DNA of 64,000 nucleotides from Oceanidesulfovibrio marinus (GTDB lineage Bacteria > Desulfobacterota > Desulfovibrionia > Desulfovibrionales > Desulfovibrionaceae): contig NZ_CP039543.1 in the NCBI RefSeq assembly GCF_013085545.1, forward strand, positions 2,418,001-2,482,000. Reading direction: 5' to 3'. Shown here in pieces: positions 1 through 64,000 of the stretch. The notes beneath the pieces were generated by a model that did not search any database, was not told the origin of the DNA, and saw only the letters and a program-made list of their open reading frames with translations. Every line of letters begins with the position of its first letter. Position 1 is the first letter of the stretch. Made by a program: the position numbers and the translations under genes.

Positions 1-1
1 C

Positions 2-1873
2 CAGATCAGCCCGGAGTCCGGCTCGGCATACATCGCCTTGGCGCAGTTGCAGGAGTCCTCGGGGGACCGCGCGCAGGCTCTGGACCTGCTGGACCAAGCC
101 GGCCTCATTGCGGATCGCCTGGCGCAAGCCTCGCCGCAGGAGGCCGCGCTCTGCTATCTGGATCTCGCGGCCGTGTACCTCGAAACAGGTGAGCTCTCCC
201 GGGCCGAAAAAGCGGCCGCACACGCCGCGGACATCGCGGCCAAGGTCGGCGATCCTGACCTGCGCATCCGGGCCCTTTCCCTGCTCGGCGCAACGTTGGC
301 CAATGCGGACCGGTCCGAAATATCCCTGCGGGCGTTCCAGCAAGCCCTGGCCCTGGCCGAGAAGCTCCCGCACAACACCCTGCCCGACAGGGCGTCGCTG
401 CGGCTGGATGCGGCCCGCGCCGCAATCCTGTCCAAAGACGGCGAGCAGGTCCGCGCTCTCCTCCATCGCGTTCGTGCCGACCTGGACGGCGACCAGAGCC
501 CGGAGGCGATACTTGCCGGGCTGCATGCCTCGGCGCTGGAGGCGCGGATGCTGGCGGCGGAAAACCACTCCGCCAACGCCGTGGAGCTAGCCCACGCAAC
601 CCTGGGCGTGGCCGGCACGCTGCCCGCCGACCTGCAGCAACGCTTTGCGCGAAACGCCGGGCCCGATCTCCTGGAAGCCATGAATCTTTGCGCGGCGCAA
701 CCCGCCGGAGCCCGTTCGGCACTGGGTTTTCTGGAGCGGCTGGACACCTTCTTCGGCGACGTGCTGCCCGCGAACCATCCCTTGCGCATCCACACGCTGA
801 AGCTGCTGGCCGACCTGGATTCCCTCTCAGGCAATCCGAAACGCTCGCTGGCCGTCAACGCCCGGCTGCTGGCCGCGCAGACGCCGCCCATAAGCCTGGA
901 CCGCGCCGGCAACGGCTTCGACTCGCTCATGGACCGCGACGACAGGCTGATGCAGCTCCTCGCCCGGCTCGCGGCCGCGGAAGCGCCGTCGCAAAAGATA
1001 GCGACCCTGGCCTTCGGCTCCTGGCTTTCCCGGCGCGTGCTCTTTCCGCCCACCGGCATGCCCGCACTGCCGCTTTCAAGCCAGGCGGACGACTCGGCAG
1101 CCGTGGACGAGTTCGTCCGACTCACCGCGGCCATGGCCAGCGCGCGGCCAGACGCCAATGTCCATGGGCTCAATCCGGTCGCAGCGCGGCCCGCCATCCA
1201 GCCGGCGAGCTTTTCCGACGAGGCACGAACACGGCTGGAGGCCCTGTCGCAAGCCATCGCCGAGCGCCACGAGGCCTGGCGGCCCCTGCTGCAATGGATG
1301 CTGGGACGGTACGACGGCTATACCTCTGCCGTTGCATCCCTGGCCGCAACGCTGCCCCGTGACGGCGGCCTGCTCTTCTTCGCCCGCATCAAAACGCCGC
1401 CCGGAGCCGGGCACGCCAAGTCCGAGGAGCCGCATATCGTGGCATTCCTGCTGACACGGCCTGCGCAGGACGGCGCGGACAGCCGGATAGACATCATCGA
1501 TATCGGTCCGGTGGGTTCGGTCGAGAAAGTTCTGCGTGTCTGGCGGAGTGCAGGCGGGGAAGATTCCCAGCCCCAGGGCACCGACGCCGTGGCCAGCGGC
1601 CTGGCCGAGGTGGAGCTGTACTCCAGGCTGTGGACACCGATCCGCAGGGCCGCGCCGCACCTCGCCACCATCTGGATCGGCCCGGGCGATCCGCCCAGCC
1701 GCGGCCTGGCGAACCTGCCATTTGAATCGCTGCCCACGCCTGAGGGCAGACCGCTGGGCGTAGCCACATCGCTGAAAAGGCTGGACCGAGACGCGCTGCT
1801 GGACGCAATGCGTACGGCCGATCAGCCGGCCATCGTGGGGTTGTTGGGCAACGAGCCGGATTTCTCGCGATAG
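2..1873 (+). CDS. TPR-repeat protein with truncated CHAT-like C-terminus (5' partial)
   Basis: The frame is open from base 2 with no convincing start, so the N-terminus lies outside the window. The visible ~623 residues begin with helical tetratricopeptide-like repeats (A-L-x-L motifs through about residue 200) and a long helical middle. The last ~60 residues (IWIGPGDPP, then LPFESLPTPEGRPLG) match the beginning of CHAT protease domains. The protein then stops, 14 bp before a convergent kinase gene, so the segment that would carry the CHAT catalytic His and Cys is missing. TPR-CHAT proteins are caspase-like proteases or signalling scaffolds; this one is probably non-proteolytic. CHAT is a motif-level call. 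Confidence 0.65.
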   Translation, partial: QISPESGSAYIALAQLQESSGDRAQALDLLDQAGLIADRLAQASPQEAALCYLDLAAVYLETGELSRAEKAAAHAADIAAKVGDPDLRIRALSLLGATLANADRSEISLRAFQQALALAEKLPHNTLPDRASLRLDAARAAILSKDGEQVRALLHRVRADLDGDQSPEAILAGLHASALEARMLAAENHSANAVELAHATLGVAGTLPADLQQRFARNAGPDLLEAMNLCAAQPAGARSALGFLERLDTFFGDVLPANHPLRIHTLKLLADLDSLSGNPKRSLAVNARLLAAQTPPISLDRAGNGFDSLMDRDDRLMQLLARLAAAEAPSQKIATLAFGSWLSRRVLFPPTGMPALPLSSQADDSAAVDEFVRLTAAMASARPDANVHGLNPVAARPAIQPASFSDEARTRLEALSQAIAERHEAWRPLLQWMLGRYDGYTSAVASLAATLPRDGGLLFFARIKTPPGAGHAKSEEPHIVAFLLTRPAQDGADSRIDIIDIGPVGSVEKVLRVWRSAGGEDSQPQGTDAVASGLAEVELYSRLWTPIRRAAPHLATIWIGPGDPPSRGLANLPFESLPTPEGRPLGVATSLKRLDRDALLDAMRTADQPAIVGLLGNEPDFSR

Positions 1874-1886
1874 ACAGGGCTGGCGG

Positions 1887-4086
<2,200 letters not shown>

Positions 4087-4097
<11 letters not shown>

Positions 4098-5358
4098 TAC
4101 CTTGCCCGGAGAAGAACATCGAAACTATCTCATCGAGCTGCCGGTCTGTTTGCCGGACGGAAGTGACGAGCAGCCCCTGCGGCAGATCGAGCACGTCCCA
4201 TGCGCCGGCGGAAAGCGGGGGCACCCGGTATGATCCGCTGCACCCCATGTCCATGGCAATGGTCATTATATCCGCCAGGTGGATAAACCCGGCTTCGAAA
4301 ACATTGTCTGCAAGGTCCGGATGGTGATGCCTGGCCACCATGTTCCTGAGGTCCACAGGCATGCACCACTCCCCCATCAGATGGCCGGCCACGGCGGCGT
4401 GGTCGTAGCCCAGGATGTCCCGCTCCGCCCGCCAGGTGTCCAGATTGTTCTCGGTGGCGTGGAGCAGCACCTTGCCCATGATGTGCGGCATCTCCTTGAG
4501 CATGATCAGCCGGCCGATGTCGTGCAGCAGCCCGGCCACGAAGAACCGCTCCTCGGACAGGCCGGGCCTGCGTCCAGCCAGGGCCCTGGCGAGAAGCCCG
4601 CAAGCAACGGAGTGCTTCCAGAAGCTTTGCATATCCAGGCAGGTTATGGGCATGTCCTGGAAATGGCGAATGACCGATATGCCGTGGGCGAGCATGGCGA
4701 GCTCGTTGAACCCGAGCAAGGCCACGGCGCGGGTGATGGAATCTATCTTGGATGGGAAGCCGTAGAACGGGCTGTTGACCAGCTTGAGCAGCTTGGCGGA
4801 CAGGCTCACGTCCTTGGAGATGACGTCGGATATGGTCGTGGCCGTGCTGTTGGGATCGCCCAGCACCTCCACGATGCGGTAGTAGATGTCGGGGAGCGAG
4901 GCGAGGCTCAGGTGGCGCTGCACCAGCTCCGGAGCCGTGGGGATGTCGTCCATGCCGCCGCTGCACTGGTTCAGCATCGCCTTGGTCGCGCCGGCATCTA
5001 TCTCGTGCCGGGTCGGGTCCAGGCCGTGTATGGTCCGCTCGGCGCAACGCAGCAGCGTTATCTGGTACAGCTCGCGCATGGCCTCGTGCCCGAGGTTCGC
5101 GCGGCTGAAAAGCTCGGAGGCATGGGCCTCGCAGGCTTCCAATGTCTGGGGGGAAAGCTGGGCGATGGCCTCGCCCATGGTCTGCTCCCGGTCGCAGCCA
5201 TCTATGTCAGCTTCCGGAACACCCCAGATGGTCATGATCCGGACATGCTTGCCGGTGAGCTGCGTCCCCTTGGGAAGAAGAAATCGTCCATTCGGAGCAT
5301 ATAGATCAGCCCCAAGGACCATCTTCGGTTTGACGTCCTGTATATTGATGACTCCCAC
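4087..5358 (-). CDS. HDOD domain signalling protein
   Basis: 423 residues starting at GTG, with AGAGGG about 8 nt upstream. The N-terminal ~60 residues (KPKMVLGADLY.. GRFLLPKGTQL) resemble the small beta domain often found before HD-type output domains. Residues ~130-340 form the HDOD domain: LLKLVNSPFYGF, ITRAVALLGFNEL, and an intact LLHDIGRL His-Asp pair. HDOD proteins usually act as non-enzymatic scaffolds in c-di-GMP or two-component signalling. The gene is first in a two-gene unit with the overlapping hybrid kinase, so it likely works in that pathway. Confidence 0.88.
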
Positions 5359-5757
5359 GAGACGCCCTCTTCACATTAACCGCAACGGTTCTCCTGATAT
5401 GCCTATACCGGATTGCGTACACCATCCGGACACCACATAGACGTGACCTTCACTGCATGTGCGACGTAGATGAAACCATCCTTTCATCAGTCGGGTTACA
5501 TCGCCCATAGTGGTGGCACTACTCTATTTTTGCAACAAAGAAAAGTAATTTTCATTACTACTTGCCGGGCAGCGGCAGTGAAGATGCATACGCTTTACCT
5601 TGCTCCATCCTCCAGGCATCGACTGCCGGGGCAACGGGTGGTATCCCTACGGCCGCCCGGGACGCGGGCCGGAAGCCCGGTGGAAAAAGGGCTTGCGCAT
5701 CAAGGGGCTTTCCGGGCTATACTATTCAAGTAATCTACGATCCAAGGAGCCGCTACT
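5359..5757. other. Divergent intergenic region upstream of HDOD and UspA genes
   Basis: No convincing gene in about 400 bp. The sequence is relatively AT-rich (5470-5570) compared with the coding DNA. A weak sigma-70-like element faces the UspA gene: TTGCGC at 5693 and TATACT at 5718 with a 19-bp spacer. AAGGAG follows just before the GTG start at 5758. The HDOD promoter presumably lies in the left half but I cannot place it. Confidence 0.4.
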
Positions 5758-6207
5758 GTGAGCGACATCAAGACCATTCTCTGTCCCATCGACCTCTCCC
5801 CGGCATCCGTGCCCGTGGCCGCCGCAGCACTGACCATGGCCGAGGCGTTCAACGCCAGGCTCATTCCCCTGTTCGTGGCTCCGTCGTACGAGCGCTATCA
5901 CATTCTCCAGGTGGACGAGAACGAAACCAACCGCTTCGCCCAGTCCGTCATCGAAGGCGCGCAGCGCACCATGGCCGAGTTCGTCGACGCGAACCTCAAG
6001 TCCGACCGCGTGGCGACTGCCCGCGTCGTGGGCGGATACCCGGCCGACACCATTCTTGATATCGCGCATCAGGAGAACGCCGACATCATCGTCATGGGCA
6101 CGCACGGCCACACCGGCATCCAGCGCCTCTTACTGGGTTCCGTGGCGGAAAAGGTCGTGCGCTCCTCGCCGGTGCCCGTCCTTACCGTGCGCCCCGCCGA
6201 GGCATGA
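5758..6207 (+). CDS. Universal stress protein (UspA family)
   Basis: 149-residue single-domain Usp with a GTG start preceded by AAGGAG. It opens with the beta-strand KTILCPIDLS. It ends with the ATP-binding signature GTHGHTGIQRLLLGSVAEKVVRSSPVPVLTV, which fits the G-2x-G-9x-G(S/T) pattern of ATP-binding Usps. It is cytoplasmic and probably a stress-linked nucleotide-binding regulator. It heads a compact operon with an AhpD-like protein and an exported thioredoxin-like protein, suggesting an oxidative or redox stress role (inference). Confidence 0.93.
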   Translation: MSDIKTILCPIDLSPASVPVAAAALTMAEAFNARLIPLFVAPSYERYHILQVDENETNRFAQSVIEGAQRTMAEFVDANLKSDRVATARVVGGYPADTILDIAHQENADIIVMGTHGHTGIQRLLLGSVAEKVVRSSPVPVLTVRPAEA

Positions 6208-6242
6208 CAAACGGCCAGGGAGATGGCCAAGGAGAAGAGACC

Positions 6243-6560
6243 ATGGACAAGAAGCCCAGCCACTTCACGCGCATGATGGAAAAGTATCCTCGTTACATGA
6301 AAGCCCACGAAGACCTGGGCAAGGCCGTGAAGGAGTCCGGTCCCCTGGACGAGGTCACCCTGAACCTTGTCCAGCTCGCCGCGGCGGTCGCCGCCGGCAG
6401 CGAAGGCGCCGTGCACAGCCACACCCGCCGGGCCCGTGGCCTGGGCGTCTCCGAGGAGGCCATCTGCCACGCCATCCTGGCCTGCACGTCCACTGTCGGC
6501 TTTCCGGCCGTCAGCGCCGCGCTCTCCTGGGTCGGCCATCCTTCCGAGGAGGAAGACTGA
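6243..6560 (+). CDS. Carboxymuconolactone decarboxylase/AhpD-like protein lacking redox cysteines
   Basis: 105 residues from the ATG at 6243, chosen because AAGGAG (6229-6234) sits 8 nt upstream; an in-frame ATG at 6204 overlaps the UspA stop but has no such site. The helical core (EVTLNLVQLAAAVAAGSEG..HSH, RGLGVSEEAICHAILACTSTVGFPA) matches the CMD/AhpD family. In AhpD the motif is ExxCxxC..H; here the corresponding segment reads GSEGAVHSH, so both catalytic cysteines are absent while the histidine remains. Peroxidase-partner activity of the AhpD type is therefore unlikely. The stop overlaps the next start by one base. Confidence 0.8.
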   Translation: MDKKPSHFTRMMEKYPRYMKAHEDLGKAVKESGPLDEVTLNLVQLAAAVAAGSEGAVHSHTRRARGLGVSEEAICHAILACTSTVGFPAVSAALSWVGHPSEEED

Positions 6561-7162
6561 TGCGTTTTCGCCAGCTCCTTTCTTGCTGCGCCCGGGTTCT
6601 GCCCGCAGTCCTTGTTTTCGCCGTGCTCGCCGCGGTGCCGGCCTTGGCCGAGTCGCTCGGCGATCAGGATAAAGTCATCAGCGAGGGCATGAAGCTCCAG
6701 GACGTTCAGCTGCCTCCGGCTTTGGATGCAGATGCGCGCTACCTCGGCGTGCCCGCCGGGGAACCGTTCGCGCTCTCGGACATCAAGACCGACTACCTGC
6801 TTCTCCAGGTCTTTTCCATGTACTGCCCGCACTGCCAGCGCGAAGCGCCGCTGATGAAGGAGCTCTTTGACAAGATCAAGGCGTCCGGCAAGGCGGACAC
6901 GCTCAAGATCATCGGTCTGGGCGTGGGCAACTCCGATTACGAGGTTGGGTTCTTCAAGGACCAGTACGCGCTGGACTTTCCGCTGTTCCCGGACCCGGAC
7001 TACAGGGCCTACGATTACGTGGGCGTCGTGGGTACGCCGTTCTACGTGCTCGTCAAGCTGAGCAAGAACGGCGGGCACCAGGTTCTTTTCACGCAGGAAG
7101 GCACCTTCGAGGATGTTACCGCCTTTTACTCCCTGCTGCTGGAGAAATCCGACCTGAAATAA
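6560..7162 (+). CDS. Exported thioredoxin-like (TlpA/redoxin) protein
   Basis: 200 residues starting at an ATG that overlaps the preceding stop (TGATG). Residues 1-30 form a signal peptide (basic start, hydrophobic core, AVPALA). The mature part has a thioredoxin fold with the redox motif SMYCPHCQREAP, a region before the cis-proline (GVVGTPFYVLV), and a C-terminal helix. It likely works in the periplasm as a thiol-disulfide reductase. It is the last gene of the UspA operon and is followed by a strong terminator. The substrate is unknown. Confidence 0.85.
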   Translation: MRFRQLLSCCARVLPAVLVFAVLAAVPALAESLGDQDKVISEGMKLQDVQLPPALDADARYLGVPAGEPFALSDIKTDYLLLQVFSMYCPHCQREAPLMKELFDKIKASGKADTLKIIGLGVGNSDYEVGFFKDQYALDFPLFPDPDYRAYDYVGVVGTPFYVLVKLSKNGGHQVLFTQEGTFEDVTAFYSLLLEKSDLK

Positions 7163-7192
7163 GCCCTTCACTTTTTCCCGTTACATATATAC

Positions 7193-7233
7193 AAGGCTGC
7201 CTATTGCGATTGCACGGGCAGCCTTGTTTTTTT
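7193..7233 (+). terminator. Rho-independent terminator of the UspA operon
   Basis: Arms AAGGCTGCC (7193-7201) and GGCAGCCTT (7217-7225) are perfectly complementary and followed by a run of T (7227-7233). It lies 30 bp past the thioredoxin-like stop. Confidence 0.9.
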
Positions 7234-7380
7234 CCGCATTACTCCCCCGAAACGCAATTCTTGTCTTCCACTTTTATATTGAATAATCACTTTGAAGTCC
7301 CTCCTCACCAGGGGGCCTTCTGTTGTACATATTGGTAGCTATTTGAAATCGCATTACTTCAGCAAAGCGCAGGTTCCCCC

Positions 7381-9189
7381 ATGCTCAGACGCTTCTCCAT
7401 TCATCTCCGTATCCTGTTCGTCATCAGCCTGATGGTCATCTTTGTTCTTGGCGTCACTCTCGCCTTCCTTTCCAACTCGCGCACGATACGCGAGATAAGC
7501 TTGGAGGAGGTGAACGATCTGATGCTGAACGCGCAGAGGGATAAGCTTCAGATAGCCACACACACCGTTGCTGTAATGTTGGGCCAGGCGCTCAAAAACG
7601 TTCCTCCCGAGAGCCGCATCGATATCATCAAGGATCTCACGGCCGATATACGCTTCGAAGCCGACGAGTCCGGCTACTACTTCGTCTACAAGGGCACCAC
7701 GGCCCTGTCCGTCCCGGCCAAGACCTCTGTGGAGGGCACGGACATCAGCGGCGCCAAGGACGTCAACGGCGTCTTCTACGTCAAGGGGCTGGCCGAGAAG
7801 GCACACCAGGGCGGCGGTTTCATCCAGTACATTTTTCAGAAGCCAGGCGCGGGCGAGCAGCCCAAGCTCGCCTACTCCGAGATGATTCCCGGCACAGACC
7901 TGTGGGTGGGCACCGGTGTGTACATCGACAACATCCAGGCGGCCCAGACCCAGGTGGCCAACCGCATCAACGAAGTCGTGTCCTCGAACGTGACGTGGAT
8001 CGTCGCCGTGATCGCTGCGATCTTCGTACTTATCGTGCTGCCGCTGGCCCTGCTCATCTCCCGCAGCATCAGCAAGCCCCTGGGCGCGGCCACGGCGGCT
8101 GCCGGTGAGATAGCCGGCGGCAACTTCGACGTCACGCTGACCGCCACCGGCCATGACGAGGTGACCCGGCTGGAGCAGGCCCTGAGCACCATGGGCGCCA
8201 CCCTGCGCACCAACATCACCGAGATCGAGGCCAAGTCGGCCGAGGCCGAGGAAAAAGCCCGCGCCGCCGAGGTCGCCAAGGCCGAGGCCGAGGAGGCGCG
8301 ACTGCGAGCGGAGTCCGCCATGTCCGAAGGCATGCTCCAGGCGGCGCAGCGGCTGGACGAGGTCGTGCGCAACATCTCGGCCGCCAGCGAGGAGATCTCC
8401 GCCCACGCCGACGAGATCAACAGCGGAACCCAGCACCAACGCGAACGCATCGAGACCACGGCCATGGAAGAGATGAACGCTACCGTGCTGGAGGTGGCGC
8501 GCAACGCCTCCGACGCCGCGATGCAGGGCGAGACCGTAAAGTCCCAGGCCCAGGAGGGCGCCGACGTGGTGCGCGGCTCCATCCGCGCCATGGACGCCAC
8601 CCGCACCCAGGCCGGAAGCCTGCAGGAGTCCATGAAGGCCCTGGAGGATCAGGCCGCGTCAATCGGCCAGATCATGAATGTCATCACCGACATAGCCGAT
8701 CAGACAAACCTGCTGGCTCTGAACGCGGCCATCGAAGCGGCGCGCGCCGGCGAGGCCGGTCGGGGGTTCGCCGTGGTCGCGGACGAGGTGCGCAAGCTGG
8801 CCGAAAAGACCATGACCGCCACCAAGGAGGTGGGCGACTCCATAGCCGCCATCCAGCGCGTAGCGGACGAGAACGTTCAGGCCATGGACACGGCTGTGTC
8901 CGAGCTGGAAACGGCCACCGAGCACTCCCACCGCTCCGGCGAGGCGCTGGAGCAGATCGTGTCCGGCACCGAGCACAGCGCCGAGCAGATCCGATCCATT
9001 GCCACGGCCGCCGAGCAACAGTCCGCCGCATCCGACGAGATCAACCAGTCCATCGAGGAGATCAGCAACATCGCCGCGGAGACGGCGCGCGGTGTGGCCG
9101 AGACCACCGACGCCTTGTCGCAGCTAGCCTCCCAGGCCGCCGCACTGCAGAATCTCATCGAGGAGCTGAAAACGGATGCGGGAAGGTAG
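7381..9189 (+). CDS. Methyl-accepting chemotaxis protein (Cache-HAMP-MA)
   Basis: 602 residues. Transmembrane helix 1 is at about 10-30. A periplasmic single-Cache domain spans ~35-190 ([29 protein letters not shown]), typical for small carboxylates or amino acids. TM2 is at ~205-225, then HAMP and a long cytoplasmic coiled coil. The signalling tip is well conserved ([45 protein letters not shown]). No C-terminal CheR/CheB-tethering pentapeptide is visible. It lies alone, with a terminator directly after it, so it is an orphan receptor feeding a chemotaxis system encoded elsewhere. Confidence 0.95.
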
Positions 9190-9227
9190 GACTTCAGATA
9201 ATCCACACCATCTATTCCGAAAAAAAC

Positions 9228-9263
9228 AAAGGCCGCCCTCCTCAACAGGAAGGCGGCCTTTTT
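9228..9263. terminator. Bidirectional terminator between convergent genes
   Basis: Long stem AAAGGCCGCCCTCCT / AGGAAGGCGGCCTTT (one G-U pair) with loop CAAC. T-runs occur on both strands (TTTTT on plus, a T-rich run on minus). It serves the chemoreceptor on plus and the small secreted protein on minus. Confidence 0.85.
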
Positions 9264-9283
9264 GTATCTCTCGAAATTGCCGG

Positions 9284-9703
9284 TTACTGCTTTTCCATCA
9301 TCTGGCAGACAGCCGCGCGAAACTTCTTGCCCGCCTCCATCACGCACAGCTCCATACGGCCGGCGTACATGGACCCGATGAAGTAGCTGTCCTCGTCGGA
9401 CATGAGCAGCGAGTCGTCCCGGCGCACCACGCCCACGACATCCTCGCAGTTATTGGCGCTGCACCACTGCCCATAGAACCCGCCGCCGGAGTCCTGCTTC
9501 GTGACCTTCAGCGTCCAGGCGACGCCCTGCTTGGCGAAACGCGCATCTCCGGAGCCAAGACCGTGGCTGCCCTCGCCGCTGACGGCGCCGCCGATCTCGC
9601 CGGTCGACTTCCACTCGCCCACCAAATCGCCGCCTGCGGCAGCCGCGCCGGCCATGCTCACCACGAAGGCCGCCGCTATCAGAAACACCGTCAACCGTTT
9701 CAT
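9284..9703 (-). CDS. Secreted protein of unknown function
   Basis: 139 residues from the ATG at 9703, which has GAGGAG 8 nt upstream. Residues 1-23 are a classical signal peptide (MKRLTVFLIAAAFVVSMAGAAAA). The mature part is Gly-rich at the start, then predicted beta-rich (VGEWKSTGEIGG, AWTLKVTKQDSGGGFYGQW). It has four cysteines in the mature region. The opening resembles small beta-barrel proteins that sense added substrate, but I recognise no family. It is monocistronic and ends at the bidirectional terminator. Confidence 0.75.
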   Translation of the reverse strand: MKRLTVFLIAAAFVVSMAGAAAAGGDLVGEWKSTGEIGGAVSGEGSHGLGSGDARFAKQGVAWTLKVTKQDSGGGFYGQWCSANNCEDVVGVVRRDDSLLMSDEDSYFIGSMYAGRMELCVMEAGKKFRAAVCQMMEKQ

Positions 9704-9840
9704 GCCGTACTCCTCGTGTCGTCGATTTGATTGATTTTGCAGGAACATAGCAAAGGCAGGTGCCCCTGGCGAGTGTTTTGGCCAATTGGAGCCGACGCCT
9801 CACAGGCGTATTCGCCGCGAGTCCCGGGCCGACCGCTGTG

Positions 9841-10638
9841 TCACATGCGGCGCGAGTTTTGATAGTACTGCATGGCCCTGGGCATGGCGCGCTCCAGCTC
9901 GGCGATGCGGTTCCGGTCCGAGGGATGGGTGGAGAGATACTCCGGCGGCTTGGCCTTGTCCTGCTGCATCATGGTCTGCCAGAAGCTGATGGCGGCGCGC
10001 GGGTCGTATCCGGCCTGGGCCATAATCATCAGCCCGATGTAGTCGGCCTCGTACTCCTGCTGCCGGCTGAAGGGCAGGATGTAGCCGTACTGCGCGCCCA
10101 GGCCGAAAGCGACGTTGGCGGCCTTGGTGGCCGTGGGCGACATGTCCCCCAGCGCGATCATGGCCGCCTCCTGCCCCACCTGGGCAAGCAGCGTATTGGA
10201 GAGGCGCTCGCCGCCGTGGCGCGCCAGCACGTGGCCTATCTCGTGGGCGATGACCGCGGCTACCTCGTCCGGGCTTTTGGCCACCCTGAGCAGCCCGGTG
10301 TAGACAAAGACCTTACCGCCGGGCAACGCAAAGGCGTTGATCGTCTCGGGGTCGTCCACCACATAGAACTGCCACTGGTAGCCCTGCTGGTCCGCGACCA
10401 TGGCGATGCGCCGGCCGATGGCCTGCACCTCATTCACCTGCGCTCCGGAGCGCACCACCTTTTCTTCGTGAAGCACCTGCTCCGCGGCCTGGTTGCCCAG
10501 GGTGAGCTCCTGCTGCGGCGAGACGAGCATGAGCTGGTTGCGGCCCGTGTACGGAGCCACGGCGCAGCCCTGCGCGGCAAGCAGCGCGGCAAAAAGGAAC
10601 GCGACCCAATATATGTGGATGATTCGGCGGTGCGGCAT
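9841..10638 (-). CDS. M48-family metalloprotease, probable lipoprotein
   Basis: 265 residues from the ATG at 10638 with GAGGAG upstream. The N-terminus is a lipoprotein-like signal ending AAQGC (Cys25; the -3 position is atypical). The catalytic motif HEIGH is at 132-136, with the third zinc ligand in QEYEAD near residue 195. The pattern, including STHPSDRNRIAELE near the C-terminus, fits periplasmic M48 proteases of the LoiP/YcaL type, which degrade misfolded outer-membrane proteins. Length is normal for this group. Confidence 0.9.
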   Translation of the reverse strand: MPHRRIIHIYWVAFLFAALLAAQGCAVAPYTGRNQLMLVSPQQELTLGNQAAEQVLHEEKVVRSGAQVNEVQAIGRRIAMVADQQGYQWQFYVVDDPETINAFALPGGKVFVYTGLLRVAKSPDEVAAVIAHEIGHVLARHGGERLSNTLLAQVGQEAAMIALGDMSPTATKAANVAFGLGAQYGYILPFSRQQEYEADYIGLMIMAQAGYDPRAAISFWQTMMQQDKAKPPEYLSTHPSDRNRIAELERAMPRAMQYYQNSRRM

Positions 10639-10786
10639 GTCGGACTCCTCAATAGGATGTGTCATGGTGGAACCCACACAGTACCACGACTGCGAAGAAA
10701 TGTGCAGTGGGAGCGCCCCTGCTCGGCCCGTATGGGTCAGGAGACTTGCTCCCGCCGGCAGGACGGATAACGCTTGGCGGGCCCCA

Positions 10787-11476
10787 CTATTGGCCTGGGG
10801 CGGGATGATTCGTGGCCATGAATGATTTGTTGAGCAGGCAGAACTTCTCCACAAGAATCGCCGCTTCCGGGAAGAGGCTGCCGAGCATGGATCTCGTCAG
10901 CAGCGAGGCGCTTTCGATGATGCGCATTCCCTCGTCCACGGACGCCGCCTTGGGCCAGTGGCCCAGCCGGAACCGGCGCACCAGGAACAACCGCGCCGGC
11001 CGCGGCAGATACTGGAAGAACGGAAACAGGCAATGCGGCTCCACAGGGAACCAGTAGCTCGGCGTCTGCACAAAGTAGTACTGCCCCACGCGCTGCGTCT
11101 CTTTGGCGAACGCGCACATGTCCGCCCACGTCCCCACGTGCTCTATGACCGAGTTGGAGTGGACGAGATCGAATGCATTGTCCTCGTACTCCAGGCGCCG
11201 GCCATCCTGTTGCGCATGCGAGAATATCGCGGGCTGGCGCACTGCATCCAGCGCATCCACATTCGCAAGGACAATCTGCACGCTTCCATTGAATTGTGTC
11301 AGGTCGATACAGTTCCAGAATTTCTCCGTGCCGCCCACATCAAGTATGCGCACCGAGCCTTTTTCTGAACGTATGGAATCGATCAACCGCTGCAGATGGA
11401 CGGCGCGGCGGGCGCGGATACGCGATACAAAGCTGTTCGCGTCCTCATACCGGGCAAAGCGTTCGACAATCCCCAT
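10787..11476 (-). CDS. Class I SAM-dependent methyltransferase
   Basis: 229 residues, with an AAAGGGGGG ribosome site upstream. Motif I is RILDVGGTEKFW (~43-54). The acidic region and the post-motif NAFDLVHSNSVIEHVG match the Methyltransf_11 type in sugar or lipid methylation clusters. The C-terminal ~80 residues (PRPARLFLVRRFRLGHWPK) are basic and may touch the membrane. It stands alone between the protease and the DUF3089 gene, so the substrate cannot be inferred. Confidence 0.82.
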   Translation of the reverse strand: MGIVERFARYEDANSFVSRIRARRAVHLQRLIDSIRSEKGSVRILDVGGTEKFWNCIDLTQFNGSVQIVLANVDALDAVRQPAIFSHAQQDGRRLEYEDNAFDLVHSNSVIEHVGTWADMCAFAKETQRVGQYYFVQTPSYWFPVEPHCLFPFFQYLPRPARLFLVRRFRLGHWPKAASVDEGMRIIESASLLTRSMLGSLFPEAAILVEKFCLLNKSFMATNHPAPGQ

Positions 11477-11601
11477 GGCGTCCCCCCTTTGGACAGCGCC
11501 GCCGTACGTTGCTGCGGATGATCAGTAGCCACACCTGTACAGGATGGGGCAACGGAAGGGAACAAGCACGGCCCGCAATATCCTGGTCGCCGGCGCGCCA
11601 C

Positions 11602-11634
11602 AAAAAACTCCCGGAACCATGCCGATTCCGGGAG
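11602..11634 (-). terminator. Terminator of the DUF3089 gene
   Basis: Arms CTCCCGGAA (11608-11616) and TTCCGGGAG (11626-11634) pair perfectly. On the minus strand the stem is followed by six T (11607-11602). Confidence 0.88.
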
Positions 11635-11667
11635 AATGCTGTTGTGGGAACTCAGAAAAGCGCAGCG

Positions 11668-12714
11668 CTACTGACCGCCGTGCTGCGCAAGGTACGACTG
11701 GATGCGCGTGGCCACGTTTTCCTTGAGGTTGTTGAACCAGAAGGCGTAATCGAACTTGTGGTAGACCCCGGCCGGGAACCTGCCCAGGTGCTCCAGGTCT
11801 ATCTTCGGCGACTCGGGCTGCTTCATGTTGGTGATGACCAGCACGCCCTTTTCCGGGTCCACATGCGCGTCGGCAAAGTGGTCGATTTTTTCGATCAGCT
11901 CGCCCGTGGCGTCGTTGAAGAACACGGCGCCGGCGTGCTCCTCGCGGGTGGCAAGGGTGGAATCGTTTTTCCAGTTCACCGGGTTGATGGCGATGGCGCC
12001 TTCCAGCAGAACAGGCGAGCCTTTCGCATCGGGACCTTCGGTGTTGTAGGTGATGATGACGCCGGTGTCGTCTGCGCCCATGGCCCGCTTCATCCAGGGG
12101 TATTGCTCAAGATCGTGCGTGGTTACCGAGTACCCGATGAGGTATGCGGCCACGAGTCGCTTCTGCAGCGCGGGATCGTCGAACCGCTTCCGCATCAGGT
12201 TGATCAGGGTCATGGTGCCCTGGCTGTGGCCGGCAATGATGAACGGGCGGTCCTTGTTCAGGTGCTCCAGGTAGTAATCGAAGGCGGCTTCCACATCCCG
12301 CGCGCCGAGCTGGAACGACGGGTCGGCGAACATATCGGTGCCGCCGCGCGCCGTGAACTCGTCCTGCACGGCGCCGGACTGCTGGCGGTAGAATGGTGCG
12401 AACAGGTTGGCCGAACCGGAATAGACGCCAGCCTGGGCAACGGTCAGGCCTTTGGCAAATGCGCGGAGCTTCTTGTCCGCGACATCCATGTTGGTGGAGT
12501 CCTTGCCGCTGAATATGGTGGGATGTACATAGAATACGTCTACGGGCTTATCGATCTTTGAAGGCTGCGTGACCCAGTTGAAGGAGTCCGTATAATCCAG
12601 GGCACCGCTCTTCATATCCGCATCTTCCCCTTTGGCAAAAGCATATGCCGGCAGAAGTATAATTCCTACCAGCATCAATACGGCAACCCACCTGCATTCA
12701 GTAACTCGCATCAT
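11668..12714 (-). CDS. DUF3089 alpha/beta-hydrolase-like exported protein
   Basis: 348 residues with an N-terminal signal peptide (residues ~1-27, LPAYAFA). The mature region begins with DVFYVHPTIF, typical of DUF3089. The nucleophile elbow GHSQGT follows (about residue 165), then a predicted alpha/beta-hydrolase core with IGYSVTTHD. Family members are putative lipases or esterases of unproven substrate. It is probably periplasmic, monocistronic, and ended by the hairpin downstream. No unusual features. Confidence 0.85.
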   Translation of the reverse strand: MMRVTECRWVAVLMLVGIILLPAYAFAKGEDADMKSGALDYTDSFNWVTQPSKIDKPVDVFYVHPTIFSGKDSTNMDVADKKLRAFAKGLTVAQAGVYSGSANLFAPFYRQQSGAVQDEFTARGGTDMFADPSFQLGARDVEAAFDYYLEHLNKDRPFIIAGHSQGTMTLINLMRKRFDDPALQKRLVAAYLIGYSVTTHDLEQYPWMKRAMGADDTGVIITYNTEGPDAKGSPVLLEGAIAINPVNWKNDSTLATREEHAGAVFFNDATGELIEKIDHFADAHVDPEKGVLVITNMKQPESPKIDLEHLGRFPAGVYHKFDYAFWFNNLKENVATRIQSYLAQHGGQ

Positions 12715-12752
12715 ACCCCCTCAAGGCGTTTCGGCAAATTGCAACACCGTAC

Positions 12753-12899
12753 TTATTCCAGGATAGCGACTTCCATTGCCGTGCAGTGCACACATCGATA
12801 CGTTTTTTTCGTGTCCCATTCCTGGCAATACACGTTCTTCAACATTTTGCGTTGCAGATGTTGCAAGGCAGGCACTGCGTCCATACGCACAGAGCTCAT
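12753..12899 (-). CDS. Candidate small zinc-ribbon-like peptide
   Basis: 48 residues if started at the ATG at 12899; another ATG at 12884 is possible. The C-terminal half contains CQEWDTKKTYRCVHC, a Cys arrangement like a short zinc ribbon, ending MEVAILE. No clear ribosome-binding site precedes either ATG, and base use is less biased than in neighbours. I list it because the Cys pattern is suggestive. It could be chance. Confidence 0.28.
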   Translation of the reverse strand: MSSVRMDAVPALQHLQRKMLKNVYCQEWDTKKTYRCVHCTAMEVAILE

Positions 12900-13266
12900 C
12901 GACACGAAATGAGTGTTAGTCGGCATCACTGGCCGGGTCAAGGTGTTCGCAATGCATCCCGGGGCGTTGCACGCGCTCGCAACCGTGTGCCAGGGGAATT
13001 GCTCCACGCAACCGTGCTGCGCTTGCCTGTTGCTGGTTGATTCCGGACTCTGAGATAAACAAAGTGTAACAATTGTCACTTTTTTACCCGCGCCGTACCT
13101 CCCCACTAGGTTCAGTTACTTTTTCAATGCGTTACACATCGCACGCGGAAAGGTTGAGAAAGCGGCCTGGCTTCGAGTCTGGGCTGATTCTACCCACTCT
13201 TTTCCTGTCACTCTGCTAAAATATCAGGATAAACAGCTCTACCAACATCCTTTCCTAAAACTGGGA

Positions 13267-13329
13267 GTCAGTTTTTGACAAATCCTCGCTGGTTATTACA
13301 AGACTGACCAGTCAGTTTTAGTCAGTTTT
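13267..13329. promoter_or_regulatory. Likely TetR operator cluster overlapping a promoter
   Basis: A perfect inverted repeat ACTGAC-CA-GTCAGT spans 13303-13316. GTCAGTTTT occurs three times in direct orientation (13267, 13311, 13321). TTGACA (13275) and TACAAG (13297) with a 16-bp spacer form a candidate promoter just upstream of, or overlapping, the palindrome. The TetR gene starts at 13403, so autoregulation of the TetR-EmrAB unit is likely. Confidence 0.65.
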
Positions 13330-13402
13330 GTACTGGTCCGACTCTCCCCACAAGCCGTTCACAAAAACAATCGCCTGTCGTTCAACGCACCGAAGGCCGA
13401 CA

Positions 13403-13975
13403 ATGACTACATTTAGCAAGGACAAGAAAACCCGCATCCTCAACGCCGCCGCCGCGCAGTTTGCCGAGCGCCCGTTCCACAAGGTCCTCCTGGACGACGT
13501 GGCCCGCGCAGCCGGCGTGGGCAAGGGAACGCTTTATCTCTACTTCGAGAGCAAGGACGAGCTCTTTCTCTCCGTCCTGTTCCAGGACTTCGCCGCCCTG
13601 GTCGAGCGCCTGGAGGAGAACATTAGAGCCAACGAGGACGATCCGGCCGCGCAGATGTCCGGTCTCATCCACGAGCTCACCCAGCATCTCTACAGCAAGA
13701 CTGTTTTTTTCGAGCTCTCGCGCGGCGCCATCGTCAACTGCCCCAACAGCGACGAATGGGCCAACAAACGCGCTGAGATGCGCACGCTCATCATGAGCGT
13801 CATCAACAACGGCATTGAGAAAGGCGTTTTCAGCGATCCCGATCCCGCGCTCACGGCGAGCTACATCGCGGGGCTCATCCGCTCCGCATGCTTGAACAGG
13901 CCCACGGGCACGGCAATGGAGAGCATCTTCGAGCACGCAAGGGATTTTGTTCTGAAGGCATTGCGCGCGGCCTGA
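13403..13975 (+). CDS. TetR/AcrR-family transcriptional regulator
   Basis: 190 residues from the ATG at 13403 (GAAGG upstream). A TTG at 13328 would extend it into the operator, so it was not used. The N-terminal helix-turn-helix is clear (RILNAAAAQFAERPFHKVLLDDVARAAGVGKGTLYLYFESKDELF). The remaining ~140 residues form the variable ligand-binding domain. It lies directly upstream of, and co-directional with, an EmrAB-type pump, so it is the likely local repressor. The palindromic cluster just before it is the probable binding site. Confidence 0.93.
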   Translation: MTTFSKDKKTRILNAAAAQFAERPFHKVLLDDVARAAGVGKGTLYLYFESKDELFLSVLFQDFAALVERLEENIRANEDDPAAQMSGLIHELTQHLYSKTVFFELSRGAIVNCPNSDEWANKRAEMRTLIMSVINNGIEKGVFSDPDPALTASYIAGLIRSACLNRPTGTAMESIFEHARDFVLKALRAA

Positions 13976-14109
13976 TCCAGCCCGCCCCGGCTGGCCACGC
14001 GGCCCTATCGCAACTTTTTCGCACTCTGGATCTTCGCTCCTCCCGCCGATTTCGACGCTTGCCGTAGCGAGACCGCAGATCAACACGAATTTTCCAAATC
14101 GAGGCATAC

Positions 14110-15330
14110 ATGAGCGAGACGCAAACAACACCGCCGGAAGTGACAGAAGAGCGGAGACGCCCTGCCCGGAAGCGCATCCTTCTGCTGTCCATCATCGCGG
14201 CGGCCGCGGTCTTGATCGGCGCCGTGGGAGTGCCCTTCTACCTCCACGCCATTTCGCACGAATCCACGGACGACGCCTTTCTGGAGGCGCACATCACGAA
14301 CATCAGCCCCCGGGTGCCCGGCCATATCTCGGCCGTGCATGTGGAGGACAACCAGCAGGTAAAAGAGGGCGACGTGCTGGCCGAGCTCGACTCCCGTGAC
14401 TACGAGGTTGCGCTGGATGTTGCCCAGGCCAAGCTGGAGTCGGCCAAGGCGGCCGTTTCCGAGGTAAAGGCCGTGGCCTCCGCCGCGAGAAACATTCTGC
14501 AGGAAAAAAAAGCCAACTTCGAGTCCGAGCTGGCCGGACTGGAGCAGGTCCGGGCCGAGGTGGCGGAGATGAAGGCCGGGCACGAGCGCGACAGCAACGA
14601 CCTGGACCGCATGCGCCAGATTGTCCAGGCAGGCGCGGTGAGCCGGCAGGAGTATGACCACGCCAGGGCCCAGGAAGCCATGGCCCGTGCCAAGCTGAAC
14701 TCCTCCGAGCAGCTTGTGCAGACTCAGGCCGCCAAGATCGCCGAGGCCAAGGCCGCCGTGTTCACCGCTGAAGACGAGCTGCACCAGGCCCAGGCCCAGA
14801 TGAACGCCCGCGCCGCCCAGCTGCAGGAGGCCGAGGCGCAGGTGGAGCAGGCCAAGCTGGACCTCTCCTATACCCGCATCGTTGCGCCGTGCAGCGGCTA
14901 CATCACCAAAAAGTCCGTGGAACAGGGCGCGTACATCCAGGCCGGGCAGAACCTCTTCTCCATCGTCAGCCCGGAGCTGTGGGTGGTGGCCAACTACAAG
15001 GAAACGCAGATCACCCACATCCGGCCCGGACAGCAGGTCGAGATCAGCGTGGACACCTACCCGGACGTGACCTTCACCGGCCATGTGGACAGCATCCAGC
15101 GCGGCACCGGCTCTCGCTTCAGCCTGCTGCCGCCCGAAAACGCAGCAGGCAACTTCATCAAGGTTGTCCAGCGCATCCCGGTGAAGATCGTCTTTGACGA
15201 TAACAAGACGTTGCAGCAGTACGTGCTCGCCCCCGGAATGTCCGTCATCCCCAGCGTGGACATCTCCAGACAGCCCGGCGCCGTGGCCGGGAACACGGGC
15301 AACTCCTCCGTGGTGTCCCTGAGGCCGTAA
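14110..15330 (+). CDS. HlyD/EmrA-family membrane fusion protein
   Basis: 406 residues. One N-terminal membrane span lies at about 18-45. A biotinyl-lipoyl-like half (ISPRVPGHISAVHVEDNQQVKEGDVLAELD) is followed by a long alpha-helical hairpin, Ala/Glu/Lys/Gln-rich (about 85-240). The second lipoyl half is SYTRIVAPCSGYITKKSVEQGAYIQAGQNLFSIV. The C-terminal beta-barrel follows. It couples the inner-membrane EmrB-type pump, encoded 2 bp downstream, to an outer-membrane channel. No TolC homologue lies in the operon, so the channel must come from elsewhere. Confidence 0.93.
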   Translation: MSETQTTPPEVTEERRRPARKRILLLSIIAAAAVLIGAVGVPFYLHAISHESTDDAFLEAHITNISPRVPGHISAVHVEDNQQVKEGDVLAELDSRDYEVALDVAQAKLESAKAAVSEVKAVASAARNILQEKKANFESELAGLEQVRAEVAEMKAGHERDSNDLDRMRQIVQAGAVSRQEYDHARAQEAMARAKLNSSEQLVQTQAAKIAEAKAAVFTAEDELHQAQAQMNARAAQLQEAEAQVEQAKLDLSYTRIVAPCSGYITKKSVEQGAYIQAGQNLFSIVSPELWVVANYKETQITHIRPGQQVEISVDTYPDVTFTGHVDSIQRGTGSRFSLLPPENAAGNFIKVVQRIPVKIVFDDNKTLQQYVLAPGMSVIPSVDISRQPGAVAGNTGNSSVVSLRP

Positions 15331-15332
15331 CC

Positions 15333-16901
15333 ATGAACGCATATCGGGACCCCGAGTCCTTATCACCCGGTGAGCGCTGGACCATCGCCGTCACTGTCAT
15401 GTTCGGCGCGTTCATGGCGGTTATGGACACCAGCGTGGTCAACGTGTCCATGGCCCACATGATGGGCAGCTTCGGTGCGGACCTCTCCTCCATCACCTGG
15501 GTCGCCACCAGCTACAGCATCGCCGAGATCATCATGGTGACCATGTCAGGCTGGTGGAGCTCGCTCATCGGGCGCAAGACGCTCTACCTTGCGTCCTTCG
15601 CCATCTTCACCATCGGCTCCATCCTCTGCGGCACGGCCACCACCTTCGAGCAGATGATCTGCTACCGCATTCTCCAGGGCATAGGCGGCGGCGCGCTCAT
15701 TCCCGTATCCCAGGCCATCCTGCGCGAGACCTTCCCCCCGCAGCAGCAGGGCATGGCCATGGCCATCTATGGTATGGGCGTGGTGCTGGCCCCGGCCCTG
15801 GGCCCCACCCTCGGGGGCTGGCTCACCGACGTGTACGGCTGGCCGTGGGTCTTCTTCATCAACGTACCTGTCTGCATCCTGGCCATGATGCTCACCAGCC
15901 GCTTCGTGCACGACCCGCCGTACCTCCGCCGTGGCGTGCAGTCCATCGACTGGCTCGGCATCATCTTCCTCACTGTCTGCCTGACCGGCATGCAGATCAT
16001 ACTGGAGCGCGGTCAGGAGGAGAACTGGTTCGAGTCCAACCAGATCATCGTCGGCACGATCATCACGGTTGCTTCCTTTGTGGGCCTCATCGTCTGGGAG
16101 CTGCGACACCCCGCGCCGGTGGTGAACCTGCGCGTGCTGAAGGACAGGAACCTGACCCTCGGCTCAACCATGGGTCTGATCTTCGGCATCTCGCTCTTCG
16201 GGACCACGTTCATCCTGCCGCAGTTCACGCAGCAACTTCTGGGCTACCCGGCCTTCGAGTCGGGCATGGCCCTGGCGCCGCGCGCCATCACGCTGCTTTT
16301 GATGATGCCCATTGCCGGATGGCTGTACCAGCGCATCGGGGCCAAGCCCCTGGTCCTGGGGGGCATCTTCTTCATTGTCTGGTCCTACTACGACCTGATG
16401 CAGCTCAACCTGAACGCCGGGATCGCCGACCTGATCCTTCCCCTGCTGATCATGGGCGTGGGCATGCCCTTCATGTTCGTGCCTCTGAGCACGGTATCGC
16501 TCAGCAGCATTTCCAGAAGCGACGTCACCGATGCGTCGAGCATCTACACGCTCTCGCGACGGGTGGGCGGCAACATAGGCTACGCCCTGGTCGCCACGCT
16601 GCTGGACTCGCGGATTCAGGTCCACCGGGTCTACATGGGCGAGCACATCAACTCGTTCAACGCGGCTACGGAAGCCTTCCGCAACACGCTGATCAACGCC
16701 TTGCGCTCCCTGGGCATCGACCCACTCGACGCCTCGCACCTGTCCATCGGCATGCTGGAGAACATCCTGCGCCGGCAGACGACCATGCTCGCCTACAACG
16801 ACATTTCCTTTATCTGCGGGGCCATGTTCCTCGTGCTCATCCCGCTGGTCTTCTTCCTCCCCAGCAGAAAAAAAATTCTGGCCATCGCTGCCAGGAAGTA
16901 A
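15333..16901 (+). CDS. DHA2-family (EmrB-type) MFS multidrug efflux pump
   Basis: 522 residues, consistent with 14 transmembrane helices. The opening region (WTIAVTVMFGAFMAVMDTSVVNVSMAHMMGSF) and motif C (GMGVVLAPALGPTLGGWLTD) are diagnostic of the DHA2 drug:H+ antiporters. It is 2 bp after the EmrA-type gene and forms one transcription unit with it, ending at a terminator. The predicted role is proton-driven efflux of hydrophobic toxins across both membranes, under TetR control. Confidence 0.94.
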   Translation: MNAYRDPESLSPGERWTIAVTVMFGAFMAVMDTSVVNVSMAHMMGSFGADLSSITWVATSYSIAEIIMVTMSGWWSSLIGRKTLYLASFAIFTIGSILCGTATTFEQMICYRILQGIGGGALIPVSQAILRETFPPQQQGMAMAIYGMGVVLAPALGPTLGGWLTDVYGWPWVFFINVPVCILAMMLTSRFVHDPPYLRRGVQSIDWLGIIFLTVCLTGMQIILERGQEENWFESNQIIVGTIITVASFVGLIVWELRHPAPVVNLRVLKDRNLTLGSTMGLIFGISLFGTTFILPQFTQQLLGYPAFESGMALAPRAITLLLMMPIAGWLYQRIGAKPLVLGGIFFIVWSYYDLMQLNLNAGIADLILPLLIMGVGMPFMFVPLSTVSLSSISRSDVTDASSIYTLSRRVGGNIGYALVATLLDSRIQVHRVYMGEHINSFNAATEAFRNTLINALRSLGIDPLDASHLSIGMLENILRRQTTMLAYNDISFICGAMFLVLIPLVFFLPSRKKILAIAARK

Positions 16902-16945
16902 GCCGCCGGTTTACTCACGATGCGGAGAATTCCGCCAATGATGAT

Positions 16946-16976
16946 AGGGTCATGCCACTTGGTGTGACCCTTTTTT
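16946..16976 (+). terminator. Terminator of the EmrAB-type operon
   Basis: AGGGTCA (16946-16952) pairs with TGACCCT (16965-16971) and is followed by TTTTTT. It lies 45 bp past the pump gene. Confidence 0.85.
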
Positions 16977-17080
16977 GATCTGTGGAGGGATGTGCAGCGC
17001 GGGGCTCAAGGCCCACCGGCGCCTGCCCGCGCGGACAGGAGAACCCTGGCGGCTGAAGAACCGGACCAGGAAACTCGTAT

Positions 17081-18766
17081 CTACCGCGCCTTCAGCCGGG
17101 CGTCATTGTTGAAGGTATCATCGACAAGCTGGATTATGAGCAATCTGAGAGCAACCTGCTTCGGGTCCAAGTAGTAATGCTGCTTGTACAACCCCGATCG
17201 CTTGATCAAAGATTTCACAGAGGGCGGCAGCAGGCTGCCGATACTCTTTTTATTGGTAGAGTCGTTCGATGTCCCGGAAGACGACTGCCGCAGATGTTGT
17301 ATGATTGCATCGATCCCTGCTGGCGTGAAAAACTTCGTGTCCTTGAGCAGCGCAATGTTCGACGCTACGAGGTCGATAAATTCCGTATCGGAGAATAATC
17401 CGGAAAACTGGATGTTTGCCGGACGCTTTGCAATCGGTATCTCGGAGAATCTTGCGTTGACGATCTGTTTGAAAAGACGCTTCGACGTTCTCTGTTTGTC
17501 CGGCAGGCTTCGGACGACGTTTTGTACACCTTTGGAATAGAACGGCGTGTACACGGTCACGTACTTCTGTTTTATGTAATTCAGCGCGGCATAGAAGCTC
17601 GGGACCATGTAGTCCTGATACAGCCTGTCTCGCCATTGCGGAAGAGATTCGCCTTTGCGCCGTGCGCATCCCTCTGGTGCTGATCCACGATATGAGCTCA
17701 GCTCATCAACCAGCTCCGCGTTGTCATACAGATCACCGGACAACATCGCACATGAGTTGAGGACATCGCGCATTGTTGCAACAGGGGACCATCCAAAAAA
17801 CTGATCGCCCCGTATGATACCGGTCTTACCCGAGTCCCGCAGGTTCTTCCAAAGCGCAAAGCCGTCCATGTATGCGTTCAGGTTCTCGATTCGCCCTTCT
17901 CCCATCCGTATAAAACGGATGACCCGCTTTTCCAGGCTCTCATCGGTGGTAAATGTTTCGCAGTAACTATGCGACAGATTGAAGTGGTTTGCCAATCTTC
18001 GTGCAATAACCGCATCATTGTCAGGGTCCTGCAGGCTTTCTGCACGCCCCCATGTTACGGCCTGCGGTCTTCTGCCGCGGTCCAGAAGCGATAGCAGGAG
18101 AAACCGACTGTCGTAGCCGCCGGAGAGAGGAAGTACGGCCCTGTCATAATCTGTGTCAAAGTTGTCGAGGGCATCCGAGATGGCGCCTCTCAATGCATCC
18201 ATCTGTTTGGCTTTGGGAATGATATCCTGATAGTACTGTTTTTCTGCACGGGAAGAGATGCGCGAGGTCCACGTTTCCGTGTTGAATACAAAGCTGCTGT
18301 TCTTTTCGAGAGGTTTAATTTCAGAATCCCAGGATTGCCCCTGAATGATTATTCCCGAGTTCAAGAAAGAATAGACAGAATTCCTATTCTGAATATACGA
18401 CCCCTTTGCCATGATAATGGCTCGCTGGGATGTTGATGCAAAGAATTTATTATCATCCCAATAGTACCACAATGTTTTCGATGCTACGCAGTCAGTCTCC
18501 AGCTCTACTGACCCGCCATCCACTTTTGCATATGCAAAACCACCGTCGAAAGAAGAGTCATTGCCGAATTTATGTCCCAATGTTGCTTCATTTTCTTTAT
18601 CCGATGCTCCGTTCAGATCGATCTTTACGAGATAGGCCATCCCGTCACGGTATAGTGTATGGTTTGTTGCGATATTATCCGGCCCAATCTTCCGGGCTAC
18701 CTCAGCGAGAAGTGGCTCCACATTTTCAGCCTGATTCTTATAGGCGCAAATAAGTATATCCGGCAT
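17081..18766 (-). CDS. Asparagine-synthase-like ATP-dependent amidotransferase
   Basis: 561 residues from the ATG at 18766; longer starts lack support. The C-terminal domain has the ATP-pyrophosphatase P-loop LPLSGGYDSRFLL (about 215) and further synthase-like segments. The N-terminal ~190 residues resemble a class II glutaminase fold (FASTSQRAIIMAKG) but start MPDILICAYK, with no catalytic Cys2, so glutamine hydrolysis is unlikely. Such proteins adenylate a carboxylate and join it to an amine. They occur in surface-polysaccharide, lasso-peptide and other pathways. The gene is isolated and more AT-rich than its neighbours, which suggests transfer. The substrate is unknown. Confidence 0.8.
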   Translation of the reverse strand: MPDILICAYKNQAENVEPLLAEVARKIGPDNIATNHTLYRDGMAYLVKIDLNGASDKENEATLGHKFGNDSSFDGGFAYAKVDGGSVELETDCVASKTLWYYWDDNKFFASTSQRAIIMAKGSYIQNRNSVYSFLNSGIIIQGQSWDSEIKPLEKNSSFVFNTETWTSRISSRAEKQYYQDIIPKAKQMDALRGAISDALDNFDTDYDRAVLPLSGGYDSRFLLLSLLDRGRRPQAVTWGRAESLQDPDNDAVIARRLANHFNLSHSYCETFTTDESLEKRVIRFIRMGEGRIENLNAYMDGFALWKNLRDSGKTGIIRGDQFFGWSPVATMRDVLNSCAMLSGDLYDNAELVDELSSYRGSAPEGCARRKGESLPQWRDRLYQDYMVPSFYAALNYIKQKYVTVYTPFYSKGVQNVVRSLPDKQRTSKRLFKQIVNARFSEIPIAKRPANIQFSGLFSDTEFIDLVASNIALLKDTKFFTPAGIDAIIQHLRQSSSGTSNDSTNKKSIGSLLPPSVKSLIKRSGLYKQHYYLDPKQVALRLLIIQLVDDTFNNDARLKAR

Positions 18767-18999
18767 GTGCTTCTCACTTGGTATTGGTTTTTCCAACGGC
18801 GGTAATGCCCGATCGACAAGCTGTCGATCCCACCTTCCAGACCAGAACAAAACAACTGTTGTTGTGCGGTCTGTTTCGACTCGCTGTATGCATCCTGCGT
18901 CGTGTTGTATTCACCCTCATTCGATGGAATGAACCCGGCCGCCCATACCAGCGGATGCAACGAACACTCCATCACTTGAACCTCTTTGAGTTTCACCAT
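18697..18999 (-). CDS. Candidate short ORF upstream of the asparagine-synthase-like gene
   Basis: 100 codons from the ATG at 18999, with AAGGTG 4 nt upstream, overlapping the synthase start by 70 bp in another frame. The first ~75 residues (MVKLKEVQVMECSLHPLVWA through SIGHYRRWKN) are hydrophilic with two Cys and no known motif. The tail overlapping the synthase is probably not selected for. It could be a short partner or precursor peptide, or chance. Same strand and low GC as the synthase. Confidence 0.35.
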   Translation of the reverse strand: MVKLKEVQVMECSLHPLVWAAGFIPSNEGEYNTTQDAYSESKQTAQQQLFCSGLEGGIDSLSIGHYRRWKNQYQVRSTCRIYLFAPIRIRLKMWSHFSLR

Positions 19000-19385
19000 A
19001 TTACACCTTATGGACACCGTGTTTCCCACATTGCCCACGCGCTTCAGACTGCATTTATTTGTAAGTTTGGTTAGACCCTGACTAGTTCTATTTGACACGA
19101 TGCGGGGGAGCCGGCCCGGAGTGGGCTCCAGCGCGAATCCATGGGATAGCAAATCTGGACGGGTACGCAGAGGCCCTCCCCTTGTACGGTCCGCATGGAT
19201 CGATTCGGTCCGCCCGCAGCAGGGCCGTGCCGCCCAAACGAAAAAGGGCTGCGCCCCTCGGTGCAACCCTTTGATTCTCTGGACTCTAAGGCCCCACGGC
19301 TCGAAATTTCAGCTGAGTTCTGAAGCTGGATAACCAGGCACAGCGTCCTGCCGGATTACGCCTGGCCGGATCGCGCCCGGGCGCC
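18767..19385. other. Region between asparagine-synthase-like and MFS genes
   Basis: About 620 bp containing the candidate short ORF (to 18999), then non-coding DNA. A terminator-like hairpin lies at 19241-19271 and belongs to a repeat family described below. The segment 19140-19240 resembles the spacer next to the tRNA-Asp gene near 30,330-30,410 (shared TGGACGGG and CCGCCCGCAG blocks). Nothing else seen. Confidence 0.4.
19241..19271 (-). terminator. Terminator copy A (tRNA-Asp-terminator repeat family)
   Basis: Hairpin AAGGGCTGCGCC / GGTGCAACCCTT with a five-T run on the minus strand. It lies 115 bp beyond the MFS gene, so it can end that transcript. The sequence is a variant of the terminator following tRNA-Asp at 30,413. 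Confidence 0.7.
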
Positions 19386-20621
19386 CTACCCGCTACGCCT
19401 TTCTGTTGCAAACAGCAGCAACGTGAGCGCGCTGATGCCGCATCCGGCCCAGGTCACGCCGGCCCAACCGTAGTGGTGATAGAAAATGGTGCCCAGCACG
19501 GAGCCCAACGCGCCCCCGGCAAAGAACATCGTCATGTAGATGGCGTTGGCCCGGCCGCGAATTTCCGCCGGGACCGAGAAGATGATGCGCTGGCTGACGA
19601 TCTGGTTGGTCTGCACGGCGGCGTCGAGCAATACGGTCAGCAGGACCATGACCAGCATGATCCTGGCCGCGCCGGCCCAGCCCATACCGAGGAAGGCCAG
19701 CCCGAGCAGCAGCAGGGACCAGAACGTGGCGGAACGGCTGTAGCCCTTGTCGGCCAGCCGGCCAGCCATGGGCGCTGCCAGCGCCCCACCGGCGCCTGCC
19801 AGGGCGAACAGGCCGATGCCGTATTCGCCCATGCCGAACTGCTCGCCCAGCAGGATCGGCACCGTTGTCCAGAAAATGTTGAAGGCGCAGAACAGCAACC
19901 CCTGGTAGACCGAACGCCGCCGCAGAGACGCATTGTCCCGCACCAGCCGGAGCATGGTCAGCAGAATCCTGCCATAGCTCACGCCGCCCTGGGGCATGTA
20001 CCGCGGCATGGCCCGGGTGAGCACCAGCCCGACCACCAGCATCAGACCGCCCGATCCCCAGAAGACCGCCCTCCAGCCAAAGGCTCCTGCCACGAACAGG
20101 GAAGCAGGCCGGGCGAGCATGACGCCCGAGAGCAGGCCGGCCATCACGTTGCCCACAACGCGGCCCCGCCGCTCCATGGGCGCAAGCTGGACAATGTATG
20201 GCAGCAGCACCTGGGCCCCGGTGGAGGAGATGCCTACCAGAAACGAAGCGGCGAAAAACAACGGAGCCGAGGTCGCCGTGGCGGCCACGAACAGCCCAGC
20301 GACGGCCCCGCCCAGAGTGATGAAGACCAGCGCCCTGTTCTCCACAAGGTCGGCCAGGGAGACGAGCAGAAACAGCCCGAGGCCGTATCCCACCTGGGTC
20401 ACGCTGACCACCAGGCCTGCCATGTCCGGCGTGATGCCCAGCGCCGGGGCGATGGAGGAGATGATAGGCTGGGCTATGTAGAGGTTTGCCACCAGCGATC
20501 CGATGGCGATGGCGAAGACAACGACAAGTGCGGCGGATGGCCCTTTGTCCGCGGGCGCAGCCTCCGTGCCCTGTTCCTGGCTCGGCCCTGCTGTATCGAT
20601 CTGTTCTTGTTGGTCGGTCAT
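19386..20621 (-). CDS. MFS transporter (12 TM, YnfM-like arabinose-efflux group)
   Basis: 411 residues from the ATG at 20621 (MTDQQEQ). A hydrophilic ~35-residue N-terminus precedes about 12 hydrophobic helices. Motifs such as NLYIAQPIISSIAPALGI at TM1 and MERRGRVVGNVMAGLLSGVMLARP in the first half match MFS exporters of the YnfM/YybF type. Substrate is unknown. It is monocistronic, with terminator copy A downstream. Confidence 0.88.
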   Translation of the reverse strand: MTDQQEQIDTAGPSQEQGTEAAPADKGPSAALVVVFAIAIGSLVANLYIAQPIISSIAPALGITPDMAGLVVSVTQVGYGLGLFLLVSLADLVENRALVFITLGGAVAGLFVAATATSAPLFFAASFLVGISSTGAQVLLPYIVQLAPMERRGRVVGNVMAGLLSGVMLARPASLFVAGAFGWRAVFWGSGGLMLVVGLVLTRAMPRYMPQGGVSYGRILLTMLRLVRDNASLRRRSVYQGLLFCAFNIFWTTVPILLGEQFGMGEYGIGLFALAGAGGALAAPMAGRLADKGYSRSATFWSLLLLGLAFLGMGWAGAARIMLVMVLLTVLLDAAVQTNQIVSQRIIFSVPAEIRGRANAIYMTMFFAGGALGSVLGTIFYHHYGWAGVTWAGCGISALTLLLFATERRSG

Positions 20622-21064
20622 TGTTGCCTGATGTGAGATGATGCGGCCTCTCGGCGCGGATGTGACGAAGAGTGCCACGGTCTTGTGCTGCCGAACGCCG
20701 CCTGAGGCGATACCGCGGTATTCAATATCAACTGAACGAAACGTACCGTATACTATCTACCGGCTGTAAAGGGAATCTTGCGAGTGCGCTTCCCCACTCA
20801 TGTGGATGCGGGGGAAAGCATGGCTGGGACGGATGGTGTCTGGGTAGCGTCGGATCAGAGGGACCATTTCCCTTCGGCAAGGCGGACCGCAGAACGCGTC
20901 CCTCCCCAACCGAATCTCAGCCATCAAAAGAAAAAAGCGGCTGAGATGTTCTCCCAACCGCCTGGTTTTCTCAACAGCCGAGCCCCCAGGGACCAACAGA
21001 TCCGGGGCGGCGGCCACGCTGGTTGTCGACTGGACTGCGTTTTCGCGCCCGGCTCGAAACGCCG
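20622..21064. other. Intergenic region between MFS start and flavodoxin end
   Basis: About 440 bp without a supported gene. It contains the flavodoxin terminator at 20931-20965 and presumably the MFS promoter near 20650-20760, which is AT-richer; I cannot assign boxes. Confidence 0.4.
20931..20965 (-). terminator. Likely flavodoxin terminator
   Basis: On the minus strand GCGGTTGGGAGA and TCTCAGCCGC can pair (with G-U pairs and a small bulge) around loop ACA, followed by TTTTTT. It is about 100 bp past the flavodoxin stop. Confidence 0.6.
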
Positions 21065-21556
<492 letters not shown>

Positions 21557-21758
21557 TTACACAAGTCCGCCTTGCCGGGGCAGGAATGCAGCCACGTTCC
21601 GGCGGATCGTACACATGTCGCCTGTCCTCATTTGTTTGGGTCGCAACAGCTTTTTGAAATCATTCGCGGCAATTGCAATGTGCTGCGGGCTCCGACCTCG
21701 CGAGTCCGGCTCGGCAAGCCCACCTCGGGGACTCCTCCATGCCTTCTTTCTCATCCAA

Positions 21759-21965
21759 CTAGGCAACAGCGCCGTCATGCTTGCACACCACGCGCCCATC
21801 AACGATGAGCAACCGCCTAGCCTCCAGCTTGGCCCGAACCACCAGGGCGGTGGCCGCCTCATAAGTCGCCTGGAGCTCAGTCTTCTGGCAGAGCGGCAAG
21901 AGATGGTGCTGCTCCACCATGGCCTCGACTTCATTCAACCAGGCTTCAGCTCGTTTGGGTGTCAT
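21759..21965 (-). CDS. Small hypothetical protein upstream of flavodoxin
   Basis: 68 residues starting with a good ribosome site (GGAGG, 9 nt before ATG). It is helical for the first ~50 residues (KRAEAWLNEVEAMVEQHHLLPLCQ, TYEAATALVVRAKLEARR) and ends LIVDGRVVCKHDG. It contains two Cys and no known motif. Same strand as flavodoxin, 250 bp upstream of it, and the first gene downstream of the Fur-box-like site at 22,128. Function unknown; an iron-responsive role is only contextual. Confidence 0.65.
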   Translation of the reverse strand: MTPKRAEAWLNEVEAMVEQHHLLPLCQKTELQATYEAATALVVRAKLEARRLLIVDGRVVCKHDGAVA

Positions 21966-22127
21966 TCCAGGACCTCCGTCGCAATCACTGGTTACCGGAC
22001 AATGTCACACCGTTTCTGACGCGCACCAGGCGAAGGAACAACCGCACCAACCATCTAACCACAGCCAACCATTGATGCGCGTGGGAACCCTCTGGTGATC
22101 AAAGACTGAACAAAATGGATCGTTATT

Positions 22128-22146
22128 GATTATGATAATCAATTTC
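22128..22146. promoter_or_regulatory. Fur-box-like operator
   Basis: The 19-base site GATTATGATAATCAATTTC matches the classical Fur consensus at 16 of 19 positions, and the perfect palindrome TTGATTA-TGA-TAATCAA lies over it (22127-22143). CATAAT on the minus strand may serve as a -10 box. The first downstream genes on that strand are the 68-residue protein and flavodoxin. Confidence 0.65.
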
Positions 22147-22279
22147 ATTCTTGAGGCTTTTATGCTCCCCGCTTCTGGCTGTCAAGGAGAATCGCGGCTT
22201 ACCCGGGGAGTGGGAGCTGGCCGAGGCCCGTGAGGGACAATCTGCTGGAACCGGCAATGGCCTGGCTGCGCAGAAAATG

Positions 22280-22334
22280 AAAAAGGGCCACACCTTTCGG
22301 TGCAACCCTTGATTCTCGTAGCGGCGGAGCCGAC
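22280..22334 (-). repeat. Repeat copy B: terminator plus tRNA-Asp 3'-end fragment
   Basis: Hairpin AAGGGCCACACC / GGTGCAACCCTT (22283-22310) with a T-run on the minus strand. GGCGGAGCCGAC (22323-22334) follows, identical to the last part of tRNA-Asp. It probably terminates the sigma-54 regulator gene. Confidence 0.7.
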
Positions 22335-22512
22335 ACGCCCGACAAGTCCACGGTCTTTTCGACTGCCCAGAAGCTGCCTCAGCAATAGTAATTTTGCTTT
22401 GTGGCAAGAAAGGCGCGCTTCGGGCGGAGGAAGTATATCCAATAATATGCGATCACCGCACGAAAGAAGTCTGACGCAGCCGCAGAGCAAAAGGGCATTG
22501 GTGAGACAGCTT

Positions 22513-23919
22513 TCAAGACTGTTTCTTCACCTTGCCCAGCTTCCGAAAAATAGTGCTGCGATCCATCTTCAGCGCCTTGGCCGCCCGGTCTACCGTGCCA
22601 TGCTCGCGTATGGCTTTGGTGAGCAGCGCGTACTCGAAGTTGGCAACCATCTCCTTGTAGTTTCCCTTAATAGGGACATCGACGTCGCCGATGTCTGCGG
22701 GGGCGTTGGCCTTCATGTGGTCCGGAATTTCACGCATGGATATGGTGTGATACTTGCTCGTGATAATTGCGTTTTCGATGAAGTTCTTGAGCTCCCGGAC
22801 ATTGCCCGGCCATGCATATAGTTGCAGTTGGTCCAGCACATCCTCGGACAGGGCAATCTGCTTGCCGTACTGTTTGTTGTAGTACCCGATGTAATGGTCC
22901 AGCAGCAGGACGATGTCCGTGGGCCGTTTGCGCAAGGGAGGAACCGTTATGCTGGCGACATTGAGGCGGTAGAAGAGGTCCTCTCGGAACCTTCCCTGCC
23001 GAACCTCTTCTTCCAGATCCTTGTTGGTGGCGGCGATGATGCGCACGTCCACCTTGATCGGGTCGTTGGCTCCCACCCGGACGATCTCCTTGTCCTGCAG
23101 GACCCACAGCAGCCGGCTTTGCAGATTGAGCGGCAGCTCGCCGATCTCGTCGAGGAAAATGGTCCCGCCATTGGCCGCCTCGAAGTAGCCCATCTTTCCG
23201 CGGGGGTCGGCTCCGGAAAAAGAGCCCGGCGCATAACCGAAGAGCTCGGACTCCACGAGTTGGTCGGCTATGCCGCCGCAGTTCACCTTGAGGAAAATGG
23301 CCTCGTGCCGGGGGCTGTACTTGTGCGCTGCACGGGCAAAGACGTCCTTGCCCACGCCGGTCTCGCCGAGCAGCAAAAAGTTCGCACCGCTCTTGCTGAT
23401 GCGCCGCAATAGCTCAATGGCCTCCTTGGAGCGGGCATCGCCCACAATAGGCTGCGTTTCCGGAGTCAGAGCCCCCTGGATGGTGGCGATATGCTGGGTG
23501 ACGCTGCTGATGAGCTCTTCCTGGTCCTGTATCAGCGTGTTGAGCTTGTTGATGTGCGTTGCGTCGCGGTTGAAGGCGATGACCAGCTCCACATCGCCGT
23601 TCTTGTCCAGAATGGGCTTGGCATTGATGACGACGTGGTTGCCGTTTTTGAGCTGCACGGCCGCCTGCACCCGTTTCTTGGTGCGCACCACCTCGGGATT
23701 GAGCACGACGCTGAACAGCCCCTCGCGCTGCAAGTCGTAAAGATTCTTGTGCATGACCTCGCTGCGCGTAAGGCCGGTCACTTCCTCGTACACATCGTTG
23801 ACCCAGACAGTATTTCCAAACTTGTCGGAGATATAGATGCCGTCATCGATGTGATTCAGGATGACCTCGAGGTTCTCGGACAGGACGGCGAAATAATCCA
23901 TTTTCTGTCGTTGGTGCAT
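22513..23919 (-). CDS. Sigma-54-dependent transcriptional activator with PAS domain
   Basis: 468 residues from the ATG at 23919. An ATG at 23970 is possible but would place coding sequence over a likely activator-binding site. Order: PAS sensor (~15-120), AAA+ domain with Walker A GETGVGKD, the sigma-54 contact loop as GSFSGA (GAFTGA variant), Walker B GGTIFLDEIGEL, and a Fis-type C-terminal helix-turn-helix (TVDRAAKALKMDRSTIFRKL). There is no receiver, so it senses a ligand directly. It is divergent from the ABC operon, which has a -24/-12 promoter, and is its probable activator. Confidence 0.93.
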   Translation of the reverse strand: MHQRQKMDYFAVLSENLEVILNHIDDGIYISDKFGNTVWVNDVYEEVTGLTRSEVMHKNLYDLQREGLFSVVLNPEVVRTKKRVQAAVQLKNGNHVVINAKPILDKNGDVELVIAFNRDATHINKLNTLIQDQEELISSVTQHIATIQGALTPETQPIVGDARSKEAIELLRRISKSGANFLLLGETGVGKDVFARAAHKYSPRHEAIFLKVNCGGIADQLVESELFGYAPGSFSGADPRGKMGYFEAANGGTIFLDEIGELPLNLQSRLLWVLQDKEIVRVGANDPIKVDVRIIAATNKDLEEEVRQGRFREDLFYRLNVASITVPPLRKRPTDIVLLLDHYIGYYNKQYGKQIALSEDVLDQLQLYAWPGNVRELKNFIENAIITSKYHTISMREIPDHMKANAPADIGDVDVPIKGNYKEMVANFEYALLTKAIREHGTVDRAAKALKMDRSTIFRKLGKVKKQS

Positions 23920-23959
23920 TTTTCCGGTATCCCGAATGGTTCGCAACGCAGCCGGGTCC

Positions 23960-23975
23960 GTCGCAAACATACGAC
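23960..23975. promoter_or_regulatory. Second, imperfect activator-binding site
   Basis: GTCGCAAACATACGAC has the same 16-bp architecture as the perfect site at 24034, with outer halves GTCG/CGAC. It overlaps an alternative start codon of the regulator. Confidence 0.45.
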
Positions 23976-24033
23976 AGTCGCCATTCTGCGTCGCCGTGTA
24001 AATGATTGTATTTATTTCGCCAGAGCCTTTTTA

Positions 24034-24049
24034 GTCGCATTTATGCGAC
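24034..24049. promoter_or_regulatory. Palindromic upstream activator site
   Basis: Perfect inverted repeat GTCGCAT-TT-ATGCGAC, about 110 bp upstream of the -24 element. This is the usual distance for enhancer-binding proteins acting on sigma-54 promoters. Confidence 0.65.
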
Positions 24050-24157
24050 ATAATAGCGCTTCGACATAAATCCGTCAAAAACACAATTTCTCGGTTTGTT
24101 CTTTATAACATATTAAAATAATTACATATATCTACAAAGCAGCACATGCGTCCGCTT

Positions 24158-24173
24158 TGGCAGGGCGGTTGCA
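24158..24173 (+). promoter_or_regulatory. Sigma-54 (-24/-12) promoter of the ABC operon
   Basis: TGGCAGGGCGGTTGCA keeps the invariant GG and GC dinucleotides exactly 12 bp apart and matches TGGCAC-N5-TTGCA at all but one position. Transcription should start near 24,185, about 55 bp before the binding-protein gene. Confidence 0.85.
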
Positions 24174-24240
24174 CATATGGGGCCGGGAGGCTGAGAGATT
24201 TCGTGCGGAAAGATCAATATTAAATGAGAGAGGAGTGAGT

Positions 24241-25296
24241 ATGAAACGGCTGATCCAGATTTTCGCCCTCGTCGTCGCCTTGATCGTTGTTGCCAGCCCC
24301 ATTGCAATGGCAAAAGACTCAATCCGCACCAGTGGCCAGCCCTGTCTGCACGGTCTGCCCATTTGGATGGCCCTTGATGAAGGATGGGATACTCCTGTTG
24401 ACTTCACCTTCACCCTGTTCCCCTCCGGCGCTCCCCAGGTGGAGGCCATGGCCGCCGGCGAATGGGACTGCGGCGCCATGGGCACCGTCCCCACCCTCAT
24501 GGCGAGCCTGCGATACGGCGCCAAGCTCATCGCCGTTTCCAACGAGGAAGGCGAGACCAACGACCTGTGGGTGCGGCCCGACTCTCCACTGCTGAAGACC
24601 AAAGGCGCGAACCCCAAGTATCCGGACATCTACGGCACCAAGGAAGATTGGAAAGGCAAGAAGATACTCGCCACCACCGTGTCCACCGGCCACTTCGCCC
24701 TGAGCGCCACGCTCAAGGCCCTCGGCCTCTCTGACGAAGACGTCGACATCGTTCATATCGAGCAGGGCCAGGCCATCACGGCATTCTCCTCCGGCGAGGG
24801 CGACATCGTGCAGCTCTGGGCTCCCTTCAGCTACATCGCCGAGTCCAAGGGCTGGAAAAAGGTTTCCTCGGGCAAGCGCGCCGGCATCAAGATCCCCGGC
24901 GGCGTCGTTGTGCGCAAGGAGTTTGCCGAAGAGCATCCCGACCTGGTCGTCGCTTGGCTCGACACCTACATGGCGGGCCTCGACAAGATGCGCACCGAAA
25001 AAGCGGCCGCAGAGAAGGAGCTGGACAAGTACTTCACCGATTACTGCGGTCTGAAGCTGCCTGCCGACGCCCTCAAGAACGAGTTCAACCTGCGCCCCAT
25101 CTACACCGTGGACGAACAGATCGACATCCTGGAGTCCCCGGACAAGCTCCCTGCGTGGATGAAAGCCATCTCCCAGTTTTTTGTGGACCAGGACCGCATC
25201 GATAAGTCTGAACAGGAAGAGTACCTGGAAGCCAACTGCTACATCGACTCCAGCTTTATGCGCGAGGTCGCCAAGCTCAGGGCTGCGCGCAAGTAA
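24241..25296 (+). CDS. NitT/TauT-type ABC substrate-binding protein
   Basis: 351 residues; GAGGAG lies 6 nt before ATG. Signal peptide at 1-24 (VASPIAMA). The mature protein has the SsuA/TauA/NMT1 style: GQPCLHGLPIWMALDEGW near the N-terminus, EAMAAGEWDCGAMGTVPTLMA, and WKGKKILATTVSTGHFALSATLKALGL. Usual ligands of this family are nitrate, sulfonates, pyrimidine precursors or other small organics; I cannot tell which. It is the first gene of a six-gene operon under a sigma-54 promoter, and a hairpin follows it. Confidence 0.88.
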   Translation: MKRLIQIFALVVALIVVASPIAMAKDSIRTSGQPCLHGLPIWMALDEGWDTPVDFTFTLFPSGAPQVEAMAAGEWDCGAMGTVPTLMASLRYGAKLIAVSNEEGETNDLWVRPDSPLLKTKGANPKYPDIYGTKEDWKGKKILATTVSTGHFALSATLKALGLSDEDVDIVHIEQGQAITAFSSGEGDIVQLWAPFSYIAESKGWKKVSSGKRAGIKIPGGVVVRKEFAEEHPDLVVAWLDTYMAGLDKMRTEKAAAEKELDKYFTDYCGLKLPADALKNEFNLRPIYTVDEQIDILESPDKLPAWMKAISQFFVDQDRIDKSEQEEYLEANCYIDSSFMREVAKLRAARK

Positions 25297-25302
25297 TGGA
25301 AG

Positions 25303-25330
25303 GGGCCTCCGGCGTCGCACCCGGAGGCCC
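25303..25330 (+). terminator. Hairpin after the binding-protein gene (attenuating terminator)
   Basis: GGGCCTCCGG (25303-25312) pairs perfectly with CCGGAGGCCC (25321-25330), followed by a T-rich tract. Placed between the binding-protein and permease genes, it would give excess binding protein relative to the membrane parts. Confidence 0.7.
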
Positions 25331-25520
25331 TGCTCTTTATTGCAAATCGATACGCATCATCTGCTCGTTGCGATCCAGGTCACACCCTTGCCGTTGAAAT
25401 CGGCGCCGTGTGATCCGTGCAAAGACGTCTGTGGCATCAGAAAAATCACAGCGCGACAGGAGCGGTGCGCCCTGCGCCCGCCGACTGCCTGGACCAGGAT
25501 CGCCTTACCCGGAGATCGAT

Positions 25521-26321
25521 ATGAAGAATCCGTCAACAAAAGTATCCGCCTGGTGGAAGGAGTACTGGATCTCGGTGCTCAGCCTGTTCGTCTTCCTCCT
25601 CGTGTGGGAGCTGGTATGCCGAACAGGCCTGATGAGCCGGCACCAGCTGGTTCCGCCCAGCAAAGTTTTCATCGTGTTCATCAAGAAGTGGTACACAAAG
25701 TCCCCGGATGGGGCCCTCTTGTTCGACCACATCAAGACCAGTTTGACCCTCGCTTTAACGGGCTTTGGCGCCGCCGTGCTCATCGGCACGCCTCTCGGGC
25801 TGGTCATGGGCTGGTGGAAGTCGGTCAACCTGCTCGTCCGGCCCATATTCGACGCCATCCGCCCCATCCCGCCCATTGCCTGGATTCCCATCGCCATCCT
25901 CTGGCTGGGCATCGACATAGAGGCCAAGGCCTTCATCATCTGGCTGGCCGCATTCGTCCCCTGCGTCATCAACTCCTATACCGGCATCCGGCTGACCAAC
26001 CCGGTGCTCATCCGGGTCGCGCAGATATACGGCGCATCCAATGTGGAGACGTTCTGGAAAATAGGGGTGCCCTCGGCCATTCCCATGGTTTTTACCGGCA
26101 TCAAGCTTTCCCTGAACGCCGCCTGGACGACCCTTGTTGCTGCGGAGCTGCTCGCTGCGAGCCAGGGGCTTGGCTACATGATCCAGATGGGCCGCCGCCT
26201 TGCCAGGCCGGACATCATCATTGTCGGCATGCTGACCATCGGCCTGACAGGAGCGCTCATGTCGTATCTGCTCTCCAAGGCCGAACAGCGCTTCGCCTCG
26301 TCGAGAAGCCTGTCAGACTAG
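25521..26321 (+). CDS. ABC permease 1 (NitT/TauT-type, BPD_transp_1)
   Basis: 266 residues from the ATG at 25521 (GGAG 7 nt upstream; longer starts have no site). About six transmembrane helices. The cytoplasmic EAA loop is present (IYGASNVETFWKIGVPSAIPMVFTGIKL). The segment IRPIPPIAWIPIAILWLGI is typical of TauC/SsuC. It pairs with a second, related permease 16 bp downstream, so the channel is probably a heterodimer. Confidence 0.92.
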   Translation: MKNPSTKVSAWWKEYWISVLSLFVFLLVWELVCRTGLMSRHQLVPPSKVFIVFIKKWYTKSPDGALLFDHIKTSLTLALTGFGAAVLIGTPLGLVMGWWKSVNLLVRPIFDAIRPIPPIAWIPIAILWLGIDIEAKAFIIWLAAFVPCVINSYTGIRLTNPVLIRVAQIYGASNVETFWKIGVPSAIPMVFTGIKLSLNAAWTTLVAAELLAASQGLGYMIQMGRRLARPDIIIVGMLTIGLTGALMSYLLSKAEQRFASSRSLSD

Positions 26322-26337
26322 GAACGAGGAAATGTTC

Positions 26338-27120
26338 ATGAGTATTCTCAGCAAAGAAAATATACGATCGTTTGGGGCGAGTGTGCTCGCGCTCGGAGTC
26401 TTTGTGCTGCTCTGGGGCGTCATCGCCGCCATCGCGAACAGCGAGGCCATCCCCTCCCCCGCCGCCGTGTTCCGCGAGGGCGTCGTCATGTTCTCGGGCA
26501 AGATCGGCGGCAACACCATGTGGGCGCACGCCTACTACTCCATGCGGCGCGTTATCATCGCGTTCCTTCTGGCCGCGGCCACCGGCCTGCCCCTGGGCAT
26601 CATGATGGGCTGGAACAAGACTTTCGACAAGGTCGTCAGCCCGATCTTCGAGCTGCTGCGTCCCATCCCGCCCATCGCGTGGATACCCATCGCCATCCTC
26701 TGGCTGGGCATCGGCGAAGGCCCCAAGATCTTTATCTGCTACGTGGGCGCATTCGTCATCTTCGTCCTGAACTCCTACACGGGCATGCGCTACACGGACA
26801 CCCAGCTCATCGATGCGGCCCGGACATACGGCGCCAGCCGCCGGGAGCAGCTCTTCCACGTGGCCATACCGGCCAGCCTGCCCTCGGTTTTCGCGGGCAT
26901 GCAGAACGCCCTCAGCATGGCCTGGATGTGCGTGCTGGCTGCAGAGCTGGTGGGCGCCCGTGAAGGCGTCGGGTTCATCATCATCCAAGGCATGAACCTG
27001 GACAACCCGCCCATGATCGTCGTCGGCATGATCACCATCGGTATCATTGGAATATTACTCGCAGTCAGCCTTCGGTGGCTGGAAAGGATATTGTGCCCGT
27101 GGAGAAGAGAACTTCAGTAA
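26338..27120 (+). CDS. ABC permease 2 (NitT/TauT-type)
   Basis: 260 residues from the ATG at 26338, chosen over the ATG at 26332 because GAGGA is then 7 nt away. About six helices, with EAA loop TYGASRREQLFHVAIPASLPSVFAGMQ and the same RPIPPIAWIPIAILWLGIG block as permease 1. The two are paralogues, likely from a local duplication. Its end overlaps the next ATPase gene by 28 bp. Confidence 0.92.
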   Translation: MSILSKENIRSFGASVLALGVFVLLWGVIAAIANSEAIPSPAAVFREGVVMFSGKIGGNTMWAHAYYSMRRVIIAFLLAAATGLPLGIMMGWNKTFDKVVSPIFELLRPIPPIAWIPIAILWLGIGEGPKIFICYVGAFVIFVLNSYTGMRYTDTQLIDAARTYGASRREQLFHVAIPASLPSVFAGMQNALSMAWMCVLAAELVGAREGVGFIIIQGMNLDNPPMIVVGMITIGIIGILLAVSLRWLERILCPWRRELQ

Positions 27121-27863
27121 AGATCCAGCTCGAGCACGTCTCCAAGAGCTTCGATGGGGTCGAAGGACGCGTCAAGGTCTTGGACGACATCTCGATGCAG
27201 GTTGCGGATAAGGAATTCGTCGTGTTGCTGGGCCCCGGGCAATGCGGCAAGACAACCCTCCTGAACACCATCGCGGGGATCAACCGGCCCAACTCCGGCA
27301 CCATCCAGGTCGACGGAAAAGCCGTGAGCGATCCCGGCCCGGACAGGGGAATGGTCTTCCAGAAGTACGTGCTGTTCCCCTGGAAAACCGTTCTGAACAA
27401 CGTGGCGTTTGGTTTGTATATCCAGGGTGTTGGACGGAGCGAACGCGAGGCGGCCGCCAGGAAGTACATCGATCTCGTGGGCCTCAACGGCTTCGAGAAC
27501 GCCTACCCGCACCAGCTGTCCGGCGGCATGAAGCAGCGCGTGGGCATTGCCCGCGCCTACACCAACAACCCCAAGGTGCTGCTCATGGACGAGCCGTTCG
27601 GTGCGCTGGACGCCCAGACCCGGTACGCCATGGAGGAAGAGGTCATCAACATCTGGGACCAGGAGAAGCGGACGGTCATCTTCGTGACCAACAACATCGA
27701 AGAGGCCATCTATCTGGGCGATCGCGTCATTGTCATGTCCAAGCTGCCCGGCACCATCAAGAAGGAGTTCGTGATCGAAGAGCCGCGACCACGCAACTAT
27801 ACGGACCACTTCTTCCTGAGCATGCGCAAGGAAATCTCCGAGTACACGGACTTCGCTCTGTAG
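27093..27863 (+). CDS. ABC transporter ATPase 1 (canonical signature)
   Basis: 256 residues from the GTG at 27093 with AAAGGA just upstream. A GTG at 27075 would be an alternative. Walker A is GPGQCGKTT (Gln at an unusual place), Q-loop MVFQKYVLFPW, an intact signature LSGGMKQR, Walker B VLLMDEPFGALD, then a switch with Asn (IFVTNNIEEA) in place of the usual His. It energises uptake through the two permeases. Confidence 0.92.
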   Translation: MPVEKRTSVKIQLEHVSKSFDGVEGRVKVLDDISMQVADKEFVVLLGPGQCGKTTLLNTIAGINRPNSGTIQVDGKAVSDPGPDRGMVFQKYVLFPWKTVLNNVAFGLYIQGVGRSEREAAARKYIDLVGLNGFENAYPHQLSGGMKQRVGIARAYTNNPKVLLMDEPFGALDAQTRYAMEEEVINIWDQEKRTVIFVTNNIEEAIYLGDRVIVMSKLPGTIKKEFVIEEPRPRNYTDHFFLSMRKEISEYTDFAL

Positions 27864-27877
27864 CCCAAGGATGAACC

Positions 27878-28645
27878 ATGGAAAGCAAAACTGATTATCA
27901 CTCCAGGCGTGATGCCAAAGTCCAGGTGGACAACCTGACCAAGAAGTACGGCGACTTGCTCGTACTCGATGACATCTCGTTTGATATCTACAAGGGCGAG
28001 CTCCTGTGCATTGTCGGCCCCACGGGGTGCGGAAAGACAACCTTCCTCAACTGTCTTTCGAGGTTCATTCCCATGACCAGAGGCGACATTCTGGTGGACG
28101 GCGCCTCGGCCGATCCCCAGAGGCACGACATGGCGTTCGTGTTCCAGGAGATTTCAACCATCCCCTGGCTCAGTGTCGAGGACAACATCCGCTTCGGGCT
28201 CAAAATCAAGAAGCTGCCCGCTGATGAGATCGAAAAACGGGTGGAATCGATCCTCGCCCTGGTGGGTCTGCAGGCCGTGCGCAAGTTCATGCCCAAGCAG
28301 CTGTCATCCAGCATGGAGCAGCGCGTGGTCATCGCGCGCAACTTCGCTCTGCAACCCGATCTGTTGCTCATGGACGAACCCTACGGACAACTGGACATCA
28401 AGCTGCGCTACTACCTTGAAGACGAGCTGATCCGCATCTGGAAAAAGCTCCAAAGCACCGTACTTTTCATCACCCACAACATCGAAGAGGCAGTGTATAT
28501 GGCCGAACGCATTCTGGTGCTCTCCCAGAAGCCCGCGAAGATCAAGGAAGAGATTATTGTGGATCTGCCGCGGCCCCGCCAGTTTGACGACCCCGCATTC
28601 GTCGAGATCAGGGAACACGTCACGGAAAGCATCAAGTGGTGGTAA
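27878..28645 (+). CDS. ABC transporter ATPase 2 with degenerate signature
   Basis: 255 residues. Walker A GPTGCGKTT, Q-loop FVFQEISTIPW, Walker B LLLMDEPYGQLD, and switch His in FITHNIEEA are intact. The ABC signature, however, reads LSSSMEQR instead of LSGGxxQR. With ATPase 1 carrying the signature and lacking the switch His, the pair is complementary. A heterodimer would have one competent and one impaired ATP site. This resembles asymmetric ABC exporters but is unusual for importers. Confidence 0.9.
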   Translation: MESKTDYHSRRDAKVQVDNLTKKYGDLLVLDDISFDIYKGELLCIVGPTGCGKTTFLNCLSRFIPMTRGDILVDGASADPQRHDMAFVFQEISTIPWLSVEDNIRFGLKIKKLPADEIEKRVESILALVGLQAVRKFMPKQLSSSMEQRVVIARNFALQPDLLLMDEPYGQLDIKLRYYLEDELIRIWKKLQSTVLFITHNIEEAVYMAERILVLSQKPAKIKEEIIVDLPRPRQFDDPAFVEIREHVTESIKWW

Positions 28646-28671
28646 CACCCCAACCATAAAGGAGAACTCGC

Positions 28672-29046
28672 ATGTTTTTCGATATCTCGAAACTGACCCA
28701 GCTCAAGGCTCCGGCCTCTGAAGAGAGGTTCGCAAAGCTCATCTTCGACAACAGGGTTATCAAAGAGGCCCCGTTGAGCATGGCATACTTCACGTTCAAG
28801 CCCGGCCAGATTGGCCCCCGCCACGTGCACCAGTCCGAAGTGGAGGTCTACCTGTGCACAAAGGGCAAGGGCATGGTCCTCATCGAAGACGAGCCACATG
28901 TGCTCACGCCCGATACACTACTCTACATCCCGCCCAGAATGTTTCATGAAACCAGGAACATCGGCGATGGAAACTTCGAGTTCTACGCAATTTTCGGCCC
29001 CATGGTGAACTTCGACAACATCCGCGCGTGGGAGGAAGTTTCCTAA
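28672..29046 (+). CDS. Cupin-domain protein
   Basis: 124 residues with AAAGGAG upstream, last gene of the ABC operon. Single cupin barrel. Motif 1 is GPRHVHQSEVEVYLCTKGKG (metal ligands His-His-Glu present) and motif 2 is PPRMFHETRNIG (His present). It could be a small-molecule sensor or an enzyme acting on the imported compound. Cytoplasmic. Confidence 0.88.
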   Translation: MFFDISKLTQLKAPASEERFAKLIFDNRVIKEAPLSMAYFTFKPGQIGPRHVHQSEVEVYLCTKGKGMVLIEDEPHVLTPDTLLYIPPRMFHETRNIGDGNFEFYAIFGPMVNFDNIRAWEEVS

Positions 29047-29382
29047 CACGGCGCCGGACATATTCTGTATGATCTGACACGCTCTGATCTGCAGATAATA
29101 GCCCCACGGTCAACTCTCTCCCTGTGGGGCTATACTTTTTTTTGGGGGGATGTGGTGGTGCGAGTGGGTGGTGCGGAGGGACGGCGCAGGATGTGGCAGA
29201 CTCAGCCTGTATTGTATCGAGAATGATGAAGCCATACCCGGATTTCCAAAAGAAGCCGCGTTGACTTAAAAAGGCAAAACGATATACGATTCTTACAATT
29301 GTCCACAATGGGTTAAATGAATAGCGACCTATCTTTCCTCAACTATTATGCATCTCGATAGACATGCCAGAGTTGTGCACCG
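29047..29382. other. Intergenic region after the ABC operon
   Basis: Holds the operon terminator at 29098-29144, then a G-rich non-coding stretch and AT-rich DNA toward the next gene. No gene seen. Confidence 0.5.
29098..29144 (+). terminator. Terminator of the ABC/cupin operon
   Basis: ATAGCCCCAC (29098-29107) pairs with GTGGGGCTAT (29124-29133), followed by AC and eight T. Confidence 0.92.
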
Positions 29383-29817
29383 ATGAGGGCCGTGCGTACT
29401 ATGAAATTACGTTTTAGCATCCCTGTATTGATCATTGTAGCTGTGGCCATAGCAATAGGCTTCAAATATGCCCACGCTCAAGCTCAATTCGATGTATCGT
29501 GCTCTCATCTGAAAAAAATGTATGTCTACGAGCTTCGGGGACAAACGAAGTTGAACTTCGTAGAAACCAGCAAGGGAAAAGAGGACTTCTGGCGTTTCAC
29601 CTCTGCGCACACGCATCAGAATGTCGCCATCACCTTTGACAACAATGTCCTGCTAGAAGACCGCGTGTATTCTCCTACAGAGAGCATCCCCAGTATTCAC
29701 TTCCCCAGCAGAGACGCCGCTGAACAAGCAGCACGTAGTATGTGCCCAGAACTGTTGGCAGAGTCGCCCCTACCGTCTGCTAAGCCACCCCTGCCTGTCA
29801 CCCCCCTGAATCCATAA
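29383..29817 (+). CDS. Low-GC exported protein, first half of a frameshifted tandem-domain gene
   Basis: 144 residues; ATG at 29383 or 29401. A hydrophobic N-terminus (FSIPVLIIVAVAIAIGF) ending near AHAQA acts as signal peptide or anchor. The mature part begins FDVSCSHL and ends ..AARSMCPEL, followed by a Pro-rich tail. The stop follows directly after a run of six C (29801-29806). The composition is more AT-rich than neighbours. Family not recognised. Confidence 0.6.
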   Translation: MRAVRTMKLRFSIPVLIIVAVAIAIGFKYAHAQAQFDVSCSHLKKMYVYELRGQTKLNFVETSKGKEDFWRFTSAHTHQNVAITFDNNVLLEDRVYSPTESIPSIHFPSRDAAEQAARSMCPELLAESPLPSAKPPLPVTPLNP

Positions 29818-30233
29818 ATGGCCCTGCATTTCCACTGTCATGCGATGACATCGCTTCGATCGAAGTCTTCAAGCAGAAGGACAGGATCTGGCGCGATGAT
29901 TCGGGAGACGGGTACTATTATCTCGTGGTCATTACATTCGAGAAAAATGTTGGAAAACGCTTCATGCGTTTTATCGGATCTTCACCTGTGCAATGGTTGG
30001 GGGAAGATGCAAACATATCGAGAAGGTACGTTCAGATCCGGGCGAATGGGACGCGTTTGATAAGCGATGCGCCCCTTTACGACGGCTTCAGCGAAGAAAG
30101 CGTAATTCTCATAAAGCGTACACGAACAGGCGCTTTCGGGACCATCCGGGCCCTGTGTCACGATAAAGCGCCAACCGTAATGCACGTGGAGCACGCTATT
30201 GGAGTCGAAACAGTTCCAATATCAGTACAATAA
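29784..30233 (+). pseudogene. Second half of the frameshifted tandem-domain gene
   Basis: Open in the -1 frame from 29784, overlapping the end of the first half. It has no own start before its conserved part; the first candidate is a GTG at 29925, well inside. It reads FPLSCDDIASIEVF, YYYLVVITFEKN, and ends ..TIRALCHDKA. These mirror VSCSHLKKMYVYEL, NVAITFDNN and AARSMCPE in the first half, so both halves look like copies of one domain. A one-base change in the C6 tract would join them. Either a broken gene or a slippage-controlled protein. Confidence 0.6.
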
Positions 30234-30242
30234 CACAGATAG

Positions 30243-30307
30243 AAAAAGGGCCACACCCTTCGGCGCAACCCTTGCTTTCCTTGATGGCGGAGCCGACGAG
30301 ACTCGAC
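30243..30307 (-). repeat. Repeat copy C: terminator-like hairpin plus tRNA-Asp 3'-end fragment
   Basis: AAGGGCCACACC..GGCGCAACCCTT (30246-30273, weaker pairing) is followed by TGGCGGAGCCGACGAGACTC, which matches the 3' end of the tRNA-Asp gene at 19 of the 20 bases quoted. It continues ..GAC, where the tRNA has GAAC. Confidence 0.75.
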
Positions 30308-30412
30308 AAACCAGCAGGACAGCGAATTTGGACGGGCGAACAACGCGAACCCGCCCGCAGGGGCGGCGCAGAAGGCGGCGACGATCACCGCGGCCGGTCG
30401 CGACCATAAACG

Positions 30413-30444
30413 AAAAAAGGGTCGCACCTTTCGGTGCAACCCTT
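30413..30444 (-). terminator. Terminator of the tRNA-Val/tRNA-Asp unit (copy D)
   Basis: AAGGGTCGCACC / GGTGCAACCCTT with a TTTC loop, followed on the minus strand by TTTTTT. It lies 12 bp beyond the tRNA-Asp 3' end and is the probable parent of copies A-C. Confidence 0.88.
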
Positions 30445-30455
30445 GATTTTCTTGA

Positions 30456-30532
<77 letters not shown>

Positions 30533-30545
30533 GCTCTTGTCTTCG

Positions 30546-30621
30546 TGGTGGGCGGAACAGGGCTCGAACCTGTGGCCCTCGGCTTGTAAGGCCGATGCTC
30601 TCCCAGCTGAGCTATCCGCCC
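30546..30621 (-). tRNA. tRNA-Val (anticodon TAC)
   Basis: 76 bases with encoded CCA. Acceptor GGGCGGA/TCCGCCC, anticodon arm TCGGC-CTTACAA-GCCGA, T-arm ACAGGTTCGAGCCCTGT. It lies 13 bp upstream of tRNA-Asp in the same transcript. Confidence 0.97.
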
Positions 30622-30634
30622 CGAAGAAGCAGCA

Positions 30635-30663
30635 TATTTATAGACCTAGGCCGGTGATGTCAA
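30635..30663 (-). promoter_or_regulatory. Sigma-70-type promoter of the tRNA-Val/Asp operon
   Basis: On the minus strand TTGACA (30663-30658), a 17-bp spacer, then TAAATA (30640-30635), overlapping TATAAA. It is 14 bp from the tRNA-Val 5' end. Confidence 0.7.
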
Positions 30664-30825
30664 CACACTTTGTCATATTTTTTTGAACATCCGGGAGCTG
30701 GCGCTGCGCCTCACTTCCCGCGCTCCAGGTTCTGTGGGACAGCACCCGCGCAACTCGGAAGATTCCCCCAAAGCCTACCCCGCCACGCATGGCGGTGAAA
30801 CGCGCCCGCTCCATTATCGACATAG

Positions 30826-30866
30826 AAACGCCCCGTTCCAAAACTCCGGAGCGAGGCGTTCCATGT
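30826..30866 (-). terminator. Possible terminator of the second UspA gene
   Basis: On the minus strand AACGCC and GGCGTT with inner pairing around a T-rich loop. Only a short T tract follows. Confidence 0.35.
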
Positions 30867-30900
30867 TTCCTGGCAGGAAAATCGTGTGGCAAAACCGGCC

Positions 30901-31413
30901 CTAGCTGAGCTCGTCCTCCTCCAGTGGCACCAGCAGCACCGGTATGGGCGACTTGCGCACCACTTCCGAGGCCACGCTGCCCAGCAGCAGGTCGGTAATC
31001 ATGTCCTGGCCGTGCGACCCCAGCACCACCATGGAGTAGTCGCCCTCCTCGATCTGTTCGAGAATGGCTGTGGCCGGGCGGCCGCTCTTCACCTGCACGT
31101 CAGAACTCTCCACCGGGCAGTGCTCCACATGCTCGCAAAACTCGGCGATTCGCTCCTTCAGCGCCTGCTCGGCGCCGGAGCGCTGGCCTTCGGAAAGCTC
31201 CTCCCACTCGGACAATCCGTCATATCCCGGCAGGTTCAGCCCGGCCTGCTGGGCCAGCTCCTCCCACATGTCCGGCACGACGTAGAGCACGGTCAGCTTC
31301 GCCTTGTAGCCCTGCGCGAGAGAAACCGCATAGCCCAAGGCGTTGATGGCATTCTCCGACAGATCGGTAGCGTACAGAATGGAGCCGATAGACGGCAAGC
31401 GTGTCGTTTTCAT
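30901..31413 (-). CDS. Universal stress protein (UspA family), long form
   Basis: 170 residues from the ATG at 31413; the ribosome site is weak. It opens GSILYATDLSENA and ends with the ATP-site signature GSHGQDMITDLLLGSVASEVVRKSPIPVLLV, which keeps the G-2x-G spacing. An insert of about 25 residues (PGYDGLSEWEELSEGQ) makes it longer than the Usp at 5758. Single gene, cytoplasmic. Confidence 0.9.
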   Translation of the reverse strand: MKTTRLPSIGSILYATDLSENAINALGYAVSLAQGYKAKLTVLYVVPDMWEELAQQAGLNLPGYDGLSEWEELSEGQRSGAEQALKERIAEFCEHVEHCPVESSDVQVKSGRPATAILEQIEEGDYSMVVLGSHGQDMITDLLLGSVASEVVRKSPIPVLLVPLEEDELS

Positions 31414-31783
31414 ATGTCGCAACCGTTGCGGCAAGGCGGTGGCGATGTCAATAGTGAGGAGCGGGATTTTTCACTCCCCGGAAAGTGACTGAAGGCCACC
31501 CCTGATCCATTGACCTCGTCTATGAGTTTTCAAAAAATAGGAAATGGCGCAGAGCTATTTGAAAAGAATACGCTTTCACGCTGTTCGAAAACGCACACCA
31601 GCCTATTACGCCGTGATCACGCCCAGTTAGGTTTTTGCACTCCTATCAAAACAATCAATTTGCGCCGCAAAAGCACGCTGCGTATACAATGAGTTGACGT
31701 ATTATGAATGTCAGTCGCGGCGTTCCCTTGTCGAGCACGGAGCCGGTCGTGATACGGCCAGAACTGATCAGGATGGTGGCGTC
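31414..31783. other. Intergenic region between UspA and a small basic protein
   Basis: About 370 bp, AT-richer around 31,530-31,700. No gene or clear site. Confidence 0.4.
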
Positions 31784-31951
31784 ATGTACGGTATCGATCA
31801 TATCCAGGTGAAGCACCAGCGGTCTATGGCCAAGCTTGAAAAAGAACGCCGTGAAGCGGCAAGAAAGCGCAAGAGCGAGGTGGTCCGCTGGGACCGTTCC
31901 CTCACCCGGCTGAAGACCATGCTACAGCGCAGCATGCAAAGCACCGTCTGA
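31784..31951 (+). CDS. Small basic hypothetical protein
   Basis: 55 residues from the ATG at 31784. Highly charged helix (KLEKERREAARKRKSEVVRWDRSLTRLKTML), strongly basic, no Cys. Codon use is GC-ending and gene-like. Possibly a nucleic-acid-binding peptide, but nothing specific is recognised. Followed by a GC-rich palindrome (31961-31984) lacking a T tract. Confidence 0.55.
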   Translation: MYGIDHIQVKHQRSMAKLEKERREAARKRKSEVVRWDRSLTRLKTMLQRSMQSTV

Positions 31952-32018
31952 TGCATTTCCGGCCGGCCTGCGACCTGGCCGGCCTCTTCCCAGAGCCCTC
32001 CCCCCGAGCTCCGGAAGC

Positions 32019-33938
32019 TCAGCGCCGTCTGAGCTGACGCTTGTCGCCCACGCGCACCGTCACCTTCTCCTTGTCCAGGTACTCCAGGAGCGGGATCAGA
32101 TATTTGCGCGTCAGGTTGGTGAGGTCCTTGAACTCGGCCAGGCCGAGCTCGTCGTGGGTATCAAAGTACTCGCGCACGGACCCGATGAGCGCCGCGATGG
32201 CCTGCGCGTCGAAGTACATGTCTTCCTTGACCTTCACCAGCGTGCCGCCGTCGGTGAGCATGCCCAGTACGGTATTGGCCTCCTTGGCCGGCACACCCAG
32301 CTCGTCGAGCACGTCCTTGAGGTTCGGCGGCGTGAGCCCGGCCGCGGCAAATCGTTGCGCCATGCCCTCGCGCACGGCCTCCAGGTCCGCGGCCAGGGTG
32401 GCCGTGTGTCCTGGCAGCCGCAACCGGTCCTGCTCCTGCTCCACCAGCCCGTCCTTGAGCGCGCGCTCCACAATGACATGCGCGAGCTTGGCCGGCACCT
32501 TGGAGCCCATGGCTTGGGTCAGCGCCCCGCGGGACACGCCGGCAGCAGCCGGCTCCTTCTTGTGGAACGCGGCGAGAAACGCCGCGGCCTTTTCCCACAA
32601 CGTCTCGGTCGTGTGCTGCGAGGCGTAGCGGCGCTCCTCCTTGTCAAAGAGCAGTGCCTTGCGCCTGCCGGAGAGCGCCTGCAGCGCCTTGTCTAAATTT
32701 CTGGACTCCATGTTGGTGGCGGCCATCAACTCTGCGAATGACAGGCCGCTCGCGCCGGAACGGTCGAGTTGCGCCTCCACAAGCTCTTCCCCCGTGGCCC
32801 CGGCCAGCTTGCGCACCGCCTCCAGGTCCTCCTCGCGGCGGCGCACCCGCTTGCCGAACGGGTTCACCACCCGGCCGCCGGCCACAGTGCGCAACGGCGC
32901 AAAGCTGCGGACCACAAATCTGTCAGCGAACACGGCGGATTCGGGCTCCGGAAAGCGCACCTGGCAGAGCGCGGTGTCGCCGGGCTCCAGAACATCGCGG
33001 TCGAAGAAGTAGAGCCGCGCCATGCGCTCGGACGAGCCATGGTGAAAATGGACCTCCGCACGATGCCGCAGCGGCCGCGGCGATGACGACAGGCAGGTGA
33101 TCTCCAGGTCCCACGCGTTGGACGGGAACAGCGTGCCCGGTCTGGCCAGAATCTCACCGCGCTCGATGTCCTCCACCTCCAGGCCGGCCAGGTTCACGGC
33201 CGTGCGCCGGCCTGCCGGTGCGCGCTCCACGGACTCGCTGTGGGACTGCAGCCCGCGTATTTTCGTGCGCGTCCCCGTGGGGAAGAGCACCACTTCGTCG
33301 CCCAGGACGAACTCGCCCGAGACCAGCGTGCCGGTGACCACGGTGCCGTGGCCCTTCATGGTGAAGACGCGGTCCACGGGCAGCCGCGCCAGGTCGGAGC
33401 GCCGTTCCGGGATGTAATCCTTGATGAGGTCGGCGATGGCGCCGCGCAGCTCGTCCAGCCCCTGCCCGGTGTGCGAAGAAACCGGGATCATGACGGAATC
33501 TTCCAGGAACGTGCCGGCCAGAGCGCCGCGCACGTCGTCCATGGCCAGCTCCAGCAGTTCCTCATCCACCAGGTCGGCCTTGGTGATGGCCACCAGCCCG
33601 GCTCCAACCCCCAAAAGCTGGCAGATCTCCAGGTGCTCCCGCGTCTGCGGCATCACACCCTCGTCCGCCGCCACCACCAGGAGCACGAAGTCGATGCCCG
33701 ATGCCCCGGCCACCATGTTTTTGACGAACTTCTCGTGGCCCGGCACATCCACCACGCTCACGCGCAGGTCCGGCGCCAGGTCCAGGTGGGCGAAGCCAAG
33801 CTCGATAGTAATTCCGCGCTTCTTCTCTTCGCGCAGCCGGTCCGTGTCTATCCCGGTGAGCGCCCGCACGAGTGCGGTCTTGCCGTGGTCAATATGCCCG
33901 GCAGTCCCCATGACCAGAGGCGCGGAGTGTGCTGCCAT
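32019..33938 (-). CDS. selB: Selenocysteine-specific elongation factor SelB
   Basis: 639 residues. GTPase domain: G1 [12 protein letters not shown]2 [13 protein letters not shown]3 DVPGHEKF, G4 TKAD. Domains 2 and 3 are EF-Tu-like. The C-terminal ~270 residues contain winged-helix modules that bind the SECIS hairpin ([19 protein letters not shown].., [21 protein letters not shown]). It delivers Sec-tRNA to UGA codons, so this organism makes selenoproteins. It starts 2 bp after the M18 peptidase stop, in the same operon. No selC was found in the window. Confidence 0.97.
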
Positions 33939-33940
33939 GC

Positions 33941-35365
33941 TCAGCTCGCAAAGAAGGTCTTGAGAACAAGCACCGTTGCGTACAGATCGGCCTTGCTCGC
34001 CAGCTCGAAGGGCCCGTGCATGGAGAGCACGGGCGGGCCCATGTCGATGATGTCCATGCCGTACTCGGCCAGGTGCTTGGCCACGGTGCCGCCACCGCCC
34101 TGATCCACCTTGCCCAGCTCGGCCATCTGCCAGGGGATGCCGGCCTCGTTGACGATCCTGCGCAGCCAGGCCACATACTCGGGGTGGGCGTCGTTGGCCA
34201 TGTACTTGCCGCGGTGGCCGGTGAACTTGCAGAACGTGGGGCCGTGGCCGATGAGCGCGGCGTTCAGCTTCTCGTGCAGCTCCTGGTAGTCCGGGTCGAT
34301 GGCGGCGTGGGTGTCGGCGGAGATGGCCTTGGTGTTCTCCATCACGCGGCCAAAGGATGCGCCAGGGCTCCAGGCGTCGATGAGGTCCTGCACACAGTAC
34401 TCCATGAAACGCGATTTCGCGCCGGTGGAGCCGTCGGAGCCGATCTCCTCCTTATCCCAGAAGATGGCGATCTGGCAGTGCTCCGGCTCGTCCTCCAGGG
34501 AGAGCATGGCCTCCAGCCCGGCGAATACGTTGATGCGGTCATCGTGGCCGTAGCCGCCCAGCAGAGCGCGGTCCAGGCCTACGAAACGCGCCGGCCCGGC
34601 CGGCACGGCCTGCAGCTCCGCGGAGTACAGGTCCTCTTCGGCAATGCCGTACTTGTCGCGCAGAATCTCCAGGATGTGCGCCTTCACCGGGTTAGCTTCG
34701 CGGCTCTTGGCGTCCTTGTCCTCGGGCGTATCGCTCTTCTTTTCCTCACCATCTGCCGGCTTGGGCAGGGGTTCGTGACCCATAATGACCGAAAGCTTTT
34801 CCGCGTCGAAGGCCTCGGAGAGCTTCTGCTCGGACTGCTTCTGCGCCAGGTGGGGCAGGAGGTCGGCAATGCAGAAGCACGGCTCGTCGTCGGCCTCGCC
34901 CAGAACGACGCGCACCACCTCGCCATCGGTCTTCACGATAACGCCGTGGATGGCCAGCGGCCGCGAAAGCCACTGATACTTGCGGACGCCGCCGTAGTAG
35001 TGGGTCTTGGCCAGGCCCACGCCCACCTCTTCGTACAGCGGGTGCTGCTTGAGATCGATGCGCGGGCAGTCCCCATGCGCGCCCACCAGGCGAAAGCCGT
35101 GGCTCGGGTCCTTGGAGCCGCGCCGCGCCAGCAGGATGGTCTTGTCGTGGAACACGCGCATGTACTTGCCGGACGCCGGATCGTCGGAAAAGCCGGCAGC
35201 CGCGGCCTTCTCGCTCACGTAGGCCACCACCTCGCGCTCGGTCTTGCAGCGGGTCAGGAAATCCAGGTAGCGCACGGCAGTGTCGTCCATGGCCGCGCGG
35301 TGCTCGTCGGAAGTGTAGGTCTCCCAGCAGCTTTTGGTGGAAGAAAACAGAGGCGTATCGGACAT
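33941..35365 (-). CDS. M18-family aminopeptidase
   Basis: 474 residues from the ATG at 35365, with AAGGAT upstream. Zinc-binding and catalytic segments of the M18 family: [12 protein letters not shown] (His-x-Asp), [16 protein letters not shown] (Glu-Glu), and the C-terminal [17 protein letters not shown]. An insert with Lys/Glu/Asp repeats lies at about 215-240 ([17 protein letters not shown]). It removes N-terminal residues, often acidic, from peptides. It sits between the PhnD-like gene and selB in the same direction. Confidence 0.93.
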
Positions 35366-35397
35366 ATCGTAATCCTTACAGTTTGTTGTGCGCAATA

Positions 35398-36282
35398 TCA
35401 GGGCAGATCGGCAAATCCGGCGGCAAAGACGCTTTGCAGCGCGCTACGCACCGGCTCGATATCGCGCGGCGTCTCGAACCCACGGGTCCTGGACGGCGCG
35501 GCTGCCGGATCATCCTGTGTTATGGAAAACGCCGCGTCACGCAAGCGTTCCCGCGTCGAAGTGTCCACATTATTGGACACCAGCAGATACCATTCCGGGT
35601 ACAGATCCGTGGAGTGCGCCAGCGGGAACCCGGGTTCGCAACGCGCATCCACTATAACAAAATCATCCAGGGAAATCGCCCCCTGCTGGGCCAGCGCTTC
35701 CAGAACGCCGGTACGCACGAAGCACGCGTCCGCCTCCCCATTTTTCACGGCCATGACGCAGGCCGCCTGGCCGGAGCAGCGCTTGAACTCGGCGAAATCC
35801 ATGCGCGGATCAATACCGCGGTCCATGAGATGCCGCACCTGGAAGATGAACGCGCCGGCCGACTCCGCCCCAAGGGCGGCCACGCGCTTGCCGCGCAGAT
35901 CGTTTGAGGTGCGGATGCCGCTGGAGGCCGATGCCACGATGACTCCGCCGTAGCTGCCGCCCGTGGCGTTCAGCCGCGATGCCAGCGGTACGTAGCCCTG
36001 GCGGTCCATCAGGGAAACGGCGTGCGGGGCATTGACCAGGGCGATGTCCACGCGCTCGTTCTGGGCGGCCGTGTCCACATTGCGCAGGCCAAGCGCCACC
36101 ACGGAGACGCGCTGGCCGACGGATTTGGAGAGGCTCTGCGCCAGAGGCCGCCAGACCTCCACGGCGTCCAGCGAATCGCGCGGCGCCAGCACGCCGAAGC
36201 GGAGGTCGGCGCGGGCCATACCGGCTGTGCACAGAATCAATACAAAGACGAAAAAAAGAATGCGTCGGAGCATGAGCTTCAT
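35398..36282 (-). CDS. PhnD-like periplasmic binding protein
   Basis: 294 residues with a signal peptide (residues ~1-25, FVLILCTAGMARA). Mature sequence begins LRFGVLAPRDSLDAVEVWRPLAQSLSKSVGQ and matches the phosphate/phosphite/phosphonate binding (PhnD) fold, with ALVNAPHAVSLMDRQGY and LRGKRVAALGAESAGAFIF. No permease or ATPase accompanies it. Stand-alone members often serve as signal-binding partners for kinases rather than transport, so I would not assign phosphonate. Four Cys. Confidence 0.82.
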   Translation of the reverse strand: MKLMLRRILFFVFVLILCTAGMARADLRFGVLAPRDSLDAVEVWRPLAQSLSKSVGQRVSVVALGLRNVDTAAQNERVDIALVNAPHAVSLMDRQGYVPLASRLNATGGSYGGVIVASASSGIRTSNDLRGKRVAALGAESAGAFIFQVRHLMDRGIDPRMDFAEFKRCSGQAACVMAVKNGEADACFVRTGVLEALAQQGAISLDDFVIVDARCEPGFPLAHSTDLYPEWYLLVSNNVDTSTRERLRDAAFSITQDDPAAAPSRTRGFETPRDIEPVRSALQSVFAAGFADLP

Positions 36283-36480
36283 CAGGGTAATGGTTGCGTC
36301 GAAAACAGGCGTATGACGATCGGCGGATTCCTATCAAAGAAGGCAGCGCGAGTCGAGACGCGACCAGCCGCAAGGAGCCGGACGCGGCGCTATCTGTTCC
36401 GCCCCTGGCAAAATACTGTGTACGGCTGGCTCTTCGAAAGCCTCGGCGCAACGCAGCCAGCGTGGTTTTGGAACAGCCTG

Positions 36481-37893
36481 CTACGCCGCGCCGCTGAACG
36501 CGGCTGCCACCAGACCGGCCGCCAGGGAAAGCTCGTCCTCGGCCAGGGTCCGCGGATCAAGGCAGAACGCCTCATCCTCTATACGGCCCACCAGCGGCGG
36601 GTCCCCTGCCAGCAGCCTGTCGCGCAGGGCTTCCAGGCTGAGGCCCCCTGCCGGCTCCACGCGGACCAGCGTAGTCTCCAGGTCACGCTCCGGGAAGGAG
36701 CCGCCCCCCACGCGGGAAGCGCCCGGCGCCAGGGATATGGCCGCGCTCTCGCCAACTTCGCGCCGCAGACGACGCGCCAGCCGGTCCGCCTTTTTCCGCA
36801 GCTCCTCGGGCGGCACGGTCATCATGGCGATGGTCGGCACCTTTTTGCGCGCCAGCTCCGGGTCCATATAGAGCTGCAGCGTAGCCTCCAAGGCAGCCAG
36901 GGTCATCTTGTCAATGCGCAGCGCGCGGTTCAACGGGTTGCGCTTGATGCGCTCGATGTACTCCGCCCGGCCCACGATGATGCCGGCCTGCGGACCGCCC
37001 AGCACCTTGTCGCCGCTGAAGGTGATGACGTCCGCGCCTTGCGCCACCTTCTCCTGCGCAGTGGGCTCGTAGCCAAAGGCGAAAGGTGCGAAATCGAAGA
37101 GGTTGCCGCTGCCCAGATCCTCGATGACCGGCAGGCCGCGCGGCCTGGCGATCTCCTGGAGCTCTGGGATGGAGACCTCCTTGGTGAAGCCGATGATACG
37201 GTAGTTGGAGGCGTGGACCTTGAGCAGCGCCACGGTCTCGTCGGTGATGGCGTTCTCGTAATCGCGCAGGTGGGTGCGGTTGGTGGCCCCGACCTCGCGC
37301 AGTAATGCGCCGGATTTCTCCATGACCTCCGGAATGCGGAAGCTGCCGCCGATCTCCACTAGCTCGCCGCGGGAGACGACCACCTCGCCGCCCTTGCACA
37401 GCGTATCCAGCACCAGCAGCACGGCGGCGGCGTTGTTGTTGACCACCAGGCCGGCCTCCGCGCCTGTAACGCGGCGCAGGATCTCTTCCACGTGGCTGTA
37501 GCGGCTGCCGCGCTTGCCCGTGTGCAGATCGAACTCCAGGTTGGAGTAGCGGGCGCACGCCTCGGTCACGGCCTGCACGGCCTCGTCCGCCAGCAGGGAA
37601 CGGCCGAGATTGGTGTGGATGACCACGCCAGTGGCGTTGACAACACGCCGGAAATGGGGTCGGGAACGCCGGCGCACCGTGTCTATTATTTTAGACAGAA
37701 GCGCAGCCTCGTCCAGGTCGCCCTGCTCCACTTCGCCGGCGCGGATGGCGGCGCGCACATGGTCCAGCGCCTCGGTGACCAGGTCCTTGAGCAACGGCCG
37801 GGGCCGCGCCGCCAGGTCCGGTTCCTCGAAAAGGCGCTCCAGAACGCCGTCCACGGACGGCAACAACCTGTATAAGTTCGTTTTCTCGCTCAT
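36481..37893 (-). CDS. selA: L-seryl-tRNA(Sec) selenium transferase SelA
   Basis: 470 residues from the ATG at 37893. PLP-lysine motif is FSGDKVLGGPQAGIIVGR. The N-terminal tRNA-binding domain opens with LYRLLPSVDGVLE. RVVNATGVVIHTNLGRSLL is a family hallmark. It converts Ser-tRNA(Sec) to Sec-tRNA(Sec) using selenophosphate. ATG overlaps the folC stop by four bases (ATGA), so it is translationally coupled. selB is 2.5 kb downstream on the same strand, with two unrelated genes between. Confidence 0.97.
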   Translation of the reverse strand: MSEKTNLYRLLPSVDGVLERLFEEPDLAARPRPLLKDLVTEALDHVRAAIRAGEVEQGDLDEAALLSKIIDTVRRRSRPHFRRVVNATGVVIHTNLGRSLLADEAVQAVTEACARYSNLEFDLHTGKRGSRYSHVEEILRRVTGAEAGLVVNNNAAAVLLVLDTLCKGGEVVVSRGELVEIGGSFRIPEVMEKSGALLREVGATNRTHLRDYENAITDETVALLKVHASNYRIIGFTKEVSIPELQEIARPRGLPVIEDLGSGNLFDFAPFAFGYEPTAQEKVAQGADVITFSGDKVLGGPQAGIIVGRAEYIERIKRNPLNRALRIDKMTLAALEATLQLYMDPELARKKVPTIAMMTVPPEELRKKADRLARRLRREVGESAAISLAPGASRVGGGSFPERDLETTLVRVEPAGGLSLEALRDRLLAGDPPLVGRIEDEAFCLDPRTLAEDELSLAAGLVAAAFSGAA

Positions 37894-39275
37894 GATTCCC
37901 CGCAATGCACGGATCCCAATAGATTTGGGCGCAGTGTAAAGAAGGCCGCCAGCAAATACAAGGAGCCGCAGACGAGCACGGGACGGCTGGCGTCTTCCCT
38001 GGAGCCGGGTTCTGCGCAGGCCGCGGCCAGGGCGGCTGCCGTGTCCTCGTGCGCCACAGCGTGGATACCGGCGACCTGGAGCACGTTGCAAATTTCCCTG
38101 GCCGGCATGGCCCGGCTCACGCCCGGCAGCTCCGGCACGTGGACTGGCCCGCGCGTGACCGAGGCCAGCTCCGCGGCCATTGTCCGGAGGTCCTTGTCCG
38201 CCAGACAGGCGAACACCATGGCGCGGGGCGATATCTCACGCTCGCGCATGCTCCGGGACAACGCCTGCATGGCCTGGGGGTTGTGCGCGGCGTCCAGCAG
38301 CAGCCAGTCGCCCTGGTCGAACACGTGCTGGAACCGGCCCGGCAGCACGTGGCGGCCCACGGCCTTGCGCACGACTTCGGGCTCGAACCCCCAGCCGTGA
38401 ACCGAGGCAAGATGCGCCCACGCCGCGATTGCCAGCCGGCCGTTCTCGCGGAGCATTGGGGGCAGCGCCTTGAGCGCGTCCTCCGGATAGACGGCGTCGC
38501 CCGGCGCACCGGGTACGTGCACGGGAGCCATGCCCTCCGGCGAGCGAACCTCCAGGAGCCGCGCGCGCTTGCGTATGGCCTCGCGATCCAGGATAAACCG
38601 CGCCGCCTCGTCCTGCCGGATGGTCAGGGCCGTGCCCCGCTCCGGCATTGCCGCGGTCTTGTCCGCCGCCACCGCCTCCAGCGAATCGCCGAGAATCTGG
38701 GTGTGGTCGAGGCCAATACGCGCGAAACAGACCATGGGGCAACGCAGCGCCGTGGTGGCGTCGTTCCGGCCGCCCAGCCCGGCCTCGAACACGGCGAGGT
38801 CCACCCCGGCCTCGCGGAAAATCAGCACGGCCATGGCCGTGAGGTACTCGAAGTAGGTGAGCGGCGCGTCCTCTTGCTCGCGGTACACGGCGTTGGCCGC
38901 GTCCAGCCAGACCTTCGCGGAAATGCAATCGCTTTGTTGCTGATTCGGCGTCAGTAGGGAATCGTCGCCATGCTCATCCGGCAAACCGGGCTCGAAAATG
39001 CGGATGCGCTCGCGTGGATGGAGGAAGTGCGGTGATGTGTAGAGCCCGGCTCGTAGCCCGTGCGCCGCGGCGATGCGGGCGATGAGCGCGGACGTGGTGC
39101 CCTTGCCGTTTGTGCCCACAACCTGCACGGCCGGGTATGGAAGCTCGGCGAGGCCAAGCCGCGACAGACACGACTCGATCCGGCCGAGGGTGAGGTCCAT
39201 ATGAAAGAGGCCGAGGCTGTCGAGGTAGTCGTCGAACTCGCCGGTTAAGGCGAACTTTGGAGAATGGTCGGGCAT
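37890..39275 (-). CDS. folC: Folylpolyglutamate/dihydrofolate synthase
   Basis: 461 residues. ATP-binding P-loop VVGTNGKGTTSALIARI, FEAGLGGRNDATTAL, and LLLDAAHNPQAMQALSRSM are diagnostic of the Mur-ligase-like FolC family. It adds glutamates to folates. An insert at ~100-118 (PGLPDEHGDDSLLTPNQQQ) is longer than in E. coli FolC. First gene of the folC-selA unit. Confidence 0.95.
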   Translation of the reverse strand: MPDHSPKFALTGEFDDYLDSLGLFHMDLTLGRIESCLSRLGLAELPYPAVQVVGTNGKGTTSALIARIAAAHGLRAGLYTSPHFLHPRERIRIFEPGLPDEHGDDSLLTPNQQQSDCISAKVWLDAANAVYREQEDAPLTYFEYLTAMAVLIFREAGVDLAVFEAGLGGRNDATTALRCPMVCFARIGLDHTQILGDSLEAVAADKTAAMPERGTALTIRQDEAARFILDREAIRKRARLLEVRSPEGMAPVHVPGAPGDAVYPEDALKALPPMLRENGRLAIAAWAHLASVHGWGFEPEVVRKAVGRHVLPGRFQHVFDQGDWLLLDAAHNPQAMQALSRSMREREISPRAMVFACLADKDLRTMAAELASVTRGPVHVPELPGVSRAMPAREICNVLQVAGIHAVAHEDTAAALAAACAEPGSREDASRPVLVCGSLYLLAAFFTLRPNLLGSVHCGES

Positions 39276-39585
39276 GGGAGGCTATGCGCTGCTGGTTTAT
39301 AAGGACTGCCCTTCTGGATGCGCTGCCGTGCCGGTGAAGTCAAGCAACGATCACACTCCGGGCCGTGAACAGGCCAGCGCGGCGGAAGATGCCCAACCTT
39401 ATACTATGGGGCCGGACCTTGCGGCCGCCGGGACGCTGCCCGCCTCAGGACCCCGCCGGACGCGCCGCGGCGTGTGGCCGCATCACGGGCAACTAACCAT
39501 TGTCAGCGTTGAGGAACCACCCTACTATAGATCGGGGACTTGACCGCAGGAGGCTTGCTCCTGTAGGCAATCTTTCCCTCCGCGC
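39276..39585. other. Region upstream of tRNA-Arg
   Basis: About 310 bp of divergent upstream DNA for folC (minus) and tRNA-Arg (plus). Contains the tRNA promoter at 39500-39528; no gene. Confidence 0.5.
39500..39528 (+). promoter_or_regulatory. Promoter of tRNA-Arg
   Basis: TTGTCA (39500-39505), exactly 17 bp, then TACTAT (39523-39528). Expected start near 39,535, about 50 bp before the tRNA. Confidence 0.6.
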
Positions 39586-39662
39586 GCGCCAGTAGCTCAG
39601 TAGGATAGAGCAGCGGCCTTCTAAGCCGCCGGCCGGGGGTTCGAATCCTCCCTGGCGCGCCA
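39586..39662 (+). tRNA. tRNA-Arg (anticodon TCT)
   Basis: 77 bases with CCA. Acceptor GCGCCAG/CTGGCGC, anticodon arm GCGGC-CTTCTAA-GCCGC, T-arm with GGTTCGAATCC. Its 3' end is the attachment site of the island that follows. Confidence 0.96.
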
Positions 39663-39663
39663 A
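39649..39663 (+). repeat. attL of the tRNA-Arg island
   Basis: TCCCTGGCGCGCCAA, the 3' end of tRNA-Arg plus one base, is repeated exactly at 51991-52005. Confidence 0.9.
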
Positions 39664-39773
39664 AGCCCCATCCAGCCACACCCCACTACGGACAAAACAG
39701 ACGGAAATACAGCATGTTAAGCGTCATCATTCGTCCTGTCATGTCCAGCCTCGCCCTTTGACATACTCCCTCT

Positions 39774-39795
39774 TTGTGAGTACGGCTGTGAGTAC
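39774..39795. repeat. Left arm-type integrase sites
   Basis: TTGTGAGTAC (39774) and CTGTGAGTAC (39786), 12 bp apart; an inverted TACTCACA follows at 39818. The same decamer pair with the same spacing occurs at the right end (51906, 51918). Confidence 0.7.
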
Positions 39796-39839
39796 GCTCC
39801 CCATGCGCAGCAATCCATACTCACACACGGAGGCACGCC

Positions 39840-41051
39840 TTGCTCACGGACGCCGCCGCAAAGAACGCCAAACCCAAGGCCAAGGTTTACCGCCTAGCCG
39901 ATTCGCATGGCCTCTGCCTTGAGATAAAGCCGTCAGGCTCCAAGCACTGGCGATACCGCTATCGCTTCCAGGGCAAGGCAAACATGCTCAGTCTTGGCGA
40001 GTATCCCCTTGTCTCGCTCGCCAAAGCCCGCAAAAAGTGCGATGAGGCGCGAGAACTCCTGAGCGATGGCATAGACCCATCCCAAGAGCGAAAAGCCGAG
40101 AAGAAGGAACGCGAGCGCCAAGCCCGAACCTTCAAGGATGTGGGCGAAGAGTGGGTTGCCAAGAAATCACAGAAATGGACGGCGCTCACCATAGAGCGCA
40201 ATAGCGGCATACTCACTCGGTACCTCTACCCTGAGATCGGCGATACTCCCATTGCGGATATCGAGCCGCCGGAACTCCTGACCGCTCTGCGCAAGATGGA
40301 GTCGCGCGGCATCCATGAGTCTGCCAAGCGCGCCCACCAGCTTGCCGGCTCCATTCTTGGGTATGGCGTTGCCAGTGGATATTGCACCCGCAATTCAGCA
40401 ACCGACCTGAAAGGGGCGCTCACCCCACCCGACGTGACGCATTTCGCCAGCATCACGGACCCACGAAATGTAGCCCCCTTACTCCGTTCGATTGACGGCT
40501 ATTCAGGCCAACTCGTCACCAAGTGCGCACTGCGCCTTGCCCCTCTCGTTTTCGCCCGGCCCGGTGAGCTTCGCCATGCGGAATGGTTGGAGATCGACTT
40601 TGACGCTGCCGAGTGGCGCATACCGGCAGAGAAGATGAAAAAGCGCCGGCCCCATATCGTGCCGCTCTCCCGCCAGGCACTCGATATCCTGCAAGAACTC
40701 CATCACCTGACCGGCGAAGGCAAATACCTGTTCCCATCCTTACGCACGACATCACGCCCCATCAGCGAGAACACTATCAATGCCGCCTTGCGTCGTATGG
40801 GCTTCGACAAGTCCGAGATGACCGGCCACGGCTTCCGCTCCATGGCAAGTACGATCCTACACGAACAGGGCTGGCCATCGGATGTGGTCGAGCGTCAACT
40901 TGCCCACATTGAAGGCAATTCGGTCAAGGCGGCATACAACTATGCCGAGCACCTACCCGAGCGCCGGCGCATGATGCAGTCATGGGCGGATTATCTGGAT
41001 GGCCTGAAAGCTGGCGCGAGGGTGACGCCCCTCCGCTCAAAGAGCGGGTAG
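39840..41051 (+). CDS. P4-type tyrosine-recombinase integrase
   Basis: 403 residues from a TTG at 39840; GGAGG lies 9 nt upstream. N-terminal DUF4102/SAM-like arm-binding part (LTDAAAKNAKPKAKVYRLADSHGLCLEIKPSGSKHW). Catalytic domain has Arg in FARPGELRHAEW (~240), HGFRSMAST (His-x-x-Arg, ~330) and the nucleophile Tyr in AAYNYAEHL (~364). It integrates and excises the island at the adjacent tRNA-Arg. Confidence 0.96.
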   Translation: MLTDAAAKNAKPKAKVYRLADSHGLCLEIKPSGSKHWRYRYRFQGKANMLSLGEYPLVSLAKARKKCDEARELLSDGIDPSQERKAEKKERERQARTFKDVGEEWVAKKSQKWTALTIERNSGILTRYLYPEIGDTPIADIEPPELLTALRKMESRGIHESAKRAHQLAGSILGYGVASGYCTRNSATDLKGALTPPDVTHFASITDPRNVAPLLRSIDGYSGQLVTKCALRLAPLVFARPGELRHAEWLEIDFDAAEWRIPAEKMKKRRPHIVPLSRQALDILQELHHLTGEGKYLFPSLRTTSRPISENTINAALRRMGFDKSEMTGHGFRSMASTILHEQGWPSDVVERQLAHIEGNSVKAAYNYAEHLPERRRMMQSWADYLDGLKAGARVTPLRSKSG

Positions 41052-41080
41052 TAAAAAACGCGTTTATTGGAGGATGTTTT

Positions 41081-41863
41081 TTGAGATTCTTTTTTGGCAT
41101 CGAAGATTCCACGCACAACATCAAAGGACTTTCACAGGATGATAATCCGGAAGTTGCCGCGTGGAGCTGGGAGCTTGAATCCTGGCTACCTGGCAAGAAA
41201 CCAACAGAGGGTTGGCATGTACTTGAAGCTGACTTGGAAACTGCCAAAACCTGGATATCCGGGCCACGAGATCAGACAGCTTTCGATTCCATACAACCAC
41301 GTTTAAAGCATATCGACTCTATTTCCTTCAAGGAACCACCCTATTGCAAAGATTTATTCAGACTAGCCTCCCTCGCAATTGCAGAGCACATAAAGATTAC
41401 ATTGCACTTAAAACATCGACCAACTTTCATTCCAACATACGGGCGATATGTGGATGAAGATAATAAAAATTCACTTACATTAAACGATTGCCCAGAGAGC
41501 AAAATTGAATCTTATCAACAGAATATTTCAGGGAAAAATATTGAAGAATTATTACTTTCTGCTGCGAGGGCATACCTAGAAGAAAAAAATAAAAGTAAAG
41601 CGTCAAGAGATGTTACTAAAGCATTAGGACTTCATGGCATTAAATCTCCAAGCGACCTCTTGCTGCTCCTAGAACATGAGATGTACTGCTTTGCTTATGA
41701 AACAACATCTGAACATGACGTAAGACAGGAGAGCCTTTCATTCCTTATGAATAAATACGAGATACCGTCTTACGATGCCATATACCAGCGGATAGCCCGA
41801 GCTCAGAAAAAACATGGTCACACAGGAATGCTCCCCCCTAGATGGCCTGATGTTTCCAAGTGA
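41081..41863 (+). CDS. Unknown island protein between integrase and AlpA
   Basis: 260 residues if begun at the TTG at 41081, supported by GGAGG (41069-41073) 7 nt upstream; other starts would overlap the integrase gene. The N-terminal third is GC-normal; the rest is AT-rich and Lys/Asn/Ser-rich (about 130-200). Helical, no transmembrane span, and no nuclease, ATPase or kinase motif that I can see. No family recognised. Its position between int and alpA is a usual cargo slot in P4-like islands, so a defence role is possible but untested. Confidence 0.7.
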   Translation: MRFFFGIEDSTHNIKGLSQDDNPEVAAWSWELESWLPGKKPTEGWHVLEADLETAKTWISGPRDQTAFDSIQPRLKHIDSISFKEPPYCKDLFRLASLAIAEHIKITLHLKHRPTFIPTYGRYVDEDNKNSLTLNDCPESKIESYQQNISGKNIEELLLSAARAYLEEKNKSKASRDVTKALGLHGIKSPSDLLLLLEHEMYCFAYETTSEHDVRQESLSFLMNKYEIPSYDAIYQRIARAQKKHGHTGMLPPRWPDVSK

Positions 41864-41998
41864 CAGTTGATGTAACTCTTTGTCACTTAGAATAATTTTT
41901 CCTCCAAAGTTACTGAATGGCCGTGTTCGGACGCTGTTGTCCGTGCGCGGCCTTTCATATTTCTACCCGCCCACGGAGGCGGCGATGGAGGAATAGAG

Positions 41999-42205
41999 AT
42001 GACGGCTTTTGAAACATTCTTTGTGGCGGGGAAGCTCTACAGACTGCCGGCAGTGCTCGATGGCCTGGGAATCAGCAAGAGCTCATGGTGGGCCGGCGTC
42101 AAGGACGGACGCTTCCCCAAGCCGGTCAAGCTTGGCTCACGTACCACGGCATGGCGCGGTGAGGATTTGCTAGCGCTCACCCAAAACGGCGCTGAAGTGA
42201 AATAG
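41999..42205 (+). CDS. AlpA-family excisionase/transcription regulator
   Basis: 68 residues with GGAG 10 nt upstream of ATG. MerR-like winged helix: LYRLPAVLDGLGISKSSWWAGVKDGRFPKPVKLGSRTTAWRGEDLLAL. In P4-type islands AlpA activates integrase or acts in excision. It lies 1 bp before the primase gene, so both are probably co-expressed. Confidence 0.92.
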   Translation: MTAFETFFVAGKLYRLPAVLDGLGISKSSWWAGVKDGRFPKPVKLGSRTTAWRGEDLLALTQNGAEVK

Positions 42206-42206
42206 T

Positions 42207-44873
42207 ATGCAGGCGGCAATGCAGAAGGAACGCATCGGAAATGGCTTGATGCGTGCCACCCTCACATATGCTTCCAAGGATTGGCCGGTATTTCCGGCCA
42301 ATCCGCAGAACAAGAGGCCATTCACATCTAACGGCTTCAAGGGTGCGACAACGGACCCGGATACGATCCGCACATGGTGGCAGCGGTGGCCGAATGCCTT
42401 GATAGGTGCTCCAACCGGCGAGGTCATGGGGTGCTGGGTCTTGGATGTGGATGCACTCGGCAACGGCCACAAGGCGGATGGCCTAGCCGCCCTGGCATGG
42501 CTCGAAAAAGAGAACGCCCCCTTACAAACCGGACTCGAACAGCGTACCGGCGGCGGTGGCCGGCAACTCTTCTTCGCCTGGGATGCATCACGACCAATCC
42601 GCAATTCGCGGGGCAACCTTCCTGCCGGAATCGATGTGCGAGGGGATGGCGGATACGTCATCCTTCCACCTTCCGGACATCCCTCCGGTGGCCGGTACGA
42701 ATGGCTCTCTCAAGGAGGACCCGCTAGCGCTCCGGCTTGGTTGCTCGACATTATTGACCCGCCACGCAGCAAGCACGGAATCGTGGTCATGGATTCGAGC
42801 GCAACGGACGAGACCACGCCATACGGCAAGCAGGCGCTCGAAGCCGAAGCGGGCAAGGTGGCTCGCGCCGTGGAAGGTGAACGCGATAACGTGTTGAACA
42901 CTGCCGCATTCCGCATCGGGCAGCTTGTGGCCGGAAACGAAATAGACCAACAGGAGGCAGAAGACGAACTCACCCGCGCCGGGCTCCGGTGTGGACTCTC
43001 TGAACGCGAAGTACGGAACAAGTTCACCCGCCCCGGCGGAGACTCGCCTTTTGAATGTGGGATGCGCGAACCACGAACTGCGCCGGCAGGTGGAACGCCT
43101 TACAAGCCAAGTCCAACCGTTGGAGTAGACGACAAAACAGATGACCAGGGCTACCAACACAAGCGTATAGTCCCCCCGCCTGCCCCTTTCCCTGTTGAAG
43201 TATTCCCGCCTGCGATTCGCGCCGTCATCGAACAAGCTGAACGCGCCTTTGGTGTACCCTCAAGCATCCCGAGTGCGGCAATGCTTATGCTATCTGCGGC
43301 CTGTATTGGTCGCACACGGGGAATTCTCATCAAGCAAAGCTGGTGCGAGTACGCAAACCTGTTCATGGCTCTTGTGGCTCGCTCCGGCATGGGCAAATCG
43401 CCATGCGTCAATGCCTTCTTCCGATCCATCCACCGGGTGGAAAAGCGGCTACAGGCCGAATACGATGAAGCCATGGCGCAATATTGGGCCGATAAGACGG
43501 CGTATGACCAAGCCCCAAAGAAAGAACGCGGTCAACCCCCTGAAGAACCGCAGCGCAAACACCTGTATGTTGATGATGCGACCATCGAGGCCGTTGCCGA
43601 TGCCCTTCTGATGAGCGGTAGCCGTGGCGTGTTGTGGTATCGTGATGAGTTGGCCGGAATGCTCAAGGACTTCGACAAGTACGGTACTGGCGACAAAGGC
43701 GGCACAATGACCCGGCTGCTATCCGCATACGATTCAAGCTCCTGGAAGCTCACCAGAAAGACAAACAAGCAGACGATCTACATACCACAAGCCACGGTGA
43801 GCTTGTTTGGTGGGATTCAGGACGGTGTGTTGCCGCATATCTTCACCGACCTGGACGCCGTTTCCGGCTTCCTGCCGCGCATTCTCTTTGTCCGCGCTGA
43901 ACAGGATGCACCGCCGCTATGGACGGAAGAAGGCTTTGAAGACATCCACCGCCAAACCATAGACCAGATTACCGAGCGGCTGTTGTCCTATGAAATGACA
44001 GACGAGCCAAGCGAGAAAGCCCGAATTATTGGCGTGGCTGGCGATGCAAAAAAAGCCTTCATTGCTTGGCATGACAAGCTCGCCTATGAACAATGGCTTA
44101 GCGATGCTGACCACAAGGAGGCATTGCCAAAGCTCAGAGGGCAGGCCCTTCGATTGGCTCTCAACCTCCACTGCCTATGGGCTGCTGCCGAAGATGGCAA
44201 CGAATTGGAGCCTGTGCAACTCGACACAATGAATCGGGCTCTTACCTTGGCGGAATGGTTCAAGGGCGAGTTGGCCAGCGTATGGGCGATTATTCGACAA
44301 TCACAAGGTGTAACAACTGCCTCGCCTTTAGATAAGCGAGTTGCCGCTGCAATCATCACGCTCAAGGCTGAAGTGGCCGGCGGAATGCTGCCTACGGCTC
44401 GAATCACTGAGGCGGTGAATGACGGCATGGACAAACGCTACCAAGTAGACCCGCGTGCAGTGGGCAAGGCGTACTCAAAGCTAGGGCTTCACTCGCAGCA
44501 TCTACCCGACAAGAAAGGCCGTGGTGTGGTTCTCACCCCGGACGACATCGAGCGCCTTGAAGGATTACTCCCTAAGCAGACGTCCGAAACGTCCCACATG
44601 TCCCAGAGCCAGCAACAGCGCGGCACCTCAACCGGGACATGTGGATTAACGGACGTCCAACATGTCCAGCCCAAAGACGGCCCCCGGACGTTTCGGACAT
44701 GTGAGCATGAAGACGTCCAGACCAAAAACACCCATGGCGCAAGGGATACGGACATATCGGACGTGTCGGACGTTTCTCCACGCGATTTAGAACACAAGCA
44801 TGATGTCTTGAGCCGCCTTATGGAAACGGAGGACGCAGCACTTTGGGATGGCCCCGCAGAGGTGGAGATATGA
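42207..44873 (+). CDS. Bifunctional primase-polymerase/DUF3987 replication protein
   Basis: 888 residues; ATG at 42207 or 42219. N-terminal prim-pol domain (~15-180): WPVFPANPQNKRPF, catalytic acidic motif LDVD (~79-82), RTGGGGRQLFF. A linker follows, then a DUF3987 helicase-like domain (~330-720) with P-loop-like ARSGMGKS (~390), VLWYRDELAGMLKDFD, and RLLSAYDSSSW. The last ~110 residues are low-complexity and coincide with a cluster of short DNA repeats. It likely initiates replication of the excised island. Confidence 0.9.
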   Translation: MQAAMQKERIGNGLMRATLTYASKDWPVFPANPQNKRPFTSNGFKGATTDPDTIRTWWQRWPNALIGAPTGEVMGCWVLDVDALGNGHKADGLAALAWLEKENAPLQTGLEQRTGGGGRQLFFAWDASRPIRNSRGNLPAGIDVRGDGGYVILPPSGHPSGGRYEWLSQGGPASAPAWLLDIIDPPRSKHGIVVMDSSATDETTPYGKQALEAEAGKVARAVEGERDNVLNTAAFRIGQLVAGNEIDQQEAEDELTRAGLRCGLSEREVRNKFTRPGGDSPFECGMREPRTAPAGGTPYKPSPTVGVDDKTDDQGYQHKRIVPPPAPFPVEVFPPAIRAVIEQAERAFGVPSSIPSAAMLMLSAACIGRTRGILIKQSWCEYANLFMALVARSGMGKSPCVNAFFRSIHRVEKRLQAEYDEAMAQYWADKTAYDQAPKKERGQPPEEPQRKHLYVDDATIEAVADALLMSGSRGVLWYRDELAGMLKDFDKYGTGDKGGTMTRLLSAYDSSSWKLTRKTNKQTIYIPQATVSLFGGIQDGVLPHIFTDLDAVSGFLPRILFVRAEQDAPPLWTEEGFEDIHRQTIDQITERLLSYEMTDEPSEKARIIGVAGDAKKAFIAWHDKLAYEQWLSDADHKEALPKLRGQALRLALNLHCLWAAAEDGNELEPVQLDTMNRALTLAEWFKGELASVWAIIRQSQGVTTASPLDKRVAAAIITLKAEVAGGMLPTARITEAVNDGMDKRYQVDPRAVGKAYSKLGLHSQHLPDKKGRGVVLTPDDIERLEGLLPKQTSETSHMSQSQQQRGTSTGTCGLTDVQHVQPKDGPRTFRTCEHEDVQTKNTHGARDTDISDVSDVSPRDLEHKHDVLSRLMETEDAALWDGPAEVEI
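44580..44776. repeat. Iteron-like repeat cluster in the 3' end of the primase gene
   Basis: Short motifs GGACGT, GGACATGT and their reverse complements recur at least ten times in 200 bp. GGACGTTTCGGACATGTG (44686) has a near reverse complement at 44580 (ACGTCCGAAACGTCCCACAT). Further copies at 44634, 44651, 44660 and 44750-44775. Candidate replication origin (inference). Confidence 0.5.
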
Positions 44874-45175
44874 GCCTCGTGGATGACCTCCACAAACACG
44901 GCGTTGCCGTCCACCTCAAAGGTGGGCGGTTACGCCTTACCGGCTTGGACAGGGTGAAGAAGTCTGAGGCCGAAGCCGTGCTTGTCCTTGCCAAGGCGAA
45001 CAAGCACGCCCTGGTGGAAGAACTCCAGGAAAACGCCCTCATGCGTGAGTATCCCCACCTAGCCCCCTGTCCGGACTACGGCGGCGCTTGGCTCTATCGC
45101 TCCTGGTGTACGGAGAGGTGCGGGAAGGTTGATACGTGCCGAGCATGGCCGGCCCGGCTGCAAACCGGAACATAG
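44870..45175 (+). CDS. Small protein with TubC-like docking domain
   Basis: 101 residues; the ATG overlaps the primase stop (ATGA) and GGTGGAG precedes it. The first ~55 residues (LVDDLHKHGVAVHLKGGRLRLTGLDRV.. ANKHALVEELQ) have the alternating pattern of the TubC N-terminal docking fold. The C-terminal part has four Cys (CPDYGGAWLYRSWCTERCGKVDTC), perhaps a metal site. The coupling suggests a partner of the primase. Confidence 0.7.
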   Translation: MSLVDDLHKHGVAVHLKGGRLRLTGLDRVKKSEAEAVLVLAKANKHALVEELQENALMREYPHLAPCPDYGGAWLYRSWCTERCGKVDTCRAWPARLQTGT

Positions 45176-45779
45176 CGGGACACTTTCCGTATTTTTGAGC
45201 ATATACGCGCGAGAAGACCGCGTCCTACATAGCTGATTCGACGTGAAATATTGTTCGCGAACCGGGACAATGCGAGACAAAACAGACCTCGAAAAACCAC
45301 CCCTGTTTTTTCGAGAAACTGCACACGAGACTTTGCAACCGGTCCTTGGGGCAAGAGCTGTGAACTTTGACATGCCCCTCTCCCCTGGGGGGTATCAAAA
45401 GTCTAGGGCTCTTCCTTCAAAAACCGGTGCCACTCTCAATTTTTCGCTCTGCCAAAATGAGGGGTGGGGGGGGTAATTACGCGCTTTGAGCCTTTTCGGT
45501 GTGTATTAACTGTAATTCTGAGAGCGCTCTGCGTCCGGTCACAACACAGCGAACATACTAAAATTATTGGGAAATATCTTAGCCGCGCTAGATACCGTAA
45601 CCGCCATGCCTTTTCGCGAGTCACTCGGCAAAACGCGGTAGCGGGCAAGAAGTGGAATACCTTTGGCCGGCTTGAAGCAGGCAGGAAGTTTTTGTCTCAC
45701 CAAATACCCACCAAAACACTTTTGTCTCAAATAGATTAGAACGTGAGACAAAAGTGCCGTTATGTCTTACGGGTGAGAC
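45176..45779. other. Non-coding region between primase unit and fic
   Basis: About 600 bp, AT-rich with a G-rich tract near 45,465. No supported gene. The right end has the TTTTGTCTCA repeats (45690-45756). Confidence 0.5.
45689..45756. repeat. TTTTGTCTCA repeat set near the fic 3' end
   Basis: Direct copies of TTTTGTCTCA at 45690 and 45720 (30 bp apart), and the perfect inverted pair CACTTTTGTCTCA (45717-45729) / TGAGACAAAAGTG (45744-45756). A related GAGACAAAA lies at 45274. May be operator sites or a weak terminator for fic. Confidence 0.55.
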
Positions 45780-46907
45780 TCAGAAGACATTATGCCCTTC
45801 CGCAACGTTCAGTAGGTCTCGAAAGGCATAGATAGCCGGACGCCGCCCGCTCCCTGCTTGAATCTGAAGCAGAATGTTTTCACCTCGAAGAAGGGTCAAA
45901 ATACGGTTGGCCGTCGGCTTTGGAATACCTGAGCTTTGAATGAATGATGTCGTTGAAAAAATGGGGCTATCAAATATGAAATCCACAGCCCGAATAGAAT
46001 GCTGGGAGTGTGTTAGATCGACTACCTGGTGCTTTACACGTTCATAGAGAGCGAGGACTTCACGGGCTTTTCGTTCGTTCTCACCGGCTTGTTCACGAAT
46101 TCCACGCAGGAAAAAAATGCACCACTCCGTCCAGTCGTTTTCCCGAGAGACTGCTCTGAGTTTTTCTTGATAATCTTCGCGGTTTGCCTCCAGATAGGCA
46201 CTCATATAAAAATCAGGGCTCGCGAGAAGCTTACGTTGATAAAGGAACAACGGAATCAGCATCCGCCCCAAACGGCCATTTCCATCTTTAAATGGATGAA
46301 TCGCCTCAAACTCCACATGAAGAATAGCTAACTGAACCAGAATATCCAGCTCATCAGTACTGCTCAAATAACGCTCCCACTCATCCATGCTGGACTGAAG
46401 GTGTTCAGGAGCAACAGGAATAAAGCTGGCTTCTTCAATTGAGCAGCCTTTGGGACCAATCCAATTTTGGTCAGTTCTATAATTTCCAGGAGATTTATCT
46501 CTCCCCCTCACTCCTTGCATAAGTATATGGTGAGCTGCCCTTAAAATCTGTTGTGAAAGAGGTCGTTCTCTCAATTCATGCGTACAAGCCATCATGGCCT
46601 TGCGGTAGTTCAACACCTCCTCAGCGTCATCACGACGCGGCTGGGTTATAGATTCTGACTGCCTACCTGCTTCAATCTCTAGAACTTCTCCAATTGTAAC
46701 ATGTGTTCCCTCAATCTTAGAAGAGAGTACCGCTTCCTGGGTAGTGAGAGGAGAGAGCAATATATGGGCATTGGGAATTGCAGACAACAACCCATCATAG
46801 CGGGCTAAGCTTGCATTGGCAGGCCCAATCAGAGGTGTAAGCCTGCGCCAATCAATTTCTTTTGGAGGGAATTCGCCAAGATGATAATAAACTGGTGGCA
46901 TTGTCAT
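45780..46907 (-). CDS. Fic-domain AMP-transferase-type protein (class II)
   Basis: 375 residues from the ATG at 46907 (GGAG 11 nt upstream; the length then matches Fic_N-Fic proteins). Starts at 47003 or 47015 would add ~35 residues without a ribosome site. The N-terminal inhibitory motif SSKIEG (~62-67) fits S/T-x-x-x-E-G/N. The catalytic loop HPFKDGNGRLGR (~204) is complete. A winged helix at the C-terminus (IQSSGIPKPTANRILTLLRGENIL) suggests DNA or regulator contact. It probably AMPylates a target. The opposite orientation in the island suggests separate control. Confidence 0.92.
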   Translation of the reverse strand: MTMPPVYYHLGEFPPKEIDWRRLTPLIGPANASLARYDGLLSAIPNAHILLSPLTTQEAVLSSKIEGTHVTIGEVLEIEAGRQSESITQPRRDDAEEVLNYRKAMMACTHELRERPLSQQILRAAHHILMQGVRGRDKSPGNYRTDQNWIGPKGCSIEEASFIPVAPEHLQSSMDEWERYLSSTDELDILVQLAILHVEFEAIHPFKDGNGRLGRMLIPLFLYQRKLLASPDFYMSAYLEANREDYQEKLRAVSRENDWTEWCIFFLRGIREQAGENERKAREVLALYERVKHQVVDLTHSQHSIRAVDFIFDSPIFSTTSFIQSSGIPKPTANRILTLLRGENILLQIQAGSGRRPAIYAFRDLLNVAEGHNVF

Positions 46908-47474
46908 CAGTGCTGCTTCTCCAGTTGAGTCCAGCGCAATATTTAGATTTTCCTGGCAATCCCCAGAAGAATGAGTCTTCATGAAGAACTTGCTTTGGTT
47001 CATGCCATACGACAAATGAACATCGCATAATGTTTTGAGCCCTCTGGCAAATCAAACCCTTTAGAGCAGAATGGCGTATGATTTCGCGAGTGGCAACACG
47101 CTAAGCATGAATACGACTAATTTTTCGATTACCTGCTCTCGTTCCCCGGCTCCTGCCACGCATTAAGCAGGAAAGAACAGATGCCTTGCCAACTCGTAAG
47201 CGCCCTTCTACCCCAAAGTGCCACCAGAAAGATATTCCCGCTGTAGCATATCGACCTCGCCGTGGTTGGCGTTCAAAGCATGAGATTACCCGCCGCGCCC
47301 TCTCCATTGACCTGAATCATCGCGTCATCTATCAATCTGTGGCGGTTTGCCCCAATATTTCATGCTTGGATTCCCTTGCTGAATTCGGCACGGCTAATCC
47401 CTGGGCTGCTTCGTGCCTGACCTGTCCAGACTGCCGACTGCACACCCCTAACCGCCGCAAGGCTTGATTGATAC
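46908..47474. other. Divergent region between fic and Type III methyltransferase
   Basis: About 570 bp. Contains the candidate small ORF 47186-47467; otherwise AT-richer DNA that should hold promoters for fic (minus) and the restriction genes (plus). No boxes assigned. Confidence 0.4.
47186..47467 (+). CDS. Candidate small Cys-rich basic protein before the methyltransferase
   Basis: 93 residues from a TTG, with AGGAAAG 10 nt upstream, ending 7 bp before the methyltransferase ATG. Very basic N-terminus (PTRKRPSTPKCHQKD, RPRRGWRSKHEITRR), then CPNISC and CLTCPDC, which could bind a metal. No family recognised. Spacing suggests it could be the first gene of the restriction operon, but the start codon is weak. 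Confidence 0.35.
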   Translation: MPTRKRPSTPKCHQKDIPAVAYRPRRGWRSKHEITRRALSIDLNHRVIYQSVAVCPNISCLDSLAEFGTANPWAASCLTCPDCRLHTPNRRKA

Positions 47475-49088
47475 ATGCCCACGCTCCATTGGTTGACACG
47501 CGAAAAGGACCTGGCTGCTTCCGCCCAAGCGCCCTACCGGCTACTTGAGGCGGTCGAGACATACGGCGATGATCCGCATACCGAGAACATGTTGATCCAG
47601 GGGGATAACCTGGACGGCTTGAAAGCGCTCTTGCCCTTTTATGCAGGTAAGGTGAAGTGCGTATATGTTGACCCCCCATTTAATACTGGCCAGGCATTTG
47701 AACACTATGACGACAACATAGAGCACTCAATTTGGCTAGGAATGATGTACGCAAGATTTGAGCTAATCAGGGACTTACTCTCCGTGTCTGGAACATTAGT
47801 AGTCCACCTAGATGATGAAGAATTAGCATATTGTACTATTATATTAGACGAAATATTTGGCAGAGTAAACAGAATCAACCTTTGTACTTTTAGGCAGGGA
47901 GCTGCCGTCGGCCATAAATCCATCAACCCTGGGGTCGTGACTGTAACCAACTATCTACTTATATATGCCAAGGACAAATTAAGCTCCTGGGTTCCTAACA
48001 AGGTTTACACCAAAAGGGATAGAGACAAGCGCTATTCATCCTACATAGAAAACTATGATGCTAACTATAAGGATTGGAAGCTAATTCCCCTTTCTCAGGC
48101 TTTAGCGAAAGAGCTTGGCATCAAAAAATCTAACTTAAAAAAAGAGCTTGGTGATAACTATGAAGAAGTAACAAACAATTTTGTTATGAAAAATGCACAT
48201 CGCGTTGTTCAGTCTGTTTCTCCAGCTTATAACAGCGTCGGTCAAGGGACACGCAATATAATAGATTTATCAAAACAGCATCCTGAAACACTTTTCCTCC
48301 AATCCCGTGAAGGTTATTCGGACATTTACCTTAAGGATGGGAAAAGATGGCTTTTTTATAAAAGCAAATTAAAAGAGATTGATGGGGAATTAGTGTCAGG
48401 AGAACCATTAACAAACTTATGGGACGATCTACTATCAAACAATTTGCACAATGAAGGCGGAGTCAAGTTTCCCAAAGGGAAAAAGCCTGAATCCTTAATA
48501 CAGAGAGTCTTAAGTCTTTTTACTGAGCCAGGAGAAGTAGTTCTAGATTCGTTTCTTGGTTCTGGAACGACTGCTGCTGTTGCCCACAAAATGAATCGAA
48601 AGTACATTGGTATTGAAAACGGTGAACATGCTGCGAGTTTATGCATTCCTCGTTTGCAACGTGTAATTGAAGGCGAACAGGGGGGTATTTCGAAGGCCGT
48701 CAACTGGCAAGGCGGGGGATCGTTCCGCTTCTACCGCTTGGGCGAGCCGGTCTTTGACGAAGCCGGGCGAATCAATCCCGCAATCCGTTTCCCTGCCCTG
48801 GCTGCTCATATCTGGTTCTGCGAGGTCAGAAGCCCTTACACTGGCACGCCGGATTCTCCGCTTCTGGGCATCCATGACGGCGTAGCCTATTACCTACTGT
48901 TCAATGGCATCCTCGGAGACAAGACAATTGACGGCGGCAACGTGCTGACCACGCCCATTTTGAAGAACTTGCCGGAACACGATGGCCCGAAAGTCATCTA
49001 CGGCGAAGGCTGCCGGTTTGGCGAAGCACGGCTCAAGAAAGAGCGCATTACGTTCAAGCATATTCCATACGACATCAAGGCCCGGTAG
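47475..49088 (+). CDS. Type III restriction-modification DNA methyltransferase (Mod)
   Basis: 537 residues. Beta-class N6-adenine methyltransferase order: catalytic DPPFN (66-70), WLGMMYARFELIRDLLSVSGTLVVHLDDEE, then after ~250 residues the SAM motif DSFLGSGTTAAVAHKMNRKYIGIE (~356). The intervening part is the target-recognition region; its DNA (about 47,830-48,620) is clearly more AT-rich than both flanks. The C-terminal ~150 residues return to high GC. It methylates one strand of an asymmetric site and pairs with the Res subunit 3 bp downstream. Confidence 0.94.
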   Translation: MPTLHWLTREKDLAASAQAPYRLLEAVETYGDDPHTENMLIQGDNLDGLKALLPFYAGKVKCVYVDPPFNTGQAFEHYDDNIEHSIWLGMMYARFELIRDLLSVSGTLVVHLDDEELAYCTIILDEIFGRVNRINLCTFRQGAAVGHKSINPGVVTVTNYLLIYAKDKLSSWVPNKVYTKRDRDKRYSSYIENYDANYKDWKLIPLSQALAKELGIKKSNLKKELGDNYEEVTNNFVMKNAHRVVQSVSPAYNSVGQGTRNIIDLSKQHPETLFLQSREGYSDIYLKDGKRWLFYKSKLKEIDGELVSGEPLTNLWDDLLSNNLHNEGGVKFPKGKKPESLIQRVLSLFTEPGEVVLDSFLGSGTTAAVAHKMNRKYIGIENGEHAASLCIPRLQRVIEGEQGGISKAVNWQGGGSFRFYRLGEPVFDEAGRINPAIRFPALAAHIWFCEVRSPYTGTPDSPLLGIHDGVAYYLLFNGILGDKTIDGGNVLTTPILKNLPEHDGPKVIYGEGCRFGEARLKKERITFKHIPYDIKAR

Positions 49089-49091
49089 CCC

Positions 49092-51728
49092 ATGTTCCAG
49101 CTCAAGACGTACCAGCACGAAGCATTGAAGGCCCTGGAGACGTACTTAGAAAACGCCCGCCTTTCCGGCGATCCGAAAAAGGCGTTTGAAGAATTCATAG
49201 CGGCCCATCCAACAGACACGGGACAACAGAGCTACCTTATTCGGCGTGGCATGGACGGCGTGCCGTATGTGTGTCTGCGTTTGCCCACGGGTGGCGGCAA
49301 GACCGTACTTGCCTCGCATTCTATCGAGGTCGCTGCCAGGGCATATCTTGAGCAGGAATACCCGGTGGTGCTGTGGCTGGTCCCCACGAACACGATTCGC
49401 GAACAGACTATCGAAGCGCTCAAGCAGAATGACCACCCCTACCGTGAAGCGATAGACAATGCTTTTGATGGTCGCGTCTCTGTCTTCGATATTGATGAAG
49501 TAACGCAGATCAGACCCAAGGACCTGGAAGACAAAGTAAGCGTCATCGTCGGAACACTCCAGACTCTTCGTGTTAAAAAGACTGAAGAGAGGCGAATCTA
49601 CGCCCACAACGAAAACTTCGAGCCACATTTCGCCAAAATTCCTTCGGGTATGCCAGGACTGGAGAAAGCGGAAGACGGCACCATAAAGTTTTCCTTCGCC
49701 AATATTCTGCACTATCATCGCCCGCTCATCATCATGGATGAGGCGCACAAAGCCACCACCTCCCTTTCCGCAGAGACTGTTGAACGCATCAACCCATCCT
49801 GCGTTATCGAGTTCACGGCTACGCCCATTACGGGCAATGTATTGTACCGAGTGACGCCTACCGAGTTGAAAGCGGAAGAAATGGTCAAGCTGCCCTTCAT
49901 GCTGACCGAGCATGAGAACTGGCGCAACGCCGTGAACAGGGCGGTGACTGAGCGCCGGGAGCTGGAAGCACTCGCCACAGGAGATGCCAACTATATCCGG
50001 CCCATTGCCCTGATACAGGCGGAGCCCAAAGACGGTGAAGCAACCGTCGAAGTCATTAAAGCGCACCTCATGGAAAATGAGAATGTCGCAGAATCCTCAA
50101 TCGCTATCGCCACAGGCAACCAACGCGAGTTGGACGGCATCAACCTGTACGACAAGCGTTGTCCGATCAAATACGTCATCACCATCCAGGCCCTAAAAGA
50201 AGGTTGGGATTGTCCTTTTGCGTATGTCTTCTGTTCAGCGCAGCGTGTCCGCTCCGCCGTGGACATCGAACAGTTGCTTGGCCGGGTCATGCGCATGCCC
50301 TACGCCAAGAGACGGCAGATCGAGGAATTGAACAAGGCGTATGCCCATGTCATTTCACCCGGATTTGCCGAAGCTGCTCAGGAAATGCATGACAAGCTCA
50401 TCAACATGGGCTTTGAAGACGAAGAAGCGCTCGACAACATCTATCCGATGCAAGGAACCTTTGAGGGTTTTGAAGACACCCCTCTTGGAAGGGTCTTGCA
50501 GGAGCCGCCGGCCTTGGTGCTTGAAGCGGAAGCAATGCCCGACCTGAGCAGGGTGAACAGTTTTGACGGGGATCGGCTCCACATCCAAGAAGTTGATGGC
50601 AAGTATCAAATACGAATTGCCGGGGATATCTCCCAAGACCAGGTTGAAGAACTCGTAAGCGCGTTTCCCGAATCGGAGCAACCAAAGACCCGCAGAACCA
50701 TCGAAATCCATCGTTACAAGTTTCAACGGGAACTGCCCCCGTATGAACAAGGGGTGGGATTCGCCGTGCCGCTTTTGGGCGTCATGGTCGAAGGCGATCT
50801 GGAGCTAGCAAGCCCGGATTTGTGTTTGGAACTGCACGGCTGGGATTTGCTCGACTATCCTGCCCAATTCGAAGGCAATGAGTTCGTTTACAACGAAGAA
50901 TCCAGGACGTTTGAATTCGATATCAAGGGCAACAAGGTCGAGTATTCGCTTGCGGATGAAACACCGATTTATCAACGCGGCTACCTGAGCGACAGGTGGG
51001 ACGAACCGCGCCTTGTGCGTTGGCTGGACAAAGAGCTTCACAAAATGGGCGAGGGAGCCGAGTTCCGCCAGGAAGTCATGCTCGAATTCATACGCCGTTG
51101 CGTGGCTTCTCTACTAAACTCAGGCGACTTTGATATTCTTGCGCTGGTCCGGGCGAAGTTCCTTCTTGCAAAAGCTCTCTTCGAGAAGATTCGCCGGTAT
51201 CGGCAACAGGCATACGCGAGGGGATTTCAGGCCACCTTGCTTGAGGGTGGGGCAACGGTCGAAACGAGCTTTTCATTCAGCTTTGATTTCAGGAATAGCC
51301 CCTATCCTTCTGCTGGCGAGTCCTATCGAGGGGCATACAGATTCAAGAAGCATTATTACGGGAATGATCGTATCCGGGACCTGAAGGACGGCTCTGAGGA
51401 ATTCCACTGTGCCCAAGCCATCGACGCCGCAAAAGAGGTCAAGCATTGGGTCCGGAACCTGCCTTGGGGCAAAGAGTTTTCTTTCAGGCTGCCGACCTCA
51501 ACAGATTTTTTCTATCCGGACTTTGTTGCCGAGCTTGAAGACGGACGGCTCTTAGCGGTGGAGTACAAAGGCAGGCATATCCAGGACACTGCCGACACTC
51601 GCGAAAAGGACAACATCGGCAAGCTCTGGGAAGCCAAGAGCGGCGGACGATGCCTTTTCCTGCTTGGGGTGAATGAAGATGAAGCGGGGCGAGATATTTT
51701 CGCTCAGATTCAAGCGAAGTTGAGTTGA
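49092..51728 (+). CDS. Type III restriction endonuclease subunit (Res), helicase-nuclease
   Basis: 878 residues. Superfamily 2 motifs: I LPTGGGKT (64-71), Ia WLVPTNTIREQT, II MDEAHK (~215-220), III EFTATP, and VI VDIEQLLGRVMRMPYAKRR. A PD-(D/E)xK-type nuclease at the C-terminus: YPDFVAELEDGRLLAVEYKGR (~807-826). With Mod it forms the complex that cleaves unmodified DNA after ATP-driven communication between two sites. All motifs intact. Confidence 0.94.
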   Translation: MFQLKTYQHEALKALETYLENARLSGDPKKAFEEFIAAHPTDTGQQSYLIRRGMDGVPYVCLRLPTGGGKTVLASHSIEVAARAYLEQEYPVVLWLVPTNTIREQTIEALKQNDHPYREAIDNAFDGRVSVFDIDEVTQIRPKDLEDKVSVIVGTLQTLRVKKTEERRIYAHNENFEPHFAKIPSGMPGLEKAEDGTIKFSFANILHYHRPLIIMDEAHKATTSLSAETVERINPSCVIEFTATPITGNVLYRVTPTELKAEEMVKLPFMLTEHENWRNAVNRAVTERRELEALATGDANYIRPIALIQAEPKDGEATVEVIKAHLMENENVAESSIAIATGNQRELDGINLYDKRCPIKYVITIQALKEGWDCPFAYVFCSAQRVRSAVDIEQLLGRVMRMPYAKRRQIEELNKAYAHVISPGFAEAAQEMHDKLINMGFEDEEALDNIYPMQGTFEGFEDTPLGRVLQEPPALVLEAEAMPDLSRVNSFDGDRLHIQEVDGKYQIRIAGDISQDQVEELVSAFPESEQPKTRRTIEIHRYKFQRELPPYEQGVGFAVPLLGVMVEGDLELASPDLCLELHGWDLLDYPAQFEGNEFVYNEESRTFEFDIKGNKVEYSLADETPIYQRGYLSDRWDEPRLVRWLDKELHKMGEGAEFRQEVMLEFIRRCVASLLNSGDFDILALVRAKFLLAKALFEKIRRYRQQAYARGFQATLLEGGATVETSFSFSFDFRNSPYPSAGESYRGAYRFKKHYYGNDRIRDLKDGSEEFHCAQAIDAAKEVKHWVRNLPWGKEFSFRLPTSTDFFYPDFVAELEDGRLLAVEYKGRHIQDTADTREKDNIGKLWEAKSGGRCLFLLGVNEDEAGRDIFAQIQAKLS

Positions 51729-51905
51729 AAAACCAAGTTCATATTCGAGCTGTCTCCCTGTTTTGGGAAATAACCCCATGGAGATGGATGTCAAACCTTC
51801 ATGGAGTTATATTTCATGGTCCTCGAAACACAAAACGTTGACCTACTATGCCGGAGACAATCAGGGCTACTTAGTCCGATGACGTCCGATACCGAGCAGA
51901 AAAAA

Positions 51906-51927
51906 TTGTGAGTACTTTTGTGAGTAC
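51906..51927. repeat. Right arm-type integrase sites
   Basis: TTGTGAGTAC at 51906 and again at 51918, 12 bp apart, matching the left pair in sequence and spacing. Confidence 0.72.
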
Positions 51928-51990
51928 AATCCAACATAACAGAAATACTATGCCATCTATTTCCGTGGGATAGACTCATAATTCGGCGCA

Positions 51991-52005
51991 TCCCTGGCGC
52001 GCCAA
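51991..52005 (+). repeat. attR of the tRNA-Arg island
   Basis: TCCCTGGCGCGCCAA, identical to the tRNA-Arg 3' end at 39649. Confidence 0.9.
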
Positions 52006-52067
52006 TTCTCTTTCCACAAAGACAGCACATGCGCTGACGCCACCCAGATAGATGGCGTCTGCCCTGC

Positions 52068-52841
52068 TCACTCCTCGGAGTGGAACGTATCCGACGGGTC
52101 GAGGACCTCGCCCTCTTCGTCGGCCGCGTCCGGATCGGTCTCTATCTCCTCACCCTGGAACAGCTCTTCCTCCTCGGTCTCGCGCTCCGGGATTGTACGG
52201 TTCGTTCTTCTCGGCGGATTGAGCGGACGTTCCACGCGGGTGTCGTCCACATAGTCCTCGAACCCGAGCTCCTCGCGCACCACGTTGCGCAGGGCCTCGT
52301 GCGCATCGTGGCCGGGCAGCATGCCGCTGAGCCGGAGACGGCCGCCGGTGAACTCCACGTCCAATGAGTCCATGGACACGCGTCCGTCGTAGTTAAGCGC
52401 ATCCACCACCCGCAGAGCTATGGCCGCGTCGTCCAGCCCGACGAACTCGTCCGGAAGGGTCACGCCTTCGCCTTCCTCGGCCTCGGTTCCGGGCTCCCCC
52501 TCGTGTGCTTCGACATGCCTGCGGCAGTACTGCGCCCAGGGCTTGGCGCGCAGGCGATCCTGGGAAATCTCTTTGCCGCAGTCCAGGCAATGTCCATAGC
52601 TGCCGTTGGCAATGCGCTGCAGGGCTTCGTCCACCAGCACGAACTCGTCGTCCATGCGGTCCTGCATGGAAGAAAGGGCGCGGCGTTCGTCTTCGTTGCG
52701 GGCCATCTCCTCGGGCTCGGCCTGCTCGACGTGGAGTTCCTGCCGGCGTTCCGCCAGCGTCTGCCTCTGGTTCAGGAGCATGGTGCGCCGCTCTTCCAGA
52801 TCATCCTGCAACTCTTTCAAATCACTTGCGTTCAAAGTCAT
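52068..52841 (-). CDS. DksA/TraR zinc-finger protein fused to a BON-like domain
   Basis: 257 residues. The N-terminal ~80 residues are coiled coil (LKELQDDLEERRTMLLNQRQTLAERR). The DksA-type finger follows, CLDCGKEISQDRLRAKPWAQYCRRH: Cys85, Cys88, Cys106 and His109, so the fourth ligand is His instead of Cys. Residues ~136-205 look like a BON domain (IALRVVDALNYDGRVSMDSLDVEFTGGRLRLSGMLPGHDAHEAL). The C-terminal 50 residues are highly acidic. DksA proteins act in the RNA-polymerase secondary channel; the BON-like addition is unusual. Confidence 0.85.
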   Translation of the reverse strand: MTLNASDLKELQDDLEERRTMLLNQRQTLAERRQELHVEQAEPEEMARNEDERRALSSMQDRMDDEFVLVDEALQRIANGSYGHCLDCGKEISQDRLRAKPWAQYCRRHVEAHEGEPGTEAEEGEGVTLPDEFVGLDDAAIALRVVDALNYDGRVSMDSLDVEFTGGRLRLSGMLPGHDAHEALRNVVREELGFEDYVDDTRVERPLNPPRRTNRTIPERETEEEELFQGEEIETDPDAADEEGEVLDPSDTFHSEE

Positions 52842-52882
52842 CGTATGTCGTCTCCCTTTCCCGGTTCATCGGCCTATGCGGC

Positions 52883-52913
52883 AAAAAGACGGCCTCCTCG
52901 CCAGGAGGAGGCC
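52883..52913 (-). terminator. Terminator of the P460 operon
   Basis: GGCCTCCTC (52891-52899) pairs with GAGGAGGCC (52905-52913), followed on the minus strand by GTC and TTTTT. Confidence 0.87.
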
Positions 52914-52939
52914 TGCCGCAGTGGCGTGAAGCCGGGAGG

Positions 52940-53428
52940 TTACTTCCAGCTGAACAGCCAGTCCTTGTTCGCAACCCGAGCGTGACAGTCCATGCAGTCG
53001 CCTACCTTGCCCTCGGCCTGGATAGTTCCATCCGGCGCGTAGGACAGGTAGAACCAGTCACCGTTGTCCGGATCAAAGCCCGCCTTTTTGTACATCAGGG
53101 TCACCGCCGTCAGGGTTTTGGACGGGTCGAAGTTCTCTTTGAGCACGATGGAGCCTTCCTGGACTGGCATCTGCCCGGCCTGGATGGACTCCAGGGCCAG
53201 CTTGTTCACGTAGATGTTCACGAACTCGCCATGGGCGCGGGAGCCTTCCTGCATGGCGTGCGTTCCCGGCCACAGCTCCCACTGTTCGTAGGGGTCCTGC
53301 TTGGTCAGATAGTTGTAAAGAGCGGGCCCATCCGCCGGTGGCATGTCGGATGCGTCCAGCCCAGCCGGGCCCAGCCAGAACACCAGGCCGAACACGATGG
53401 CGGCGAGTGCGGAATAAAACGTACGCAT
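52940..53428 (-). CDS. Cytochrome P460-family protein (exported, one heme c)
   Basis: 162 residues from the ATG at 53428 (AAAGGAGTGACA before it). Signal or anchor helix at 1-26. P460 pattern: WPGTHAMQEGSRAHGEFVNIYVNKLALESIQAG, VLKENF, TLMYKKAGFDPDNGDWFYLSY, and CMDCH (145-149) for covalent heme. P460 cytochromes oxidise hydroxylamine or react with NO. The enzymatic Lys-heme cross-link cannot be judged from sequence alone. Last gene of a three-gene unit with a flavoprotein reductase. Confidence 0.88.
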   Translation of the reverse strand: MRTFYSALAAIVFGLVFWLGPAGLDASDMPPADGPALYNYLTKQDPYEQWELWPGTHAMQEGSRAHGEFVNIYVNKLALESIQAGQMPVQEGSIVLKENFDPSKTLTAVTLMYKKAGFDPDNGDWFYLSYAPDGTIQAEGKVGDCMDCHARVANKDWLFSWK

Positions 53429-53485
53429 TGTCACTCCTTTCATACTCTTGCAATATTGGTTCGTTATGACCCCGAAAGCTCTGGC

Positions 53486-53578
53486 CTACGCTATGCGCAG
53501 CCACGTCATCACCACGGCGCAGACCACCAGCACTGCGACGACAATGGCCCAGGCCCGTTGCATGCGTTTCTTTCTCAT
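53486..53578 (-). CDS. Small single-span membrane peptide
   Basis: 30 residues from the ATG at 53578, with AAGGAAG 7 nt upstream: a basic start (MRKKRMQRAW) and a hydrophobic helix (AIVVAVLVVCAVVMTWL), ending LRIA. It lies between the reductase and P460 genes in the same direction, 13 bp after the reductase stop. The topology is N-in. It may anchor or assemble the pair; CcoS/CydX-like roles are analogies only. Confidence 0.6.
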   Translation of the reverse strand: MRKKRMQRAWAIVVAVLVVCAVVMTWLRIA

Positions 53579-53591
53579 GGCGTCTTCCTTC

Positions 53592-54908
53592 TCAATCCAG
53601 CAGCAGAAACTCTTCGCGGCGGATGCGGCTCATGGGCACGCCGAGCTCGGTCAGCGAACCGAGCACTGCCTTGGCCATGCCCTCCGGACCGCAGACGAAA
53701 AACACCGCCTCATCCAGCATGCCGGCGCAACACTCGCGGATAAGCGCCGTGTCTATGTGTCCGCGGGAGCCGCTCCAGCCCTCGTCCGGCCTGCTCAGCA
53801 CGTAGGTCACGTCCAGCCGCGGCCTGTCGCCCTCGACCAGGGCGTCCAGCTCCGCGCGGAACACGATGTCCGCCTCGGTCTTGCAGGCGTAGAGCAACGC
53901 CACCCGGCGGTCCGCGCCTGTATCGGCCATATGGCGGAGCATGGCGCGCAGCGGCGTGATACCGATGCCGCCGGCTATGAACACCAGGGGAACCTCCGCG
54001 TCCTCAAACACGTAGGAGTACCTGCCGAAGGGCCCATGCACGCGGGCGGTATCGCCGGGGGCGATGGAGCCCACATGGCGGGTGAAGTCCCCGGACTCCT
54101 TGATGGTGGAGGCGATGATCGCCGCCTCCGTGGGGCTGGAGGAGATGGTGAAGTGGTGCTCCTCTTCGGGAACGTGGTCGCTGCGGAAGGTAAGAAAATG
54201 GAACTGGCCCGGTTCGTAGCGGGGCGAGCGACCATCCGGCGGCGCCAGAGTCACGGTCCAGACATTCTGCGCCGCCGGCTCCACGGAGCGCACAGTGTAG
54301 CGCGGCAGCCTTTTGGGCCTGATGAACCGGTGGTAAACGAACACCCCGGCCGAGCCCAGCAGCGCCACCACCCACAGCTCGCGCATGCCCGGCACATACT
54401 TGAGGTCGCCGCCGATGAAGTAGCTGTGCACCGCGGCGAGCACCAGGATCGTGGGAGCCAGGATGTCGTGCAGGCGTCGCCAGCGCTCGAAATCGAGGCC
54501 AAGACGCTTGCGGAAGAGCGAGGCCCCGGCCTGGATCAGGAGCAGCAGGAGCGCTGCCTTGCCCAGCCAGATCTCCCACGGCACGCTGAGGGACGTGAGC
54601 AGCTTGAGCCCGCGCCCGCCCAAGGCCAGGAGCAGGGGGTGGGCGATGATCAGACAGAGAGCCGTCACGCCCATATACTTGTGGAAATTCACAACCATAT
54701 CCAGGCCGTACGGCTCTGTTATCTCCCGGAACCGGCCGGCAAGGACAGGCTGGAGCAAGAGCACGGCGAAGACGATGAGCGCGAAGGACCGGCCAAGCTC
54801 GTAGATGTAGTCGGCATAGCCGCCCAGAGATCCAAACACCGTGACCACGGCAAGCGGGACAAGGGCGAGCGCGGCGTAGGCAATGACCGGCAGCACACTA
54901 TTTCTCAT
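53592..54908 (-). CDS. Ferric-reductase-like transmembrane flavoprotein (FAD/NAD domain)
   Basis: 438 residues from the ATG at 54908 (GGAG 6 nt upstream; an ATG at 54920 has poor spacing). About six N-terminal helices, with His pairs that may hold heme: FHKYMGVTALCLIIAHPL and RLHDILAPTILVLAAVHSYF. The C-terminal half is an FNR module: FAD site HHFTISSSP, NAD site GGIGITPLRAML, and CGPEGMAKAVLGSL. It moves electrons from NAD(P)H across the membrane. The cytochrome P460 partner suggests a periplasmic electron acceptor. Confidence 0.9.
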   Translation of the reverse strand: MRNSVLPVIAYAALALVPLAVVTVFGSLGGYADYIYELGRSFALIVFAVLLLQPVLAGRFREITEPYGLDMVVNFHKYMGVTALCLIIAHPLLLALGGRGLKLLTSLSVPWEIWLGKAALLLLLIQAGASLFRKRLGLDFERWRRLHDILAPTILVLAAVHSYFIGGDLKYVPGMRELWVVALLGSAGVFVYHRFIRPKRLPRYTVRSVEPAAQNVWTVTLAPPDGRSPRYEPGQFHFLTFRSDHVPEEEHHFTISSSPTEAAIIASTIKESGDFTRHVGSIAPGDTARVHGPFGRYSYVFEDAEVPLVFIAGGIGITPLRAMLRHMADTGADRRVALLYACKTEADIVFRAELDALVEGDRPRLDVTYVLSRPDEGWSGSRGHIDTALIRECCAGMLDEAVFFVCGPEGMAKAVLGSLTELGVPMSRIRREEFLLLD

Positions 54909-55353
54909 TGAAATCTCCATACTTCCTTATAAAAATAGCGCCCGCCGCATGCCATGATGAAGGGCAGAAAGCAGGGGGTTATCAGGCACGGCACGGGCGC
55001 AGACGCTGCCATTTCCATGCCTGCCGGAGCATGCCGTTCGGGTATTCCGGCCGGTTCTTCCACGCCTCCACGGGGTGCATCTTTCGGGCGGTGGGCTGGT
55101 GTTCTCCGGGGCGACGCCTGCGCCATCGTAATTTCGCTCGGGTAGTGACGTCGCCCTCGCGGTGCGCACCTGCCGCGCCGTTCCTGCTCCGGGTGGAACA
55201 TTCAGCACTATTTGCACCGTATTTGATTCCATTCCCGATTGGTTCAGTTTCCCCCCGGAATTCCGAGCCTTTTTTCGGTACTTCTCGCTCACTTTTTTTG
55301 GTGGTACAGAACGTACCCTAATCCGTCTTTCACCCTTTCTATGGAGTGGCACT
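54909..55353. other. Divergent region between reductase and GGDEF genes
   Basis: About 445 bp. The 55162-55353 part is open in the GGDEF frame but lacks features of the protein, and a better start lies at 55354. No other gene or box assigned. Confidence 0.4.
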
Positions 55354-56844
55354 GTGCGCTTCCCGTTTTCCTGGCTCGTTTCACACCGCAATGCATTTCT
55401 TATCATCATCACCCTGGTGCTTCTGTTCTCGTTCCTGGGCATCAGCGCACTGAACTACTCCATCACCCGTTCATCCATCCGTCAGGAGATCATTCAGAAC
55501 GACCTGCCGCTGACCCGCGACAACATATACTCGGACATCACCTCCGAGCTGATGCGGCCCATCATGGTGGCCTCCAGCATGGCCAACGACAGCTTTCTCA
55601 AGGACTGGACCAAAGAAGGCGAAAAAGATCTCTCCCAGATCACCAACTATCTTCGCCAGATTCGTAACAAGTTCGGCTACTTTTCCACGTTCTTCGTGTC
55701 CGCGAAAACGCTGACCTACTATCACTACATGGGCGTTCATAAGTACATCAAACCGGATAACGCCCACGACCAGTGGTACTACGACTTCATCGCGTCCGGA
55801 AAAGAGCACGACCTCGACGTGGACACCGACGAAGCCTCGGACAACATCCTCACGGTGTTTCTCAACTTCCGCGTCTCGGACAAGGATGGACGTCTGCTGG
55901 GCGTGACCGGCGTGGGCCTCAAGATCGACGAGATCCGCAACCTCATCGCCGAGTACCAGCACAAGTACCACCGCTCCATCTATCTGGTGGCCCCCAACGG
56001 CATGGTGCAGGTCCATCTGCAGAAAAAGCTGATAGAACAGCTGGATATCCACCATTCGGACATGGCCGCCATCGCCGACGACATCCTGAAAACACGGAAC
56101 GAGCCGCGCAACTTCCAGTTCAAACGCGACGGCAAGAACATCTTGCTCACCGTCCGCTACATTCCAGAGCTGGAATGGCTGCTGTTCGTGGAGCAGGACG
56201 AGGCGTCGGCCATGCAGATCGCGCGGATGAACTTCATGCGCACCATAGTAATCGGCGTTGCCGCGTCCATCGTCATCATTCTGCTCACTATCTATATGAT
56301 AAACAGCTACCAGCTGCGGGTGGAGTCCCTGGCGCTGACCGACGAGCTCACCGGCGCGTCGAACCGCCGCGGCTTCGAGAAGGAGTTCAGCAAGTCCGCG
56401 TACGCCCTGGAACGCTACAACAGGCCGTGCAGCGTCATTCTTATGGACCTCGACTCCTTCAAGCCCGTGAACGACGAGCTTGGCCACAAGGTAGGCGACC
56501 AAGTACTGGAGCAGGTTGTGGAGAAGATTTCGTCGAACATCCGGCCCACGGACATGCTGGGCCGCTGGGGTGGCGACGAGTTCATCGTGCTGGCCGAGGG
56601 CACATCCCAGGATGCGGTCATGGTGGCGGAGCGCATCCGCCGCGCCATCAAGGAGATGGATTTCGCCGGGGCAGACGCCCAACCGGACGACCCCAGACGG
56701 GCCGTCACCATCTGCTGCGGCGTGGCCCAGCTCATCAAGGGCGAGAACCTGGACCACCTGGTGCAGCGCGCGGACAAAGCCCTGTACGCCGGCAAGACCC
56801 ACGGCGGCGATTCCGTGCGCATCCACAGCCCGATACGGGGCTAG
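55354..56844 (+). CDS. Diguanylate cyclase with periplasmic Cache domain
   Basis: 496 residues from a GTG at 55354 (GGAG 7 nt upstream). TM1 at about 10-30, a double-Cache-type periplasmic domain to ~290 (YYHYMGVHKYIKPDNAHDQWYYDFI, GVTGVGLKIDEI), TM2 ~298-318, then GGDEF (~330-490) with intact RWGGDEF and an inhibitory RxxD site (RPTD, five residues upstream). It makes c-di-GMP and can be product-inhibited. The ligand is unknown; Cache domains often bind amino acids or carboxylates. Confidence 0.93.
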   Translation: MRFPFSWLVSHRNAFLIIITLVLLFSFLGISALNYSITRSSIRQEIIQNDLPLTRDNIYSDITSELMRPIMVASSMANDSFLKDWTKEGEKDLSQITNYLRQIRNKFGYFSTFFVSAKTLTYYHYMGVHKYIKPDNAHDQWYYDFIASGKEHDLDVDTDEASDNILTVFLNFRVSDKDGRLLGVTGVGLKIDEIRNLIAEYQHKYHRSIYLVAPNGMVQVHLQKKLIEQLDIHHSDMAAIADDILKTRNEPRNFQFKRDGKNILLTVRYIPELEWLLFVEQDEASAMQIARMNFMRTIVIGVAASIVIILLTIYMINSYQLRVESLALTDELTGASNRRGFEKEFSKSAYALERYNRPCSVILMDLDSFKPVNDELGHKVGDQVLEQVVEKISSNIRPTDMLGRWGGDEFIVLAEGTSQDAVMVAERIRRAIKEMDFAGADAQPDDPRRAVTICCGVAQLIKGENLDHLVQRADKALYAGKTHGGDSVRIHSPIRG

Positions 56845-56895
56845 CCGGCTGGACCCGGGCCTGTCGGGTGCAGGCGCAGGCCAGAGGAGCGCCGG

Positions 56896-57501
56896 ATGCA
56901 ACAGTTCACCCAACTGCCCACGCTTCTTTCCAGGCTCGGTATCCTGGCCGCCGTGTGCGGCCTGCTGGGGCTGGCCCTGTTCACCCGGCAACAAAGCGAC
57001 GGTGTGCTTGTCGTGTCGTTGTTCGCCTTGTGCGTGGCCGGCCTCTGTTTCTCCGTCGAGTCCATTCTGGAACGCCGCGACAACGTCCGCACCAGCAACT
57101 ACGGAACCCACGTCTACGTGTACGGCTTTCAGGCCGTGTCGCGCGGTTTCTCAGCCGCCCTGCTCTGCTGCGTGGCGCTTGCCGCCCTGGGGGCCTGGAT
57201 GTTCGGATTTTCGGAGGCGCTTACCGCGTGGATCGGGAGCCATCCGGGCTCGATTGCGGCAGTGGGCGGGGTGTGGCTGGCCTCGGCCCAGGCTGGCACC
57301 GTCGCCGGCGCAGCCCTCTCCACATTGGACGCGCCGGATGGCAATGCCGCCAGCCGCGCCGTCAATGTCTTCAACATGCTCGTAGAGAAGCTCATCGCCG
57401 TGCTTCTCACACTCGTCGGCACAGCCCTGTTCATTGTGGGATGCATAGCCTTGGCGCATGGCTGGCGCACGGGAGACATCCTCACGCACATCCTGCCCTG
57501 A
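56896..57501 (+). CDS. Four-helix inner-membrane protein of unknown function
   Basis: 201 residues; GAGGAG 8 nt before ATG. About four hydrophobic helices: 13-30, 38-54, 83-103 and 160-187. A conserved-looking loop ESILERRDNVRTSNYGTHVYVYG lies between helices 2 and 3. No catalytic motif. It follows the cyclase by 51 bp on the same strand and may be co-transcribed. Family not recognised. Confidence 0.7.
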   Translation: MQQFTQLPTLLSRLGILAAVCGLLGLALFTRQQSDGVLVVSLFALCVAGLCFSVESILERRDNVRTSNYGTHVYVYGFQAVSRGFSAALLCCVALAALGAWMFGFSEALTAWIGSHPGSIAAVGGVWLASAQAGTVAGAALSTLDAPDGNAASRAVNVFNMLVEKLIAVLLTLVGTALFIVGCIALAHGWRTGDILTHILP

Positions 57502-57543
57502 GGCGGCCGGCGCTGCCTCGCCCATGGCGCGTCCGGTCGGGGC

Positions 57544-57990
57544 TCACTGCTGCGAGGTGTCGCCCTCACCTGTCTGCCCAACCGGTTGGAACCACTCCAG
57601 GTCTCCGGCCACGCAGCGTGCATACTGCTCCCGCACCCAGTCCGCGCACGGCTCGTACACCTCCGGGCAAAGCACGTCCCTGAAGTAGACGCAGGTCTTG
57701 GTAAAGGAACCGGCCAACACCTCGCGCCGGCAAATCTGCTCCCGCAGCTCAGGCGAAGCGCCTTGGCTCCCGGCCAGCACGGCGCGTGATCTGGCGCAGC
57801 TCGACGCGGCGTACCACGCCACCCGGTCGGCCCGTTTCCCGGCAAGGCCGTCCATGCGCTCCCTGGCCATGCGCAGACAGGGTGAGTCGCCGACCGCCTC
57901 CGCGGCCAACACAACGCCGTGTGTCGGTACAGCCATAAGAACCAGCAGGCAGAGAAGGATATGTGATGTTCGGGGAACGCGCGAGGCCAT
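57544..57990 (-). CDS. Cys-rich exported protein of unknown function
   Basis: 148 residues from the ATG at 57990. Weak ribosome site; longer in-frame starts exist, but the signal peptide begins here (RTSHILLCLLVLMAVPTHGVVLAAEA). The mature region has seven Cys (PCLRMARERM, SSCARSR, QICRREV, KTCVYF, VLCPEVYEPCADW, ARCVAG), probably disulfide-linked and helical. No family recognised. Monocistronic. Confidence 0.65.
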   Translation of the reverse strand: MASRVPRTSHILLCLLVLMAVPTHGVVLAAEAVGDSPCLRMARERMDGLAGKRADRVAWYAASSCARSRAVLAGSQGASPELREQICRREVLAGSFTKTCVYFRDVLCPEVYEPCADWVREQYARCVAGDLEWFQPVGQTGEGDTSQQ

Positions 57991-58166
57991 GACCGATTGT
58001 AGCGTGTTCCCCTTGAATGTCGATACGGCGGCCCCTCGGTCCTGCGCGTCCAGGATTCCTGCCGACAAGAACGCGCCGGCCTTCACTCCGGGGCGGTATT
58101 TTCTTCCTGGCATTCTCCTTGCTTATCCCTTCCATTGGTACATAAATTTCCCCAGGAGAACCTGTC

Positions 58167-58928
58167 ATGGAAGCCAGCAACACCGCCCTGCCCACACTCG
58201 ATCCTGCCCTTATCCCACCGGAAGATTTACGCATCTGCTTTGGCGGAGGCGACTTCGAGAAGATCGGCGCGAGCATCGTCATGCAGCTCAGAAACTGGGC
58301 CGGCCTGCTGCCGTCCGATCGCGTGCTCGACGTGGGCTGCGGCGCCGGCCGCATCGCCGCCGCGCTGACCGGCTACCTGAGCGCCGAGGGCTCCTACGAA
58401 GGGTTCGACATCTTTCCCTTTGGCGTGGAGTGGTGCCAGGAGAACGTGACGCCGCGGCACCCGAACTTCCACTTCCGCACGGTGGACGTATACAACTCGG
58501 TCTACAATCCCTTTGTCCCCACCCGCGCCGCGGACTTCGTCTTCCCGTACGACGATGCCTCGTTCGACGTGGTGGTGCTCAACTCGGTCTTCACCCACAT
58601 GCTGCCGGCCGACCTGGCCAACTATACGGCGGAGATCAGCCGCGTGCTCGCTCCGGGCGGCCGCGCCTTCATCACCTACTTCCTCATGGACGACGAGTCC
58701 CGCGGTCCGGCCCGCCAAGGCCACACCACCCCGGCCTTTTCCCACGCCTACGGCTCCTTCTACGTGGAGGACCCGACAAGCAAGGAAGACGCCGTGGCCT
58801 ACGAGGAACGCTTCATCCGGAACATCTATGCGGTCAACGGCCTCACGATCACCCGCTTCTCGGCAGGCAACTGGCGCGCCATCGGCAGCCCGCACTTCCA
58901 GGACATCGTGGTCGCGCACAAGGGCTGA
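58167..58928 (+). CDS. Class I SAM-dependent methyltransferase
   Basis: 253 residues; AGGAG 9 nt before ATG. Motif I is VLDVGCGAGRIAAAL (~52-66). DDASFDVVVLNSVFTHMLPADLANYTAEISRVLAPGGRAFITYFLMDD fits Methyltransf_11/25. An 11-residue helix in front and an acidic insert near residue 195 are family-typical. Substrate unknown; no partner genes. Confidence 0.88.
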   Translation: MEASNTALPTLDPALIPPEDLRICFGGGDFEKIGASIVMQLRNWAGLLPSDRVLDVGCGAGRIAAALTGYLSAEGSYEGFDIFPFGVEWCQENVTPRHPNFHFRTVDVYNSVYNPFVPTRAADFVFPYDDASFDVVVLNSVFTHMLPADLANYTAEISRVLAPGGRAFITYFLMDDESRGPARQGHTTPAFSHAYGSFYVEDPTSKEDAVAYEERFIRNIYAVNGLTITRFSAGNWRAIGSPHFQDIVVAHKG

Positions 58929-59322
58929 TTCCAGCGCATAATCCTCCCAGCTGCGAATCTTCGCAGCGCTTGCCCACATCGTCCGGGCTGCGGTGCACAA
59001 TAATTCTCCCTGCCTTTTGACAGCATTCCCGCGTTCAGCTTCGGCCTCCTCCCCGGCGGATTGACGCCGTCCGATTTTTCGGACAGGCTGACTCCGTTCC
59101 CGCGTTCCGACGGTCCTTTTTTTCGGACACCCACCTTCAAGGCCGAGTCGGCTCTACCCGGCAACCCTTGTCTCGGGCGGATTCCGCCTTATCTTTCTTG
59201 ATCGGGCGTCGCGCGGGACCGATACTTGCTATGGGTATGGCGGATAACGCCATACGCGTACCTACTCCCGCGGCCGCGTTGCCCTCGCGCCGCGTCACGA
59301 ATTTTCCGAAAGGAGGCTCTCC
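58929..59322. other. Intergenic region with three hairpins
   Basis: About 390 bp, no gene. Perfect hairpin GCTGCGAA-TC-TTCGCAGC (58950-58967). Two T-rich-loop hairpins, GTCCGA..TCGGAC (59069-59084) and GGTCC..GGACACC (about 59112-59132). They may act as terminators after the methyltransferase. Confidence 0.5.
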
Positions 59323-60336
59323 ATGGATTTCAAGGCAATGCGCGCCACCGCCCGTGAACGACTCAAAGGATACTGCCGCGTCTGCGCCGTGTGCGACGGC
59401 CGCGTCTGCGCCGGCGAAGTGCCCGGCATGGGCGGCGCCGGCACCGGCAACTCCTTCAAGGCCAACTACCGCGCCCTTGAGGCGGTCCGGCTGGCCATGC
59501 GCACCCTGCACGGCGTTACCGAGGTGGACACGGGCGTCTCCTGCTTTGGCCTGGACCTGGCCTCCCCTGTGCACATCGCGCCCATGACCGGCGTCAGCTA
59601 TAACATAGGCGGCGGCATGAGCGAGGAGGAATTCTGCGATATCGTGCTCGCCGGCGCAGCCAAGGCCGGCACCCTGGCCTGGACCGGCGACGGCGCCGAT
59701 CCCCAGATGTTCGACAGTGGCCTCCAGGCCATGGTCAAGAACGGCGGCCGCGGCGTGCCCATCATCAAGCCCCGCGCCCAGGACGAGATCATCGCGCGCA
59801 TCCGCCGGGCGGAAGAGGCTGGCGCAGTGGCCGTGGGCGTGGATGTGGACGGAGCCGGCCTGGTGACCATGGCCCAGTTCGGCCAGCCCGTGGGCCCCAA
59901 GAGTGTCGAGGAAATCAGGGAGCTCGTGGCCTCCACCTCCCTGCCGTTCATCCTCAAGGGCATCATGACCGCCAACGAGGCCGAGGCCGCGGCGCAGGCC
60001 GGTTGCGCCGCCATTGTGGTCTCCAACCACGGCGGCCGCGTGCTCGACCACACGCCGGGCGTGGCCGAGGTGCTGCCCGACATCGCCAAGGCCGTGGCCG
60101 GCAAGATCACCATCTTCGCCGACGGCGCGGTGCGCTCCGGCGCGGACGTGCTCAAGCTCCTGGCCCTGGGCGCGGACTCCGTGCTCGTGGGCCGGCCCAT
60201 CATCACCGGTGCATTCGGCGGCGGCCAGGAAGGCGTTTCCGCACTGCTGGAGAAGATGCGCATAGAGCTGGTGCAGGCCATGCTCCTGACCGGCGTGGCC
60301 AGAACCGTCGATGCGGACGGCTCCATAATCGCCTGA
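59323..60336 (+). CDS. FMN-dependent alpha-hydroxy-acid dehydrogenase-like protein
   Basis: 337 residues with a strong AAAGGAGG site. TIM barrel with FMN segments: HIAPMTGVSYNIGG, VGVDVDGAGL, ILKGIMTANEAE (catalytic-Lys strand), VVSNHGGRVLDHTPG (with the active-site His and Arg), FADGAVRSGADVLK. The N-terminus has four Cys in CRVCAVCDGRVC (18-29), absent from plant-type lactate or glycolate oxidases. They could bind an iron-sulfur cluster for electron transfer instead of O2 use, which would suit an anaerobe. Substrate unproven; lactate is plausible. Confidence 0.88.
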   Translation: MDFKAMRATARERLKGYCRVCAVCDGRVCAGEVPGMGGAGTGNSFKANYRALEAVRLAMRTLHGVTEVDTGVSCFGLDLASPVHIAPMTGVSYNIGGGMSEEEFCDIVLAGAAKAGTLAWTGDGADPQMFDSGLQAMVKNGGRGVPIIKPRAQDEIIARIRRAEEAGAVAVGVDVDGAGLVTMAQFGQPVGPKSVEEIRELVASTSLPFILKGIMTANEAEAAAQAGCAAIVVSNHGGRVLDHTPGVAEVLPDIAKAVAGKITIFADGAVRSGADVLKLLALGADSVLVGRPIITGAFGGGQEGVSALLEKMRIELVQAMLLTGVARTVDADGSIIA

Positions 60337-60342
60337 AAAACC

Positions 60343-60367
60343 GGCCCGGCGTGAACCGCGCCGGGCC
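60343..60367 (+). terminator. Hairpin after the hydroxy-acid dehydrogenase gene
   Basis: GGCCCGGCG (60343-60351) pairs with CGCCGGGCC (60359-60367). Only TTCC follows, so it may attenuate rather than terminate. Confidence 0.5.
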
Positions 60368-60386
60368 TTCCGGAACAAACCACCAT

Positions 60387-63044
60387 ATGAAAAAAGCCGC
60401 ATCCCCCCATATACTCCTGGCCGCCCTGTGCGCCCTCTTGGTCCTTGCAGCCGCTCCGGCCTGGTGCGTGGAGATAACCGCGCCCCCCAAGCACTCCGTC
60501 CTGCTCCTCAACTCCTATCACAACGGCTACAGCTGGTCGGACAACATCCTGGACGGCGTGCGGGACGCCTTGCACGATGAGAAGGTCCATGTGGATCTGC
60601 ACATCGAGTATCTCGACGGCAAACGGGCCAGAACGCCGCTTGTGCACGAGCGCTACCGCGAGCTACTCCGCTCCAAGTACGCCGACCAGAATTTCGAGGT
60701 CATCGTGGCGACGGACAACCTGGCCGTGCGCCTGGCGCTGTCTTGGCGGGACTCGCTCTTCCCCGGCGTGCCTATTGTGTTCTGCGGCGTCAACGACGTG
60801 GAGCGCGAAGCCCTGATCGGCGAAAACGTCACGGGCGTGCTGGAGAACGTGGACATCGTGGAGACGCTGCGCCTGGCCAAGCGGTTCCATCCCTGGGCCA
60901 AACGCGTTGTGGTGGTCGGCGACTCCTCCATCACCGGGCTGGCCATCCGCAATCAGGTGATCAGCGCGTCCAAAGAGCTGGGAGACATCTTTTCCTTCGA
61001 CTACATCACCTCATCCTCCCTCGACCCGATTCTGAACGGCATCAAGGAGTTGCCGCCGGACGCGATTCTCTACCTCATCCCATCCTATTATAAGGTGAAG
61101 GGCTCCGTGTACGATGCGAGCGAGGTCCTGGAGATCGTCAGCCAAGCCACGGATCGGCCCGTGTACTCCAACTGGAATTTTCTTTTGGGCCACGGCAGCG
61201 TTGGCGGAAAGCTCATTTCCGGCCACACCCAGGGGTATGAGGCCGGCAAGTACGTAGCCGAGCTGCTGCGGGGAGTGCCCATCTCCTCGCTGCCCATAAT
61301 CGAAAAAACAGAAAATCAGTATATATTCAGCTACCCTCGCCTGATGCAGTTCCATATCCCGCAGGACCTGCTGCCGCCGGACTCCATCATCGTGGACGCC
61401 CCCAAGGCGTTCTACGAGGTCAGCAAGGATCTCTTCTGGTCCCTGCTCGTCTCCTTCGTGCTGCTAACCTTTGCCCTTGTCATGCTGGCCATCAACATCC
61501 TGCGGCGCCGCCGTATCGAACGAAAGATCATCAATCAGCTGTCCTTCCAGGAAATTCTGATGGACTCCATACCGCAGCTGGTCTGCTGGAAAGATCTCGA
61601 CGGCCGCTACCTGGGCGCGAACCGCTCCTTCACCGAGTTCTTCGGTATCCAGGGTCCGGACTACGTGATGGGCAAGACCGACTATCACATCATGAAGGAA
61701 GGCCGATTCACGGAATGGGTGGCGGCCCTGGACCGCGAGGTGCTCCTCTCGGAAAAGCCGCGCTTCCGCGTGCGCATCAGCCTGAGCGGCCCGGGCGGAG
61801 AGACCCTCTGGCTGGAAATGAACAAGGTGCCGCTCTACGACGCCAACAACAAGGTGGTGGGCACCCTCTCCACGGCCGAGAACATGACCCGTGAGATCAA
61901 CCTGGAGCGGCAGCTGCTGCAGTCGCAAAAAATGGAGGCCATCGGCGCATTGGCCGGTGGCATTGCCCACGATTTCAACAACATCCTCACATCCATCATG
62001 AACTCTGCCGAGCTCGCGCTGATGGACGTGGAGCCGGATACGGACGCAGGCAAGGACCTGGAACGCGTAATCCGCGCGGCCAGCCGCGGCAAGCGCCTCG
62101 TGCAGCAGATCATGGCCTTCAGCCGGCCGTCGCAGGAAGGGTTCCAGCCCACGGACCTAGCCGAGCACGTACGCGACACCGTGAACCTGCTCCAGCCCTC
62201 GCTGCCACGTAACATCACTGTGAACGCCACAGTCACGGCCGAGCCGGCCTGCGTCATGGTGGACCCCACGCAAATCTACCAGGTGCTCATGAACCTCTGC
62301 ACCAACGCCTTCCAGGCCATGCGCAACACCGGCGGCGAGCTCGACGTCCGTCTGGAGGACGTGGAGCTGGACATGGACCACGCCCGGGAGCTGGACATGG
62401 AGCCTGGCCGGGCACTGCGTCTGGTGGTGGCGGACACCGGCCCCGGCATAGCCCCCGAAATCCTGGACAAGGTCTTCGACCCCTTCTTCACCACCAAGGG
62501 CAAGAAGGAGGGAACCGGCCTGGGCCTTTCCGTGGTGCTCGGCATCGTGAAGAACCACGCCGGCGCCGTGCGCGTGAAGAGCCGGCCGGACGAGGGCGCC
62601 ACCTTCGAGATCTACCTGCCCGCCCGTCCGGCGCTGAACGACCGCTGCGAGCTGAAAGGCAGATGGCCCGAGCTTTCCCACGCGCGCATCCTCTTTGTGG
62701 AGGACGATCCGGACCAGCTGCTCACCACGCCGCGGGTGCTGGAGTCCCTTGGCTTCGAGGTCACGCCTGTTGCGGCGGGCTCCCAGGCCCTGGACATCCT
62801 CTCCGCCAACCCCGCGTTCGACCTCGTGATCACCGACTTCGACATGCCTGGCGTGGACGGTGTGGAGCTGGCCAAGCGCATCGGCAGGTACCTGCCCCAG
62901 CTCCCCGTGATCCTGATTTCCGGCCGCAACCAGGCCAAGAAAAAGGCGAAGAACACCCCGAACATCCGGCGTATCGTGGACAAGCCATTCGGCCGTGACG
63001 AGCTGGCCGAAGCTGTCAGCTACACCCTCGGTACCCATGAGTGA
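60387..63044 (+). CDS. Hybrid sensor histidine kinase with periplasmic substrate-binding domain
   Basis: 885 residues from the ATG at 60387. Signal peptide 1-28. An ABC_sub_bind-like periplasmic domain covers ~35-330 (SVLLLNSYHNGYSWSDNILDGV, FEVIVATDNLAVRLAL, VPIVFCGVNDVE). TM at ~350-372, PAS ~385-510, HisKA with GGIAHDFNNILTS (His ~526), HATPase with DTGPGIAP and GTGLGLSVV, and a C-terminal receiver with acidic FVEDDPD, phospho-Asp in DLVITDFDMPG and Lys in VDKPFG. Stop is 11 bp before the sigma-54 regulator. It senses a small periplasmic molecule. Confidence 0.94.
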   Translation: MKKAASPHILLAALCALLVLAAAPAWCVEITAPPKHSVLLLNSYHNGYSWSDNILDGVRDALHDEKVHVDLHIEYLDGKRARTPLVHERYRELLRSKYADQNFEVIVATDNLAVRLALSWRDSLFPGVPIVFCGVNDVEREALIGENVTGVLENVDIVETLRLAKRFHPWAKRVVVVGDSSITGLAIRNQVISASKELGDIFSFDYITSSSLDPILNGIKELPPDAILYLIPSYYKVKGSVYDASEVLEIVSQATDRPVYSNWNFLLGHGSVGGKLISGHTQGYEAGKYVAELLRGVPISSLPIIEKTENQYIFSYPRLMQFHIPQDLLPPDSIIVDAPKAFYEVSKDLFWSLLVSFVLLTFALVMLAINILRRRRIERKIINQLSFQEILMDSIPQLVCWKDLDGRYLGANRSFTEFFGIQGPDYVMGKTDYHIMKEGRFTEWVAALDREVLLSEKPRFRVRISLSGPGGETLWLEMNKVPLYDANNKVVGTLSTAENMTREINLERQLLQSQKMEAIGALAGGIAHDFNNILTSIMNSAELALMDVEPDTDAGKDLERVIRAASRGKRLVQQIMAFSRPSQEGFQPTDLAEHVRDTVNLLQPSLPRNITVNATVTAEPACVMVDPTQIYQVLMNLCTNAFQAMRNTGGELDVRLEDVELDMDHARELDMEPGRALRLVVADTGPGIAPEILDKVFDPFFTTKGKKEGTGLGLSVVLGIVKNHAGAVRVKSRPDEGATFEIYLPARPALNDRCELKGRWPELSHARILFVEDDPDQLLTTPRVLESLGFEVTPVAAGSQALDILSANPAFDLVITDFDMPGVDGVELAKRIGRYLPQLPVILISGRNQAKKKAKNTPNIRRIVDKPFGRDELAEAVSYTLGTHE

Positions 63045-63055
63045 GTGACCAGACC

Positions 63056-64000
63056 ATGCCCCGCATCCTCATAGTCGACGACGATCCGGAAATCCGCGAA
63101 ACCATGGCGAGCCTCATCCGCCGCCAGAAGATGGAGTACGACGCCGTCTCCGACGTGGCCGACACGCGCCGGCAGATACAGGACGAAACCTACGACGTGG
63201 TGCTGCTGGACGTGCGCCTGCCGGACGGCAACGGCCTCGATCTGCTGCCCGAGATCAAGCAGCTGCCCAACGCGCCGGAGGTCGTCATCCTTACCGGCAG
63301 GGGCGACCCGGACGGCGCCGAGCTCGCCATCCAGGGCGGCGTATGGGACTACCTGGTCAAGCCCTGCTCCATCAAACAGATCAGCCTCTCCCTGAACCGC
63401 GCGCTCAAGTACCACTCGCAAAAGGAGAAAGGCGGCGACCTCAAGGCGCTGGACCTCTCCGGCGTGGTGGGCCAGGGCGCGGCCATCCGCGCCTGCTTCG
63501 ACACTGTGGCCCAGGCCGCGAGCACCGACTCCAGCCTGCTCATCACCGGCGAGACCGGCGCCGGCAAGGAGCTCTTTGCGCGCACCGTGCACGCCAACAG
63601 CCGCCGGGCCGACAAGCCCTTTGTCGTGGTGGACTGCGCGTCCCTCACCGATACCCTGGTGGAGTCCACCCTCTTCGGCCACAAGAAGGGCTCCTTCACC
63701 GGCGCGGTGGCGGACAGAACCGGCCTGGTGGAACTCGCCGACACGGGCGTGCTCTTTCTGGACGAGGTGGGCGAGCTGCCCCTCACTATCCAGAAGGCGC
63801 TGCTGCGCGTGCTGCAGGAGCGGCGGTTTCGGCCCGTGGGCGCTACGCGCGAGGTGACCAGCGACTTCCGCCTGATCTCGGCCACCAACCGCGACCTCGA
63901 GGCCATGGTGCATGCCGGCGAGTTCCGCAACGACCTGTTCTACCGGCTCAAGACCATCCCCCTGCACATCCCGCCGCTGCGCGAACGCAAGGAAGATATC
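63056..64000 (+). CDS. Sigma-54-dependent response regulator (3' partial)
   Basis: The first 315 residues; the gene runs past the window. Receiver: ILIVDDDPE, phospho-Asp52 in VVLLDVRLPDG, TGRGDPDGA, VKPCS. AAA+ domain: Walker A TGETGAGKE (~164), contact loop GSFTGA (~211), Walker B GVLFLDEVGELPL. The C-terminal HTH is expected downstream. It is coupled to the preceding kinase, forming an NtrBC-like pair that drives sigma-54 promoters. Confidence 0.94.
   Translation, partial: MPRILIVDDDPEIRETMASLIRRQKMEYDAVSDVADTRRQIQDETYDVVLLDVRLPDGNGLDLLPEIKQLPNAPEVVILTGRGDPDGAELAIQGGVWDYLVKPCSIKQISLSLNRALKYHSQKEKGGDLKALDLSGVVGQGAAIRACFDTVAQAASTDSSLLITGETGAGKELFARTVHANSRRADKPFVVVDCASLTDTLVESTLFGHKKGSFTGAVADRTGLVELADTGVLFLDEVGELPLTIQKALLRVLQERRFRPVGATREVTSDFRLISATNRDLEAMVHAGEFRNDLFYRLKTIPLHIPPLRERKEDI

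What the first reader, a model, noticed from the sequence alone, without database searches (positions are those of the whole stretch)
44580..44776. Iteron-like DNA repeats embedded in the primase 3' end
The tail of the primase gene encodes low-complexity protein but packs about ten GGACGT/GGACATGT motifs in both orientations, with a long inverted pair (44580 and 44686). P4-like elements replicate from repeat-containing origins recognised by their own primase-helicase, so this may be the island origin inside its initiator gene.
Basis: partly seen in the sequence, partly recalled or inferred. Interest (0 to 1): 0.6.

Follow-up and report, generated by a model that had tools for sequence, protein, structure and literature searches.

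The report
Replication origin inside a primase gene
The end of this mobile island's primase-helicase gene doubles as a cluster of short DNA repeats, most likely the island's own replication origin, and many related genes in several bacterial phyla carry similar clusters, built from different words, at or near the same place.

Summary
The repeats are real: 13 GGACRT sites in 194 bp (44580-44773), in both orientations and mostly 9 bp apart, against at most 5 per 200 bp in 400 kb of the same genome. They lie in the coding tail of a PrimPol-DUF3987 primase-helicase, just after a predicted winged-helix domain, in a tail predicted disordered. They are not a by-product of the peptide: 2000 random synonymous recodings give 2.0 +/- 1.3 sites (maximum 7), and the word sits in four strand/frame combinations. 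In 38 of 54 DUF3987 loci the 3' end (-400 to +300 of the stop) has a significant repeat cluster, usually of another word, against 3 of 54 for a stretch further upstream; in a second, hand-picked set 8 of 16 against 2 of 16. Arrays lie inside the gene, across the stop or after it. SaPI/PICI and SCCmec initiators likewise bind iterons beside their own gene. Best reading: the island's iteron origin, embedded in its initiator gene. 'P4-like' does not fit the primase type. Neither binding nor replication was tested, and no AT-rich tract lies in the array.

The parts
39649..39663 (+). attL core TCCCTGGCGCGCCAA at the 3' end of tRNA-Arg(tct) 39586-39662
   Evidence: ARAGORN; exact 15-bp match to 51991-52005
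39840..41051 (+). tyrosine integrase
   Evidence: PF13356, PF22022, PF00589; NCBIfam NF007246 matched below its cut-off
40982..41863 (+). ORF of unknown function between integrase and alpA (as listed; the true start is probably further in)
   Evidence: no Pfam, NCBIfam or PHROGs match at E 0.001
41999..42205 (+). AlpA-type regulator
   Evidence: PF05930 E 1.6e-9 for 42002-42202; start and stop read
42207..44873 (+). primase-helicase, 888 aa: Prim-Pol residues 19-178, DUF3987 helicase 351-693 with Walker A-like ARSGMGKSP
   Evidence: PF09250 E 1.1e-38, PF13148 E 1.7e-51; PHROGs helicase and primase families; model residues 334-695 align with MCM ATPases, best Z 11.9, rmsd 4.0 A
44304..44567 (+). 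predicted winged-helix domain, residues about 700-787: candidate iteron reader
   Evidence: AlphaFold2: helix 707-718, then E-H-H-E-E-H to 787; block pLDDT 67-84 over 711-790, 55 over 701-710; winged-helix proteins among Foldseek hits but at E above 0.1, so weak
44578..44775 (.). iteron array: 13 GGACRT(NT) sites; triplets at 44580/44589/44598 (-) and 44750/44759/44768 (+); the encoded tail (residues 790-888) is predicted disordered
44870..45175 (+). small ORF whose ATG overlaps the primase stop (ATGA)
   Evidence: no Pfam, NCBIfam or PHROGs match
45176..45779 (.). about 600 bp with no assigned gene; holds the most AT-rich 40-bp stretches near the array (70% AT at 45543-45582 and 45714-45753): possible unwinding region
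   Evidence: role inferred only
51991..52005 (+). attR core TCCCTGGCGCGCCAA, right end of the island

Best explanation
The segment is the iteron part of the island's replication origin, written into the disordered C-terminal coding tail of its own initiator. Proposed mechanism: after integrase and AlpA excise the 12.3-kb island from the tRNA-Arg site, the primase-helicase is made; its C-terminal winged-helix domain binds the 9-bp GGACRTNT repeats in both orientations; several monomers assemble so that helicase rings load facing opposite ways; they open nearby DNA, perhaps the AT-richer stretch downstream, and the fused Prim-Pol domain primes synthesis. Shown here: the array, its DNA-level nature, the domains, and recurrence of arrays at the 3' end of related genes. 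Inferred: excision, binding by the winged helix, helicase loading, the melting site, and origin function itself.
For: Density and genome-wide specificity of the sites. Thirteen sites against 2.0 +/- 1.3 in 2000 synonymous recodings of the same peptide. Of 26 loci with at least four coding sites, 23 use three or more strand/frame classes. Significant clusters at the 3' end in 38 of 54 loci against 3 of 54 for a same-sized stretch 900-1600 bp before the stop, and 8 of 16 against 2 of 16 in plasmid and phage records, the eight coming from Actinomycetota, Bacillota, Cyanobacteriota and Bacteroidota. Same-strand neighbour spacing is 9 bp in 119 of 187 cases over 36 loci (no shuffle null was run for spacing). 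Words differ, but 24 of 35 consensus words hold GAC or GTC, against a mean of 7.5 and maximum of 17 for random 10-mers in 200 draws (the 35 are partly related). Arrays wholly or mostly after the stop in L065, L066, L072, L073, L076, L077, L082 and L096 show that coding is incidental; between the close relatives L049 and L050 the stop codon moved by 24 nt while the sites beyond it stayed. Predicted winged helix before the array and an MCM-like ATPase model. Winged-helix identity predicts word similarity among 17 loci (r 0.61; partial with helicase held constant 0.64; Mantel p 2e-4). Precedent: SaPI Rep and SCCmec Cch2 recognise iterons beside their own gene through the C-terminal domain (passages of PMC7581432), and PICI pri-rep-ori segments drive plasmid replication (passages of PMC6092414).
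Against: No binding or replication data. The array is 58% GC with no AT-rich tract inside it, while PICI origins are described as two iteron sets flanking an AT-rich region. Sixteen of 54 loci and 8 of 16 records show no significant cluster, including all three enterobacterial YfjI genes examined (K-12 CP4-57, L134, L135). Of the 38, at least L084, L090 and L099 look scattered rather than array-like. The winged-helix/word correlation rests mainly on close relatives: with one member per cluster (12 loci) r is 0.08 (p 0.27) and only the partial, 0.35 (p 0.006), remains. The winged helix is also the domain nearest the array, so joint inheritance could explain the link. The AlphaFold model is of middling confidence (mean pLDDT 60.6).
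Confidence: 0.76

Rival explanations
1. The array binds the primase-helicase but serves copy control or autoregulation (an incompatibility site or an operator), and initiation happens elsewhere, for example in the 45176-45779 region.
For: The AT-richest stretches and a separate TTTTGTCTCA cluster lie in 45176-45779, not in the array; many iteron plasmids have control iterons apart from the origin (recalled).
Against: No second set of the same word lies close downstream: the next GGACRT is at 48320. In relatives the array can have the mirror layout expected of an origin, for example three direct then three inverted copies in L073 and L082.
Confidence: 0.13
2. A protein-level feature: a low-complexity tail with tripeptide repeats, the DNA words being a by-product.
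For: The tail contains short repeats such as DISDVSDVS, and 9 bp is three codons.
Against: Synonymous recoding did not recreate the array (maximum 7 sites in 2000 recodings, against 13); sites fall in several frames and on both strands; in a number of relatives the arrays lie past the stop codon; the tail is predicted disordered.
Confidence: 0.03
3. Sites for another protein of the island: AlpA, the integrase, or the probable type III restriction-modification system at 47475-51728.
For: All three are encoded on the island, and type III enzymes use short asymmetric sites in opposite orientation (recalled).
Against: Arrays recur tied to the 3' end of DUF3987 genes with different words, also on plasmids whose listed neighbouring genes differ (I did not score neighbours systematically). 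Integrase arm-type sites are more plausibly the TGTGAGTAC pairs at the island ends.
Confidence: 0.05

Closest known systems
SaPI / PICI replication modules (pri-rep-ori)
   Same: Primase and initiator (sometimes fused), then iterons beside the 3' end of the rep gene, on integrating islands (passages of PMC6092414; PMC7581432).
   Different: PICI iterons are described as immediately 3' of the gene, in two sets around an AT-rich region; here they are inside the coding tail and GC-rich, and the helicase is DUF3987 fused to an AEP Prim-Pol.
SCCmec Cch2 putative origin
   Different: AAGTG iterons in the intergenic region; a separate polymerase/primase (CCPol-MP).
Lambdoid ori in the O gene
   Same: Iterons lie inside the coding sequence of the initiator; two extra iterons add 13 residues (PMC7466680 passages).
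   Different: O is an origin-binding protein without helicase or primase domains (recalled); its iterons are mid-gene next to an AT-rich tract. Here they are in the 3' tail, and between relatives they slide across the stop codon.
PICMI islands of Vibrionaceae
   Same: int, often a small gene, alpA, and prim with DUF3987; deleting prim lowers the number of circular or concatemeric copies (PMC10803314 passages).
   Different: The PICMI prototype sits at fis and has six genes; this island is at tRNA-Arg and carries Fic and probable type III R-M genes. The passages I saw describe no mapped origin for PICMI.
pRN1 plasmid replicon
   Same: AEP primase-helicase with a C-terminal winged helix; origin just downstream of the gene (PMC4234260 passages).
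   Different: Its origin is a stem-loop of about 100 nt and is stated not to have the iteron structure.
Satellite P4 (alpha, ori1, crr, ori2)
   Same: One primase-helicase initiator with a C-terminal origin-binding domain and iterons; ori2 lies inside alpha (recalled, from no call).
   Different: Bacterial, TOPRIM-type primase; the type I iterons are not in the gene tail (recalled).

Membership tests
Iteron-type origin | Clustered short repeats at regular spacing, beyond chance | tested here: met
   13 sites, 9-bp phase, control maximum 5 per 200 bp
Iteron-type origin | Cognate initiator binds the repeats | not testable with these tools
   Only indirect: word/winged-helix covariation, weakened after collapsing clusters
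Iteron-type origin | AT-rich unwinding region next to the iterons | tested here: inconclusive
   None inside the array (58% GC); 70% AT stretches begin about 770 and 940 bp downstream
Iteron-type origin | Supports autonomous replication | not testable with these tools
   Needs an experiment
PICI/SaPI rep-ori module | Iterons immediately 3' of the rep gene, two sets around an AT-rich region | tested here: not met
   In the window the array is inside the gene and GC-rich; the relative L066 does show two halves around AT-rich DNA after the stop
PICMI | int, alpA and DUF3987/DUF5906 prim co-located | tested here: met
PICMI | Integrated downstream of fis | tested here: not met
   15-bp core at tRNA-Arg
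P4-like satellite | TOPRIM-type primase-helicase (alpha) | tested here: not met
   Prim-Pol plus DUF3987; no TOPRIM match in Pfam at E 0.001
MCM-like AAA+ initiator helicase with C-terminal winged helix | MCM-type AAA+ fold followed by a winged helix | tested here: inconclusive
   Best Z 11.9 (rmsd 4.0) to an MCM ATPase over 334-695; rows that reach residue 777 have rmsd 7-18 A. Foldseek best E 0.004; only PDB sequence match E 0.77; model mean pLDDT 60.6

The most novel reading that the evidence does not exclude
Across several bacterial phyla, DUF3987 (YfjI-type, MCM-like) initiator helicases carry their own cognate origin as a movable 3'-end cassette: a winged-helix domain followed by 9-bp, GAC-core iterons that can lie in the disordered coding tail, across the stop, or after it. 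Word and winged helix change together, so the origin-recognition code of the whole family can be read from sequence.
Probability: 0.47. Interest if true: 0.78.

Novelty: new variant of a known kind. Interest (0 to 1): 0.62.

Why it matters
DUF3987 is still a domain of unknown function in Pfam and has only been predicted to be a helicase of mobile elements (PMC5862659 passages). If the reading is right, many satellites, islands and plasmids with such genes gain a predicted origin beside the gene, the initiator's DNA-binding domain is named, and incompatibility between elements could be forecast from the repeat word. A gene tail that must keep coding sense and an origin at once, with the origin sliding over the stop codon between relatives, is also a clear natural case of overlapping functions.

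Tried and rejected
Protein-repeat explanation: rejected. P4-like membership: rejected on primase type. Chance cluster: rejected with the degenerate and double words, though a strict 6-mer count alone would not do it. A clean recognition code from winged-helix/word covariation held only in part: the plain correlation vanished when near relatives were collapsed to 12 loci. A sliding-window scan peaked at residues 740-779 (r 0.65) but also rose at 580-639 (r 0.44-0.45), so linkage with the array is not excluded. A sequence profile against PDB chains gave one match at E 0.77; Foldseek gave no hit at E 0.001 or better. A P4 alpha domain is not among the rows shown, which is no evidence either way. 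Literature: nine searches; none of the titles and abstract openings listed (listings are capped) describes iterons or an origin for DUF3987/YfjI genes. The library lacks most subscription journals, and of six papers I saw only the passages found by term and of PMC7145576 passages on PLE replication.

How the sets were made. Left out of the 54: repeated fetches of one place and a near-identical copy (L067), fragments or contig-end cuts (L060, L061, L063, L069, L086, L087, L091, L092, L095), the Prim-Pol relatives L011-L025 (most with other helicases; L011-L023 were scanned), L123, and matches for which no locus was fetched. The 54 include the window, E. coli K-12 yfjI, and near-duplicates (L049/L050/L051, L054/L064, L057/L068). 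For L047, L049-L051, L053, L057 and L064 I shortened the match that sets the reading frame, because several profile matches ran through stop codons. In the shortest genes the control stretch lies partly or wholly upstream of the open frame; two of the three control positives (L062, L068) are such cases, the third is L070. The 16 records were picked by me from the hit lists for spread of taxa, not at random; L127 runs off its record. In L126, L128 and L138 the cluster begins 350-390 bp before the stop, near the edge of the tested stretch, and L125 just makes p 0.02. The motif models (39 loci, p <= 0.03) were learned from the arrays they count, so the relatives' counts are favoured; those 12 relatives were chosen by me from the 26 loci with at least four coding sites. 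The window's GGACRT word was also chosen after seeing the array.

Full report
Observation. The 3' end of the ORF 42207-44873 holds 13 exact GGACRT sites in 194 bp, 7 on + and 6 on -. They form 9-bp-phased runs: a triplet on - at 44580/44589/44598, a triplet on + at 44750/44759/44768, pairs at 44653/44662 (-) and 44686/44695 (+), and singles at 44635 and 44651 (+) and 44713 (-). In 400 kb of control sequence from the same chromosome no 200-bp stretch holds more than 5 such sites, and the double word GGACRTNTCGGACRTNT occurs only here, 4 times in 4.76 Mb. Counted as one strict 6-mer the cluster is less extreme: two of 20 control stretches also reach 7 copies.

Setting. The island runs from the 3' end of tRNA-Arg (15-bp core at 39649-39663) to the same core at 51991-52005. 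Order: tyrosine integrase, unknown ORF, AlpA, primase-helicase, a small ORF overlapping the primase stop, a Fic protein on the other strand, and a DNA methylase with a ResIII-type helicase, probably a type III restriction system. The primase-helicase joins a Prim-Pol domain to a DUF3987 domain. An AlphaFold2 model (mean pLDDT 60.6) has a winged-helix-like domain at about 707-787 and a disordered tail 790-888; the array is in the DNA of that tail. Residues 334-695 align with MCM ATPases at Z up to 11.9 (rmsd 4.0 A); rows that reach into the winged helix have rmsd 7-18 A. Foldseek's E-values are poor (best 0.004), so the MCM likeness is a lead, not a proof.

DNA, not protein. Two thousand random synonymous recodings of the tail peptide give 2.0 +/- 1.3 GGACRT sites, maximum 7; the real tail has 13. 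The sites occupy four strand/frame combinations. The same holds for relatives: 23 of 26 loci with at least four coding sites use three or more combinations, and each of 12 relatives I chose for the test exceeds all 300 of its recodings, with the caution that their motif models were learned from the same DNA.

Relatives. The protein matched in 45 of 149 genomes of the family at E 0.001, most matches being partial. Their 3' ends showed arrays of other words, among them ACCGTCGG, AACGCCAC, CTGTTGGA, AGGTGTCA, ACGTCAC, GTGACA, ATTCGCAA and ATGGACA. Scoring -400 to +300 around the stop of 54 DUF3987 loci against 100 shuffles each, 38 were significant at p <= 0.02; a same-sized stretch 1600-900 bp before the stop was significant in 3 of 54. 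At least three of the 38 (L084, L090, L099) look scattered rather than array-like, and the 54 hold some near-duplicates. In 16 hand-picked plasmid and phage records the figures were 8 and 2; the eight come from Actinomycetota, Bacillota, Cyanobacteriota and Bacteroidota. They include a Streptomyces plasmid with eight TGACAGAA copies starting at the stop codon and a Tsukamurella plasmid with five GGACAGAA copies across the stop. The three enterobacterial YfjI genes examined (K-12 and two plasmids) have none.

Architecture. Over 36 loci, 119 of 187 same-strand neighbour spacings of 6-30 bp are exactly 9 bp (no shuffle null was run for this number). Several arrays are mirror images, three copies then three inverted copies about 30 bp on (L073, L082), as would suit loading two helicase rings facing opposite ways. 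Location slides: inside the gene (the window; L031, L033, L035, L036, L037, L058, L059), across the stop (L034, L040, L049, L053, L101), or after it (L066, L072, L073, L076, L077, L082) (for the window the motif model also counts two weaker matches past the stop, at 44945 and 45065). In the close relatives L049 and L050 the stop codon differs by 24 nt while the sites beyond it remain. In Prim-Pol proteins with other helicases, arrays sit in the linker between domains (L017, L018, L021, L023). Consensus words hold GAC or GTC in 24 of 35 loci, against a mean of 7.5 for random 10-mers; the loci are partly related.

Who reads the repeats. Among 17 close relatives, similarity of the repeat word follows identity of the winged helix (r 0.61) better than identity of the helicase (r 0.31); partial correlations are 0.64 and -0.37. 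L033 and L036 share 86% of the helicase but 62% of the winged helix and differ in word; L033 and L037 share only 61% of the helicase but 76% of the winged helix and have the same word. Against this: with one member per cluster (12 loci) the plain correlation is 0.08 (p 0.27) and only the partial, 0.35 (p 0.006), remains. The winged helix is the neighbour of the array, so joint transfer is a confounder; a sliding-window scan cannot separate the two.

Comparison (all papers seen as passages found by term, not read whole). SaPI and PICI origins lie just 3' of the rep gene as iterons in two sets around an AT-rich region, and pri-rep-ori segments drive plasmid replication (PMC6092414). SCCmec Cch2 binds direct repeats beside its gene through its C-terminal domain (PMC7581432). 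Lambdoid origins are iterons in the middle of the initiator gene O (PMC7466680). pRN1 has a related primase-helicase plan but a stem-loop origin (PMC4234260). PICMI islands share int, alpA and prim (DUF3987), and deleting prim lowers copy number (PMC10803314). DUF3987 was predicted to be a helicase for mobile-element replication (PMC5862659). So the principle is known. New here, as far as the listings of nine searches of this open-access library show, are iteron arrays as candidate origins for the DUF3987 family and their sliding position into the coding tail.

Verdict. Most likely the island's iteron origin, embedded in its initiator gene. The DNA-level nature and the recurrence at the 3' end of related genes are shown; binding and origin function are inferred. 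Main gaps: no AT-rich tract in the array, a covariation signal that rests mostly on close relatives, and no experiment.

Noticed in passing
window 45690-45753: Three TTTTGTCTCA words (two +, one -) between the small ORF and the Fic gene, out of 5 in the whole genome; an inverted pair CACTTTTGTCTCA / TGAGACAAAAGTG lies there. Could be a second protein-binding set or a terminator.
   Followed up: partly
window 39775, 39787 and 51907, 51919: TGTGAGTAC in 12-bp-spaced pairs just inside both ends of the island and nowhere else in the window: probable arm-type integrase or excisionase sites.
   Followed up: partly
L017, L018, L021, L023: Prim-Pol proteins joined to other helicases carry dense CGTCAACA or CGTCAGCA arrays in the linker between primase and helicase domains, a second place where an origin-like array is hidden in coding DNA.
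   Followed up: partly
window 42207-44873, Prim-Pol motif RTGGGGRQLFF: Where my pattern (which allowed only His or Gln) found this motif, 8 of 11 loci have His (such as RTPSGGLHYLF) and 3 have Gln: the window, L013 and L014; 7 of the 18 loci scanned gave no match. Effect on priming unknown.
   Followed up: partly
window 45780-51728: Island cargo: a Fic/DOC protein (45780-47015, -) and a DNA methylase plus ResIII helicase pair (47475-51728, +), probably type III restriction-modification.
   Followed up: no
L130 and L127, stretch 900-1600 bp before the stop: L130 (Allocoleopsis plasmid) has nine CTTTGTGA copies well inside its DUF3987 gene and L127 (Salinibacter plasmid, frame runs off the record) seven CTCCAC: clusters elsewhere in the gene, against a simple 3'-end rule.
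   Followed up: no
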